Translations under genes and position numbers: made by a program
Source of the DNA: a virus
Direction: 5' to 3' (one strand)
Virus record (IMG/VR): IMGVR_UViG_3300022213_000012
Location: 1 to 44,072 of that record
DNA: 44,072 bases
Shown: piece after piece, positions 1 through 44,072 of the stretch
Position numbering within the stretch: the stretch's first letter is position 1
How the letters are laid out: each line of letters starts with the position of its first letter
Notes under the pieces: model-generated
Database searches by the model: none
Told to the model about the DNA's origin: nothing
What the model saw: the letters and a program-made list of their open reading frames with translations, nothing else

Positions 1-165
1 CGCCGGAGTCGTAGCCGCAGACGTAGTCGTAGCCGCAGCCGGAGCCGTAGCCGGAGCCGTCGCCGTCGCCGTCGCCGGAGCCTGAGCCGTCGCCGTCGCC
101 GTAGCCGTAGCCGTAGCCGTAGCCGCAGCCGGAGCCGGAGCCGGAGCCGGAGCCGTCGCCGTCAA
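1..165. repeat. GGCNNC hexamer array, left-end part
   Basis: Read on the minus strand this is an uninterrupted run of hexamers of the form GGCNNC (GGCTCC, GGCTAC, GGCGAC, GGCTGC). It lies downstream of the stop of the 181-522 gene in the leftward transcript. The same array is found at the right end of the window, so the window is cut inside one array. Two minus-strand frames stay open (Gly-X and Thr-Ala/Ala-Pro repeats), but there is no ribosome binding site, so coding is doubtful. The true length is uncertain because bases 1-49 do not match the sequence before the repeated 126 bases at the right end. Confidence 0.85.
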
Positions 166-175
166 GCGTCAAAAT
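50..175. repeat. 126-base direct repeat shared with window end (43947-44072)
   Basis: Positions 50-175 are identical to 43947-44072; base 49 (a) differs from 43946 (c). The repeat covers hexamer-array sequence plus the unique tail GTCAAGCGTCAAAAT. This is best explained by a circular or terminally redundant molecule whose ends overlap here. The disagreement of bases 1-49 with 43898-43946 suggests slippage or misassembly within the array. Confidence 0.9.
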
Positions 176-180
176 GGAAC

Positions 181-522
181 TTATGATTTTTTCCAATTAT
201 CCCCCTTTGTAGAGATTATCGAGATGAGCGCCCGCAGAGGCGCTTTTAACTCGCCCACATAATCGATCTTTGTTTTTGGCGTCGGTCCATCGACGAGTTC
301 GCCAAGCCCCCTCTCCGTTCCCCAGTAGCGGATATTGCGGCAATCATCTATGTACACCCATTCCCCATCCGTTGCCACACGACCAACGTAGACGAATCCA
401 CGGTCAAGTACGACAATCGCGACCCCATGCTCTACCCGCGCCTGTGCGGGCAGAGTCACCATATTACCAAACATCGCCACAATCTCCTTGACTTCACCGA
501 TTTTCAACTCATTGATATTCAT
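181..522 (-). CDS. DUF6948-like phage protein
   Basis: This 113-residue protein starts at an ATG behind AAAGGAATTTT. Its layout (VLDRGFVYVGRV, then CRNIRYWGTERGLGELVDGP, then a C-terminal beta-rich part) resembles, from memory, the small phage family DUF6948, in which a beta-strand pair is followed by an Asn/Arg-Arg-x-x-x-Trp segment. The function of that family is unknown. It is the last gene of a three-gene leftward early set, before the hexamer array. No membrane segment or signal peptide is seen. The family assignment is from pattern and moderately sure. Confidence 0.75.
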   Translation of the reverse strand: MNINELKIGEVKEIVAMFGNMVTLPAQARVEHGVAIVVLDRGFVYVGRVATDGEWVYIDDCRNIRYWGTERGLGELVDGPTPKTKIDYVGELKAPLRALISIISTKGDNWKKS

Positions 523-577
523 AAAATTCCTTTCGTTAAACTACCGTTAAAAAAACGTTAAATCGATTGACCGGCGC

Positions 578-1012
578 CTACACAGCCGTCGCCGCGCGCA
601 ACATGCTCGACTGCAACTCCGCAGCGCCCCGCGCCGCCCGGAAGCGCGCCTCAGCCTGCACATGGAACGCCTCCGCCTGTTGCCAGCGCGATTCAGCCGC
701 CCCCAGCGCTCGCCATGCGGATGCCAGGTAGCCGCTGTCACGGGCGGAAATCAGCAGCTTGTCCTGAGCCAGCTTGCGCATGTCGGCGTTTTTGGCTCTG
801 GCATAGTCGGGATGATCACCAAAGACGATATCGAACACATACTCCGTCTCAGCGCTTTCATAGCTCGCCTTAGCGTCCCGATAGGCTGCACTGGCGGCTG
901 TGCGCTGCTCGATGGCACGCTCTAAGGCCGTCACAGCATCGACAAGGATTGTCTGAAGCTGGCGACCGTCAGCGACAGCCTCAGCTAATGGATATGGATT
1001 TCCTTGAAACAT
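578..1012 (-). CDS. Hypothetical coiled-coil protein
   Basis: This 144-residue protein has an ATG preceded by GAAAGGTTAATC. The sequence is rich in Ala, Glu, Arg and Gln in a heptad-like pattern from about residue 20 to the end, so it is probably a long helical hairpin or coiled coil. I do not recognise the family. It sits in the leftward early operon between two other small genes, with short gaps on both sides, and should be transcribed from the promoter at 1494-1522. Possible roles include an adaptor or host-takeover protein, but the sequence does not say. Confidence 0.7.
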   Translation of the reverse strand: MFQGNPYPLAEAVADGRQLQTILVDAVTALERAIEQRTAASAAYRDAKASYESAETEYVFDIVFGDHPDYARAKNADMRKLAQDKLLISARDSGYLASAWRALGAAESRWQQAEAFHVQAEARFRAARGAAELQSSMLRAATAV

Positions 1013-1077
1013 GATTAACCTTTCATGGGTAAAGGTGGCCGGTCAACCGGCCACCTGCTAGTTCACTACCGCCTACA

Positions 1078-1305
1078 CTACCGCCAGGGACTCAGGCTCT
1101 CATCCCGCCCGATGTCGTCAGCCTCTCGGCATTCTGCGTACATCTCATCGTACTCCGACTGAAGCTCATCGCGAGCCGTAAGAACCGCCTCAGCGAACGC
1201 CACCGCCTCAGCCAGGTCGAACGCCACACCAAACCCGCGGATGCGGTCAACCGGCTCGACTACGACAGACTCAGATTTGACGTACTCAATCTTTTTTGCT
1301 AACAT
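1078..1305 (-). CDS. Hypothetical small acidic protein, first gene of leftward operon
   Basis: The frame is open from 1365, but the start at 1305 is chosen because AAAGGAGACTTTT precedes that ATG; the longer start would run through a hairpin. The product is 75 residues: a basic N-terminus (MLAKKIEYVK), then a helical acidic region with AEAVAFAEAVLTARDELQSE. No family is recognised. It is the first gene after the leftward promoter, the place where temperate phages often keep regulators or early host-interaction proteins. That role is inference from position only. Confidence 0.65.
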   Translation of the reverse strand: MLAKKIEYVKSESVVVEPVDRIRGFGVAFDLAEAVAFAEAVLTARDELQSEYDEMYAECREADDIGRDESLSPWR

Positions 1306-1344
1306 AAAAGTCTCCTTTTGGATAAAACTGAATGCTCGAGAGAT

Positions 1345-1380
1345 GCCGCCGTCAGTCTGAACCACTGACGGCGGCTTTTT
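1345..1380 (+). terminator. Rho-independent terminator, plus-strand orientation
   Basis: An 11-bp perfect stem (1345-1355 with 1365-1375, GCCGCCGTCAG) with a 9-base loop is followed by TTTTTG. The T-run is on the right, so it works on rightward RNA, yet all genes to its left run leftward. It may stop antisense RNA before the control region, or act as a leader hairpin in the leftward transcript. Confidence 0.8.
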
Positions 1381-1493
1381 GTTGACGTAGCATCCCTCAC
1401 AGCGCCCGTCCGGGTCGGTCTTTCACTACGCATCGGAATGCTTGCCCCGGTCACTCGACTACGTTGCCCTGCGGTGTATTTCGTGGTAGTTAG

Positions 1494-1522
1494 AGCCTAT
1501 CACTTTTTGAGTTGATTGTCAA
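1494..1522 (-). promoter_or_regulatory. Leftward early promoter, mirror copy of the repressor promoter
   Basis: On the minus strand: TTGACA (1522-1517), 17-base spacer ending in GTGA, then TAGGCT (1499-1494). The 25 bases 1498-1522 are an inverted copy, 23 of 25 identical, of 1660-1684. It would drive the genes from 1305 leftward. The near-palindrome over the -35 (TTGACAATCAA) could bind the repressor. Confidence 0.75.
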
Positions 1523-1592
1523 CTGCCAAAATTAACTAATTCCCGCCCAATAGCATAAAGTAAAGTCAAAGCATCAATTAAGTTTTCATAAC

Positions 1593-1630
1593 GCATATAA
1601 ATCACATCAAAAAATGATGTGACTATATGC
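1593..1630. promoter_or_regulatory. Interrupted dyad between divergent promoters, probable operator
   Basis: Outer arms GCATATA/TATATGC and inner arms CACATC/GATGTG are arranged around an AAAAAAT centre. The dyad lies between the two diverging promoters and is AT-rich compared with its surroundings. This is a typical place for a lysogeny operator; the identity of the binding protein is inference. Confidence 0.6.
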
Positions 1631-1659
1631 AAGGGCTCTGAACAGGCAGAAATTGCCCA

Positions 1660-1688
1660 TTGACAGTCAACCCAAAAAGTGATAGACT
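1660..1688 (+). promoter_or_regulatory. Promoter of the repressor gene
   Basis: TTGACA (1660-1665), a 17-base spacer ending in GTGA, and TAGACT (1683-1688). TTGACAGTCAA over the -35 is a perfect odd-length palindrome (TTGAC-A-GTCAA), so the -35 itself may be an operator. The start of transcription should be near 1695, just before the Shine-Dalgarno AAGGGAGG at 1697-1704. Confidence 0.75.
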
Positions 1689-1713
1689 TCATATAGAAGG
1701 GAGGTATACTGAC

Positions 1714-1980
1714 GTGGATAAGACGCTGGTCATTGACAAAGAGCGAGTAGATATTCTGATGAAGCGCGCTAATATCCGCACATACTCAGAACTAGCCAAG
1801 AGATCTGGCCTGCACCAAAACACACTTACTAAGGTGTTGCGGGGGCGCACTTGGGATAGCAACACAGCACAAAAACTTGCAGGGGCGCTACAATGCAGTC
1901 CTATTGATCTACAGGTCGCGGAAGGATACCCCTTCCCAAACTGGGAGACCCTGGCAGTCCCCTGCATATCGAAAAATTAG
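1714..1980 (+). CDS. Cro/CI-type HTH transcriptional regulator (candidate repressor)
   Basis: The 88-residue product starts at GTG 1714, chosen because AAGGGAGG lies nine bases upstream; the frame is open from 1660, but that would begin in the promoter. The protein carries an XRE/Cro helix-turn-helix of five helices: TYSELAKRSGLHQNTLTKVL is the HTH core and WDSNTAQKLAGALQCSPIDL the following helices. No dimerisation or LexA-like peptidase domain is present, so it is of Cro or small-repressor size. It sits rightward of a divergent promoter pair with palindromic -35 regions and is the obvious candidate for the lysogeny switch. Whether it acts as CI or Cro cannot be told. Confidence 0.85.
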   Translation: MDKTLVIDKERVDILMKRANIRTYSELAKRSGLHQNTLTKVLRGRTWDSNTAQKLAGALQCSPIDLQVAEGYPFPNWETLAVPCISKN

Positions 1981-1992
1981 TTTTTCGCGATA

Positions 1993-2046
1993 GAGACGGT
2001 CAGGGTTAGGGCAAAAAGAAACGCCCTGACCGTCTCCGATCAGAGC
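1993..2046. other. 13-bp inverted repeat after the regulator gene
   Basis: GAGACGGTCAGGG (1993-2005) pairs perfectly with CCCTGACCGTCTC (2034-2046), with a 28-base loop containing AAAAAGAAA. It begins 12 bases after the regulator stop codon and may end its transcript, but no T-run follows. It could also be a protein-binding site. Confidence 0.5.
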
Positions 2047-2100
2047 GCTTCGGTGTTCCCTCCGCCGAAGTAGCAGCATCAGGAAGCATATAACGAGAAC

Positions 2101-2132
2101 TTGACAATTACCCTAACGAGAGTTAGTATAAT
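2101..2132 (+). promoter_or_regulatory. Rightward promoter with palindrome in the spacer
   Basis: TTGACA at 2101-2106 is followed by TAGTAT at 2124-2129 (17-base spacer), overlapping a consensus TATAAT at 2127-2132. CTAACGAGAGTTAG (2113-2126) in the spacer is an inverted repeat of CTAAC, a likely operator. No convincing gene follows before a terminator, so this promoter probably makes a small RNA. Confidence 0.65.
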
Positions 2133-2138
2133 TAAGTT

Positions 2139-2341
2139 TATGTTCTCGCCTCACTAACGACCTTGAATGGTTGACAGGCCAGCGGTCGTTAGTGAGATGA
2201 ACAGAGAGCGCCATGCGACGTTCTGTACATTAACAAGGTTTTAGTCGGATCGCGCCGTTGATGGAGCGGGAGGGCTAGAGATATAGTACATCATTTCCGT
2301 GCAATCCACGATTGCACGTCTAGTTTTGTTTTGTGTTTTTT
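2139..2341 (+). ncRNA. Candidate small RNA between regulator and integrase
   Basis: A promoter at 2101-2132, a 13-bp hairpin (2150-2162 with 2184-2196, CTCACTAACGACC) and a terminator at 2298-2341 frame about 200 bases without a convincing gene. The only reading frame found is 15 codons from 2197 without a good ribosome site. The hairpin arms contain CTAACGA, the same core as the spacer palindrome of the promoter. Position between repressor and integrase suggests a regulatory RNA, or a set of operators, but no known family is recognised. Confidence 0.45.
2298..2341 (+). terminator. Rho-independent terminator
   Basis: CGTGCAATC (2298-2306) and GATTGCACG (2310-2318) form a 9-bp stem with a 3-base loop; TCTAG and a T-rich stretch (TTTTGTTTTGTGTTTTTTG) follow. 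Oriented for rightward transcripts arriving from 2101-2132. Confidence 0.65.
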
Positions 2342-2382
2342 GAACTAACCTTAACGTCAATCCGCACGCACAATGCTCTGTT

Positions 2383-2449
2383 TGGTGCCCCTACTCCGAT
2401 TTGAACGGAGATGCCCAAACTCGGCATCGCCGTTCAAGCAGTAAGGAGC
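2383..2449 (-). other. tRNA 3'-end-like sequence, probable attP
   Basis: On the minus strand the stretch ends in TAGGGGC-A-CCA and has a perfect T arm: CTCCG, loop TTCAAAT, CGGAG. Further upstream ATGCC-GAGTTTG-GGCAT makes an anticodon-like arm and GCTCCTT could pair with six of seven acceptor bases, but there is no D arm and the whole is only 67 bases. It lies directly downstream of the integrase stop codon on the same strand, the usual place of attP for integrases that use the 3' end of a tRNA gene. The attP role is inference; a degenerate tRNA is the alternative. Confidence 0.6.
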
Positions 2450-2472
2450 ATTTCGCGGCTGGTCAATTTGGA

Positions 2473-3429
2473 TTACGCTAATTGCGCTATCGGGCTTACC
2501 TTCGCTGTTGTCATCACATCGAGTACGTCGTCAATATCCTGAAGGCTGTAAATCGCCGTCGTTTCCCAGTTGGAATGTCCCAGCTGTTTCTGTAATAGCT
2601 GGCCGTAGCCTTCGCCGCGGAGCCTCTTGCTCCAACGGGTCGCAAACATGCGCCGCAGGTCATGGGGGCCGCTGACCTGGTCGCTCACGCCGGCTAACTC
2701 CGCACAATCCAGCACGACCTTGTAGATGCCGCTCGGCGATAGCGGCTCACCAAACTTGCGACTCAGGAATAATCCGCCCGGCGCATCACCACGCCGACTC
2801 AGCCAGGTACGCAGATAGGCGCCGGTGTAATGGTCGAACGCCACGAAACGCGGCGCATCATTTTTGCATACGGTCGGCTCCAGATAGCCACAGTCATTAG
2901 CGAGCATCGTTACGCCATCCATCATCAAACTGGCGCATTCCTCCCGACGCAACCCGGTCCCGGCCAACACAGCCAAGATCGCCCGGTTGCGTTCTGGGAA
3001 CTCCGTCTTTCGACACACGGCCAACATCGCCGCTAGCGCCTTTAGTTCAACCGGCTTATGCGCTGGTGCATTGCCACGGGCAGCCGGAACATACATCGAA
3101 AAATCAATCGACAAATGCCCCCGCCGATGCGCCCAACGGAAGACCTGACGCAGCCGGCGCATCGTATCGTTGCGGCTATTCCAGCCCCAGCCGGTTGAAT
3201 GCAGGTAGTCTTCAAAATCGAACAGCGCCGCATCGGACAGGATCCATGCATGAGCCGAGCCGTAATCAGTCCACCATTCGTTGAATGGTGAGAGCTTGAA
3301 GCGGTAGCCGCTCACGGTTTTTGCCTGTGTGCGCCGACCATGCTCCGCCAGATACATTTCGATTAGTCTAGCCAGATGCTCACCATCCAACCGTGGATGA
3401 TCAGCGTCAAACGAAATCTTGTGAATCAT
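2473..3429 (-). CDS. int: Tyrosine-family site-specific integrase
   Basis: The 318-residue enzyme starts at ATG 3429 behind GAGAGGAAACCCCA; the frame continues to 3591 but without a better start. An N-terminal SAM-like core-binding domain (about 15-115) is followed by the catalytic domain: GTGLRREECASL (first Arg, about 161), HDLRRMF (His 256, Arg 259), LGHSNWETTAIY (His 285, Tyr 294 nucleophile). It would recombine attP with the host attachment site. A tRNA 3'-end-like sequence lies just beyond its stop codon, and another beyond its 5' side. It is the only minus-strand gene inside the rightward arm. No excisionase is recognised; one of the small neighbours could serve. Confidence 0.93.
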   Translation of the reverse strand: MIHKISFDADHPRLDGEHLARLIEMYLAEHGRRTQAKTVSGYRFKLSPFNEWWTDYGSAHAWILSDAALFDFEDYLHSTGWGWNSRNDTMRRLRQVFRWAHRRGHLSIDFSMYVPAARGNAPAHKPVELKALAAMLAVCRKTEFPERNRAILAVLAGTGLRREECASLMMDGVTMLANDCGYLEPTVCKNDAPRFVAFDHYTGAYLRTWLSRRGDAPGGLFLSRKFGEPLSPSGIYKVVLDCAELAGVSDQVSGPHDLRRMFATRWSKRLRGEGYGQLLQKQLGHSNWETTAIYSLQDIDDVLDVMTTAKVSPIAQLA

Positions 3430-3928
3430 TGGGGTTTCCTCTCTCAGTCGCAGATGGGAGACTCGCGAGAGGTATAGCACAAAAGATACCCGCCATCGCT
3501 TGTCCATTGCGGCGGGCAACGCAGCATAAACCCTCACCGCAATTGTAGTGCATTCACGGCAAATGTCAACAGTATTTACCTGACGTTGCAAAAAATGCAG
3601 ATGACGATCACCTGATGACTATCACCTGATGCCAACCGGAGGGCAAGCGGCTCGCCCCCTATGTCGTAGGGAAACGGTGTTAACCAGACGCCTTGCCTAA
3701 CTGGTTGACTGTGGCACGCATGGGGTTCCTTTCTCCTTTGGATGTCGCACCAGTAACCAGGCTGGCATGGTGGCGTCAAGGCCACCTGCGACACTGGGGG
3801 TTCTTGGCAGTCTGACACAAGCGCGGTCTACCAGATGGCGCCGGCAGTCCAAGCGCTGCGTTGGTGGCTGGTTCGATTCCAGCCTACCCCACTCATTACA
3901 CTCCACAAACTATCATTCAGGAGGCGAC
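3430..3928. other. Long intergenic region with strong inverted repeats
   Basis: No convincing gene lies in these 499 bases. Around 3743-3793, outer arms TGTCGCA/TGCGACA enclose GGTGGC-GTCAA-GGCCACC. Around 3821-3841, GCGC/GCGC encloses a smaller stem (GTCT-ACC-AGAT). A tRNA-like T arm ends the structured part at 3891. It should also hold the integrase promoter and the promoter for the genes from 3929, but I see no clear consensus. A structured RNA or a degenerate tRNA gene is possible. Confidence 0.4.
3844..3891 (+). other. tRNA 3'-half-like sequence
   Basis: GCTGG-TTCGATT-CCAGC (3867-3883) is a perfect T arm, followed by CTACCCC and discriminator A without CCA. Upstream, GCAG and CTGC could form an arm, and GGGG at 3796-3799 could pair with the acceptor, but no full cloverleaf is found: the D and anticodon arms are irregular. 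The antisense frame reads ESNQPP, a peptide often produced by antisense reading of tRNA genes. It may be a decayed phage tRNA or a second attachment-site relic. Confidence 0.4.
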
Positions 3929-4096
3929 ATGCTCATCGAATTTTTTGCCATTTGCCTACTAGCGCTCGTAGCGTTGGCGATGTGCGAGAGGTGGCAGGAA
4001 TGGAAGAAGACGGAAAACAACTGTCAACCGCAGAAATTGTCAAAGCGGTGTTTGCGGCCAATGGTCCGCTCACGGTCTCCGAAGCGGGCGAGTTGA
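3929..4096 (+). CDS. Small single-pass membrane protein
   Basis: Fifty-five residues from an ATG behind CAGGAGGCGAC, one of the better ribosome sites here. Residues 2-18 (IEFFAICLLALVALAMC) form one membrane helix; the rest is charged and basic. It overlaps the next gene by 97 bases in another frame, so its C-terminal half is double-coding. No family is recognised. It heads the rightward replication operon. Confidence 0.6.
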   Translation: MLIEFFAICLLALVALAMCERWQEWKKTENNCQPQKLSKRCLRPMVRSRSPKRAS

Positions 4097-4230
4097 CCCG
4101 CCTCGGCAGCGAACGGATACGCCAGCATATCACGACGGCTCACTACAGGCGGGTAGGAGTAAGGCCGCGCCGGTACAGATCTGCCGTCGTGTGGGAATTA
4201 AAACAGGAGGATTATGAACAGCCAACATAG
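4000..4230 (+). CDS. Small winged-helix-like DNA-binding protein
   Basis: This 76-residue protein is taken from ATG 4000, behind GAGAGGTGGCAGGA; the frame is open further upstream but without a start site. TAEIVKAVFAANGPLTVSEAG is a helix pair, ELTRLGSERIRQHITTAHY a likely recognition helix, and a basic beta-like tail (RRVGVRPRRYRSAVVWEL) follows, which fits a winged helix. It precedes the replication genes and could be a local regulator. The start codon lies inside the upstream membrane-protein gene. Confidence 0.65.
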   Translation: MEEDGKQLSTAEIVKAVFAANGPLTVSEAGELTRLGSERIRQHITTAHYRRVGVRPRRYRSAVVWELKQEDYEQPT

Positions 4231-4420
4231 ATGCATCACTGATGTCACAAAGCTGCGAAAAGAACAACTCATAGCGATGATCGGCGCTCTGGTCTCTGAG
4301 CGCCAGGAGTTGAGAGAGGATAACAGCCGATTGTGGGATAGGCTGGATAAGCAGACGCAGGAAATTGACCTGCTGAAAAGTTTAGTAAAGAGGAATAAAC
4401 ATGAGCATCAAAGTAACTAG
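4214..4420 (+). CDS. Short coiled-coil protein
   Basis: Sixty-eight residues from ATG 4214, behind AGGAGGATT. After a short N-terminus nearly the whole protein is a coiled coil (EQLIAMIGALVSERQELRED through KQTQEIDLLKSLVKR). It overlaps the upstream gene by 17 bases and the initiator gene by 20, so the three are translationally coupled. Function unknown; a small dimerising partner of a replication protein is possible from position alone. Confidence 0.7.
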   Translation: MNSQHRCITDVTKLRKEQLIAMIGALVSERQELREDNSRLWDRLDKQTQEIDLLKSLVKRNKHEHQSN

Positions 4421-5642
4421 CTACTACTGGGAGAAAGCCCCGCACCTGTCAGGGGATGAGTTGCTTATCCTATTGGCACTCGCAGACTGGTGTAACGATG
4501 ATGGATATTGTTTTTACGGCATGGAAAAGATACGCGCGAGGATCAGGCGCGATCACCGCAACGCGCAGCGCAGTATCAAACGCCTCGAGGACAAAGGCGA
4601 ATTGTTGGTTTGTCCAGGCGACGGCATTGCCGCTAACGGTGGCGTCACCAACCGATACTACCTACTCGGATACTGCGCGGCAAATGACATCAGCATACCG
4701 ACCGAAGTCATGGAAGCTGCGCAGAGCAAACGCAAAAAGCAACGGGTGATCGGTGAGACTGGTTACGGGCGCTCGCACTTCGGGGTGGCGCCCACGCCGC
4801 TAGGGGGGGTGGCGCCCACGCCGCTAGGGGGGGTGGCGCCCACGCCGCTAGGGGGGGTGGCGTCCACGCCGCTTAAACCGTCTGTAGATCCATCTGATCA
4901 TCCGTCTGATCATCCGTGGGGGGGAGAGATCTATACGGATCGAATAGCAACCCCATCGCAACTGACCGACAGCGCACCCCGCACGGCGCAAGCGCCCAAC
5001 ATGGCAGAAGTTAATTTTTATAAAACTGCAAACACGTCACTGACAGACACAGTACAATCGCAACCCACTACACAACCCAACGTTACAGGCGCAATTCTGC
5101 CCCCCCCAGTTGCGAACACCCCCCCCCAGGCCGCAGCGCATCGCATTGTTGCCGATGACCCGCCTGTGACCACGCCAGAGCGACGGCTGGCGGCGCTGAT
5201 GGAACCGCTGAACCGCAGCAAGCCGATCGAAGCTGACCCACGGCTGACCGTTGACGGCCTTTGGCCAACCGGGACGGGGATGACAGCCTATGAGGTCTAC
5301 CGCGAATTTACGCCGTACATCCCATCAAAGCTCCAAATCCAGGCCATGAATGTCGCTTGCACCGACCTAGTGCGCTGGCGATCTACGCTACATGACTGCC
5401 TGGTTATGCGCAGCTTCCGCTGCAACAATTTCGCAGATTTGTTCGACGTGTATCGCAATGGATTGCGAGAAAGGAGAGTATTACAGGATGGGAGAAAAGC
5501 GACCACGAGAGCAACCACGGCACCGACCACCACCGCCGAACCCACTGCAGACACCTACGGACACGAACAGCCAAGCCCCGAAGTCATGGCCGCCTACAGA
5601 GAAATCGAGCGCCAGATCGCAGCCGGGGAGTACAAATACTGA
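4401..5642 (+). CDS. Replication initiator-like protein (lambda O-type)
   Basis: The 413-residue protein starts at ATG 4401, behind AGGAATAAAC. Residues 1-100 form a winged-helix Rep domain: a helix pair (SGDELLILLALADWCNDDGY), then MEKIRARIRRDHRNAQRSIKRLEDKGELLV as recognition and wing. A low-complexity linker follows with four copies of GGVAPTPL and long Thr/Pro/Gln-rich stretches. The C-terminal part (about 300-360) is folded and helical. It is followed directly by a DnaC-like loader, the O/P arrangement of lambdoid phages. The linker repeat is a 24-base DNA repeat that may be the origin. Its last 155 bases overlap the next gene. Confidence 0.8.
   Translation: MSIKVTSYYWEKAPHLSGDELLILLALADWCNDDGYCFYGMEKIRARIRRDHRNAQRSIKRLEDKGELLVCPGDGIAANGGVTNRYYLLGYCAANDISIPTEVMEAAQSKRKKQRVIGETGYGRSHFGVAPTPLGGVAPTPLGGVAPTPLGGVASTPLKPSVDPSDHPSDHPWGGEIYTDRIATPSQLTDSAPRTAQAPNMAEVNFYKTANTSLTDTVQSQPTTQPNVTGAILPPPVANTPPQAAAHRIVADDPPVTTPERRLAALMEPLNRSKPIEADPRLTVDGLWPTGTGMTAYEVYREFTPYIPSKLQIQAMNVACTDLVRWRSTLHDCLVMRSFRCNNFADLFDVYRNGLRERRVLQDGRKATTRATTAPTTTAEPTADTYGHEQPSPEVMAAYREIERQIAAGEYKY
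4782..4877 (+). repeat. Four 24-base iterons inside the initiator gene
   Basis: Four direct copies of a 24-base unit containing GGTGGCGCCCACGCCGCTAG repeat at exact 24-base spacing (the shared T falls at 4786, 4810, 4834 and 4858). The first three are identical; the fourth has GCGTCC in place of GCGCCC. GTGGCGCCCAC is nearly palindromic. The four iterons lie in the middle of the initiator gene. Confidence 0.9.
4782..5031 (+). other. Candidate replication origin
   Basis: Four iterons (4782-4877), a pair of TCTGATCATCCG direct repeats just after, and an AT-rich stretch at about 5007-5031 (AAGTTAATTTTTATAAAACT) lie in this order inside the initiator gene. This is the organisation of the lambda origin: iterons bound by the O protein, then a readily melted AT-rich segment within the O gene. 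The DnaC-like loader gene follows. The assignment is by arrangement, not by sequence identity with a known origin. Confidence 0.6.
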
Positions 5643-6393
5643 GCAGACTTGCGCCTGTGGGAACACGGGCTACCTCGGATGGAAAACGCCGGCAGCAGGC
5701 TATCCGACGAGCGAGTGTCAGTTCTGTGAGTGCGACTGTGGCAAGAGCCAGTTGGCACACTGGCGGCTCAAAGAGGATGAGCGGGAGACGCAGCGGCTAC
5801 AGGCGCTTTTCCGCAGCGCTGGGATACCGGATCATTTCCGTGCCATGAGCATTGCCAGCCTGATAGCCAGAGCCGGGGGCGACATGGGCAAATTTCCGGC
5901 CATCGCCGCCGTGTCCGCATTCATCACCAACGGCTACGCCACTGACCCGGCGACGCAGCGCTACAAGCCTGGTATGGTGCTATCCGGCTCCTACGGATGC
6001 GGGAAGACTGGCCTGCTGACTCCGGCATTACAGCACTATTTGAGTCAGGGTAAGAGCGGGCTGTGGATTGAGGTATACGACCTGCTGTCAGAGATACAAC
6101 AAGGCTACGCCGACGGCGACAGCGCAGCCAAGCTGACCGCAGCGCAGCAGGCGGATGTAATCCTGCTGGACGACCTGGGCGATCCAGAGCGTGACAAGCC
6201 GGAAACAGACGACCGGCGCAAACTCATTTATCAATTAATCAACTACCGCCACAACCGTGGCTTGACCATGCTGATTACAACCAACTGCTCACAGCCGCAG
6301 TTGGAGCAACAGTTCGGCAAGCGCACGGTCGAGCGAATCATCGAATCGTGTGCCTGGATTACCATGTCCGGGCGAAATCTGAGAAGGGAATAG
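5488..6393 (+). CDS. DnaC-like helicase-loader ATPase
   Basis: The 301-residue protein starts at ATG 5488 with AAAGGAGAG about ten bases upstream, although the frame is open earlier. It has a Pro/Arg-rich N-terminus that overlaps the initiator gene by 155 bases, a zinc-ribbon-like cluster (Cys 55, 57, 77, 80, 82 and 84), then an AAA+ domain: Walker A GSYGCGKTG (167-175), Walker B VILLDDLG, sensor 1 LITTN and a C-terminal Arg-rich part. DnaC/IstB-type ATPases load the replicative helicase at the origin. No replicative helicase gene is seen, so the host DnaB is the likely partner. Confidence 0.88.
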   Translation: MGEKRPREQPRHRPPPPNPLQTPTDTNSQAPKSWPPTEKSSARSQPGSTNTEQTCACGNTGYLGWKTPAAGYPTSECQFCECDCGKSQLAHWRLKEDERETQRLQALFRSAGIPDHFRAMSIASLIARAGGDMGKFPAIAAVSAFITNGYATDPATQRYKPGMVLSGSYGCGKTGLLTPALQHYLSQGKSGLWIEVYDLLSEIQQGYADGDSAAKLTAAQQADVILLDDLGDPERDKPETDDRRKLIYQLINYRHNRGLTMLITTNCSQPQLEQQFGKRTVERIIESCAWITMSGRNLRRE

Positions 6394-6397
6394 AACC

Positions 6398-9300
6398 ATG
6401 TCAGACCGAAAAACAAAATATTATGAGTTTTTGAAGAACAAAGTCCAGTTGACCACCGAAGGCGGATTGCAGCCTGTTGAAATGCACCCGTCGCTATACC
6501 CACACCAGCGGGATATTGTGACCTGGGCATTGCAGCGGGGAAAGGCGTTGATTGCGGCGAAGTTCGGGTTGGGCAAGTGCCACGGGGCAGGAACAAAAAT
6601 CCTAATGGCCGATGGCACGATCAAAAATGTCGAGGATGTGCAAATCGGGGAACAGTTAATGGGTGACGATGGAACACCTCGCAACGTTCTTTCTCTGGCT
6701 AGTGGTCGCGAGCAGATGTATCGAATCACCCTGAAAAATGGCGACAGTTACACATGCAACGAATCGCATATACTGAGCCTGAAAATTTCTAATCCTTATA
6801 ATGGCTACAGTATGGGTGAAATTGTTAACATGTCCTTGTCGGACTATCTTCAATACCCTCGCTTCGCTAAACAAAATTGTTTCAAGCATTACAAGGTGGC
6901 TGTCGATTTTCTACCGCAAAGCGTGCCAATGGACCCTTACCTGTATGGCACATGGTTGGGTGATGGACACTGTAGGGGTCTCTCGTGGACTATCAACGAC
7001 CAAGATGTTGAAATCGTAGAGGCAATTTACGGCTTTGCTGACACAAATAGATTGAAAGTCAAGGCGCGGCAGGCGCGCGGATGTACCACATATGACATTT
7101 CTCGCCTGAATGGTCGTAGTGACACAAGCCCTTTGTGTGACGAATTTTATTTTATCAAGGATGGTGGTAAGACCGGCGAGAAGCGCATTGACAATCGTTA
7201 TTTGAAGAATAGTCGAGATGTGCGCCTACGTCTCTTGGCCGGATTGCTTGATACCGATGGCTATCTTGTCGATAAGTGCTATGAGATAGCAACCAAGTGG
7301 GAAGGGCTGCGCGATGATATTTTGTTCCTGTGCAGATCCCTAGGTTTCTCGGTATGTCATGCGCCCAAAGTTGTCAATGGCGCGACTTATTACCGGATTT
7401 GGATTAGCGGCCATACCCATCTCATCCCTTGCCGCACCCGCAAAAAAGCCAGTGAGCGATGTCAGATCAAAAATCCTCTTGTGTACGGGTTTGCAGTAGA
7501 GGCTCTGGGTGAAGGCGATTACTATGGGTTTGAGATTGACGGCAATCATCTTTATCTATTGGGCGATTTTACAGTTACACACAATACCAGAATGCAGATC
7601 GAACTCTTGCGCCACGTCAACGCACGTACAGGGCGCAAGGTGCTGGTGATTTGCCCACTCGGTGTGAAGCATCAGTTCATCCATGAGGATGGGCCGTCGA
7701 TGGGTGTAGATTTCGCCTACGTGGGCAGCGATGCCGATGCCGAGAGCGCCGATACGCCGTTTCTGATTACCAACTACGAGCGGGTGAGAGACGGGCAGAT
7801 TAGCGAGGCGTTTTTACAGGCAGAGATAGCCGGCGTCTGCCTCGATGAGGGCGCCATCCTGGGCAACCTGGGCACAAAAACTCAACAGGAGTTTAGCCGC
7901 ATCCTGAGCGCCATCCCGTACCGGTGGGTAGCCACAGCAACACCTGCCCCCAACGACTATCGCCAACTAATCTATTTTTCCGACTTCCTAAACGTGATGG
8001 ACGCAGGCCAGGCGCTCACCCGTTTTTTTGGTCGCAACCCCGACAATGCCGGCGATCTTCAACTGATGCCACACATGGAGCGTGACTTCTGGTTCTGGAT
8101 AGCATCGTGGTGCTTGTTCGTCGACGTGCCGTCTGACCTGGGCTACGATGACACCGGCTATGTCATGCCAGAGCTAAGAATCCATTTCCACCGGCTCGCA
8201 GCGGATCACCTGAAAGCGCAAGATCTGGCAAACCAGTTTGGTCAGCATTATCTGTTTGCCGATACCGCAGCCGGTGTGACCCAGGCTATCAAAGAAAAAC
8301 GAAACAGCCTGGAGTCGCGCATTGCCGAAGCTGCCGCTATTGTTGCCGCCTCACCGGATGATCATTTCGTCATTTGGCACGACCTGGAAGACGAGCGCAA
8401 AGCCATCTGCAAGGCCATTCCAGGCGCACAGGCGGTCTACGGCTCGCAGGAAGACGACGAGAACGAGCGCATGGTTCTGGATTTTACACACGGCAACATC
8501 CAGATCCTTGCGGCCAAACCACAGATGTTTGGCGCGGGGGCGAACTTCCAGTATCACTGCCACAAGGCAATTTACGTTGGCATCGGCTTTAAATTCCGTG
8601 ATTTCATCCAGAGCCTGCACCGCCTGCAACGCTACGGCCAGGAGCATCCTGTTGATGTGCATATCATCCATACCGATGCTGAGGATCATGTCGTATCTGT
8701 GCTGATGAACAAATGGAAACAGCATGATGAGATGGTTGCCACCATGCGCAGCATCATCAAGGGGCATGGATTGACCAACGAGTCGCTCTCGTCTGCGCTC
8801 CAACGGTCTCTCGGTATAGAGCGACAGATAGAGCGTGGTCAATGGTTCACGGCGGTCAATAACGACTGTGTGTTGGAAATGATGAGCATGGCCGACAACT
8901 CCATTGACGAAATCGTGACCAGTATCCCGTTCGGCAATCACTACGAATACGTTGCCAGTCTCAACGACTTCGGCCACAACCAGACAGATGGCGACTTCTG
9001 GCAACAGATGGACTACCTCATCCCTGAGTTATTGCGCGTGTTGAAACCTGGCCGCATGGCCTGTATCCACGTCAAAGACCGCCTGCTATACGGCCATCAG
9101 ACACCGCACGGCATGATGGAAGTAGACTATTTCACGCACGATTGCGCAAGAGCATTCCGCAAGCATGGCTTTATAGCCTATGGCGAAATCTTCATCCCCA
9201 CTGACGTTGTCCGCGAGAATAATTCAACAAACCGGCTCGGCTGGTCTGAGTGCTGCAAGGATGGCTCAAAAATGGGCGTCGGTCTCAGTGAGAAAGTCCT

Positions 9301-10012
9301 TTTATTCCGCAAGCCACAGAGCGATAAAACCCGCTCCTACGCGGATGAGCCGGTGTGCAAGAACAAGGCTGAATACAGCCGGGGTCGCTGGCAGGTGGAC
9401 GCACATAGCCTCTGGCGGAGCAACGGCAAAGGCATTGCCGACGTTGCCCATGTCACGCCAGCTGATGACCCAGCACTGCTGACCGGTATGGACGGTAGCC
9501 AGGTATACAACTGGTATCGTGACTGGAGCAAAGAGCAGCCCTACGACTATCACCAGCACGTCGCCTTCAATGAGGCGATGGGGAACCGGCTCCCGGCCAA
9601 ATTCATGCTGATGCCACCGCAGGCGCCCGATGACTATGAGGAGTTTGTTTGGACGGATGTGCTATTCATGCGCACCCTCAACATGAGCCAGGCGCGCCGG
9701 CGTCAGGAGAAACACATTTGCCCCCTGCCGCTCGATATTGTTGAGCGGCTGATAGTCCGCTACAGCAACCCCGGCGAGCTAATACTCGATCCCTTCAGCG
9801 GCCTGCACACTGTCCCGTACATGGCCGTTAAACTGAAGCGTAGCGGCTACGGCTGCGAGTTAAACCCAGTTTACTGGCAGGCTGGCGTGAAATATTGCGA
9901 ACAGGCAGAGGCAGAGCGCAGCACGCCGATGCTCTTTGCGATGGCGGCTGAAAACGATGGTTGCGCCGACTGGGTAGCCTCAGAGATGGCCGCAGAAACG
10001 GCGGCAGCATGA
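6398..10012 (+). CDS. SNF2-type helicase fused to DNA methyltransferase, with intein
   Basis: A 1204-residue precursor. The helicase part has motif I GLGK-T interrupted by an intein (residues 61-396), DEGA (483-486) in the place of motif II, ATATP (512-516) as motif III and QSLHRLQRYGQ (738-748) as motif VI. A methyltransferase follows: TSIPFG (841-846, motif IV, where TSPPY is usual), then ILDPFSGLHT (motif I, from about 1129) and GCELNP. The order IV before I is that of beta-class N4-cytosine/N6-adenine enzymes. Splicing would leave an 868-residue enzyme. It may modify phage DNA while moving along it, protecting against restriction, but the target is unknown. The SIPF variant of the catalytic motif is worth noting. 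Confidence 0.9.
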   Translation: MSDRKTKYYEFLKNKVQLTTEGGLQPVEMHPSLYPHQRDIVTWALQRGKALIAAKFGLGKCHGAGTKILMADGTIKNVEDVQIGEQLMGDDGTPRNVLSLASGREQMYRITLKNGDSYTCNESHILSLKISNPYNGYSMGEIVNMSLSDYLQYPRFAKQNCFKHYKVAVDFLPQSVPMDPYLYGTWLGDGHCRGLSWTINDQDVEIVEAIYGFADTNRLKVKARQARGCTTYDISRLNGRSDTSPLCDEFYFIKDGGKTGEKRIDNRYLKNSRDVRLRLLAGLLDTDGYLVDKCYEIATKWEGLRDDILFLCRSLGFSVCHAPKVVNGATYYRIWISGHTHLIPCRTRKKASERCQIKNPLVYGFAVEALGEGDYYGFEIDGNHLYLLGDFTVTHNTRMQIELLRHVNARTGRKVLVICPLGVKHQFIHEDGPSMGVDFAYVGSDADAESADTPFLITNYERVRDGQISEAFLQAEIAGVCLDEGAILGNLGTKTQQEFSRILSAIPYRWVATATPAPNDYRQLIYFSDFLNVMDAGQALTRFFGRNPDNAGDLQLMPHMERDFWFWIASWCLFVDVPSDLGYDDTGYVMPELRIHFHRLAADHLKAQDLANQFGQHYLFADTAAGVTQAIKEKRNSLESRIAEAAAIVAASPDDHFVIWHDLEDERKAICKAIPGAQAVYGSQEDDENERMVLDFTHGNIQILAAKPQMFGAGANFQYHCHKAIYVGIGFKFRDFIQSLHRLQRYGQEHPVDVHIIHTDAEDHVVSVLMNKWKQHDEMVATMRSIIKGHGLTNESLSSALQRSLGIERQIERGQWFTAVNNDCVLEMMSMADNSIDEIVTSIPFGNHYEYVASLNDFGHNQTDGDFWQQMDYLIPELLRVLKPGRMACIHVKDRLLYGHQTPHGMMEVDYFTHDCARAFRKHGFIAYGEIFIPTDVVRENNSTNRLGWSECCKDGSKMGVGLSEKVLLFRKPQSDKTRSYADEPVCKNKAEYSRGRWQVDAHSLWRSNGKGIADVAHVTPADDPALLTGMDGSQVYNWYRDWSKEQPYDYHQHVAFNEAMGNRLPAKFMLMPPQAPDDYEEFVWTDVLFMRTLNMSQARRRQEKHICPLPLDIVERLIVRYSNPGELILDPFSGLHTVPYMAVKLKRSGYGCELNPVYWQAGVKYCEQAEAERSTPMLFAMAAENDGCADWVASEMAAETAAA
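6578..7585 (+). mobile_element. Intein with LAGLIDADG homing endonuclease
   Basis: The intein spans 336 residues. It begins at Cys 61 (CHGAGTKILMADGTIKNVED, block A), ends in GDFTVTHN with His-Asn at 395-396, and Thr is the first residue of the C-extein. Two dodecapeptides, YGTWLGDGH (about 183) and LLAGLLDTDGY (about 279), mark a DOD homing endonuclease. It sits exactly in the Walker A motif after GLGK, a favoured site because the DNA there is conserved. Codons are more AT-rich than in the flanking exteins (for example 6790-6900), which fits recent transfer. All splicing residues are present, so splicing should be active. Confidence 0.93.
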
Positions 10013-10269
10013 ATCCACGGGCTACCCCTCAGCCGCCGCCGATCCGCCTGGTTGGAATTGACGGTACCGTCGTCCCCGACCGATGGGCGCAAGGCTGCGG
10101 CAGATGCACATTCGGCCTGGTTCATCCGCCGGATATAGGCCATAGGCCGCTATACTCTGCCCGGCGCATTCAGTTTGAGCGGGGAGAGTTGCAGTTGTGC
10201 GAGTGCAGAGCCGGCGCGGCGTATGCCATCCTGTTGCTTAAATACTCAGAGCAGGAGGCGCAACGATGA
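10009..10269 (+). CDS. Small cysteine-rich protein
   Basis: Eighty-six residues; ATG 10009 overlaps the methyltransferase stop as ATGA. CGRC in the middle and CEC near the end could bind one zinc ion. The N-terminus is Pro-rich and the C-terminus helical (AAYAILLLKYSEQEAQ). Its last four bases overlap the rusA start. The family is not recognised. Coupling to rusA and the methyltransferase suggests a role in DNA metabolism. Confidence 0.7.
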   Translation: MNPRATPQPPPIRLVGIDGTVVPDRWAQGCGRCTFGLVHPPDIGHRPLYSARRIQFERGELQLCECRAGAAYAILLLKYSEQEAQR

Positions 10270-10610
10270 AATTTACGCTACCCTATCCACCCTCTGCAAA
10301 CCGCTACTGGCGTAACTTCCGCGGTCGCATGGTCGTCTCTGAGGTTGCGCGCCAGTACAAAACCGAGGTCGGTTGGACGCTGAAGGCGGCGCAATGCGAG
10401 GCGATAGGCGAGCCGGTGCGGATCACGCTACACGTCTACCGACCGCAGCGGCGCGGCGACCTGGACAATACACTCAAGGTGCTGCTGGATGCGTGCAACG
10501 GTATCGCATACAACGACGATTCGCAGATACAGGAGCTACACGCCATTCTGGACGATGACAAAGAGCGTCCACGTGTGGAGGTAGAGATAATGCCGATGGG
10601 GACAAAGTGA
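10266..10610 (+). CDS. rusA: RusA-like Holliday junction resolvase
   Basis: The 114-residue length is normal for RusA. It opens with the family signature LPYPPSANRYWR and has RRGDLDNTLKVLLDACNGIAYNDDSQI, containing the metal-binding acidic residues (Asp 65 and 67, and Asp 84/85). Phage RusA cuts branched DNA made during replication and recombination, before packaging. It is translationally coupled to the gene before it. Catalytic residues look intact. Confidence 0.92.
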   Translation: MKFTLPYPPSANRYWRNFRGRMVVSEVARQYKTEVGWTLKAAQCEAIGEPVRITLHVYRPQRRGDLDNTLKVLLDACNGIAYNDDSQIQELHAILDDDKERPRVEVEIMPMGTK

Positions 10611-10690
10611 CGGCTTCTGTGCAAAGGAGAGCCGTCACCATAGCCGAACCTGGATACTTCAGCCGGTGGTTAGTATATCACCGGCCGAAG
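10608..10690 (+). promoter_or_regulatory. Two hairpins in the leader of the nucleotidyltransferase gene
   Basis: GTGACGGCT (10608-10616) pairs with AGCCGTCAC (10630-10638), a 9-bp stem that takes in the rusA stop codon. CTTC-A-GCCGGTG (10657-10668) pairs with CACCGGC-C-GAAG (10679-10690). No T-run follows either stem, so these are more likely RNA processing, attenuation or stability elements than terminators. Confidence 0.5.
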
Positions 10691-10730
10691 GGTTGCACAA
10701 ACGGGAATGTATTTTTAGGATGGAGGTACC

Positions 10731-11462
10731 ATGAAACAGAAACTACCCTACGCCACTATGCACCACCTAGCCAGCACCCTATGCGAGCGCTTTAACCCAT
10801 ATTGCACCCGCATCGAGATCGCTGGCAGCATCCGGCGCAAAAAGCCCGAATGCGGAGACATTGAACTTGTGGCCGTACCCACGCCAGAGTTATATCATAG
10901 GCTAGATGAACTGTTGGCGGCTGGCACAATCCAGCATGTCACTAAGAAACGATGGGGCGAAAAGCTCCGTAGTTTCCTGATCACCACAGTGCGCAGCGGG
11001 CAGGCGGTACAGGTCGATTTGTTTTTGCAGCCCAGCCCCGCCACCTGGGGAGTTAATTTTATGATCCGTACCGGTAGCGGCGACTTCAGTCACCGCATGG
11101 TCACGAGCCGCAGCGCTGGCGGATGGATGCCAGATTGCTACCGTGTCAAAGATGCCAGAGTGTGGCATGGTGAGCGCGCCCTGGCCACACCGGAGGAGGG
11201 GGACGTTTTCCGGCTATGGGGCATGGATCTCGTTCCACCGGAGCTGCGCACAGAACATTATAAGCCGGTGCGCATGGAGCCGCCGCCGGTCGAGCAGTTG
11301 GTCAGTGGAGACGTAGTAACGCAGCCCGTGCCGCTGCTCGACTGGGAGCGGGTAGTGAGGGAGTCGGCCGCCTGGCCGACTCCGAGCTACGGAGGCAGAG
11401 AAGGCGCACAGCGAGCCGCAGCGCAGGCGATAGCGGAGAGCGTGGGGAGGAACGGGAAATAA
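10731..11462 (+). CDS. DNA polymerase X-like nucleotidyltransferase
   Basis: The 243-residue protein starts at ATG 10731, behind GGATGGAGGTACC. It has the palm of the Pol beta superfamily: AGSIRRKKPECGDIELV with Gly-Ser and the metal ligand Asp 43, and a third acidic residue in VQVDLFL (Asp 96). The second ligand, usually Asp in GDID, is Glu 45 here. GDFSHRM and an Arg/Gly-rich thumb follow. It lacks the lyase (8-kDa) domain. Possible roles are gap filling or tailing during repair or recombination. The fold is fairly clear; activity is not. Confidence 0.8.
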   Translation: MKQKLPYATMHHLASTLCERFNPYCTRIEIAGSIRRKKPECGDIELVAVPTPELYHRLDELLAAGTIQHVTKKRWGEKLRSFLITTVRSGQAVQVDLFLQPSPATWGVNFMIRTGSGDFSHRMVTSRSAGGWMPDCYRVKDARVWHGERALATPEEGDVFRLWGMDLVPPELRTEHYKPVRMEPPPVEQLVSGDVVTQPVPLLDWERVVRESAAWPTPSYGGREGAQRAAAQAIAESVGRNGK

Positions 11463-11498
11463 TTCGTGATTCGTAGGGCAATCGCAGGATTCGCCCCC

Positions 11499-11527
11499 TC
11501 GACAATATCACCGTATCGTGATAAACT
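11499..11527 (+). promoter_or_regulatory. Rightward promoter containing palindromic operator
   Basis: TCGACA (11499-11504), a 17-base spacer ending in GTGA, TAAACT (11522-11527). This is the same design as the promoter of the 1714 regulator. The spacer is filled by the palindrome TATCACCGTATCGTGATA, so a bound protein would block RNA polymerase. It would start the operon from 11574. Confidence 0.65.
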
Positions 11528-11549
11528 AATATCACGATACGGTGATATT
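11504..11549. promoter_or_regulatory. 20-bp perfect inverted repeat, paired operators
   Basis: AATATCACCGTATCGTGATA (11504-11523) and its exact reverse complement (11530-11549) are separated by AACTAA. Each arm is itself a TATCAC-N6-GTGATA dyad, giving two operator-like sites, one in the promoter spacer and one just after the -10. In RNA the whole would be a 20-bp hairpin, but without a T-run. Confidence 0.8.
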
Positions 11550-11573
11550 AGTTTAAATGAGAAAGGGAAAATC

Positions 11574-12425
11574 GTGAAAACCTATACGATTGAGCAACTC
11601 AGCGACCCGGAAACCTACCGGAGCGAAAAAGGTCTGTTTGGTCTAACCCGTACGATTGCGGAGGCGACGTACCCCGACCGTGAACGATGGCTACCATACC
11701 GTAACGAAATGACGGCAGGATTACATCCGCAGGTTGTTTTTGACTACCTGGAGGCCCATCGCCAGGCAGAACTAGATGAGACGAAAAAACTATTCGCCAA
11801 AATGGAAAAAGTGCGCTCTGCCGTCAGTGAACTAGAATCTCTCAATTTCCCAGGCATCACCTGGGAGTTGACTGAGGCAGGCATCGTCATTCGCGCCCCC
11901 TGGGACGGTGGCGATCTGAATGAGCGGCTCAAGCGCGTTGGTGGTCGGTGGCAGCGCGACGGCAAATTTTTCCTGGTGCCAGCGGACAAAGCCACGAGCC
12001 TCAAGCGCATTTTTACCAACTGGCGCGCAGAGCAGGAGGAACGCGCAGCCGCTGCCACCGCGCAAAACCGCCAGCAGGAAGCCGCCAGAGCCAAAGCCCA
12101 GGCGGAGCGGGAACGGCAATGGGCGGAGGAGCGGAAACGAGATGATGAGGCGCGTGAGGCGCAACGCCAACAGCACGCAAAGGCCATCAGCGATCGAGAA
12201 TTGGTGGTAGCGGGCCGCCATAAAGTTGGCGATGTCATCAACGGCAAAACCATTACTGGTTTCGGCAAACAATGGCAGGAGAGTTCATTGTCACACGGTC
12301 AACTCTATCAGCCGTGTGAACTTCATCGCTGCAATGGTGAACCCGTATGCGCTCGCTGTTTCATGTGCAGCAAACACTGCGGATGCGGCGAGCAGATAAC
12401 ATATTGTTACGCGTATTTTGATTGA
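11574..12425 (+). CDS. Hypothetical HARP-like/coiled-coil/zinc protein
   Basis: The 283-residue product starts at GTG 11574, behind GAGAAAGGGAAAATC; the frame runs back to 11466, but that would include the operator palindrome. A middle domain (about 100-150: IVIRAPWDGGDLNERLKRVG then RDGKFFLVPADKATSLKRIF) resembles the small domain found beside SNF2 helicases (HARP type). A long Ala/Glu/Arg coiled coil (about 155-205) follows. The C-terminus has eight Cys (PCELHRCNGEPVCARCFMCS and CGCG), probably binding zinc. It may work with the helicase-methyltransferase encoded upstream; that is inference. Confidence 0.7.
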   Translation: MKTYTIEQLSDPETYRSEKGLFGLTRTIAEATYPDRERWLPYRNEMTAGLHPQVVFDYLEAHRQAELDETKKLFAKMEKVRSAVSELESLNFPGITWELTEAGIVIRAPWDGGDLNERLKRVGGRWQRDGKFFLVPADKATSLKRIFTNWRAEQEERAAAATAQNRQQEAARAKAQAERERQWAEERKRDDEAREAQRQQHAKAISDRELVVAGRHKVGDVINGKTITGFGKQWQESSLSHGQLYQPCELHRCNGEPVCARCFMCSKHCGCGEQITYCYAYFD

Positions 12426-12431
12426 GGAAGT

Positions 12432-12854
12432 ATGCGATATGTACTCAAGCTGGAGGCGATAGGCGACAATTATGCTGCATATCTTCGTCATTGGAACAAA
12501 TCAGATAGTAAGCAGTTTGGCTACCGAGAATTGCAGGCTATCAAGTTAGGGCGCAGGGAACTACAACCGTGGTGCGCGCTGATTGTTAGCGTAGCGCCAT
12601 CGGGGAAGTTGCTTCGCGAATTTGTCAATGGGCAAAAGGATTACAGTTTTGCAAATTCGGTTGGTTCGCGCGGTATATTTTTTTACTACGCTCTGAAGCC
12701 GGGTATCTATGAAATCAATGAGCCACTGTCGTGGAAACGACATAGGCGCTATTTTGCCAGAGTAGTTGACGATAATATTCTGGCGGAAATAACAGAACAG
12801 GAGGTAAGAGATTGTCTGAAGAACAAATTTTTAGACCAGTCAAGCGAGGATTAG
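12432..12854 (+). CDS. Hypothetical protein upstream of the IbrA-like gene
   Basis: This 140-residue protein starts at ATG 12432, behind TTGAGGAAGT. The sequence is a mixed alpha/beta soluble protein rich in Tyr, Phe, Lys and Arg, with no recognisable motif. It overlaps the next gene by 43 bases, and the two probably form a translation unit. Codons here are more AT-rich than in most of the rightward arm, as in the two genes that follow, so the block 12432-14712 may have been acquired together. Confidence 0.65.
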   Translation: MRYVLKLEAIGDNYAAYLRHWNKSDSKQFGYRELQAIKLGRRELQPWCALIVSVAPSGKLLREFVNGQKDYSFANSVGSRGIFFYYALKPGIYEINEPLSWKRHRRYFARVVDDNILAEITEQEVRDCLKNKFLDQSSED

Positions 12855-14050
12855 GCGTAAATGTATACCAGGCGGCACAGCAGCGGATATCCTGGACATT
12901 TGACACGTTTAGTAAGATTTACATTTCGTTCAGTGGCGGAAAAGATTCCACGGTCATGCTCCACGCTGTTATGGACGAAGCCGTAAAACGCGGGCGCATG
13001 GTTGGCGTACTATTCGTTGACTTGGAGGGTCAATACAAGCTTACGATTGACCATATCCAGCTATGCTACGACATGTATGCCGACAACATTGAGCCTTTTT
13101 GGTGCTGCCTGCCCATCGCTTTGCGCAATGCAGTTTCCATGTACGAACCAAAATGGACGGCTTGGGAGCCAGGTAGAGAGGAGAATTGGATTCGCACGCC
13201 CCCGACAATGGCGATAACCAAGCAGGGCCATTTTCCATTTTACACATACAACATGGAGTTCGAGGAATTTGTACCAGAGTTCGGACACTGGTACAGCGAA
13301 GGTAAACTTTGCGCTTGCTTTGTTGGTATCCGATCTGATGAATCTTTGAACCGATGGCGGACCATCGCTGGGCATGGTACAAAGTTCGAGGGGCGCGCTT
13401 ACACCAACTGGATAGGACAGACGCTCTGGAATGTATATCCAATCTATGACTGGAAAACAGATGACATTTGGATTTATCATGCAAAATTTCCAGAGAAACC
13501 GCATAATCGACTGTATGAACTGATGCACAAGGCCGGTTTAACACTGCACCAGATGCGTATTTGTCAGCCTTACGGCGACGATCAGCGTAAAGGGCTATGG
13601 CTCTTCCATCTAATAGAGCCGGAAACCTGGAGCAGAGTTGTTACTCGTGTAAATGGTGCCAACAGCGGCGCCTTGTACGCCCAGGAGTCAGGAAACATTC
13701 TGGGTAATCGGAAAATAACAAAACCCGATGGGTACACCTGGCAACAATTCGCCATGCTTATGCTCGACAGTTTACCACCTAAAACAGCGGAGCATTTCAA
13801 GGACAAGATAGCAGTATTTCTCCGATGGTGGATGGATAGAGGCTATCCCAATGGCATCCCCGATGAGTGTGACCGTAAACAAGAGGCATCGAAAGAGGTT
13901 CCTAGTTGGCGGCGGGTTTGTAAGGCGCTAATCCGCAATGATTACTGGTGCAAGGGATTGTCGTTTACACAGCAAAAATCAGGATTGACCGCATACGACC
14001 GCTACAAGCGTATAATGCAGAAAAGGAGATCGCAATGGGGTATTCTCTAG
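12812..14050 (+). CDS. ibrA: PAPS-reductase-family protein, IbrA-like
   Basis: The 412-residue protein is read from TTG 12812 because a near-perfect Shine-Dalgarno (AGGAGGT) lies six bases before it. SGGKDSTVML (41-50) is the PP-loop of the PAPS reductase/ATP-pyrophosphatase superfamily. The rest (HWYSEGKLCACFVGIRSDES, IGQTLWNVYPIYDWKTDDIW) matches the layout of IbrA, a DUF3440 protein first met as a prophage gene activator in E. coli. A partner of the IbrB type follows with a 16-base overlap. The biochemical reaction is not established; ATP-dependent sulfur or nucleotide chemistry is possible from the PP-loop. Confidence 0.85.
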   Translation: MSEEQIFRPVKRGLGVNVYQAAQQRISWTFDTFSKIYISFSGGKDSTVMLHAVMDEAVKRGRMVGVLFVDLEGQYKLTIDHIQLCYDMYADNIEPFWCCLPIALRNAVSMYEPKWTAWEPGREENWIRTPPTMAITKQGHFPFYTYNMEFEEFVPEFGHWYSEGKLCACFVGIRSDESLNRWRTIAGHGTKFEGRAYTNWIGQTLWNVYPIYDWKTDDIWIYHAKFPEKPHNRLYELMHKAGLTLHQMRICQPYGDDQRKGLWLFHLIEPETWSRVVTRVNGANSGALYAQESGNILGNRKITKPDGYTWQQFAMLMLDSLPPKTAEHFKDKIAVFLRWWMDRGYPNGIPDECDRKQEASKEVPSWRRVCKALIRNDYWCKGLSFTQQKSGLTAYDRYKRIMQKRRSQWGIL

Positions 14051-14712
14051 TTGGATTGGGTATCATCGAGCGCATGGCGTCCATCTGTTCGGATATTTCA
14101 TTACTGCCGGAGGTGGAGCGTATCGAAATTATTAATGCAATTAAAATCAATTTGCACGCGGTTAGCCCTATGAGGGATGAGCCGGTTGACTGTGTACTAT
14201 GGATTCCGTCCGAACAAGTTGATGCTAATGACTACAATCCTAACAAAGTGGCTCCGCCAGAAATGAGACTGCTAGAACATAGCATACAGGAGGATGGATA
14301 CACACAACCCATAGTGGTGTGGCGCGTTGATGGACACATGGAGGTTATTGATGGTTTTCACCGCAACCGAGTAGGAAAAGAATCAAAATCGGTACGAAAG
14401 CGAACCCTAGACCATCTACCAGTCACGATCATCAATGCTTCTAGGGGAGACAGGAGCGACCGCATTGCCGCCACTATTCGCCACAATCGCGCCAGAGGAA
14501 AACACCAGGTGCAGGCAATGAGCGAAATCGTGATTGAATTAGCGCGCCGCAACTGGAGTAACGGGAAGATAGCGCGCGAGTTAGGCATGGACGACGATGA
14601 AGTTCTTAGGCTTAAGCAGATAAGCGGTCTGGCAGAGATGTTTGCAGACCGCGAATTTTCAGAGGCGTGGGAAGTTGAGTACAGGCGGGAATTACCCAAT
14701 GAACATTCGTAA
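14035..14712 (+). CDS. ibrB: ParB/Srx-fold protein, IbrB-like
   Basis: The 225-residue product starts at ATG 14035, behind AAAGGAGATCGCA. A ParB-type domain covers about 50-160: VDANDYNPNKVAPPEMRLLE, then ITQPIV-type strand (YTQPIVVW) and the signature EVIDGFHRNRVG. A helical region with NWSNGKIARELGMDDDEVLRL follows, an HTH that could bind DNA. The gene overlaps the IbrA-like gene and is of AT-richer composition. IbrA and IbrB act together in known cases. Here they may form a DNA-acting nucleotidase or modification pair; that is inference. Confidence 0.87.
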   Translation: MGYSLVGLGIIERMASICSDISLLPEVERIEIINAIKINLHAVSPMRDEPVDCVLWIPSEQVDANDYNPNKVAPPEMRLLEHSIQEDGYTQPIVVWRVDGHMEVIDGFHRNRVGKESKSVRKRTLDHLPVTIINASRGDRSDRIAATIRHNRARGKHQVQAMSEIVIELARRNWSNGKIARELGMDDDEVLRLKQISGLAEMFADREFSEAWEVEYRRELPNEHS

Positions 14713-15325
14713 TCATATTCGACAAGCCATCGTGGATGGACTAGACGCTCATGTAACTCAGCGCTACGGACAAGCGGGTGCCATATTCCACGATGAAAAC
14801 GAGTTTATTCCATTTGATGATCTGAATTTTAACAGCGAGTATGGTTATTTCCGCATCTCGCTATTACCCGACATCGAGCGAGACTGCACGAACGAAAACC
14901 CCGATACTCTGCATCTCGGCAAGGACTATTCGGAGGATTGGAAGCCGCTCATTTGGGCAGACGGGGGCGGGAATCTGGCGATGATTGGCGACCCCTGGAA
15001 CGCAGCCGATCTGTACCAGGCATTGCATGCGTACCTTTTTGGCGGCAGCCTGGACGCTGAGAAAATCAGCGAGAATGACCCCGCATGGGATTACATGAAA
15101 CGGATAGATTGGGCGATCGATGAATACCGAGAATACATTCCAGGCGCAAAGCGTCGCACCCGCGACCGCGTTGGCAACACCATTCGCGCAGCCGCCACTC
15201 GTGGTGCTATCCGAGGCGCTGTGCAGGATGACATTGGCAACTGGAAATTCCGCCCCGCGACATTTCGTGGCTGGCTGGTCAAAACAGCCAGGGAGACCCG
15301 CGGGCGAAAACAGCAGATCCAGTAA
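14699..15325 (+). CDS. Hypothetical protein
   Basis: The 208-residue product starts at ATG 14699, overlapping the IbrB-like stop by 14 bases; a weak GGCGGGAA lies upstream. The N-terminal half is acidic and aromatic (DENEFIPFDDLNFNSEYGYF), while the C-terminus is strongly basic and Ala/Arg-rich (GAKRRTRDRVGNTIRAAATR onward), which suggests nucleic-acid contact. No family is recognised. It closes the operon started at 11499, and a promoter follows after 18 bases. Confidence 0.65.
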   Translation: MNIRNHIRQAIVDGLDAHVTQRYGQAGAIFHDENEFIPFDDLNFNSEYGYFRISLLPDIERDCTNENPDTLHLGKDYSEDWKPLIWADGGGNLAMIGDPWNAADLYQALHAYLFGGSLDAEKISENDPAWDYMKRIDWAIDEYREYIPGAKRRTRDRVGNTIRAAATRGAIRGAVQDDIGNWKFRPATFRGWLVKTARETRGRKQQIQ

Positions 15326-15342
15326 TTCACCGCATCGACCGC

Positions 15343-15380
15343 TTGACAATTCCGCCCAGCCGTGATAGCATACGCTATCA
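15343..15380 (+). promoter_or_regulatory. Promoter with palindrome over the -10
   Basis: TTGACA (15343-15348), a 17-base spacer ending in GTGA, TAGCAT (15366-15371). TGATAGCATACGCTATCA (15363-15380) is an inverted repeat with 7-bp arms covering the -10, a probable operator. The gene at 15419 could regulate itself here. Confidence 0.75.
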
Positions 15381-15418
15381 ATGCAGACGAAAAACATATT
15401 TAGACACGAAAAGCTGAG

Positions 15419-15694
15419 ATGCTGATGAGCGACCTAACGAAACCGATATACTTCCGCCCGTCAGAACGCGATGTTCAGGTGCTTCGCCTCATCGCCGAGC
15501 GCAACCCAATATGGGCGGATAGTGGCGTGGATTTAGTGAGATTTGCATTGCAGGCATACGTGGTGCAGTACGGAGCGCAGAGCGAAGGCGCGAGAATCGA
15601 GCGCATGGAATCTGCGCTTGTGGCGGTAGGTGATCGGCTTGCTCTGCTCGAACGGTCGCTTGTCGAGATGCGGAGAGAGTCCAGAGGCGTATAA
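15419..15694 (+). CDS. Small helical protein, possible ribbon-helix-helix regulator
   Basis: Ninety-one residues from ATG 15419 (ATG 15425 is equally possible; neither has a strong ribosome site). The N-terminal KPIYFRPSERDVQVLRLIAE reads as a beta-strand followed by a helix, as in ribbon-helix-helix proteins. A second helix with VDLVRFALQAYVVQ and a coiled-coil tail (about 55-88) follow. It stands alone between a promoter with an operator palindrome and a set of strong hairpins, so an autoregulating DNA-binding protein is plausible. Confidence 0.6.
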   Translation: MLMSDLTKPIYFRPSERDVQVLRLIAERNPIWADSGVDLVRFALQAYVVQYGAQSEGARIERMESALVAVGDRLALLERSLVEMRRESRGV

Positions 15695-15708
15695 CCCTAG
15701 AGGTAAAA

Positions 15709-15863
15709 CTACAGTGGAACGAAACAGCGTTCCACTGTAGGTACAAAACCAAATACGGCCAGGAAAGAAGCTGGTTGCGTATTCGGCTCATGCATTATGG
15801 CATGAGATCGAAATTGGACGCAAGTTTTGGCCCTGGTCGTATAGAGACCGGGGTTTTTGTTTT
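15709..15863 (+). ncRNA. Structured RNA of four hairpins ending in a terminator
   Basis: Four stem-loops follow one another. H1: 13 bp, CTACAGTGGAACG (15709-15721) with 15728-15740. H2: AATACG/CGTATT plus GCCAG/CTGGT with a two-base bulge (15752-15783). H3: CTCATGC/GCATGAG (15787-15806). H4: CCCTGGTC/GACCGGGG (15831-15853), followed by TTTTTGTTTT. H4 is a classical terminator. The unit may be a small RNA processed from or started near the 15343 promoter, or an attenuating leader of the FtsK-like gene. No known RNA family is recognised. Confidence 0.6.
15831..15863 (+). terminator. Rho-independent terminator before the FtsK-like gene
   Basis: CCCTGGTC (15831-15838) pairs with GACCGGGG (15846-15853) around a 7-base loop; TTTTTGTTTT follows. 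It should end the short transcript from the 15343 promoter. The FtsK-like gene begins 14 bases later, so read-through or an internal promoter must supply it. Confidence 0.85.
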
Positions 15864-15876
15864 GGAGCGAGACGGG

Positions 15877-17394
15877 ATGATCCAGAAATTACAGGAATGG
15901 GCGCGACGGCTAATTGATGAACGCCAACAAAATGACACAGGTCGTTTTGATGCTCTAGCTCCCTCTGGTTGGCAGCCGGTGAATCGACCTGTGCCACAAG
16001 CGCGGCGCGTGCCGATGCTACGCTCGCAGGCGCAACGACCGGCCCCACAGTCGCAGCGCAGCCGACCGACTGCAACCAATCCGCTACTTAACCAAATCGT
16101 GACTGAAGCGCGGGCGATCCATGAGGAATTGCGGCGCCTGAATATCGACGCAGCGGTAGACCCGAAACGCTGCACCCCTGGCGGCAATCAGTTGGCATTT
16201 TACGGCATTGCCCTACAGGGCAAAACCAAAGCCGCGGATGTTGCCAGGGTTTTGCCTGAATTGTCCCGCGCCATCTCCCAGGCGCGACGGACGCGGGTAA
16301 CGCTGCGCTTTGACGAAATCACCCTGCGCCTAGAGGCTGAACATCCGCAGAAGCAGCCGCTCCACTGGACGCCGCGCCGTATGGAGATGACCCAGCCGCA
16401 CGCCATGACGTTGGGCATATCGCACCACAACGGCGCGCAACTGGTCACAGCGCGTTTTGACGATGCGCCTCACATTCTAGTAGCGGGTGAGACCGGCAGC
16501 GGTAAATCTGTTCTGCTGCGCAATCTGGTTACGTCCCTGGCCTACGCCACTTCACCCGACGATCTGCGCATCGCTATCATCGATTTGAAAAATGAGGACA
16601 TGATACCCTTTGCGAAGCTACCTCACATTGTGGCGTTCGCTGGCGACCGTGGCGCGGCGGTGGACGTAATCCAGATGATTCAGGCAGAGAAACAGGAGCG
16701 CATTGCAGACCCTAATCGCAAGCCGTATCGGTTATTGTTACTGGTCGATGAGCTTGCCCAGCTTGTACCGGTTAAGGGCGCGCTGGATAATTTGGGCGAC
16801 ATCATGAGTGTTGGTCGCAGCAAATCCATCAACGTCATTGCGGCAACACAATCGCCAACAGAGGATGGTGGCATGGGTTCTATGATGAAAGCCAACATTC
16901 CGCTACGTCTGATTGGTGCGGTGTCTGCGGGGCAATCCTACACAGCTACACGGCGCAAGAACGCGCAAGCCGACATGCTGCCGGGCAAGGGCGCATTCTT
17001 GTACATTGCCGGGGCGGAGTTGTATCGATTCCAGACGTTCATGCTGGACAGTGGCGACGTTGCCCGCGCCGTGAGAGAGATCCGGTCACGCTGGCGTCTT
17101 GCACCAGTTGCACCGGTGCAAAGACGGCCAGAGATTTCTCCAGAGGTAGCGCAGCTTGCACCACCCCTTGCACCGGTGCTGCACCACCCTGCACCGGTGC
17201 AAGCTGCACCAGTTGCACCACCTTTTCCGCTTGACGAAAAGCGACCGCTAACGATGGCTGAGGCGGCGCTGGTCCAGGCGTTGGCAGAAGGCGGTGAGAG
17301 TCTGAATGCCATTTGCCACTATGTCTATGGCGCAAAATCGTCACGTTATATGCGCTGGATCAACGAGGCTATCGGAGGTAAAGATGCACAGTGA
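15877..17394 (+). CDS. FtsK/SpoIIIE-type DNA translocase
   Basis: The 505-residue protein starts at ATG 15877, after the terminator. No membrane domain precedes the motor. The alpha/beta motor has Walker A GETGSGKSV, Walker B LLLLVDELAQL and VIAATQSP as the sensor region. An Ala/Pro-rich linker (LAPVAPV repeats) precedes a C-terminal winged-helix-like domain (LTMAEAALVQALAEGGESLN onward) like the FtsK gamma domain, which reads DNA sequence. It may pump double-stranded DNA for segregation or transfer, as in actinobacterial TraB proteins. The genes after it encode membrane proteins, which could form its pore or anchor. The next start overlaps it by 11 bases. Confidence 0.88.
   Translation: MIQKLQEWARRLIDERQQNDTGRFDALAPSGWQPVNRPVPQARRVPMLRSQAQRPAPQSQRSRPTATNPLLNQIVTEARAIHEELRRLNIDAAVDPKRCTPGGNQLAFYGIALQGKTKAADVARVLPELSRAISQARRTRVTLRFDEITLRLEAEHPQKQPLHWTPRRMEMTQPHAMTLGISHHNGAQLVTARFDDAPHILVAGETGSGKSVLLRNLVTSLAYATSPDDLRIAIIDLKNEDMIPFAKLPHIVAFAGDRGAAVDVIQMIQAEKQERIADPNRKPYRLLLLVDELAQLVPVKGALDNLGDIMSVGRSKSINVIAATQSPTEDGGMGSMMKANIPLRLIGAVSAGQSYTATRRKNAQADMLPGKGAFLYIAGAELYRFQTFMLDSGDVARAVREIRSRWRLAPVAPVQRRPEISPEVAQLAPPLAPVLHHPAPVQAAPVAPPFPLDEKRPLTMAEAALVQALAEGGESLNAICHYVYGAKSSRYMRWINEAIGGKDAQ
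17099..17215. repeat. Cluster of TGCACCGGTGCA palindromes in the FtsK-like gene
   Basis: TTGCACCGGTGCAA at 17108-17121 is a 14-bp perfect palindrome; near copies are at 17168-17179 and 17190-17202. Further half-sites (TTGCACC, CTGCACC) fill the stretch. It encodes the Ala/Pro linker, so protein repeats explain part of it, but the palindromic form is not required by the code. Confidence 0.75.
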
Positions 17395-17863
17395 CAGAAT
17401 GTGGGGATTTATGACCGTCGTTGCCATCCTGGGCTTTATTGCGCTCAGTGTATCGTGGCTGCAAGGGTCAATCGGCATCGACAAGACACTCTTGACGATT
17501 GGCGCATTAGTTGGCGTGATCGTATTCGCAGGAGGCGGCATTTTCGCCTACAGCGTCCAGCGGATCACGCTCGATTCTGTGACGCGATTCAACCAACGCG
17601 ACGCAATGACCGACCGATACCGCCAAGCGACGTTCAAGGAATTGGCGCGCGGTGAGTCGGCTCAGGTGCGCGCCGATGCACAACTACGCGTGTTGGATGC
17701 GCGCCGGGTTGACAAGCTGGCACAGCAGCGCGCGCGGCTCTTGGTAGACACACGCCAACAACAACAGGCGCAACAGCGTAACGCCTGGGACGCCAGCGAG
17801 CAGGACTTCGCCGGGTGGGGCGATGGCAATCAGCAGGATGCCCTTTACGATGTGATGGAGTAA
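17384..17863 (+). CDS. Membrane protein with two N-terminal helices
   Basis: The 159-residue product starts at ATG 17384, behind CGGAGGTAAAG. Two membrane helices (VVAILGFIALSVSWLQG and LLTIGALVGVIVFAGGGIFA) are followed by a long charged helix with Arg/Gln-rich sequence and an acidic tail (EQDFAGWGDGNQQDALYDVM). The cytoplasmic coiled coil may contact the FtsK-like motor encoded just upstream, overlapping by 11 bases. Function unknown. Confidence 0.75.
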   Translation: MHSDRMWGFMTVVAILGFIALSVSWLQGSIGIDKTLLTIGALVGVIVFAGGGIFAYSVQRITLDSVTRFNQRDAMTDRYRQATFKELARGESAQVRADAQLRVLDARRVDKLAQQRARLLVDTRQQQQAQQRNAWDASEQDFAGWGDGNQQDALYDVME

Positions 17864-17866
17864 ACC

Positions 17867-18409
17867 ATGATAGGCAACTTGTTGGGTAACATTCTGGGCG
17901 ACGTGGCTGGCGATCTGGCAAAGGACGCCAAAGGAATGGCTGACGAACTGAGACACGGCACGCGGACGCGCACAATCACGGTGGCAAAAGCCTACTGTAC
18001 ACCAGCGCGCAATATTATCACTGGAGCGCTGCAACCATACGGCGTTCGCATCTACGGCTATCGTGAGTATGCGCGCTTCACCTCACCCCGCGCCTGGCTG
18101 CGCGCCCAGGGCATAACTGGCGATGAACCACAGGCGCAACAATTGCCGATGGCTACCTTTGCTGACGTGACCGTTAGCGAACGGGCAGCAGCGTGGGCGG
18201 AATATTTACTACTGCGCACCGGAAAACTGTATGTTCCTGGGCAATATGTCAACCGGCGCAATCAGACATGGGCGGAGCGTCACGGCGGAAAGATGCCGCC
18301 TCAGTGGGACAAAGGCGAGCCGATGATAGAGGCCAGTTGCGGCGCGGGCAGGGATGCATGGCAGGGGGTTAGGGATGCAATGAAGAAAGCTAGAGAGAAA
18401 AAGAAATGA
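17867..18409 (+). CDS. Hypothetical protein of the FtsK cluster
   Basis: The 180-residue product starts at ATG 17867, three bases after the upstream stop. An amphipathic Gly-rich N-terminus (MIGNLLGNILGDVAGDLAKD) precedes a soluble region with a helix pair (SPRAWLRAQG and RAAAWAEYLLLRTGKLYVPG). The C-terminus is Lys-rich. The N-terminus could sit on a membrane surface. No family is recognised. Confidence 0.7.
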   Translation: MIGNLLGNILGDVAGDLAKDAKGMADELRHGTRTRTITVAKAYCTPARNIITGALQPYGVRIYGYREYARFTSPRAWLRAQGITGDEPQAQQLPMATFADVTVSERAAAWAEYLLLRTGKLYVPGQYVNRRNQTWAERHGGKMPPQWDKGEPMIEASCGAGRDAWQGVRDAMKKAREKKK

Positions 18410-18759
18410 CCACAATAACATTTGCTCTATGTCTCGCTATGGCCGTTGCATCCTGTGAGGCTGGCCTGTTCGACCTGATGCCGACCAGCATCGCCAGCGT
18501 GTCGGCCATAGCCGGCCTGTTCGTCTCAGGTATTCCAGAGTTACAGCCGCTCCTGTCTGATGCTGTCGGCCTATCGATGCTGTCGTTGGTCGTAATCGCT
18601 TCCGGTCTTGCCTATCACATCATGCTGCGCAATGCCCGACCGCTGGCGGGCGCCGGGAAAGCCTGGCGCCGGGCGGCGATGGCGTGGCGAGCGCCCGGCG
18701 CCTACTGGGCATGGGGCTGGCAATCAAGACGGTTGGCGTTCTGTGTAGTGTGGAGGTAA
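18406..18759 (+). CDS. Membrane protein
   Basis: The 117-residue protein starts at ATG 18406, overlapping the preceding stop as ATGA. Three hydrophobic segments: TFALCLAMAVASCEAGLFDL (possible signal or helix), IASVSAIAGLFVSGI, and LSMLSLVVIASGLAYHIML; a basic aromatic tail with RRAAMAWRAP follows. It lies in the membrane-protein train after the FtsK-like gene. No family is recognised. Confidence 0.72.
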   Translation: MTTITFALCLAMAVASCEAGLFDLMPTSIASVSAIAGLFVSGIPELQPLLSDAVGLSMLSLVVIASGLAYHIMLRNARPLAGAGKAWRRAAMAWRAPGAYWAWGWQSRRLAFCVVWR

Positions 18760-18760
18760 T

Positions 18761-18859
18761 ATGATTCTGTTGGCGTCGATGAAGCTGCTGGGCTGGCTAA
18801 TGATGATCTTGGTAGTGGTTGCACTATGCGCGTGGCTTGGGGGTGATCATGAAATTTGA
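18761..18859 (+). CDS. 32-residue membrane peptide
   Basis: ATG 18761 stands behind GTGGAGGTAAT, one of the best ribosome sites of the region, one base after the previous stop. The peptide is a single helix (MILLASMKLLGWLMMILVVV, then ALCAWLGGDHEI). It ends 11 bases inside the next gene. Such tiny proteins often regulate larger membrane partners; which one is unknown. Confidence 0.65.
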   Translation: MILLASMKLLGWLMMILVVVALCAWLGGDHEI

Positions 18860-19571
18860 TGCAATCAAGATATTAAAGTCTCAAAATGCAGTCGTTGCAG
18901 TTTTGGTGCTTGCGCTTTTTGCGCAGATGCCGCACGCTGCAAGCGTCTTCTATCGCTATTCGCACACGCAAAATCTATGGGTCGCGTTGCAGTCCATCGG
19001 CTTTGCAGTTGCGCTAGAGGTTGCAGTGTTAGTGTTCGTGGTGCGCGGCAGCATCCAAACATCCTGGGGGTTTGCAGGGTTCAGCATTGCAGTCAATGCT
19101 GCATACTACAGCGAGGGCAGTCTATCCGTTTTATCCTCAGTTGCAGCATGGCCGTTCTGGTTGCTCAGTGCAGGTCTTCCTGTGGCTATTGCGCTCTACA
19201 GTCACGAGGTTGCAGACAAGACTGCAATAGCGCAAGTAGCGCAACCGGAAGCGCAGCCGCCGTTGCGCTTTGTGACTGATAACATGCAGGTTGTTGCAGC
19301 CAATATGCAGATTGCTGCAATGGGGCGCAAAGAGACTGCAGCCGGCGATTGCAGCACTGCAATTGATAGCGCAAACACTGCAACAGATCCTGCAGCATCG
19401 CTACAAGGCACTGCAAGCGCCGGCTGCAGCACTGCAATTACGGAGCGCCAGAGCGCAATCTTGCAGATGCGCTCTGAGGGTCAGACTCGCAAACAGATTG
19501 CAGCATTGTTTGGTATAGCGTTGCGCACGGTGGATAATGAAATCAAGATTGCGCGGTCGGTAGCGGGGTAA
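18849..19571 (+). CDS. Membrane protein with C-terminal helix-turn-helix, TGCA-rich gene
   Basis: The 240-residue product starts at ATG 18849. Four or so membrane helices fill residues 14-125 (VVAVLVLALFAQM, LWVALQSIGFAVALEVAVLV, a third near WGFAGFSIAV, a fourth at AAWPFWLLSAGLPVAIALY). A polar linker leads to an HTH at the end: SAILQMRSEGQTRKQIAALF, then GIALRTVDNEI. The gene contains 28 copies of TGCA in 723 bases, mostly as TTGCAG or CTGCAA, far more than its neighbours. Membrane layout plus HTH is that of a membrane-bound regulator, perhaps like SpdB-type transfer proteins. Confidence 0.78.
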   Translation: MKFDAIKILKSQNAVVAVLVLALFAQMPHAASVFYRYSHTQNLWVALQSIGFAVALEVAVLVFVVRGSIQTSWGFAGFSIAVNAAYYSEGSLSVLSSVAAWPFWLLSAGLPVAIALYSHEVADKTAIAQVAQPEAQPPLRFVTDNMQVVAANMQIAAMGRKETAAGDCSTAIDSANTATDPAASLQGTASAGCSTAITERQSAILQMRSEGQTRKQIAALFGIALRTVDNEIKIARSVAG

Positions 19572-19574
19572 GAA

Positions 19575-20024
19575 ATGTCCTGGGGAGTCCATCAAACCGA
19601 AGGCTGGCAGCAGAGGATCATCGCCGCTGCAACCGCGCAGGGGACGCTTGGTGAGCTTTGTTGGTTTATCCAGTCGTACCGCCCGCTGTCAAAGAGCGAG
19701 CGACGCGGCTTGACCCAAGAGCAAATCGTGAATGCCCAGTATCGCACCGCTGCCTGGCCAGGCGACTGGGTTCCCTACGTCCCGGTCGGCGATTGCCCAA
19801 ACGTCAGCCGGATATGGGCGGAAATGTTAGCCGGGATGTTTGCCGCCAGCAACCTCGATGACTACCGCTTTCACGCTGCGCTTTGCCTACGCAGCGAGTT
19901 AGAGAAGGTGCCGCTGCGCTATGAGTTTGGCGAGCCGTTCGATTGCGTCTGTGCTGTGTGTGGTGCGGTTGTGTTGGACCATACGCCGGATGTGAATATC
20001 TGCGAGAGGTGCGCCAATGGCTAA
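19575..20024 (+). CDS. Hypothetical protein with C-terminal zinc ribbon
   Basis: The 149-residue protein starts at ATG 19575. The N-terminus is mainly helical with aromatic residues (AQGTLGELCWFIQSYRPLSK). CVCAVCGAVVLDHTP and CERCANG at the C-terminus form a CxxC...CxxC zinc ribbon. It overlaps the following gene by eight bases. No family is recognised; a nucleic-acid or protein-binding accessory protein is possible. Confidence 0.72.
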   Translation: MSWGVHQTEGWQQRIIAAATAQGTLGELCWFIQSYRPLSKSERRGLTQEQIVNAQYRTAAWPGDWVPYVPVGDCPNVSRIWAEMLAGMFAASNLDDYRFHAALCLRSELEKVPLRYEFGEPFDCVCAVCGAVVLDHTPDVNICERCANG

Positions 20025-20454
20025 CGGTCGCACACACGCCGCTTACTCTGCTCCAGTTGCCACGGTGATCACCATCGCTTGCGGCATTGCAGCGGCAACA
20101 GTCCACCCAGCGCTGTTCGCCCCGGCCATCGGCGCTTGGGCTGCGCACATCGCCACACCCGACCTCGACCACGAATGGACGACCTATGACGAGCAGCGCA
20201 TCTACCGACTGTCCCCGGCACTTGGCACAGTCTGGCGTCTATACTGGATGCCCTACGAGCGGCTGGCCGCCCACCGGGGACGGTCGCACACACTACCGTG
20301 GGGAACGTTCGACCGCTTCGCCCTGCTGTTTTGGTTGCCGATAGCGTTCACGGTCTGGCACTGGGGAGCGCTGGCAATGGCATGGTGGACGCTGGCGTTC
20401 GCTGGGCAATGCGCCGTGGATGCTGTGCATCTGTGGCTAGATGGGATGATATAA
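20017..20454 (+). CDS. DUF2227-like metal-binding membrane protein
   Basis: The 145-residue protein has the metal-site pattern of DUF2227/YdjM-like membrane hydrolases: ATPDLDHEW, HRGRSHTLPWGTF and DAVHLWLDGM, with His and Asp ligands. Three hydrophobic segments carry them (about 12-48, 101-120 and 119-137). Such proteins are common near phage and plasmid genes; their substrate is unknown. The gene ends the membrane-protein train. The start overlaps the upstream gene. Confidence 0.78.
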   Translation: MANGRTHAAYSAPVATVITIACGIAAATVHPALFAPAIGAWAAHIATPDLDHEWTTYDEQRIYRLSPALGTVWRLYWMPYERLAAHRGRSHTLPWGTFDRFALLFWLPIAFTVWHWGALAMAWWTLAFAGQCAVDAVHLWLDGMI

Positions 20455-20467
20455 ATAAGGAGAAAGT

Positions 20468-20503
20468 ATGATTTATTTAGATATTGAAACGGCGGTACTA
20501 TAG
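20468..20503 (+). pseudogene. Eleven-codon frame like the start of a DEDD exonuclease
   Basis: ATG 20468 stands behind AAGGAGAAAGT and reads MIYLDIETAVL before TAG. YLDIET is the exonuclease motif I (Exo I) that opens many phage DNA polymerases and DnaQ-like exonucleases. Nothing of the rest of such a gene follows; a promoter begins 16 bases later. This may be the stump of a deleted polymerase or exonuclease gene. Eleven residues make the match weak. Confidence 0.4.
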
Positions 20504-20518
20504 CAAGATTTTCTCCAT

Positions 20519-20548
20519 TTGACAACCCCCCTGCCAACGCGCTACAAT
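20519..20548 (+). promoter_or_regulatory. Rightward promoter
   Basis: TTGACA (20519-20524), an 18-base spacer and TACAAT (20543-20548). It lies upstream of the last rightward gene, which has its own terminator, so the unit 20519-20806 is independent. Confidence 0.7.
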
Positions 20549-20608
20549 ACCCGCGCCGGCAAACAACTAAATGTCAACCTTTATTCTATTCACCGGAGGA
20601 TGCAGCCT

Positions 20609-20716
20609 ATGAGAAAATCGCGTGTAGAGTGGAGTAGGTCAAGGCGACGTGGAATCGTTATTCCCGATTCAGGCAGAGCCATTTTGAGGACATGGCTCAG
20701 GCGCCAATTGAGGTAG
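20609..20716 (+). CDS. 35-residue basic protein
   Basis: ATG 20609 follows GGAGGA at eight bases. The peptide is very basic (MRKSRVEWSRSRRRGIVIPD and ILRTWLRRQLR), with a hydrophobic turn in the middle. A nucleic-acid-binding role is possible. It has its own promoter and terminator, so it is probably expressed separately from the FtsK cluster, perhaps in the lysogen. Confidence 0.55.
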   Translation: MRKSRVEWSRSRRRGIVIPDSGRAILRTWLRRQLR

Positions 20717-20775
20717 TTGTTAGGTAGTTGTGTCGCGTTATCAGCAGTTTGGCTACAAAGATACGTAAATGTTAC

Positions 20776-20806
20776 AGCCCAGGTCATTCATTGACCTGGG
20801 CTTTTT
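20776..20806 (+). terminator. Rho-independent terminator at the meeting point of the two arms
   Basis: AGCCCAGGTCA (20776-20786) and TGACCTGGGCT (20792-20802) form an 11-bp stem around TTCAT, followed by a run of T. It ends rightward transcripts. The late operon arrives from the other side; the hairpin could slow it too, but lacks a T-run in that direction. Confidence 0.9.
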
Positions 20807-20811
20807 ATTGC

Positions 20812-21174
20812 CTACGGCGCCTCAGTCTCCTGACACCAGGCGCAATCGCTCACGTAAAACAACTTGCCCACGGTCAGCCATGAGACGCTTGACAGGTCGT
20901 ACCTCTTCGGCGTGGTATCACCCGACAGCGTGATCGTCTCATTCTCAGCGTCGGCGTCTTCGAGCGTGCCACTACCGATATACCACAGCCAACGGTAGCG
21001 GTGAACAAAGAAATGATTCTCGTCCTCGCCGGCCTGGAGCTTCGCCGACGGATAGCCGCGCAGGGCGTCCCCTGTAATGTCGTGGATAGCATTCAGGCTA
21101 TCGCTATATTTATTCATATCGGCGGCAACGGGTATATCGCCGTGAGACCACCGCTTGGGAACCTGGTAGCTCAT
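20812..21174 (-). CDS. Tail-tip or receptor-side protein
   Basis: The 120-residue protein is the last gene of the late operon. Its N-terminus (VPKRWSHGDIPVAADMNKYS and SLNAIHDITG) follows the same scheme as the upstream 149-residue protein: a short basic/polar strand, then an asparagine-containing helix that in phages often docks onto the tail. The C-terminus is beta-rich with Cys-x-x-Cys (CAWC). Position after the hub gene supports a tip or fibre part. Its stop lies next to a terminator. Confidence 0.6.
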   Translation of the reverse strand: MSYQVPKRWSHGDIPVAADMNKYSDSLNAIHDITGDALRGYPSAKLQAGEDENHFFVHRYRWLWYIGSGTLEDADAENETITLSGDTTPKRYDLSSVSWLTVGKLFYVSDCAWCQETEAP

Positions 21175-21620
21175 AAGGTGGTGTTATCCGACTCCAGAAA
21201 GTAATCTACTTTGATTGTCCCACCCACAGCCCACTGCACATCGACGTACATCTCATAGAACGCGCCCACCGCCGGCACGCTCGCTAGCGCTTGCAGGTCG
21301 ATGTATCCCGCCCAGGTATACGTGGCGCTGCGGTTGGTTGGATCGTGGTAGCCCAGCACGCCGTTGACGTAGATATAAAAATCCGCGGTTTCGTTGCTCG
21401 TGATGCGCACCTTGTAATGCAGGTAGCGTCCCTCGCGTCGTTTCGTCCAGGTGCGCGAGACATGATTGCCGCCGGCGTCGGTGAACGTGTCCGACGTGAA
21501 TGGGGCATTAACCCCGCTCACGATGCCGTGTAAGAACTCGACATCATCGCTCAGAATATTTAGTTGCGATGCACTCAAGACGTTGCCGTCGGCAAATGTC
21601 GGCGGTGTGGTGTAAGCCAT
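21171..21620 (-). CDS. Tail-tip or receptor-binding protein
   Basis: The 149-residue protein begins MAYTTPPTFADGNVLSASQL, a start common in phage tail proteins whose N-terminal helix attaches to the baseplate. A beta-sandwich-like domain follows (HYKVRITSNETADFYIYVNG, YTWAGYIDLQALASVPAVGA), a carbohydrate-binding-like fold by appearance. It overlaps its downstream neighbour by four bases and touches the hub gene. A role in host recognition is likely from position. Confidence 0.7.
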   Translation of the reverse strand: MAYTTPPTFADGNVLSASQLNILSDDVEFLHGIVSGVNAPFTSDTFTDAGGNHVSRTWTKRREGRYLHYKVRITSNETADFYIYVNGVLGYHDPTNRSATYTWAGYIDLQALASVPAVGAFYEMYVDVQWAVGGTIKVDYFLESDNTTL

Positions 21621-23638
21621 TAGTAGAATAACCTCCCGCGCAGCGCATCAGCCGCGCCAAGTTTGTTTGTCCCGATGATAAAATAGCCTGGGCTTGCGCC
21701 GATGTACGGATACAGGCCGGCGGCGTCAATGGCCGTGATATTCTGCCTGAATCCGTTGCGGCCATAGCTCCAGTCAATGCCCACAATGTAAGCAGACCGT
21801 GCGCTATCCATTAGCTCATTGTCGTCAATCGTGATGCGGTCGCCGATGCGCCGCTCTGGGTTACCAGGCACACCAGACAGCAGATACATGAGCGGCGGTA
21901 GCTCCTGCCGGCCTAGCACGAACTCAGCTAGCGCTGCGGCCTGTGCTTCGCTCTGTACCCACGGGTTAGAGATGCGCCTAACAAAACTATCTGCGCCGCG
22001 TGTCGTTGCGTCCCAAAATGCCTGCTCAGTCGTGCGTGTGACTGTGGCTGTGTCCGACTCGCTGATAGATGTTCCATAGACAATCAGGTTGGAGATGATG
22101 GCGGCTGCGGTAGAATGGCCGTTCGCAAACTCAAGATTGATGCGCTGTGCGTAGTCGGTCCGTGTTAGCGTTACGCTTCCGCTAATGTCCGTCCCTCCTG
22201 GCGTCGCTGCGCTATAGCTCACGCCAGTGATTGTATAGAGCGGTGACGACAATTCCGCCAGGAGGGCCTTTGTCGCACCGGGCGGCACGCTGAACGCCTC
22301 ACGCGCCGTCCATAGTGGGCTGTCGGCGTCGCTGATAGTCTGCTCCAGAAGCCGCCAACGTCCTTCAACCTGGCTGGCCAGGTTGGTATCATCGTACCAA
22401 ATGCGCAGGTTGGCATAGCTGCCCCGGTCGTAGGTCTGTTGGCTGGTTGTGTGTGGCGATGAGAGCCAGTGCGTTGCATTCTCGTAGACAAAGATGCCAT
22501 CATGCCGAGCGTAGAACCGGCCGCCGGCGGCCGCCGCCAGTTGCCAACATGCCTCTACTGGACTGGACTGATCAAGCCAAAAATAGGGAATGGTGTACAG
22601 GCCGTCATCCAGCGAATACTCGCCGCCTGACAACCCCATCCCACTCAGTATGTCGGCAATATGTTGGCTCTCAGTCTGGCCAGCATCCACAGCCGCCACA
22701 AAGTCAGCGTGACTAGTGGACACGCGCCGATTGAGCAGGCGCTCTTCGTTGCCACGAGCGTCAATCGAAATTGTTTTGGGCTGGCGCGGCGCTAGAGTTT
22801 CATTACTGGGAATTTTCATCACGCCAGTAAAAACCGTGTGATAGGTTGCGCCGTCATCCAGGCTGATTGAGACTCGGATCGGCGCCCGATACATACCGCC
22901 CCCAGCGATATAGGCGTACAGGTCGCCAGTGCTGACAAGTGGACTGTAGCGGTTATCGTTGTTTTCTAGTTCGACCGTGGCCGTCGCTACGATGCCGCTG
23001 CCGCTGGTGATGTTCTGGCCAGGCGGCGCTAGACGGATTGAGCCACGCGCCTGCACCAGTCGCGGCGTCTCGTCGGTGTAAACCCCGTCGATGTCCCAGT
23101 CTACCTCTATCTCCGCCTTGACCTCGCGCACAATGACGGGTGGTGCGTGTGTGGTGGCGCTGGCGGTGTTGCCGTAGGCGCTATCTCCCTCATCGTTGTA
23201 GGCGCGCACGCGGTAATAGTAGAGCGTTGCGGGTGTCAGGCCGGTATTGCTGTAGCCCGTGACGTTAGCGCCGACGGTGGCAATCTGCGACCAGGCGGCG
23301 CCATCTGGCGAACGTTCGATCTTGAATCCGGTCTCATCGCTGGCGTTGTCTGTCCAGTCCAAGTCGATGAGCGTGTCGCTAGCAGCGGTCGCTGTGAGGC
23401 TGCTAGGCGCAGTCGGCGGCGCGGCAAAGCTCACCAGGTATTCGACGAAGGCGGCTGCCTGAGTAATGCGCAGCTTATTGTCTTGCGTGCGCTCGACATA
23501 CGCCGCTGCCTTCGTGAGTCTGAGTTTACCATCCGGGTCGCTTTCGACATACGCCGCGGCTTTGGTGAGTCTGAGTTTACCATCCGGGTCGCTTTCGACA
23601 TACGCCGCGGCTTTGGTGACGCGGATTTCGTTCGCCAC
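21620..23638 (-). CDS. Tail hub/baseplate protein with fibronectin type III domain
   Basis: The 672-residue protein opens with four 17-residue repeats (xRLTKAAAYVESDPDGKL type) that end with AAAFVEYL. A fibronectin type III domain (about 74-165: APSSLTATAASDTLIDLDWT, then YYYRVRAYNDEGDSAYGNTA) follows. The large C-terminal part from 170 looks like the tail hub (gp27-like): EIEVDWDIDGVYTDETPRLV, FTGVMKIPSNETL, RRIGDRITIDD. The Fn3 domain suggests binding to a cell-surface polymer. The gene lies behind the tape measure and distal tail genes, where siphophages keep the hub. Confidence 0.82.
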   Translation of the reverse strand: MANEIRVTKAAAYVESDPDGKLRLTKAAAYVESDPDGKLRLTKAAAYVERTQDNKLRITQAAAFVEYLVSFAAPPTAPSSLTATAASDTLIDLDWTDNASDETGFKIERSPDGAAWSQIATVGANVTGYSNTGLTPATLYYYRVRAYNDEGDSAYGNTASATTHAPPVIVREVKAEIEVDWDIDGVYTDETPRLVQARGSIRLAPPGQNITSGSGIVATATVELENNDNRYSPLVSTGDLYAYIAGGGMYRAPIRVSISLDDGATYHTVFTGVMKIPSNETLAPRQPKTISIDARGNEERLLNRRVSTSHADFVAAVDAGQTESQHIADILSGMGLSGGEYSLDDGLYTIPYFWLDQSSPVEACWQLAAAAGGRFYARHDGIFVYENATHWLSSPHTTSQQTYDRGSYANLRIWYDDTNLASQVEGRWRLLEQTISDADSPLWTAREAFSVPPGATKALLAELSSPLYTITGVSYSAATPGGTDISGSVTLTRTDYAQRINLEFANGHSTAAAIISNLIVYGTSISESDTATVTRTTEQAFWDATTRGADSFVRRISNPWVQSEAQAAALAEFVLGRQELPPLMYLLSGVPGNPERRIGDRITIDDNELMDSARSAYIVGIDWSYGRNGFRQNITAIDAAGLYPYIGASPGYFIIGTNKLGAADALRGRLFY
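23514..23615. repeat. 51-bp tandem repeat in the tail-hub gene
   Basis: Two adjacent, nearly perfect 51-bp copies (starting at 23514 and 23565) encode 17-residue units; degenerate further copies lie on the left side (about 23450-23513). Near-perfect identity at the DNA level points to recent duplication. Confidence 0.85.
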
Positions 23639-24015
23639 TACGCAACCTCCTTAAGGCGCATCTCGACATCCCACCGATCTCCGGCAGGCAACGCAAAATA
23701 TTTGATGCGCAACGCCGGGTTGCTCGGGAATGCCGTCACTGTGTACGTGTCGCCAACTGGGTCTACAAAATTATCGCTGACTGGCGCCTCTAGCAGTCCA
23801 TCGTAGGCTGCCGTAATGACGCCCAACTGCGTCGTCGTGATTTTTACCCATCGCAGTGTAAACTCGCGCTTGCCCACAGTGGTAATCAGATCATGTACGA
23901 TGCTGGCGTCTGCCATCTCCGCAGATGCGGCAATGATGCCGTAGGTCATCTCGTAGCCGTCCGGCGACACGGGGTGGGGCAGGGTGTAATACTGGAGCTG
24001 CGGTTGTGTCGCCAT
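23638..24015 (-). CDS. Distal tail-like protein
   Basis: The 125-residue product is a beta-rich protein with two aromatic patches (LQYYTLPHPVSPDGYEMTYG) and WVKITTTQLGVITAAYDGLL. Size and position between the tape measure and the hub fit a distal tail or minor tail protein that closes the tube. The family cannot be named. It begins immediately after the tape-measure stop and its stop abuts the hub start. Confidence 0.7.
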   Translation of the reverse strand: MATQPQLQYYTLPHPVSPDGYEMTYGIIAASAEMADASIVHDLITTVGKREFTLRWVKITTTQLGVITAAYDGLLEAPVSDNFVDPVGDTYTVTAFPSNPALRIKYFALPAGDRWDVEMRLKEVA

Positions 24016-26739
24016 TTACGGATTTGCCCCCGTGGTCTGGGCGCGCTTATTGAGCGCCGCTTCCACATAAGGCGCTACCAGTTCGCCCAGCTTTTCAAGC
24101 GCCTTCGCCCCAATATCCTCCATTGATGCCAGGAAGCCGCGCCCCCAGGCGGCTCCGTCCGTCTTCCCGGTCGCCTCCAAGATTTTCAGATTGCCCTCTG
24201 CGCCTAACTGCTTGCTAATGGTATCCACCACTTTGCCGCCAATGTCCATATTGCGGATGGCGGTCACGAAGCCGCCGGCGAGCGCACCAGCACCAGCGCC
24301 AGTGTCGGCGTCAGTGAGCTGCGGCGTCACGGGTACGGTTATCGGCGCAACCGCCTTAAACGACTCTGCGAACGTGTCCGTGTTTGGCACGACCGATATA
24401 GGCACTGGCGCTGTTTCTGCGACCGCCCTGGCGAATGTATCTGTGTTCGGTGTCACTGGGATATTCACCGGTGATGCAGGAATAAGCGCGGCGACAAAAT
24501 CAGTCGTGTTACCAGGCGCAACGGGGATGTACATTGGCCCACCGGCAGCGAAGGCCGTCCTGAGCGCCTCAGCATCTGGATTCACAGAGATGGAGATCGG
24601 CCCGGCTGCGGCCACGGCTGCGTTTAGTGATGCGGCGTCTATCTCAGGCTGCAATTTCATTTTAGCTTGCGTATGGGCGATGTCCGCCAAAGCAGATTCA
24701 ATCTGATCAGGCGTGAATTTTCCGCCAAGTTCCTGACTCAACTCAGTAGCTATTTCGCTGGCCAGGTCTGCCATGCGCGCCTCGCCGAGCAGCATTCTCT
24801 TGATGCGTTCTTTGGCCGCATCTTTGTCCAGTAGATCTGGATTTAGCCCGGCCTGGAAGTCGCGCAGAATGCGCGCCGCCTCACCTTTGATGTCACCGCC
24901 GCCCTCGAATGCGCCCTTGAATAGATCGGGGAACTTTTCATTCAGGTAGGATGCCCAGGGGCTGTCAAAGCCCTTGACAGCCACATCCGCCAGTCTGCGG
25001 GCGTCTTCATTGATAGCATCGTCCCGCGGTAGCAACTTGTCGATAGCGGCACCGGTGTCACCGCCTAGAATGTCGCTCAAGTTAAGCGACTCGTTTAGCA
25101 CGCCAGATACTTTGCCCTTGAACGAATCCCAGGCCTGCTGTGCTTCATTGACGCTTGACCTGTAATCCTTCGCTACCAGCTTATCCGCCTCGCGGTTGGT
25201 ATCGACAATCGTGTCGAACACATCCTGATACGGTTGCGCTGCCGACTGCACCGCCAGCCGGTTCTCAAACATGGCCTCGGTAGTGTTGTTCATATTGAGA
25301 CCCATGTTTTGGATCTGGTCAGCGGCCTCGGCAAACTGGGCGGCAATCTGTTTCGGATCGCCCCCCGCTTGTACGGCGCGCAGTGCGGAGCTTTGCAGGC
25401 TGGAAATAGCGCCCCTGGCGATGCTGTCGAGCTGGCCGCCGATCTGGTTGGCAGCGGCCATCTTATTTTTCATCACGTCCAGAGCATTGCCGGTGGACCA
25501 TGCCATTGATTCGAGCGTAGATAGGCCATCAGCGCCATCGAGCGCAGCGGCTTTCAGGCGCTCCGCTTCCATTGCGGCAACCATCGCGGCATTGCCGGTC
25601 TCACCCAGCGCTGTCGCAGCGCCATAGGCGGATTGCGCCAGGTCGCCAAGTTGCGCCCCTGATGCGGAATTGCCCAGCGCCTGCAAAGAGGCGTTCGTTT
25701 GATTGATTTGCGTATTGGCTGCTTGCAGGCGCTGCTCTAGTTCGGCAACAAGAGCCGGATCACCAAACGCCGTCCCCAAGTCCGCCTTCGCTGTCGCTAA
25801 CCCCTCGGTTAGCCTGTCGCGCATTAGCAGCAGGCCATTTAGCTGGCCTTCGAGTGCGCTTTGCTGCGCTTGGGCACCCGCCGCAATAAAAATACTGGCG
25901 TCCGTGGCAGTTCCCGCCTCACTCATGCGGAGCATCTGGTCTGCGGCGGCCTGTGCAGCGTCGGCAATCTGATCAGCGATAGCAGCTACGGCTGGGGAGA
26001 ACAGAGCGCCCAGGGCGTCTTTGGCGTTCTGGATACTGGCATCCATGCGCTCAAATTTGGCCGCCAGATCTTCACCGCTCTCGGCGTTCGCCTTGACAAT
26101 ATCGCGGCTTGACGCAACCACGCTGTTAAGGAGGGCCTGTTTTTTCTCGGCGTCGGATAGGGTGTCAGCGGTTTTGCCGATGCTCTCGGCATATTGCGTG
26201 AAGACTTTTTCGCCACCTGTGACAATGCCCAGATTGTCGAGAATGAGCGGTGACATGCGCCCGATGCCAGTAATGATGTCGCTGAATGCCTGGGTTGTAG
26301 AAAGCCCCATGGCCTTGCCGCGAGCGCTGGCGACCTGGAGCAACTGCTCCATCTCAGAAGCGGTGTCAGCAACGCCCAATAGTATGGCGCGGTTGGCCGC
26401 AAGCATCAGATCCTTGTTGGCGATTGTCCCCGCAGCGGCCTGCTGAAGCGCCCCTAGCATGGCGCTCCCAGATGAGCCGGCTTGCTCTGCCAGGCTATTA
26501 AATGCCGTACCGACGCGCTGCACCTCGGCGCTGGCGCGTGCCAGTTCAGCAACGCTGCTGGCGACCTTAGCTACGCCAGCGGCAAGCGCGGCAATACCAG
26601 CCGCACCCGCAAACGCGGCTAAACCCTGGCTCAGTTTTGCCGCCTCAGAGTCTATGCCCTGCAAATCCCCGCGTAGCTCCGCAAGCGGCCCCTTTGCCTG
26701 ATTGCGCGCCGCTATGAGAATGTCAATCCGGTTCGCCAT
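24016..26739 (-). CDS. Tail tape measure protein
   Basis: The 907-residue protein is the longest late product. It starts MANRIDILIAARNQAKGPLA and is Ala-rich and helical to about residue 700, with a hydrophobic stretch (LAAFAGAAGIAALAAGVAKV) near 40-60. Residues about 700-815 hold five degenerate units of roughly 22 residues with the pattern TDTFA...APVxIPVTPN. Tape measures set tail length and cross the host envelope on injection. It overlaps the chaperone gene upstream by 17 bases. A tail of roughly 130 nm would follow from the usual length rule. Confidence 0.92.
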   Translation of the reverse strand: MANRIDILIAARNQAKGPLAELRGDLQGIDSEAAKLSQGLAAFAGAAGIAALAAGVAKVASSVAELARASAEVQRVGTAFNSLAEQAGSSGSAMLGALQQAAAGTIANKDLMLAANRAILLGVADTASEMEQLLQVASARGKAMGLSTTQAFSDIITGIGRMSPLILDNLGIVTGGEKVFTQYAESIGKTADTLSDAEKKQALLNSVVASSRDIVKANAESGEDLAAKFERMDASIQNAKDALGALFSPAVAAIADQIADAAQAAADQMLRMSEAGTATDASIFIAAGAQAQQSALEGQLNGLLLMRDRLTEGLATAKADLGTAFGDPALVAELEQRLQAANTQINQTNASLQALGNSASGAQLGDLAQSAYGAATALGETGNAAMVAAMEAERLKAAALDGADGLSTLESMAWSTGNALDVMKNKMAAANQIGGQLDSIARGAISSLQSSALRAVQAGGDPKQIAAQFAEAADQIQNMGLNMNNTTEAMFENRLAVQSAAQPYQDVFDTIVDTNREADKLVAKDYRSSVNEAQQAWDSFKGKVSGVLNESLNLSDILGGDTGAAIDKLLPRDDAINEDARRLADVAVKGFDSPWASYLNEKFPDLFKGAFEGGGDIKGEAARILRDFQAGLNPDLLDKDAAKERIKRMLLGEARMADLASEIATELSQELGGKFTPDQIESALADIAHTQAKMKLQPEIDAASLNAAVAAAGPISISVNPDAEALRTAFAAGGPMYIPVAPGNTTDFVAALIPASPVNIPVTPNTDTFARAVAETAPVPISVVPNTDTFAESFKAVAPITVPVTPQLTDADTGAGAGALAGGFVTAIRNMDIGGKVVDTISKQLGAEGNLKILEATGKTDGAAWGRGFLASMEDIGAKALEKLGELVAPYVEAALNKRAQTTGANP

Positions 26740-26995
26740 ATTCTCGCATCAATCTATCGTGTTCCAAGATGGCCTCGCCTTCGTCCGGCGTTAGCTCAGT
26801 CGCCTTGCCAGAGAGCAGAGCGGCGCGGCGCTTCTCAATCAGTTCGATTTGCGCAGCCTCGATTGCCCGCATGTAACGTCCCCAATCCATCCGGTCAAGT
26901 TCATCCAGTGTGCGACCTGGGAAGTTTCGCAATAGCCATGCGTCTATGAGGGGGTCGGCAATGTCGGTGCGGCGCTCCCCTCGGCAGGTTGCCAC
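26723..26995 (-). CDS. Tail assembly chaperone, frameshift part
   Basis: A 90-residue frame overlaps the end of the upstream chaperone gene by 52 bases in the -1 frame. It is an acidic helical protein (DELDRMDWGRYMRAIEAAQI and ELTPDEGEAILEHDRL). In siphophages the second chaperone is usually made as a fusion with the first by -1 frameshifting. A C5 run (minus strand, 26954-26950) lies in the right place. Independent translation from 26995 is possible but there is no clear ribosome site. Confidence 0.78.
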   Translation of the reverse strand: MATCRGERRTDIADPLIDAWLLRNFPGRTLDELDRMDWGRYMRAIEAAQIELIEKRRAALLSGKATELTPDEGEAILEHDRLMREYGEPD

Positions 26996-27321
26996 AATCG
27001 CCGCACGGACGCTTCCCCCAGCCGATTGATCTCACGCACGGCCACCGGATGCACCGATGCAAACCACAGATAGACCGTTTGGTCAATATCGTCCAGACGG
27101 TCGTCTGTTAGTTCGCATGGATCCGCAATGTCGTCGGCGCCGACACAGGAGAGGCGGAGCGCCACGGTTTTGGAGCGGATGAGCGCTAGGTATTCGTCAT
27201 TATCCGCCTCACTCTCGCTACCAAAGAGTTGGCGGAAGCGGCGCATCTCGGCGCGGCTCCAGGAATCGGCCACCTCGACGAAGTTGCTCTCATGGCCGGG
27301 TAGGTCGCAATCATAACGCAT
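26944..27321 (-). CDS. Tail assembly chaperone
   Basis: The 125-residue protein sits between the tail-tube gene and the tape measure, as the G protein of lambda does. It is acidic and helical (EMRRFRQLFGSESEADNDEY, ELTDDRLDDIDQTVYLWFAS) and ends in a Pro/Thr-rich tail. It starts at ATG 27321, behind AGGAGTTAACTCCC. Its stop codon TAG follows a GACCCCC stretch where frame change could occur. It keeps the tape measure soluble while the tube polymerises. Confidence 0.8.
   Translation of the reverse strand: MRYDCDLPGHESNFVEVADSWSRAEMRRFRQLFGSESEADNDEYLALIRSKTVALRLSCVGADDIADPCELTDDRLDDIDQTVYLWFASVHPVAVREINRLGEASVRRLWQPAEGSAAPTLPTPS
26948..26957 (-). promoter_or_regulatory. Candidate -1 ribosomal frameshift site
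   Basis: On the minus strand the zero frame reads ACC-CCC-TCA-TAG. Slipping back one base on G-ACC-CCC continues CTC-ATA-GAC into the second chaperone frame. The shift needed (-1) is the usual one for tail chaperones. The heptamer is not a textbook slippery sequence, so the exact place is uncertain. Confidence 0.55.
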
Positions 27322-27336
27322 GGGAGTTAACTCCTA

Positions 27337-27738
27337 TTAGGCTACACCACGTGTTGGCGCGCCGCTCAACACCAGTTCGGCGCTAAACGAACGCGCCCCG
27401 CCGACCTGTGACCCGATTTTGTAATTGCCGATTTCGGCGTTGCTAGTCCAGGTGTACGTGACCGTCGTTACACCATCGGTCATGGTGATGACCGATGTGC
27501 GCTTCGTCCCCGGCGAGATCGCATCCGGCGCCAGGTAGCCGTCAAGCGTCGGCGTCCAGTAGCCACTGAGTGATATTTTCCACTCTGGGTCTTCGGCTAA
27601 AAACGCTTTCGCCGTATCGCCAAGTGTTGTCACCTCTAAGCGGTTCATGGCCGCCTCTAGATCAGCCTGGCTGACATAGTTGGTAATGGCATTGCCGTTG
27701 TAGCTGACCGTCGTGTTTTGTTGCGCCTTGTGCGCCAT
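27337..27738 (-). CDS. Tail tube protein, second paralogue
   Basis: The 133-residue protein starts at ATG 27738, behind AGGAGTAAATTATT. It shares with the upstream 244-residue protein the pattern Val-x-(Tyr/Asp)-x-x-x-(Ile/Leu)..., LEVTTLGDTAKAFLAEDPEW, with the strongest match DTAK followed by a tube-like strand pair. It has the size and beta-rich make-up of siphophage tube proteins. Having both a longer and a shorter copy suggests that one makes the tube and the other a special ring or a modified tube. Confidence 0.78.
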   Translation of the reverse strand: MAHKAQQNTTVSYNGNAITNYVSQADLEAAMNRLEVTTLGDTAKAFLAEDPEWKISLSGYWTPTLDGYLAPDAISPGTKRTSVITMTDGVTTVTYTWTSNAEIGNYKIGSQVGGARSFSAELVLSGAPTRGVA

Positions 27739-27751
27739 AATAATTTACTCC

Positions 27752-28486
27752 TTACATCGTGACGCCTTCGACGGCAACAGCGATCACCACGGTGACGTTG
27801 GTTGCTCCGCCCAGGCTGGTCAAGTCCGCTCGAATATAGCGACCAATAGCGCCGCTCAGTGTAATCACATAAGCACCCACAGCGCTAAACGTAAATGTTC
27901 CCTCGTCGGCAGCAGAGCCGAAGCCAACGTCGCTGTCTGACTGCACTTTGATTGTAGCGTTGGTTGCTGATCCCGTAATGGCGGTCACATGCAGGATGGC
28001 GTAACCACCCGCTGACCCTGCGGCGCCGAAGTCGCGCCCAGTTTGCGCGCCGGTGGCTGATAGCGTTGCGTCCAGGATGCGCAACCCACGCCGCGCCCCG
28101 CCTGGACCGGTCAACCATTGCGCTTGAATGGTGGATAAGCCGCCAACCGGGTTGCCGATCTTGAACTGCGACTTGGTGGATAGTGGTAGCCAGTAGGCTG
28201 GGCAAGCCGCCGTATCTGTGCCGATGAGCGCCGTCACGTAAGCGCCGGCGCCGCCGATGCGCTCCTGTAGCTCTTGCTCAAACTCCCCGGCACCGATGCC
28301 ACCAAAGAAGCCGTTGTGCTGAAACGTTAGCTCAGGGCTGTCAGCTATCATCACTTTGGCTGTGTCTGCAAACGTGGTAGCGTCCAGGCTGCCTGTGCTG
28401 GTATCTATGTCCAACTGGTTGGAGTCGCCGGAAAAGTCAAACTCATCAACCAGTATCTTTGTGTACTTACCGCGGGTTGCACTCAT
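27752..28486 (-). CDS. Major tail tube protein with C-terminal domain
   Basis: The 244-residue protein has a tube-like N-terminal half (KILVDEFDFSGDSNQLDIDT, LDATTFADTAKVMIADSPEL) related to the next gene. The C-terminal 80-100 residues form another beta domain (YAILHVTAITGSATNATIKV, TFTFSAVGAYVITLSGAIGR), perhaps an Ig-like surface decoration, as on many tube proteins. It stands in the usual place after the tail-completion genes. Which paralogue is the main tube cannot be decided. Confidence 0.8.
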   Translation of the reverse strand: MSATRGKYTKILVDEFDFSGDSNQLDIDTSTGSLDATTFADTAKVMIADSPELTFQHNGFFGGIGAGEFEQELQERIGGAGAYVTALIGTDTAACPAYWLPLSTKSQFKIGNPVGGLSTIQAQWLTGPGGARRGLRILDATLSATGAQTGRDFGAAGSAGGYAILHVTAITGSATNATIKVQSDSDVGFGSAADEGTFTFSAVGAYVITLSGAIGRYIRADLTSLGGATNVTVVIAVAVEGVTM

Positions 28487-28497
28487 GTATCATTCCC

Positions 28498-28896
28498 CTA
28501 CCAGATGATCACCCTGATACGCTCCCGGCGATACATCACGCCGTCGAGGATTGGGTAATCCAACTGCGAAAAATTCTCATCTATGGTCAGCGCCGCCCAG
28601 TCGTTAGCCGGCCCGCCGTTGGCCTCCAGTACGTCGAACACCTCAGCACTCAGATCGTCAATGTCGTCTTCGGTCGTCTCGGCCCGTCGCCACCAGAGCG
28701 AAATGATGTAGGCATGTTGGCGTTGGTCGCTGCCGAGCGTTGTAGACGGCGCTGGTGCGCTGCCATCGCCATGTATCATGCACACAGGCGACTGACGCTG
28801 GAAGTCAAAGACCTCGGATCCATAAACGACAACGAATGTCGTCACGGTTTCCATGAGCGCCTTTAGCGCCTGGCGCGCCGCCTTGCGATCTGCCAC
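28498..28896 (-). CDS. Tail terminator/completion protein
   Basis: The 132-residue protein has mixed alpha/beta make-up, starting with an Ala-rich helix (MADRKAARQALKALMETVTT) and then strands (AYIISLWWRRAETTEDDIDD). Size and place between the gp10-like gene and the tube gene are those of the tail terminator, which caps the tail tube and joins it to the head. The family is inferred from synteny. Start and stop overlap the upstream gene by one base. Confidence 0.72.
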   Translation of the reverse strand: MADRKAARQALKALMETVTTFVVVYGSEVFDFQRQSPVCMIHGDGSAPAPSTTLGSDQRQHAYIISLWWRRAETTEDDIDDLSAEVFDVLEANGGPANDWAALTIDENFSQLDYPILDGVMYRRERIRVIIW

Positions 28897-29264
28897 TAGC
28901 GCCTCCCGATGTAGTTAGCGAAGAGGTCATTGACCGGCTTGGTCATGTCTTGCGTCGCACGGCGCATGAATCCGCGCCGTGCTTCGACGATTGCCCCATA
29001 CACGATATTGCTAAAGACCACACCATGCTGGTCATTACCAGCGGTCTGCACTGTCCAGAACAGGCTATTTTTGAGACGACCTGTGATAACCGGAAGTACC
29101 CCGCTCTCTCCCACCGGCGGCGTATCCTTGCTGATGCCCATCAGGTAGCGGTGGACGTTGCCAGCGGCGATTGCCATAACCGCGCTCAGGTCATTGGGTA
29201 CAGCACGGTCAAGCGTGACCAGGATGTCCGGTACACCCTCGACCTTCACGTCAACCTCAACCAC
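28896..29264 (-). CDS. HK97 gp10-like tail/neck protein
   Basis: The 122-residue protein follows the gp10 pattern: an N-terminal beta hairpin (VDVKVEGVPDILVTLDRAVP), a helix, then TPPVGESGVLPVITGRLKNS and HGVVFSNIVYGAIVEARRGF, the part with Tyr-x-x-x-x-Glu and Gly. Such proteins join head and tail. It overlaps the upstream gene by eight bases. Confidence 0.83.
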   Translation of the reverse strand: MVEVDVKVEGVPDILVTLDRAVPNDLSAVMAIAAGNVHRYLMGISKDTPPVGESGVLPVITGRLKNSLFWTVQTAGNDQHGVVFSNIVYGAIVEARRGFMRRATQDMTKPVNDLFANYIGRR

Positions 29265-29592
29265 CCTTGACCTCCTGTACTACAATATGCAAACATGGAA
29301 TGTTGTCATCCGTCCATTCGCCCACGTAGTGAACCGGGTAATCCGTCTCACCAACAACCAGAATGTCACCCTCCAGCACATCTGGCAAAGTCGTCGTCAT
29401 CGGTACGTGATAGCACTCTTTGAACTCACGCGGACTGTTCAGGTCGAGCGTGCGTACCGTTTCAGCCCCAGCCGGCCACAGCGGAGTAACCGCCAGGCTA
29501 GACAGGCTTGTAACCGGCGCACCGATGCGCCCGGCGACCGGCGCAGGGTTGCGCTTAGTCGAAGCCGTGACCGTGCAGAGTGATCTGAGCAT
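29257..29592 (-). CDS. Head-tail stopper-like protein
   Basis: The 111-residue product is read from ATG 29592, which overlaps the upstream stop as TGATG. It is beta-rich, with DVLEGDILVVGETDYPVHYV near the middle, a small beta-barrel feature typical of head-tail joining (stopper) proteins. Position between the connector genes and the gp10-like gene supports that. The longer frame to 29637 was rejected, since it would run deep into the upstream gene. Confidence 0.7.
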   Translation of the reverse strand: MLRSLCTVTASTKRNPAPVAGRIGAPVTSLSSLAVTPLWPAGAETVRTLDLNSPREFKECYHVPMTTTLPDVLEGDILVVGETDYPVHYVGEWTDDNIPCLHIVVQEVKGG

Positions 29593-29852
29593 CAGTAGAT
29601 CCCGACAATCCCTGTAGCAGTTGTTCCCGTTGACCACACCCGGCTGACGCGCAGCGGATGAACGATGCCCGCTGCGATAGAGTTGAGCGTCACCGTGTCA
29701 CCATCGGCCATTGTGACCTTGATGTCACCAGTCGCGCCGACGTACAGGCCGCGCGTGACATAGCTCACGTCCACGCTATCGTTGGGTGTAACGCTGAATG
29801 CGGATCGCGCCGGTTCAGATAGACCCCTTGCGAATCGCCCAAAAATGTCCAT
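29592..29852 (-). CDS. Beta-rich head/neck protein
   Basis: This 86-residue protein has the pattern FARGLSEPARSAFSVTPNDS, then TRGLYVGATGDIKVTMADGD and STGTTATGIVGIY. I have met this pattern in a small widespread family of phage and prophage proteins sometimes called spike-base or decoration-like. It is short, all beta, and ends in a glycine-rich strand. Here it lies among the connector genes. Precise place in the particle is unknown. Confidence 0.72.
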   Translation of the reverse strand: MDIFGRFARGLSEPARSAFSVTPNDSVDVSYVTRGLYVGATGDIKVTMADGDTVTLNSIAAGIVHPLRVSRVWSTGTTATGIVGIY

Positions 29853-29855
29853 AGT

Positions 29856-30290
29856 CTAGTTTGTAACCTCCGGCTCTATGAAATCAAGCCCCAGTCTGAC
29901 CAGCGCCCAGTCGGTCGCCGAGCTTACCGCAATGCCTTCGGTAGCGGCTCTATCCTGCGCATCGTCCATGATGGCTTTGAGCGCTGATACCGCCGATTCG
30001 TAGCTCTGCGCCGCTGGGCCAAGCCGCACGTTGCCCTTAGCGGCGTAGCGTATCCAGAAGCGCCGCGCTGCGTAGTATTCGCACAGCGCATAGTAGGCGC
30101 GTCGGCTCGACTCTGCGACTGTAGCGGAGGATAAATCAGCCTCCGCTACAGACAAGTCACGCAGGGCGTCGTCAATGTCAGCGCCGTACCCGTCTGCGCT
30201 GTCATCGGTGGCCGTTTGACCGGCTCCGGTAGCCAGCGCAGAGAAGCGGGCATCTAGGTAATCGGCGGCATTACTGCGGGTTATCGCCAT
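29856..30290 (-). CDS. Head-tail connector (gp6-like adaptor)
   Basis: The 144-residue protein is largely alpha-helical with SRRAYYALCEYYAARRFWIR in the middle and ends with a mixed segment (VRLGLDFIEPEV). Size, helicity and place after the capsid gene fit the adaptor that binds below the portal. The start overlaps the upstream small gene by 20 bases. Direct motif evidence is weak. Confidence 0.7.
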   Translation of the reverse strand: MAITRSNAADYLDARFSALATGAGQTATDDSADGYGADIDDALRDLSVAEADLSSATVAESSRRAYYALCEYYAARRFWIRYAAKGNVRLGPAAQSYESAVSALKAIMDDAQDRAATEGIAVSSATDWALVRLGLDFIEPEVTN

Positions 30291-30510
30291 GTTTGCCTCG
30301 CTTTTTGGCCGTCACAGCGACTACAACCGCATCCAGCAGATCTGCCAGCGCTTCCAGGCGCAACACCTGGCGCAACATGCTATCCCGCTGCTGGACATTC
30401 AGGTTGAACTCACCAGTCAGCGAGAGCGCCACTTGCAGCGCCTGCGCTGACCGGTGTAGTCGTTTCAACGCGTCCTCAGTACGGATTGACAAAGACTTTA
30501 GACTAGCCAT
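30271..30510 (-). CDS. Small helical protein
   Basis: The 79-residue product is a helical hairpin (LKSLSIRTEDALKRLHRSAQ and DSMLRQVLRLEALADLLDAV) with a basic tail. It follows the capsid gene closely and overlaps the connector gene. No family is recognised. A minor head part is possible from place. Confidence 0.68.
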   Translation of the reverse strand: MASLKSLSIRTEDALKRLHRSAQALQVALSLTGEFNLNVQQRDSMLRQVLRLEALADLLDAVVVAVTAKKRGKHGDNPQ

Positions 30511-30518
30511 GCTGCCCC

Positions 30519-31595
30519 TTATTGATAGGCGGTCGGAATGGTGTAGCTGCCACCCGTACCCAGTTCGACGACAACCCCATTCAGGCGGTTGCCACAGCCG
30601 AAGCCGAAGCGATGCGCCCAGTAGGTCGATCTGAACGGATGCTCCATATCCTCGGCAACCAGAGCCAGGCCACGTGGTAGACCTGTGTCAGCCGGATCGG
30701 CGCGCATGACGAGCGGTTTGGGCGCGCCCATGTGGACGGCAAGAATGTAGTTTGCAGGCACCCAGCGCCATTCTTGAATCCAACAGCCCGACGCATGGCG
30801 TCCAAGCGTGCGGCCTGGCAATGCGGGAAGGTTAATCGGAATGGCCGTATTCTGGCCGGGCTGAATGTCTCGATCCGGTACACTCTCAAAATCGGTCAAT
30901 GCAGAGGTGACACCGCGTTGTGCGTTATTGATAAAGGCGACGATCTCGCTACCACCAGTTTGCACGCCGAAATGCTCGTCAAGCTCGTCAATGATGGTCT
31001 CATAGGGGTCGTTGCTGTCGCTGACCGATGCCGATGCGTATCCTGTCTCCAGATAGTGATTTTCGGTCGCTTCCGACTCGCTGCCTAAAACGGGCGGATA
31101 GGTCACGCTGTCGCCGTTAGCCAGGGGTTCAATACTCAGGCTACCCCAGAGCGTGTCAACAAAGGTATCCTGACTGGAGTTAAAGAGCGCTTTGAGCATC
31201 TCAAAACGCACAGTGTTGACGTTCTGCTGCACGACGGTGTTGATATGCCGCTCTAACTCTACAACGGTCATATACCCCATCGTCACCCGGTCGGCAGACA
31301 CCTGCGCTCCGAAGTCCTCAAGCGGAAATGCCACGTCCCAAGAGCCTATGGCTCTGGTCGAACCTGGCGCCGCAAATTGCCCGGTGCGCTGCAAGCGCCC
31401 GCCACCGGGGAGTTTGTAGCGGCGCTTGTATTCCTCAGTCGTCTCGTCAACAAAGACGGAAAGAACCTGATTGAGCGCCGCGTTCTGCTGCTGCACATAT
31501 TGCACTGCAATGTCGTAGATAGCCCGCTGCCCAACCGTGGCGTTGAACACTCGGTCGCTGTCATTTAAATTCAAAGCTCCAAAAATGCCACTCAT
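30519..31595 (-). CDS. Major capsid protein
   Basis: The 358-residue protein stands after scaffold and decoration genes, the usual order. Mixed alpha/beta sequence with a long helix (ELERHINTVVQQNVNTVRFE), a P-domain-like region and C-terminal beta strands (GCGNRLNGVVVELGTGGSYT) fits an HK97-type fold. No pro-domain large enough for cleavage is evident; a separate scaffold is present. Fold assignment is from layout, not from a direct match. Confidence 0.85.
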   Translation of the reverse strand: MSGIFGALNLNDSDRVFNATVGQRAIYDIAVQYVQQQNAALNQVLSVFVDETTEEYKRRYKLPGGGRLQRTGQFAAPGSTRAIGSWDVAFPLEDFGAQVSADRVTMGYMTVVELERHINTVVQQNVNTVRFEMLKALFNSSQDTFVDTLWGSLSIEPLANGDSVTYPPVLGSESEATENHYLETGYASASVSDSNDPYETIIDELDEHFGVQTGGSEIVAFINNAQRGVTSALTDFESVPDRDIQPGQNTAIPINLPALPGRTLGRHASGCWIQEWRWVPANYILAVHMGAPKPLVMRADPADTGLPRGLALVAEDMEHPFRSTYWAHRFGFGCGNRLNGVVVELGTGGSYTIPTAYQ

Positions 31596-31607
31596 GTTTT
31601 AGCCTCC

Positions 31608-32030
31608 TTAGCTCCACGCTCGCAGCCAGTCGGCGCTAACATAAAGCACTTTTGTCAGCGTGCCAGAGTTGTTGATCGCCATGACTCTACCGGCGTTGAC
31701 AGTCATCGTCCCCGCAGCATCAGCTAGAGCGCCAGCGGTATCACTGAGATAGGCGACGGTGTCGTAGTTCATGCCCGACAATGTGAAGCCGTATACCGCG
31801 CCGCGCTTCAGAACGTTAATCGCCTGACCAGCGCCGCCGCCGTTAAGGGCGATGCCGCGGAACTGTTGCTTGCCAGCGGCGTTTGCATCAGCAACGCCGA
31901 CCTTGCCCGCAGATGTGACATACACTGCCTGACCTGCGGTGATGGTCTCGACAGCTTCGAGGGCGTAAATCTCCGCCTCTCGCGGCCAAACAGGTGCAAC
32001 CTGGGCCGCTGTTACTGTTAGGTCTGCCAT
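31608..32030 (-). CDS. Head decoration protein
   Basis: The 140-residue beta-rich protein has EIYALEAVETITAGQAVYVT, GVADANAAGKQQFRGIALNG and a later strand GSTLTKVLYVSAD-type ending. This is the pattern of DUF2190-like decoration proteins that trim the capsid. It lies between scaffold and capsid genes. The start is an ATG behind AGGAGTATATA. Confidence 0.78.
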   Translation of the reverse strand: MADLTVTAAQVAPVWPREAEIYALEAVETITAGQAVYVTSAGKVGVADANAAGKQQFRGIALNGGGAGQAINVLKRGAVYGFTLSGMNYDTVAYLSDTAGALADAAGTMTVNAGRVMAINNSGTLTKVLYVSADWLRAWS

Positions 32031-32038
32031 ATATACTC

Positions 32039-32674
32039 CTAAAATGCGCTCTTGATTCGCACAAGCGCTTCCCGCCCCAGCCGATCTTTGTCGGCTTCGC
32101 CCACGCCAGCCGGTTTTGGCAGCCTGCCATTCCCTGTCGCCGGTGCGGCTTTTTGCGACAACTTCGTAGCCAACGCTCTGGCGGATTCAACCCAACGCAA
32201 CATTTCCGCCGCCGACACCTCGCCCTGCGGCGCAAGAGATTTAACCTCATCCGGCCAATCCCTGATTTCCGAATTGATTTGTTGCGTCAACAGCTTGGCT
32301 AGTTCGTCCGCCTGTTGCGCTTTGGGTGACAGAGCGTCAAGCTCCCCTTTGCGCTTCTCGGCCAACTGTTGCCACTGCTGTTGCTCGGCTAACCGCTTTT
32401 CTTCCGCAAGTTTGGCGGCCTCTGCCGCCTCCTGGCTTGACTTGCGATGTTTGGCGTTTTCGCCGCGAAGTTCTTTAATGAGCGCTTGCGCCCAATCCGG
32501 CAGTTCGTTCACCTGACCAGCCGCGCCGGTTGTCGCCTGGTTTTCCTTTCCACCTGTGGGCGCACCGGGCGCCTGCGTGGTGGTAGTTTGTTCGGTGTTG
32601 GGCGCCTGGCCCTGTTCGTTTTCCGCGGCAAATAATACATTCCACGTGGCGAACAATACATTCCATTTGCGCAT
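32039..32674 (-). CDS. Scaffolding protein
   Basis: The 211-residue protein is a Gln/Glu/Lys/Ala-rich coiled coil (residues about 65-120) with a disordered N-terminal segment and a basic C-terminus, KDRLGREALVRIKSAF, typical of scaffolds that guide capsid assembly and leave. Near the N-terminus the segment WNVLFA is repeated at once (WNVLFATWNVLFAA), from a small tandem duplication at about 32630-32665. Confidence 0.83.
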   Translation of the reverse strand: MRKWNVLFATWNVLFAAENEQGQAPNTEQTTTTQAPGAPTGGKENQATTGAAGQVNELPDWAQALIKELRGENAKHRKSSQEAAEAAKLAEEKRLAEQQQWQQLAEKRKGELDALSPKAQQADELAKLLTQQINSEIRDWPDEVKSLAPQGEVSAAEMLRWVESARALATKLSQKAAPATGNGRLPKPAGVGEADKDRLGREALVRIKSAF

Positions 32675-32710
32675 TCTATGCTCCTGGCACTCATGCTATC
32701 GTAAAGGCCG

Positions 32711-33652
32711 CTAGGACGTGCGCTCTGCGCTCGCCTTTTGCTCCTGGCGTTGTTTTAGCTCCTTGCGCGCATCCTCACGCAATTTCGACGTGGGCATGGC
32801 GTCTTCAAAAGCCGGGTGGTACATGGCGATGGACGTTCGGCAATTCCAGTGGAACGCCGGCGTCATCATCTTGTCGGCAAACCGTGGCGTCCCCGTTAAC
32901 TCGAACGGTCTATCCACCGGCTGAATCTGCCCATGCACCCGCAGACAACAATCCGTCGTGTTTTTCCCAACGGCGGCAATCGCCTGTTTCTGGAGCTTCG
33001 CCCCGCGTTTGTTTAGCTCCCCGATTGCCGCCTGCTTAGAACCATTCTCGGCGGTGATGACCAGCCGCCGCGCTGCCAACTCCGCGCTCACCTCGCCATT
33101 ACGCCAGACAGCCGGTCCCTCACCTGTCGGTGTAGCGGCCATCAGGCGCTTGACCAGTCCATCAAATGATGCGCCCTGAATCAACCCAGTCTGTATCTCG
33201 CGCTGCAACTGCAACGTGAGCGCTCGTGTGCCAAACTGCACGTCCCCAAGCGCCACTGGAACAAACTGCTCAATCATGCGCTCGTTGATTGTCGCAAACG
33301 AGCGTACAGCGCTCATGTCCGGTCGAACGTTCGGCGGCAAGAGCGCTATCTGCTGCTCAATCTGGTTGAGCGCCTGCTCACTGGACGCTGTGACCAAATC
33401 TCTCAGGATGCCGCCGACATCTCTTTCCAGCCGCAACAGATGATCATCGATCTGCCGCACCAGGTTTAGTCGTCGCGCCGTCGCCGCCGCTTGCTCTGGC
33501 GTCATCTCTCCGCCAGGCCAAATCTGCAAGAGCTTGTCTACCAGTTCTTGCCTAGCCTTGCGATAGGCTGCTGCTACACGCCGGGCGACTCTTTCCTCGG
33601 CGCGCTCGGTTGCAGTCTGATGGCGTTCGAGCAGGACAGAACGATTGGACAT
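32711..33652 (-). CDS. Minor head protein (SPP1 gp7/Mu F-like)
   Basis: The 313-residue protein is helical for its first 200 residues and then has the conserved C-terminal motif of the Mu F family: TDCCLRVHGQIQPVDRPFEL, then TPAFHWNCRTSIAMYHP with Cys, His and Asn residues. It is a minor head protein needed early in head assembly, packaged with the portal. It lies between the double-HTH gene and the scaffold. The C-terminus is charged and helical. Confidence 0.88.
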   Translation of the reverse strand: MSNRSVLLERHQTATERAEERVARRVAAAYRKARQELVDKLLQIWPGGEMTPEQAAATARRLNLVRQIDDHLLRLERDVGGILRDLVTASSEQALNQIEQQIALLPPNVRPDMSAVRSFATINERMIEQFVPVALGDVQFGTRALTLQLQREIQTGLIQGASFDGLVKRLMAATPTGEGPAVWRNGEVSAELAARRLVITAENGSKQAAIGELNKRGAKLQKQAIAAVGKNTTDCCLRVHGQIQPVDRPFELTGTPRFADKMMTPAFHWNCRTSIAMYHPAFEDAMPTSKLREDARKELKQRQEQKASAERTS

Positions 33653-33655
33653 ACG

Positions 33656-34165
33656 CTATCTCAGTAGATAAACCCATTGTCGGATTCGGCGCATGCCGCC
33701 CCAGTCATAGCAATCGCGTATTTGCCACTCCCCCGCAAGCGGCCAATCATAATCGGGCAGATACGCCGTGGGCGCCGAAATCGCCCTGCTAACTCTCTTC
33801 GTGCTGACACCCTTGCCCTGCGCTATGACGATCTTACGAGCATCGCTGCTGCTGCGACTCGCAATCCCTAATTGGCGAAACCATGACAATACAGTCGATG
33901 GCGAAACGCTGAAATACACGCCGATGTCAGGTAGCGACATTCGTCTCCGTACATACATGTCCTCAAGAAGTTCCCTGTTGACAGTTTGGGGGAATCGGGA
34001 TTGTAGAGCGGTCGGCCTTTTTGCCGGTCGCGCCAGTATGCCCAATCGCGCAAACCAACGACTGACCGTCCCTTCTGCCACATCGTATTTGCGCGCAATC
34101 TCTAGCATGCTCATCCCCTGCCCATGGTAAAGTTCCTTGAGGGTTTCTTTGGCCGGGATTTTCAC
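33656..34165 (-). CDS. Double helix-turn-helix protein within the late operon
   Basis: The frame runs to 34225, but GTG 34165 is taken because GGGAGGGAGGGAA stands before it, giving 169 residues. Two HTH units are seen: MLEIARKYDVAEGTVSRWFA with ARLGI after it, and LPDIGVYFSVSPSTVLSWFR with QLGI after it. Such repeats occur in the DNA-binding parts of phage homing endonucleases and in transposase-like HTH proteins. No nuclease domain is visible; the C-terminus is short and aromatic. It lies between portal and minor head genes, where a regulator is unusual. Confidence 0.75.
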   Translation of the reverse strand: MKIPAKETLKELYHGQGMSMLEIARKYDVAEGTVSRWFARLGILARPAKRPTALQSRFPQTVNRELLEDMYVRRRMSLPDIGVYFSVSPSTVLSWFRQLGIASRSSSDARKIVIAQGKGVSTKRVSRAISAPTAYLPDYDWPLAGEWQIRDCYDWGGMRRIRQWVYLLR

Positions 34166-34252
34166 ACTACGCGTTCCCTCCCTCCCCATTTGTTGCCTTT
34201 TCCGCGCAAATCTTGCCAGTGCCAATGTATGCGTGGTTCCCCATTGCCATCT

Positions 34253-35731
34253 CTACCCAATGTTCGCATCCTGCCCCCCTTGCCCTTGCACCGCCGCCGT
34301 CATCCCGTCCCCGGCTATCACGCGCCTGCTCATCTCCAACTCATTGCGCATCTGCTCGATACTCATGCGCTCTAGCGGCGACAGCGTGATGAGCGGTCGC
34401 GGCTCGATTGTCATGTCAAGTTCACCGGCGGCGTAGCTCTCCAGGCCAAACGGTAAAAATTTTTCTTGCTGTCTGGTCATCGTTCCCCAGTCGCCGCCGT
34501 TGGCGCGCATCCCGCCGATGGCCGTAGCCATCTGGAATAGTTTGACGCTCTGCATATCGTAGTTGGCTCTGGCCTCATTGACAAAGCCCTCAACGTCGCC
34601 AAAAAGTCGGGAAGCGCCCGGCCCCGTGACCTGGCTCATTTGCCGAAGCTGCGAGTACATGACAATCTCAGGATGATCACGTTCCATTTCGGCAATCATC
34701 CGGTCTATATGTTCCAGAACCTCACCGGCTGGCAACGTAATCGTTTTAATGTCGGCATTCTCGCCACCTTGCAACAGGTTCAGCGATTCACGGTCAATCT
34801 CAGGTGTCGGCATGTCGGCGGTTGCGCCGCGCTTGCTCTGGTTATCCGTGAGCCGCCTGATGCCCGTTCCAGAAACTAGGATCGGGGCGGCAAGCACCTG
34901 ATGTGTCTGGTCAATGGCATGGGACGCCAGGCTATTCAATTCATCCCATTTGCCCAGATTGCGCAGCGCAGGCTCACCGTGGTCGCCGCCCGTGTCGGTG
35001 TGTTTGCACCATACCGCTGGCACAAAACCGTAGGGGTTCGCAGCCTCAGCCGGGTTGCCGTCATAGCCAAAAGGCGCATCGTCGCGATAGGTGCGGATGG
35101 CGTCTCTGTCCACAGTGCGCCGGTACTTGCGGCGTGTGCCATTCTCATTGTAGTCGTATTCGATAGCGTATGCCTGGACGTTACCGCGCTCATCTAAATC
35201 CAGGTCGGCAATCAACCCAGGCCAAAGCGCCTCCAGGTAAACCTTGCCGCTTTCAACGTCGTCAACCACATGGACGAACACGTCACCAAGCGCAGCGCCG
35301 AAGCGCACCATGAGCGCCTTACCGGATTGCCAGTTCGACCACTGCCAAAGCTGACCAACGGCGAGGCGCAATTCTTCCGGCGTATCCTCTGGGAACGGGA
35401 TAGCGCTCTGCACACCATCCGGCAATTTTGCGGCGTCCACAGTCAGCACACCAGGGTAAATAGCGCCTGCATAAAAATCGACCAAGCGGCGCGCTGGGTT
35501 GTAGAGTGAGCGCGTGTGACGATAGAGCCGGTAGCGCGCTTTGTATGGCCCCCACCTCGCCAGGTCATCGAAGTTACGGTTCATGTAATAGTGCCAGCGC
35601 TGGTGATAGGCGGAGCGCAGATCATCGAACTGCCCGCGCGACTGCGCCCCTTCCGGGTCGCTATAGACGCGCATAAAGGCGCTGTAGGCTGCTCGTGTCG
35701 CCATATTTAATCTGCCCCAAAATGTTGCCAT
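34253..35731 (-). CDS. Portal protein
   Basis: The 492-residue protein begins at ATG 35731, directly after the terminase stop; the frame goes on to 35743. Portal features: N-terminal helices with AYHQRWHYYMNRNFDDLARW, the beta-rich wing (GDVFVHVVDDVESGKVYLEA, VQAYAIEYDYNENG), stem-like segment and a long helix at the C-terminus with LSPLERMSIEQMRNELEMSR. It forms the dodecameric DNA channel. The C-terminal tail is Gly/Gln-rich. Confidence 0.88.
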   Translation of the reverse strand: MATFWGRLNMATRAAYSAFMRVYSDPEGAQSRGQFDDLRSAYHQRWHYYMNRNFDDLARWGPYKARYRLYRHTRSLYNPARRLVDFYAGAIYPGVLTVDAAKLPDGVQSAIPFPEDTPEELRLAVGQLWQWSNWQSGKALMVRFGAALGDVFVHVVDDVESGKVYLEALWPGLIADLDLDERGNVQAYAIEYDYNENGTRRKYRRTVDRDAIRTYRDDAPFGYDGNPAEAANPYGFVPAVWCKHTDTGGDHGEPALRNLGKWDELNSLASHAIDQTHQVLAAPILVSGTGIRRLTDNQSKRGATADMPTPEIDRESLNLLQGGENADIKTITLPAGEVLEHIDRMIAEMERDHPEIVMYSQLRQMSQVTGPGASRLFGDVEGFVNEARANYDMQSVKLFQMATAIGGMRANGGDWGTMTRQQEKFLPFGLESYAAGELDMTIEPRPLITLSPLERMSIEQMRNELEMSRRVIAGDGMTAAVQGQGGQDANIG

Positions 35732-35732
35732 G

Positions 35733-37226
35733 CTACCACGCAAACGCTCCGCTCAAATCGTCCTGGTCGCCCATCCGCAGGAGCCGGTTATATGCTCCCG
35801 CAGTGGCGTCAGCCTGGTCTCGGTAGAATCCATTAGGCACGGAACACATCTCCTCGATATACTCGCCGTTCCATGCGCCACGCACCAGCCGCACGTTACC
35901 CGCCTCAGCCTGCGCTGCAAACGGCTCCAACCGTACATCTTTGTCACCCGTAGCTCGGTCGCCTGCCACCGGATGCGCAGCAAGCATCAGGATAGCGGCG
36001 TCAATCGCGTCAACCCCGCTGGAACCCGGCTCTTGCTCAATGTAAATATGCACCTGGTTGCGGTAGCGCGTCGCATCGGTGACAGCCGTTTGTTTGACCG
36101 TGACATTGCGCTGATGCGGAGGCCATTTACCTACGACCGCATCCTCAATATAGACGATACCCTCAGTCGAGCGTGACATCAGGATGCCCGCTGTCCGCTT
36201 CGCCTGTTTCGACTCCGATGCGGCGAAGTCCCAGTAGCGCACCCGTTCGGCCAGCGCCGGCGGCGCTTCGACAATCGGGAAGAAGTGACGCCTGAAACGG
36301 TTGCCCTCCGGCAACCTCGGCGCCGCCTGATATTCAGCCGCCCACACCATCGAACCCACATCGGTGCGTATCTGATCTAGCGCCGCTGCGCTGTATCGAC
36401 CTGGTGCAAGCGCATCCCCTGCCGCTCTACCCAATGGATCTGGCTCACCAACTGGCAAACCGCAGCGCCGATTATTTGCGTCACGCGCCTCTTGCGGCTC
36501 TGCCAACGCCGGTAAGCGCAATACGTGCCATTGCCCCGACTGCTCTTGCAGCAAGCGCCCGGCCAGGTCATCCTCATGCCAGCGCGTCATGATCAAGACG
36601 ATTGCGCCATTCTCCCAGATGCGAGTGCGGAAAGTGCCTCTGAACCAGCCCCACACCCGTTCCCGCATCGTTGGCGATTGCGCCTCCTCCCAGTTCTCAT
36701 GAGGATCATCAATGATGCCCAGGCCAGCGCCGTGTCCTGTCACCGGCCCCCCCACACCGACCGACAACATTCCGCCTCGATGATTGAGCAGTTGCCAGCG
36801 CTGTACGGACCGGCTACCAGGCTCTACCTCAACCGACTCAAGCGGCCCGGCATACAAATCGCCAAAGAGCGCCCGATATTCCTGACTCTCCACAATGTTA
36901 CGCGCCTGGCGTCCTTTCGACTCTGCCAGCGTTGCGCCATAGCTCGACAAAATGACCGGCGAGTCGGGGTGAATGCCCAGCCAGTAGGCCGGAAGCCGCA
37001 CGCTCACCAGTTCGCTTTTGCCGTGCTGTGGTGGCGCAAAGATCATCAGGCGCTTGAGTTCGCCATTGACTACCCGGTCGAGCGTACTGGCAACAAGCGC
37101 ATGGAACGGGTCCACCCTATACTGCGGGTAGGTATATTGCGTAAAGTCGATTAGGCCCCGCCGTGCCTGCCTACGCCTTAGTAGCTCTTGCGCTGCCGCT
37201 GCGGGCGATATTTGCAAGCTCTTCAT
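35733..37226 (-). CDS. terL: Terminase large subunit
   Basis: The 497-residue protein has the ATPase P-loop FAPPQHGKSELVSVRLPAYW (Walker A, about 63-72), a Walker B segment LGIIDDPHENWEEAQ, and an RNase H-like nuclease domain starting at RVRYWDFAASES (first Asp, about 337). Ending with GSSGVDAIDAAILMLAAHPV is unusual but in the nuclease part. It starts inside the small subunit gene (56-base overlap). It cuts and pumps DNA into heads. Whether it uses cos or pac cannot be seen. Confidence 0.93.
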   Translation of the reverse strand: MKSLQISPAAAAQELLRRRQARRGLIDFTQYTYPQYRVDPFHALVASTLDRVVNGELKRLMIFAPPQHGKSELVSVRLPAYWLGIHPDSPVILSSYGATLAESKGRQARNIVESQEYRALFGDLYAGPLESVEVEPGSRSVQRWQLLNHRGGMLSVGVGGPVTGHGAGLGIIDDPHENWEEAQSPTMRERVWGWFRGTFRTRIWENGAIVLIMTRWHEDDLAGRLLQEQSGQWHVLRLPALAEPQEARDANNRRCGLPVGEPDPLGRAAGDALAPGRYSAAALDQIRTDVGSMVWAAEYQAAPRLPEGNRFRRHFFPIVEAPPALAERVRYWDFAASESKQAKRTAGILMSRSTEGIVYIEDAVVGKWPPHQRNVTVKQTAVTDATRYRNQVHIYIEQEPGSSGVDAIDAAILMLAAHPVAGDRATGDKDVRLEPFAAQAEAGNVRLVRGAWNGEYIEEMCSVPNGFYRDQADATAGAYNRLLRMGDQDDLSGAFAW

Positions 37227-37815
37227 CCGTTAGCCCTGTAACGTCCCGGTGTTCAATCGGTTGCCCATTCGCGCCGGTCAACTCGTGACGCTGTTTGCGC
37301 CCGCCGGTCTCAGCGGCCAGGTCTGCCATCGCAGCGCGATACTCAGCCAAGATAGCGGCGTTGAAACGCACCAGGTCAACCCGTTCGGCATCCTCACCAG
37401 AGCCGATTTGTTTCACATCTGCAATCCACACATTCGGCAGGCTCTCGCCGCCTTCGCCCATTTTGTATATTTGTTCCTCCAACAGCCTAGCCAGGCGCTT
37501 GAGCCTGGTCACGCGCTCATAATCGAGCGCCAGCCCATGCTCCATGACCTGGCGGCGCTTCTCGTTTTTGGCGGCTTCGGCTTCGGCGTCGTAGGCGGAT
37601 GCTCGCACCTGCCAGGCGTGAGCGGCTGACCAACTCGTCAAGGTGTCAATTGAGCTTGTCGGCGCTGCATTTCGCCGCAATTTGCTATATTTTTTCAGGA
37701 GCTTTGTCAGCGACCGCCCCGGCCCCATACGCAAGTAATCGTTACACGCCTGTATAGCCCGATCACTTTCGCCCTTCTGTCGCTCCCCGGCCAACAGAGA
37801 GGGCCGCTTCGCCAT
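37171..37815 (-). CDS. terS: Terminase small subunit
   Basis: The 214-residue protein starts at ATG 37815. Its N-terminus holds an HTH-like arrangement (IQACNDYLRMGPGRSLTKLL then SIDTLTSWSAAHAWQVRASA), used to recognise packaging sites. A coiled-coil core and a polar tail with TGLTDEELANIARSGS follow. It is coupled to terL by overlap, and its start is three bases from the stop of the small gene before it. Confidence 0.85.
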   Translation of the reverse strand: MAKRPSLLAGERQKGESDRAIQACNDYLRMGPGRSLTKLLKKYSKLRRNAAPTSSIDTLTSWSAAHAWQVRASAYDAEAEAAKNEKRRQVMEHGLALDYERVTRLKRLARLLEEQIYKMGEGGESLPNVWIADVKQIGSGEDAERVDLVRFNAAILAEYRAAMADLAAETGGRKQRHELTGANGQPIEHRDVTGLTDEELANIARSGSARATKA

Positions 37816-37893
37816 TTATCCGCTCCTGTCATCACACAAATATGCCAGAATCAGCAACGATATGACCAGCACTGCTATTGCATAGCCTAACAT
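37816..37893 (-). CDS. 25-residue membrane peptide before terS
   Basis: ATG 37893 opens a short frame (MLGYAIAVLVISLLILAYLC, then DDRSG) that ends at 37816, touching the terS start. It is one membrane helix. The upstream ribosome site is weak (GCGCGGACG). It may be a real holin-like or regulatory peptide, or may serve only to couple translation of terS. Confidence 0.45.
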   Translation of the reverse strand: MLGYAIAVLVISLLILAYLCDDRSG

Positions 37894-37909
37894 CGTCCGC
37901 GCCGGTAGC

Positions 37910-38530
37910 TCATAGCTCACCTTCCAACTGCGCTGCCAGTTGCTTGATTAGCTGCATTGCGCCTTGCAACTCAGCGACGGCTGTTTCAAGCGCCACGATC
38001 CTCTCCAGTGGCAATTTGTCGCCATTGTCCACAGGCGGCTTGTCGTCGCCGTTGGGCGGAACCGACCGCTTTTGGGCAAAAACTACATAGTAGCTGTGAT
38101 GCCCCCAACTATTGCCGATACTACCATCACCGGCTCGCTCATCTGGCATGTTGGTCGTAAAGCCGTGCAGGATGTCACTGACGCGCTTGCCATCTTTTTC
38201 TATCCAGATGGACACACGCATCAGTTTGTTACCAATGGCGATGTTGGCGACTGGTTCAGTCGGTGGCTTCTCAAAGCGAGCTGGGGGCGCTATCTCTCCA
38301 GGTTGGCGCTCTTCCCAGTCCCAGGCCAGACGCCAAGAGGAATGAGCCGCTACCAGTTTGCCCATTGCGTCAAGCACATCCACATAAATGTTATGCTTGC
38401 CGCGGTTTTCATCGGGCGTCAGGTGGTGGATCATCGTAGCGCCGTAAAGCGCCAATGAGTCAATCTCCACTGCTACCCAACTCACATCGTTACGCATCCG
38501 ATATGTATAGCCGTCTCTACCTGGAAACAT
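37910..38530 (-). CDS. Accessory protein with coiled-coil tail, under a Fur-like box
   Basis: The 206-residue product starts at ATG 38530, behind GGAGGGCGC; the frame reaches 38560, but that would include the palindrome. Residues 1-150 are beta-rich (SWVAVEIDSLALYGATMIHH, ANIAIGNKLMRVSIWIEKDG, SYYVVFAQ), probably a beta-sandwich. A Pro/Asp linker and a coiled coil (LERIVALETAVAELQGAMQL onward) end it. No family is recognised. It has its own promoter and a palindrome like an iron-regulator site. Could be a secreted-like fibre or a cytoplasmic protein; there is no signal peptide. Confidence 0.7.
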   Translation of the reverse strand: MFPGRDGYTYRMRNDVSWVAVEIDSLALYGATMIHHLTPDENRGKHNIYVDVLDAMGKLVAAHSSWRLAWDWEERQPGEIAPPARFEKPPTEPVANIAIGNKLMRVSIWIEKDGKRVSDILHGFTTNMPDERAGDGSIGNSWGHHSYYVVFAQKRSVPPNGDDKPPVDNGDKLPLERIVALETAVAELQGAMQLIKQLAAQLEGEL

Positions 38531-38544
38531 GCGCCCTCCATAAT

Positions 38545-38559
38545 TGAGAATAATTCTCA
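38545..38559. promoter_or_regulatory. Fur-box-like palindrome
   Basis: TGAGAATAATTCTCA is a perfect 7-1-7 inverted repeat. Bacterial Fur boxes follow TGATAAT-N-ATTATCA, so six of seven bases in each arm agree (G for T). It lies just after the predicted start of transcription and before the gene at 38530, so binding would repress that gene. Control by host Fur or a phage protein is inference. Confidence 0.55.
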
Positions 38560-38568
38560 TTTACATTG

Positions 38569-38596
38569 ATGATAGCACGAATCAACAAATTGTCAA
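38569..38596 (-). promoter_or_regulatory. Leftward promoter of the accessory gene at 38530
   Basis: On the minus strand TTGACA (38596-38591), a 16-base spacer and TATCAT (38574-38569), preceded by TGC (extended -10). Transcription would start near 38562, right before the palindrome. Confidence 0.65.
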
Positions 38597-38599
38597 GTG

Positions 38600-38764
38600 T
38601 CAGCAGCGAACAAGCCACAAGTAGATCAGGGCGACAATGATGGCCGCTGCAAACGAGAGCAGACTCAGCATCAGATAGACAACTCGCACCAAACGGCTAA
38701 ACCGTTTGGTCAAAATGATACTGCGGTAGTTCAGTTCACGTATTGCCCAAATCGACTCACTCAT
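38600..38764 (-). CDS. 54-residue membrane protein
   Basis: ATG 38764 stands behind CGAGGTGAAA. The basic N-terminus (about residues 1-27, with LTKRFSRLVR) is followed by one helix (YLMLSLLSFAAAIIVALIYL) and a short WLVRC end, so the helix is probably oriented with the N-terminus inside. It lies 11 bases after the three-helix membrane protein. A holin or a partner of the CHAT protein are the two obvious ideas; neither is proven. Confidence 0.7.
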   Translation of the reverse strand: MSESIWAIRELNYRSIILTKRFSRLVRVVYLMLSLLSFAAAIIVALIYLWLVRC

Positions 38765-38775
38765 TTTCACCTCGA

Positions 38776-39051
38776 TTAATAATCCACATTGCGCCGGTGA
38801 TACTGGTACAGATAGTACGCACTGGCGCCCAAGACGAATAGCCGCGTAAAAATAACAGACCAGCGCCGCAGATCATCCTCCTGCGCGGCTAACGTGACTG
38901 CCGCGTAGTTGAGCGCTGTACAGGCAAAGAAAACTACCTGCGCCCATACCAGCGAAGTACGGCGCTTGTATTTCCAAAACAAGAGCGCCTGCCCGGAAAT
39001 GAGAAAAGAGAGAGAGGCTATACTGGCAAGCAGCAAAATAAGCAGACTCAT
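38776..39051 (-). CDS. Three-helix membrane protein coupled to the CHAT gene
   Basis: The 91-residue product starts at ATG 39051, behind AGAGGAGGGGT, overlapping the CHAT stop as ATGA. Three helices: about 2-26 (LLILLLASIASLSFLISGQA), 33-56 (VWAQVVFFACTALNYAAVTL), 64-86 (WSVIFTRLFVLGASAYYLYQ). Tight coupling to the protease gene suggests a partner: a membrane target, an anchor or a pore. Its size also fits a holin of the three-helix class. Confidence 0.75.
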   Translation of the reverse strand: MSLLILLLASIASLSFLISGQALLFWKYKRRTSLVWAQVVFFACTALNYAAVTLAAQEDDLRRWSVIFTRLFVLGASAYYLYQYHRRNVDY

Positions 39052-39782
39052 ACCCCTCCTCTGAAGGCAAGCAAGTAGAGGCCAGTCATCATCAAAGAGG
39101 AAATGAACACGATGAATGACAGCACCATGTTAATTTTTCGTGGATCATCCGGGCGCGGCTTGTCTATCGCCCGCTCCAACTGCTCCAAACGCTGCTTGAG
39201 CAATGCTAACTCAGACCGCAGTTCATACAGCGCTTTGGTCAGTTCGCCCATTTCCGCACTCAAGCGCCCTACAACGTCAGAATCACTCACAGATCGCTTC
39301 CCTCTGGCGGCCAACAGCACATACGTCCTATTTTCGCCAGGTCTAGAACGCTCATACGCTATTTCAATTTTGCCCGTGTCTGCCAACGCTCTGGCGAGTA
39401 GCGCTCCGGTCTGGGACGCCTCCCGATCCTGCACGTCAGTCACAGTGCAAATGACGGCTGCGCCGGATTCCTGCTGAATCATCTGCGCAGCCTGGATGCT
39501 AGAGCAGGTATTTAGGACGACCAGGCGGACCCGGCCACGCACCATGCTCGTCAGCAGCGAAGCAGATAGGATGCCATCGCTCAGAGCGACGCCTTCGTTG
39601 CTGCCATGCGTTGCCAGCCACAGTACGTCATAGCGACCGTCTACCATCGCGCGCAGCATGTCAGTATGTCGCACCTGGCCGAGCAGCGGATGCACAGTCA
39701 AGCCACTGCTGATGATGCTCTGTACCTCGTCGATCTGCGACGGCAGATCTGCCTGTGTTGGAGCGACTAACAAAACCTTCAT
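39048..39782 (-). CDS. Membrane-anchored CHAT-type (caspase-like) protease
   Basis: The 244-residue protein is read from ATG 39782 with GCAGGG upstream. It has the CHAT/caspase-like core: strand and His in YDVLWLATHGSNEGVALSDG (His 59), then VRLVVLNTCSSIQAAQMIQQ (Cys 93), the expected His-Cys pair, followed by AVICTVTDVQDREASQTGAL and YVLLAARG. A coiled coil (about 170-207) and one C-terminal membrane helix (218-240) come next. There is no signal peptide, so the protease faces the cytoplasm. CHAT proteases act in bacterial defence and cell-death systems. In a phage it may exclude other phages or act in lysis. Confidence 0.85.
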   Translation of the reverse strand: MKVLLVAPTQADLPSQIDEVQSIISSGLTVHPLLGQVRHTDMLRAMVDGRYDVLWLATHGSNEGVALSDGILSASLLTSMVRGRVRLVVLNTCSSIQAAQMIQQESGAAVICTVTDVQDREASQTGALLARALADTGKIEIAYERSRPGENRTYVLLAARGKRSVSDSDVVGRLSAEMGELTKALYELRSELALLKQRLEQLERAIDKPRPDDPRKINMVLSFIVFISSLMMTGLYLLAFRGGV

Positions 39783-39894
39783 ATTCCCTGCGAAGGATTT
39801 ACAATCCTGCAACGACTATCTATATATGCGCCCTGCGCTGTGCCTAGTTGGCCGCGGCTGGTGCGGCGCAAGGCGTCACTTCGATAAATAAAAA

Positions 39895-39926
39895 CGGCCA
39901 TGCTCACCTTCGGGTGAGCATGGCCG
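39895..39926 (-). terminator. Rho-independent terminator of the early leftward operon
   Basis: CGGCCATGCTCACC (39895-39908) and its complement (39913-39926) form a 14-bp stem around a four-base loop. On the minus strand TTTTTATTTATC follows the stem. It separates early-left genes from the CHAT block, which must have its own promoter in 39783-39894. A TATATA stretch at about 39811-39816 could be its -10, but no -35 is clear. Confidence 0.9.
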
Positions 39927-39954
39927 CCTGCTCTCACTATTCTTCTATCTACCA

Positions 39955-40056
39955 CTATCTGCCGCTGATGCGAATCGCACTAACGACGATGATACATGCG
40001 CCGATGACCCCTGTACACAACAACCCCAACAGTACCCCTTGCGCAAACTCGCTCAC
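39955..40056 (-). CDS. 33-residue membrane peptide
   Basis: GTG 40056 stands behind AGGAGGCGCAAT and overlaps the stop of the lipoprotein gene. The peptide (VSEFAQGVLLGLLCTGVIGA then CIIVVSAIRISGR) is one helix with Gly-rich faces. It is the last gene before the terminator. With the lipoprotein it could be a lysis pair, but that is speculation. Confidence 0.6.
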   Translation of the reverse strand: MSEFAQGVLLGLLCTGVIGACIIVVSAIRISGR

Positions 40057-40316
40057 ATTGCGCCTCCTAGCTCTCTGGGCGGCTGGTCATCGTGAAATGA
40101 CCTGACCACCTCTTCGCAATAGTTCGCTAGTACTGACTCTGACCAGTAAACATGCGTCCGTATGGTCAACATAGCGACCGCTCGCACACAACCAGCGTAG
40201 ACCGCATAGTCAGCGTCAACGCTCGGCATTCTTTGGATCATGTAGTTGTCAGCTTTGTGAACGGGAATGCAGGATGTGATGAAAATGGCAACGATTCCCA
40301 ATAGCCATCTTTTCAT
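40053..40316 (-). CDS. Small lipoprotein
   Basis: The 87-residue protein starts with a lipoprotein signal: MKRWLLGIVAIFITSC, with the lipobox ITSC and Cys 16 as the acylated residue. The mature part is about 70 residues with two more Cys, probably on the outer face of the membrane. The promoter at 40323-40351 puts the first RNA base next to the ATG, so the message may be leaderless. It may be a superinfection-exclusion or spanin-like lipoprotein. Confidence 0.72.
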   Translation of the reverse strand: MKRWLLGIVAIFITSCIPVHKADNYMIQRMPSVDADYAVYAGCVRAVAMLTIRTHVYWSESVLANYCEEVVRSFHDDQPPRELGGAM

Positions 40317-40322
40317 TTGCCA

Positions 40323-40351
40323 ATCCTATCACGCCTTTACCTTACACGCAA
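40323..40351 (-). promoter_or_regulatory. Leftward promoter of the lipoprotein gene
   Basis: TTGCGT (40351-40346), a 17-base spacer ending in GTGA, TAGGAT (40328-40323). Same design as the promoters at 1494, 1660 and 15343. Transcription would start at about 40316, the A of the ATG, so the lipoprotein can be expressed alone, for example in the lysogen. Confidence 0.6.
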
Positions 40352-40413
40352 CGTAAATCTATCTAGGTCATTTGTCGCATTTTGGCGATCAGTGAGTGCA
40401 ATACGCATTCATT

Positions 40414-40641
40414 TCATTGTCTAATCTCCCTGTTGCATTCCCCCAACGTCTCCCGCAGCCACATTGCTACAGCATGAGTGCGGTTGGCTGCTCCGGTCAC
40501 GTTAAGGATTTGTTGAATATGTTGCCCCGCCGTGCGCTCTTTGATGCGTAGGTGGGTAGCAACTTCTTTCGTGGTAAGACCATCCGCCAGTAGAGCGACT
40601 ATCTCAGACTGCCGCTTGGTCAGCCTAAATTTCACACTCAT
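40414..40641 (-). CDS. LuxR-type HTH protein
   Basis: The 75-residue protein is a single LuxR/GerE-type HTH: RLTKRQSEIVALLADGLTTK, then EVATHLRIKERTAGQHIQQI and LNVTGAANRTHAVAMW. It consists of the DNA-binding domain alone, without sensor domain. The ATG overlaps the stop of the dCTP deaminase-like gene (ATGA). At the end of the early operon it may switch on the late genes; this is inference. Confidence 0.85.
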   Translation of the reverse strand: MSVKFRLTKRQSEIVALLADGLTTKEVATHLRIKERTAGQHIQQILNVTGAANRTHAVAMWLRETLGECNREIRQ

Positions 40642-41192
40642 TGCGCCAACCTCGGCAACGGGTCGATTCGCGCCGGTTGAACACCAGTCTGCCCCCAGTA
40701 GCGCCCGGTTTGGGCGTAGCTGCGACCTGGTGCGCAGTCCATCGCCTCAAAAACAATCTGCATATACTGCTCACCAGCCTCAAGCATGATAGGCCAGGGC
40801 GCGTTATTGTGAAACTCAAAAACCAGTTGACCGTGAAACCCTGGGTCAACATACCCGGCGTGCAGATGCTCCAGGCCAATTCTACCCATGCTCGACCGGC
40901 TGTACAGCACGCCACTGCATTCGACGGGCAGGCGCACATACTCGACACTGCAACAAAGACAAAACTCGCCCGGCGAAAGGACGTGTGTCTCAAACTCCAT
41001 TTCGTTGGTCAGGTACGCGCTGAAATGAGTATTGCGCGCCACCGGCTTGTAGTGCATCATGTTGGGCAGCGGGATGCGAATTTTGTTAGCCAGCCGCAGG
41101 TTGTAGCTTGCCGGGTTAAGCTGGCGCTCATCGAACGGCTCTATCATGCCGCGCTCTGCCATGTCTATTATTTTATTGTCACTCCAGATCAA
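40638..41192 (-). CDS. dcd: dCTP deaminase/dUTPase-like enzyme
   Basis: The 184-residue protein is read from TTG 41192, since GTGGAGGTGAATC stands before it. It follows the Dcd pattern: FDERQLNPASYNLRLANKIR, SSMGRIGLEHLHAGYVDPGF, HGQLVFEFHNNAPWPIMLEA and the C-terminal YWGQTG. It makes dUTP or dUMP from dCTP, feeding dTMP synthesis, and perhaps clears dUTP. In phages it balances nucleotide pools. The Ser-Arg-Ser-Ser and Glu-His regions look intact. Confidence 0.9.
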   Translation of the reverse strand: MIWSDNKIIDMAERGMIEPFDERQLNPASYNLRLANKIRIPLPNMMHYKPVARNTHFSAYLTNEMEFETHVLSPGEFCLCCSVEYVRLPVECSGVLYSRSSMGRIGLEHLHAGYVDPGFHGQLVFEFHNNAPWPIMLEAGEQYMQIVFEAMDCAPGRSYAQTGRYWGQTGVQPARIDPLPRLAQ

Positions 41193-41256
41193 GATTCACC
41201 TCCACACGTAAAAACTCGATAACCCACACCCACGGGTTTGACGACCAGGCGCTCTT

Positions 41257-41613
41257 TCATCCTTCTGCCCCCCATCTCCCCACGACTGGCAACCATAGAC
41301 GACTGCACGCTACCAGCCACGTCGCCGCCGTGTCACCATCGGCGGATCCATAGACAACCGTCTGGCCACAGGTCGAAAAACGCCAGTTGCCAGGCGATAG
41401 CTGGCCAAAATCCGCCATGCCGTCGCTGTCAGTCTGGAGCGCCACAAGCGCCAGAGCGTCATCGTCAGGAGCGCCGATGACGGACATACCGGCGACCGGC
41501 TCGCCGCTCACCCGATCAAAGACCATAACGGAAAAGGCGCTCTGCGGCTCGGCATGGACCGGCTGCGCCACCAGAACCAAGCACACAACTACAAAAACAA
41601 ATCTACTAAACAT
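41257..41613 (-). CDS. Exported Cna-B-like protein
   Basis: The 118-residue protein is taken from ATG 41613, behind GAGAGGTGATAAA. A classical signal peptide (MFSRFVFVVVCLVLVAQPVH then AEPQ; cleavage after Ala-His-Ala type site) leads into a small beta domain FSVMVFDRVSGEPVAGMSVI, DSDGMADFGQLSPGNWRFST, the pattern of carboxypeptidase-regulatory or Cna-B-like domains. The end WLPVVGRWG is hydrophobic. It would be secreted or surface-bound on the infected cell. Why a phage exports it is not known; changing the surface in the lysogen is possible. Confidence 0.75.
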   Translation of the reverse strand: MFSRFVFVVVCLVLVAQPVHAEPQSAFSVMVFDRVSGEPVAGMSVIGAPDDDALALVALQTDSDGMADFGQLSPGNWRFSTCGQTVVYGSADGDTAATWLVACSRLWLPVVGRWGAEG

Positions 41614-41716
41614 TTTATCACCTCTCAAAGCTTGTGGTGATAGTCTGCGATGTGGGCGGATCACCTCATTTTGCAAATCGTTGGCGAGGTGTTACAATGC
41701 CCTCGCCCTCCATGGG

Positions 41717-41796
41717 CTGGATGCGCCGTTGCAGTGCAGGGGAAGCGGCGCATCCAGTTGTACCTGGGTGCAATCAGTTAGCCCCGATTGCACCCA
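41717..41796. other. Two strong hairpins in the 41614-41846 gap
   Basis: CTGGATGCGCCG (41717-41728) pairs with CGGCGCATCCAG (41746-41757), 12 bp. TGGGTGCAATC (41765-41775) pairs with GATTGCACCCA (41786-41796), 11 bp. No T-run follows in either direction. They may be a processed RNA, mRNA-stability hairpins or operators. GTGCAATC/GATTGCAC is also the stem of the 2298 terminator. Confidence 0.6.
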
Positions 41797-41846
41797 ACAC
41801 TACGAATTCCAGTTCACGCGACTCGTTTCCATTCGCCACCTCCTTT

Positions 41847-42197
41847 CTAAAGACAATCGTCTATCGTTTCCCCACAGTTCGCACATTGGCCCGCACCGCG
41901 CCAGCACGCTCGGCAAACAATGTACTCACACGATTCACACACCATCATCGTATAGGCTCTGCGTTCGTTGCCACAGATGGCGCAGGATACAGGCACAGTG
42001 TATTCACACGGGTTGGCGGCATTATGAGGACGATCGCAGTAGCGGCACATCGCCACGCCATCGGCCAGGCATTCTGTGCAGATGTCGAAGATGGCGCCCT
42101 GGCGGTCGGCCACCATCCGACCGATGGTGATTCCGCCATCCTCGTCATCACGATAGCAGGCGTCGCAGACGGTGAGGACAATCATGCGCTTGCTCAT
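41847..42197 (-). CDS. Multi-zinc-ribbon protein
   Basis: The 116-residue protein starts at ATG 42197, overlapping the upstream stop as ATGA; the frame runs back to 42332, but within the neighbour gene. It has many Cys pairs: CDACY, CTECL, CRYCD, CAICG, CESCE, CRACW and CANCG, enough for three or four zinc sites. Such ribbons in early phage genes usually contact nucleic acids or host proteins. No catalytic motif is seen. Family not recognised. Confidence 0.78.
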   Translation of the reverse strand: MSKRMIVLTVCDACYRDDEDGGITIGRMVADRQGAIFDICTECLADGVAMCRYCDRPHNAANPCEYTVPVSCAICGNERRAYTMMVCESCEYIVCRACWRGAGQCANCGETIDDCL

Positions 42198-42409
42198 CGC
42201 AAACTCCGCAGCACAGACAGGGCGGTCATCTCTGCCGCTCGTGGCAGTGGATAACCCGACACCGGCTGCAAGCGCACCTGACCGTGGTGGCGGTCGTGCT
42301 GGATGCGGACGATGATTGAATTGCGGCGCCATTCAGGATATCGATGGTAGAGCGCGTCGCGAAAGCGCTTGAACTGACCAGGGTTAATACGCACTGGTAT
42401 TATGATCAT
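42194..42409 (-). CDS. Small basic protein
   Basis: The 71-residue protein starts at ATG 42409, behind GGAGGTAATAGCAG and 26 bases inside the upstream gene. It is basic with strands near the start (MIIIPVRINPG) and Arg/His-rich sequence (RRNSIIVRIQHDRHHGQVRL). It might bind nucleic acid. No family is recognised. Confidence 0.65.
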   Translation of the reverse strand: MIIIPVRINPGQFKRFRDALYHRYPEWRRNSIIVRIQHDRHHGQVRLQPVSGYPLPRAAEMTALSVLRSLR

Positions 42410-42605
42410 CTGCTATTACCTCCAGATCTCCATTCTCAAAATTCAACACGAACCCAGCATCTTCCAGCATGAGGAGCTGGGCGATAGAGATAGGCACACG
42501 GACATCAGGATCATCCATCAGCAGCTCAATGATCTCCCTACGCGTGGCGTTGATCCGCTCTTGGTGTTTTTGGCGCATCTGATCAAGCGCCTCGATTGCC
42601 GTCAT
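42384..42605 (-). CDS. Hypothetical small helical protein
   Basis: Seventy-three residues from ATG 42605, behind GGAGGATTGAACC. A basic helix (ALDQMRQKHQERINATRREI) is followed by an acidic part with PISIAQLLMLEDAGFVLNFE. Family not recognised. It belongs to the early-left operon, with four-base spacing to the gene before it. Confidence 0.68.
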   Translation of the reverse strand: MTAIEALDQMRQKHQERINATRREIIELLMDDPDVRVPISIAQLLMLEDAGFVLNFENGDLEVIADDHNTSAY

Positions 42606-42608
42606 GGT

Positions 42609-42869
42609 TCAATCCTCCTTCCAGTCGTAGCGGTAGAGGCGGAATATCTCAACGCTTTTAGCTACGTAACTCACCTCACCGCTGCGCCGGTCGCGCATCC
42701 GCACCCGAATTGACACTTTTTTCGTGCCAAGCTTGCTGACGATCGCCTTCATGCGAAGACGAGCGCCGGTGTAACGATGGACCCTCTCATACAACACCTT
42801 GTCGTTAGGCTGCAATGAAATATGCTTCGACTGGCACGGAATCGCCTCTCTACTAAAATCGAATTGCAT
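42609..42869 (-). CDS. Hypothetical small basic beta-rich protein
   Basis: Eighty-six residues from ATG 42869, behind GTGAGGGCTT. Basic beta-rich sequence (YTGARLRMKAIVSKLGTKKV, SIRVRMRDRRSGEVSYVAKS) suggests a small barrel such as an SH3 or OB-like fold. It follows the SSB-like gene, so it may also touch nucleic acid. Not recognised. Confidence 0.65.
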   Translation of the reverse strand: MQFDFSREAIPCQSKHISLQPNDKVLYERVHRYTGARLRMKAIVSKLGTKKVSIRVRMRDRRSGEVSYVAKSVEIFRLYRYDWKED

Positions 42870-42972
42870 AAGCCCTCACTTTCCTAGTAGCTGCCACCTC
42901 GCCGCCCGGCGGCTCCCCTTCGCCGCAGTGCAAGGCACACCGTTGACGCGCACGCGGTAGCAGACTAAACGA

Positions 42973-43806
42973 TTAAAATGGTGCGACCTCATCGGCAGTA
43001 GGCATGTCGGCGTAAGCGTCCGCAGCGACGTCGCCGCGATGTTCGCCTGTGTCGTAGTCCTCACTGTCGATACCGAGTTCACGCACCCAAGATGCGAACT
43101 GATGGCGGATGGAGATCACGTTGGCTACCTCAGCCTCAGTGAGCGCCCGGTCAACCTCCAGTTTCAGGACGGCATACTTAATGCCGGCGCTGTTGGTCTG
43201 CTGTTCCAGGCCAAAGCGTGTCCAGGCGGTAAAGTACGCCTGACCTTTCGTCCGCGCTCTAGCGCTGGCGTAGCCGTCCAACACCTTGACCGACGTTGGC
43301 GGCACAGTCATGATCGCCGGCATCGTCCAGCCTTCAACGAGAACAATCAGCCGTCGCAGCGCCTTGCACGCCTGGCCACGACCGGAGCCGCTACCCCAGG
43401 CGGTAAGCGGGCATTCAGCGCACGCCCAGGTGTACCGGTGCGTCATCGCTCGTAACGCCGGATGACGCACCTGTAGCCCAAGAGCGATTTCGATTTGTGC
43501 CTCCGCCTCAATGTCGAAATGGCCGTTTACGCCGTCTGGACTACTGCACAGAGGCGGCAATCCCTGCGTGTCCTTGCCAGGCCACCACGCCCGGCTTTTT
43601 TGGCTGACTGCGATGATCGCCTTGAATGGCGGCTTGACAATCTCGCCATCGTTGGCCGTAAATACGTTCATGCCGCCGCTTGGGAATTTGAGCCGGGTTG
43701 GGATATAGTCAAAGGCGTTTTCGTCGCTGGCGGCTTCCTGCAGGATCGCCTGCTCGTATTCGGTTAATGCCGTCCCGCTAAGAGATACTAATGCTGTACT
43801 AGTCAT
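42973..43806 (-). CDS. SSB-like protein
   Basis: The 277-residue protein starts at ATG 43806 with a weak GGTGAATT. It has a zinc-like cluster (WACAECPLTAWGSGSGRGQA then CKALRR), beta strands (RLIVLVEGWTMPAIMTVPPT, YAVLKLEVDRALTEAEVANV), and an acidic C-terminal tail ending in ADEVAPF. Ending in acidic residues and Pro-Phe is the mark of SSB proteins, whose tip binds partner proteins. It is thus a likely single-strand binding or recombination protein. I cannot name the family. Confidence 0.65.
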   Translation of the reverse strand: MTSTALVSLSGTALTEYEQAILQEAASDENAFDYIPTRLKFPSGGMNVFTANDGEIVKPPFKAIIAVSQKSRAWWPGKDTQGLPPLCSSPDGVNGHFDIEAEAQIEIALGLQVRHPALRAMTHRYTWACAECPLTAWGSGSGRGQACKALRRLIVLVEGWTMPAIMTVPPTSVKVLDGYASARARTKGQAYFTAWTRFGLEQQTNSAGIKYAVLKLEVDRALTEAEVANVISIRHQFASWVRELGIDSEDYDTGEHRGDVAADAYADMPTADEVAPF

Positions 43807-43847
43807 AATTCACCGGCCGGTTATGAGGCGACCGGCAGCGCACGTAT

Positions 43848-44062
43848 TTAGCCGTAGCCGTAGCCGGAGCCGTCGCCTGAGCCGTCGCCGTCGCCGTCGC
43901 CGTCGCCGGAGTCGTAGCCGTAGCCGTAGCCGCAGCCGGAGTCGTCGCCGGAGCCGTCGCCGTCGCCGTCGCCGGAGCCTGAGCCGTCGCCGTCGCCGTA
44001 GCCGTAGCCGTAGCCGTAGCCGCAGCCGGAGCCGGAGCCGGAGCCGGAGCCGTCGCCGTCAA
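43848..44062. repeat. GGCNNC hexamer array, right-end part
   Basis: The same hexamer array as at the left end, over 210 bases on this side. On the minus strand it lies upstream of the SSB-like gene, in its leader. The frame from TTG at 44069 would give a 73-residue Gly-X peptide with Asp, Ser, Tyr and Cys; another frame gives Thr/Ala/Pro repeats. No ribosome site precedes either. It may affect RNA or DNA structure, or be a hot spot of slippage. Confidence 0.85.
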
Positions 44063-44072
44063 GCGTCAAAAT

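Follow-up and report, generated by a model that had tools for sequence, protein, structure and literature searches.

A phage-borne, membrane-anchored CHAT-fold protein and its possible part in lysis or cell killing

CHAT proteases are known as bacterial weapons for dying before a phage multiplies, as parts of anti-phage suicide systems. The presence of such a gene in a phage genome raises the question of what use the phage itself makes of it. A sequence-only reading of the locus had described a CHAT protease followed by small membrane proteins, and had proposed that they act together as a two- or three-gene effector for superinfection exclusion, anti-defense, or lysis. Here, the protein, its relatives, and its genomic surroundings were analyzed computationally.

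Genome and layout of the CHAT locus

The window, by which we mean the whole stretch of DNA analyzed, is IMG/VR virus record IMGVR_UViG_3300022213_000012 and contains 44,072 bases. Its last 126 bases (43947-44072) are an exact repeat of bases 50-175. The genome is therefore likely to be near-complete and either circular or terminally redundant, with the caveat that the repeat sits in a simple-sequence region where several frames are open. The gene content includes a tyrosine integrase, Cro/C1-type regulators, replication genes, the terminase small and large subunits (TerS and TerL), and capsid and tail genes. Because the closest cellular relatives of the terminase are found in Anaerolineae MAGs, the host probably belongs to the class Anaerolineae (Chloroflexota). 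Elsewhere in the genome, a large helicase/methyltransferase ORF (6398-10012) carries an apparent intein directly behind its Walker A motif, and the early strand encodes an FtsK/SpoIIIE-like ATPase (15775-17394), which is unusual in a tailed phage, followed by small membrane proteins.

On the minus strand, a dCTP deaminase, a LuxR-type HTH protein, and a short ORF precede a terminator, the CHAT gene, and the gene of a 91-aa membrane protein. These are followed by a 54-aa one-helix protein, a promoter-like site, a 216-aa protein, TerS, and TerL. The features of this region are as follows.

39892..39929, minus strand: intrinsic terminator separating the CHAT unit from the early genes, perfect 14-bp arms
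39048..39782, minus strand: CHAT-fold cysteine protease of 244 aa, read from the ATG at 39782 to the stop at 39048
38776..39051, minus strand: small multi-helix membrane protein of 91 aa, its gene overlapping that of the protease by ATGA and having its own RBS
38600..38764, minus strand: one-helix membrane protein, 54 aa (ATG at 38764, in-frame GTG also at 38770)
38569..38596, minus strand: sigma70-like promoter candidate, TTGACA-16-TATCAT (consensus match only: 11/12, TG before the -10)
37910..38560, minus strand: 216-aa protein encoded after the CHAT unit and before TerS, probable C-terminal coiled coil
37171..37815, minus strand: TerS (PHROG 6299, E 2e-14)
35733..37226, minus strand: TerL (PHROG 38, E 1.4e-92)

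The unit had been placed between early and late genes, behind a 14-bp terminator, and both statements hold: dCTP deaminase and the LuxR-type HTH protein lie on one side and the TerS/TerL operon on the other. The terminator arms (39895-39908 and 39913-39926) are perfect, enclose a 4-nucleotide loop, and have a T-run behind them. The fold reaches -33.3 kcal/mol (z = -7.5), and none of 200 shuffled sequences was equally stable. As for the further claim that the genes form a unit of their own, the terminator agrees with it, but no promoter of the unit's own was found. The best promoter-like site (38596-38569) sits downstream of the CHAT unit, before the packaging operon. The 216-aa protein had no family match or phage relative in Pfam, PHROG, and phage-relative searches; a similar layout is seen in a protein of the related phage L014 (L014:13238-13945), where it is sited after TerL.

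In the 91-aa protein, two membrane helices are clear and a third is weaker, and KYKRR comes behind helix 1. Its earlier description as a three-helix protein overlapping the protease gene by ATGA is accurate for the overlap, which comes with an RBS, and fair, if uncertain, for the number of helices. Judged only from hydropathy and by eye, the topology is suggestive of a class I holin-like protein (N-out/C-in). No Pfam, PHROG, PADLOC, or NCBIfam family and no holin profile matched it. The gene that follows encodes one helix, as had been noted, whether read from 38764 or from 38770; the ATG at 38764, preceded by GAGG, is the better start than the GTG. This 54-aa protein had no family match in Pfam, PHROG, or PADLOC.

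The CHAT protein and its phage relatives

The ORF and residue numbering originally given for the protease (His59, Cys93) proved exact. The protein consists of a CHAT core (residues 1-158), in which His59 lies within WLATHG and Cys93 within VVLNTCSS, a coiled coil (~168-207), and a C-terminal membrane helix (~220-238). It matches Pfam PF12770 (CHAT) at 31 bits (E 2.2e-7), above the curated cut-off of 24. Structure prediction of the protease alone, which had been suggested as a check, yielded a caspase-like fold. The AlphaFold model, built from a 5-sequence alignment, has a mean pLDDT of 73, with a confident alpha/beta core (residues 1-150 mostly 80-90 per block), a long helix at 168-207 at low confidence, and a membrane helix at 214-243. 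In the core, His59 ends strand 53-60 and Cys93 ends strand 87-93.

In a Foldseek search of the PDB, the closest structure to this model was SAVED-CHAT 8tl0 (E 3.8e-7), with weaker matches to caspase-6/7. PDB 8tl0 is a CHAT protease linked to type III CRISPR (PMC11417357). In a phmmer search of the PDB, the window protease alone gave only chance matches, and a family profile was needed: the phage CHAT profile reached 8tl0 with an E value of 2.5e-12, and the phage His and Cys motifs aligned with its HG and LNAC motifs. PADLOC returned only a weak match to BovA (16.9 bits, E 6e-4), across the CHAT core. Sensor, NTPase, and signal-binding domains are missing from the window protein and from its immediate neighborhood. 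Membrane segment 220-238 has a mean hydropathy of 2.16 and a C-terminal tail of 6 residues. Because the helix ends in such a short tail, the catalytic domain should face the cytoplasm, in line with the coiled coil, C-terminal helix, and orientation proposed earlier.

Other phages, prophages, and phage-like contigs yielded seven homologues that are 21-35% identical to the window protein: L002/L004, L009, L020 (G003), L047/L172 (G017), G267, G138, and L221. Two of these, G267 and G138, are Anaerolineae MAG contigs that carry phage genes. The relatives came from terminase searches, whole-record searches, and a DNA motif scan. A tblastn search with three family members found nothing in 50,697 phage genomes, and in tblastn against plasmids the matches to CHAT were all weak and came from haloarchaea, cyanobacteria, and Streptomyces. 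Scans of viral contigs with the window protease, its partner, and a fused protein described below added no further relatives. The gene is patchy, being absent from the close relatives L014, L016, L023, and L028.

An alignment of the eight members has only ten invariant columns, two of which are His59 and Cys93, and the C-terminal membrane helix is kept in all eight. Both residues are present in each of the 48 CHAT sequences of the tree set, the fused protein included. Thus, a caspase fold is found and the His-Cys pair is invariant in 8/8 members, though their neighbors differ. At the Pfam cut-off of 24 bits, L002 (34.2) and L221 (37.7) are recognized as CHAT, L009 and L172 fall just under, and L020 is unmatched. 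In a tree with cellular CHAT proteins, in which deep support is moderate, most phage members group together and G138 lies outside. The window protein groups with L002 and L009, which also have the terminase type of the window.

The phage profile detects CHAT proteins in about 30% of the 396 genomes of the class that were sampled. Most of the cellular proteins sampled are soluble; several domains are common among them, and many have an AANP-type N-terminus. They were rejected as members of the phage family.

A ninth protein (L249; G366:C45:117060-118046) carries, fused to the front of its CHAT domain, three membrane helices and a coiled coil. It is encoded in a prophage-like region of a 238-kb Anaerolineae MAG contig, with a dCTP deaminase on one side and a TerL on the other, both assigned to the PHROGs of their window counterparts. 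Its anchor sits at the opposite end of the protein, and membrane attachment is therefore retained even though the anchor has switched ends. Separately, L214:9793-10285 holds a fragmentary CHAT copy (9793-10140) without the Cys half, with a separate coiled-coil membrane ORF behind it, and was excluded from the counts. Taken together, the data support the window protein as a genuine CHAT-fold protein with invariant His and Cys, membrane-anchored and phage-borne; its proteolytic activity is predicted from sequence.

Membrane partners and genome position

A small membrane protein follows CHAT with an overlap or no gap in four of the eight members (window, G267, G017, and L221). Against a background of 9%, the rate of such small membrane genes in the window itself, the chance of four in eight is P ~0.004; without the window, three in seven has a chance of 0.02. 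In three members (L004, L009, and G138), the TerS gene comes directly after CHAT, with no membrane partner, and in L020 the next gene encodes an 85-aa protein with no clear helix. BLAST detected no sequence similarity among the partners, and the 54-aa third gene has no counterpart among the CHAT phages compared. Since only half of the members have a partner and the partners have no detectable homology, CHAT plus a membrane protein is a recurrent association, not a conserved operon. The search for the same trio in other phages therefore speaks against a fixed two- or three-gene set.

CHAT occupies two kinds of position, just upstream of TerS in 4/8 members (window, with one gene between, L002/L004, L009, and G138) and just after the tail-fiber genes in 4/8 (G017, G003, G267, and L221). 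Because G138 has a different terminase type, the pre-TerS position is either kept or reached twice. In CHAT-less phages with the TerL type of the window, the pre-terminase slot contains an Amidase_2 endolysin, a 3TM protein, and a coiled-coil membrane protein (L008); a 3TM protein, a GH25/M23 endolysin, and a coiled-coil membrane protein (L031); a stretch resembling the amidase and 3TM protein of L008 (L033); or a Phage_holin_4_1 match near the cut-off (L028). In L221, a tail fiber, a coiled-coil protein, CHAT-TM, three small TM proteins, and an M23 endolysin follow each other on one strand.

The TerS/TerL DNA of L014 is 79% identical to that of L004, and the exact CHAT slot of L004 is filled in L014 by an unrelated protein (L014:8983-9369) of 128 aa, a coiled coil with a C-terminal membrane helix. 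This protein has only a weak 'hemolysin' PHROG match; it also weakly resembles an unknown PHROG, which in turn weakly matches the tail of the window CHAT protein.

No Pfam-recognizable endolysin was found elsewhere in the window. M23 and Amidase_2 profiles recognized no endolysin in the window, L004, L009, or G017, nor in most CHAT-less relatives. The absence from the window proves little, because CHAT-less phages often have no recognizable endolysin either. The idea that CHAT replaces the endolysin was dropped on the same grounds, and L221 has both.

Candidate functions and comparison with known systems

We tentatively read CHAT as an accessory protease of a lysis or cell-killing module in a temperate-type Anaerolineae phage, placed at the inner face of the membrane. 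This reading is based on the conserved catalytic dyad, the membrane anchor, the preference for two lysis-gene positions, and the coupling or fusion to membrane proteins. Location proves none of the three roles first offered for the locus and favors lysis or cell killing somewhat over exclusion and anti-defense. The coiled coil would suspend the catalytic domain at the inner face of the cytoplasmic membrane and cluster the protease, which may turn active late in infection or on membrane perturbation. The protease would then cut a membrane-associated substrate. The simplest candidate is the coupled holin-like protein, and a host membrane protein is another; in either case, cleavage would open or kill the cell. 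The model is suggested because analogous caspase-like proteases cut and activate bacterial gasdermins. In its boldest form, CHAT would cleave and thereby open the coupled holin-like protein, a protease-gated lysis or killing that would be a viral counterpart of caspase-gasdermin pyroptosis and may have given rise to, or been derived from, bacterial CHAT suicide modules; drawn by analogy, this form is unlikely.

Several points count against the lysis reading. Accessory 'moron' genes are also common beside lysis genes, and to our knowledge CHAT-type proteases are known in defense and not in phage lysis. The reading is further weakened because CHAT is patchy, is swapped for another gene in L014, has no partner in L004, L009, and G138, and, where partners exist, these show no detectable homology.

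A close rival is a prophage-borne superinfection-exclusion or abortive-infection effector, almost as probable given the defense roles of CHAT enzymes elsewhere and the patchiness of the gene. Such a protein, with its membrane partner, would be inactive in the lysogen, and the entry or growth of a competing phage would lead to cleavage of a target, with the cell killed or blocked. Both type III-E CRISPR (Craspase) and SAVED-CHAT systems use CHAT proteases as effectors (PMC9729208, PMC11417357), and caspase-like proteases, CHAT included, are paired with bacterial gasdermins (PMC9612521). The strong terminator ahead of the CHAT unit, the integrase of the window, and the fused relative on its 238-kb contig fit such an effector, and the patchy presence and the gene swap in the closest relative are typical of accessory cargo. 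However, the window protein has no attached or adjacent sensing or signal-binding domain or NTPase, unlike most CHAT defense systems, its PADLOC match is weak, and no promoter of its own was found. In L221, moreover, CHAT and an endolysin share one operon.

Anti-defense appears improbable. Here, the targets of the phage protease would be immune proteins of the host at the membrane, such as CHAT or gasdermin-like suicide systems, which it would cleave or compete with. The abundance of CHAT genes in sampled Anaerolineae genomes would supply targets for it, and pathogen-encoded anti-gasdermins have been predicted (PMC9612521). The conserved catalytic dyad speaks against a plain decoy, and genes of this kind are usually early, whereas CHAT adjoins packaging or tail genes. 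A virion or assembly protease that processes a structural component late is very improbable: the gene lies beside TerS or tail-fiber genes, with which co-expression is expected, but neither the C-terminal membrane anchor nor the membrane partners suit such an enzyme, and the gene is missing from close relatives of the same terminase type.

Relatives of the phage CHAT protein exist in viruses but seem uncharacterized, as the BFVD structure library contains a similar unnamed 264-aa viral protein (A0A1P8DJ94). No characterized phage-encoded CHAT protease was found in the open-access literature searched; subscription papers or preprints could describe one.

With phage lysis cassettes, the locus shares genome position, 3TM and coiled-coil membrane proteins, and, in L221, an M23 endolysin neighbor, but we know of no lysis cassette in which a cytoplasm-facing caspase-like protease has been described. 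XhlA of the XhlA/XhlB pair of Bacillus prophage PBSX is likewise a coiled coil with a C-terminal membrane helix, encoded beside a small holin; it differs from the phage protease in having no CHAT head. Membership in an XhlA-like family was rejected, as neither the C-terminal part of the protease nor the slot proteins of L014 and L031 matched the XhlA profile.

Among defense proteases, SAVED-CHAT (8tl0) has the CHAT fold and the same His and Cys motifs. The phage-encoded protein differs in having a coiled coil and membrane anchor in place of the SAVED domain and CRISPR link. TPR-CHAT/Csx29 of Craspase also combines a CHAT domain with a His-Cys dyad, H585/C627 (PMC9729208), whereas the phage protein is a free-standing 244-aa membrane protein without TPR or Cas7-11. 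Bacterial gasdermin-protease operons similarly place a caspase-like protease gene beside that of a membrane-active partner; endolysin-like genes are sometimes near, and the operons have been compared with holin-endolysin pairs (PMC9612521). They differ from the phage locus in their carrier and in the partner, which in the window is a 91-aa multi-helix protein with no Pfam match above cut-off, gasdermin included.

The recurrence in phages of a membrane-tied CHAT protein with a conserved dyad, its gene mostly placed where lysis genes are carried, suggests that phages have turned this killing chemistry to their own use. If the coupled membrane protein is the substrate, the locus would mirror, in a virus, caspase-gasdermin cell death, and CHAT with its membrane partner offers a compact two-gene system that is testable in a laboratory strain.
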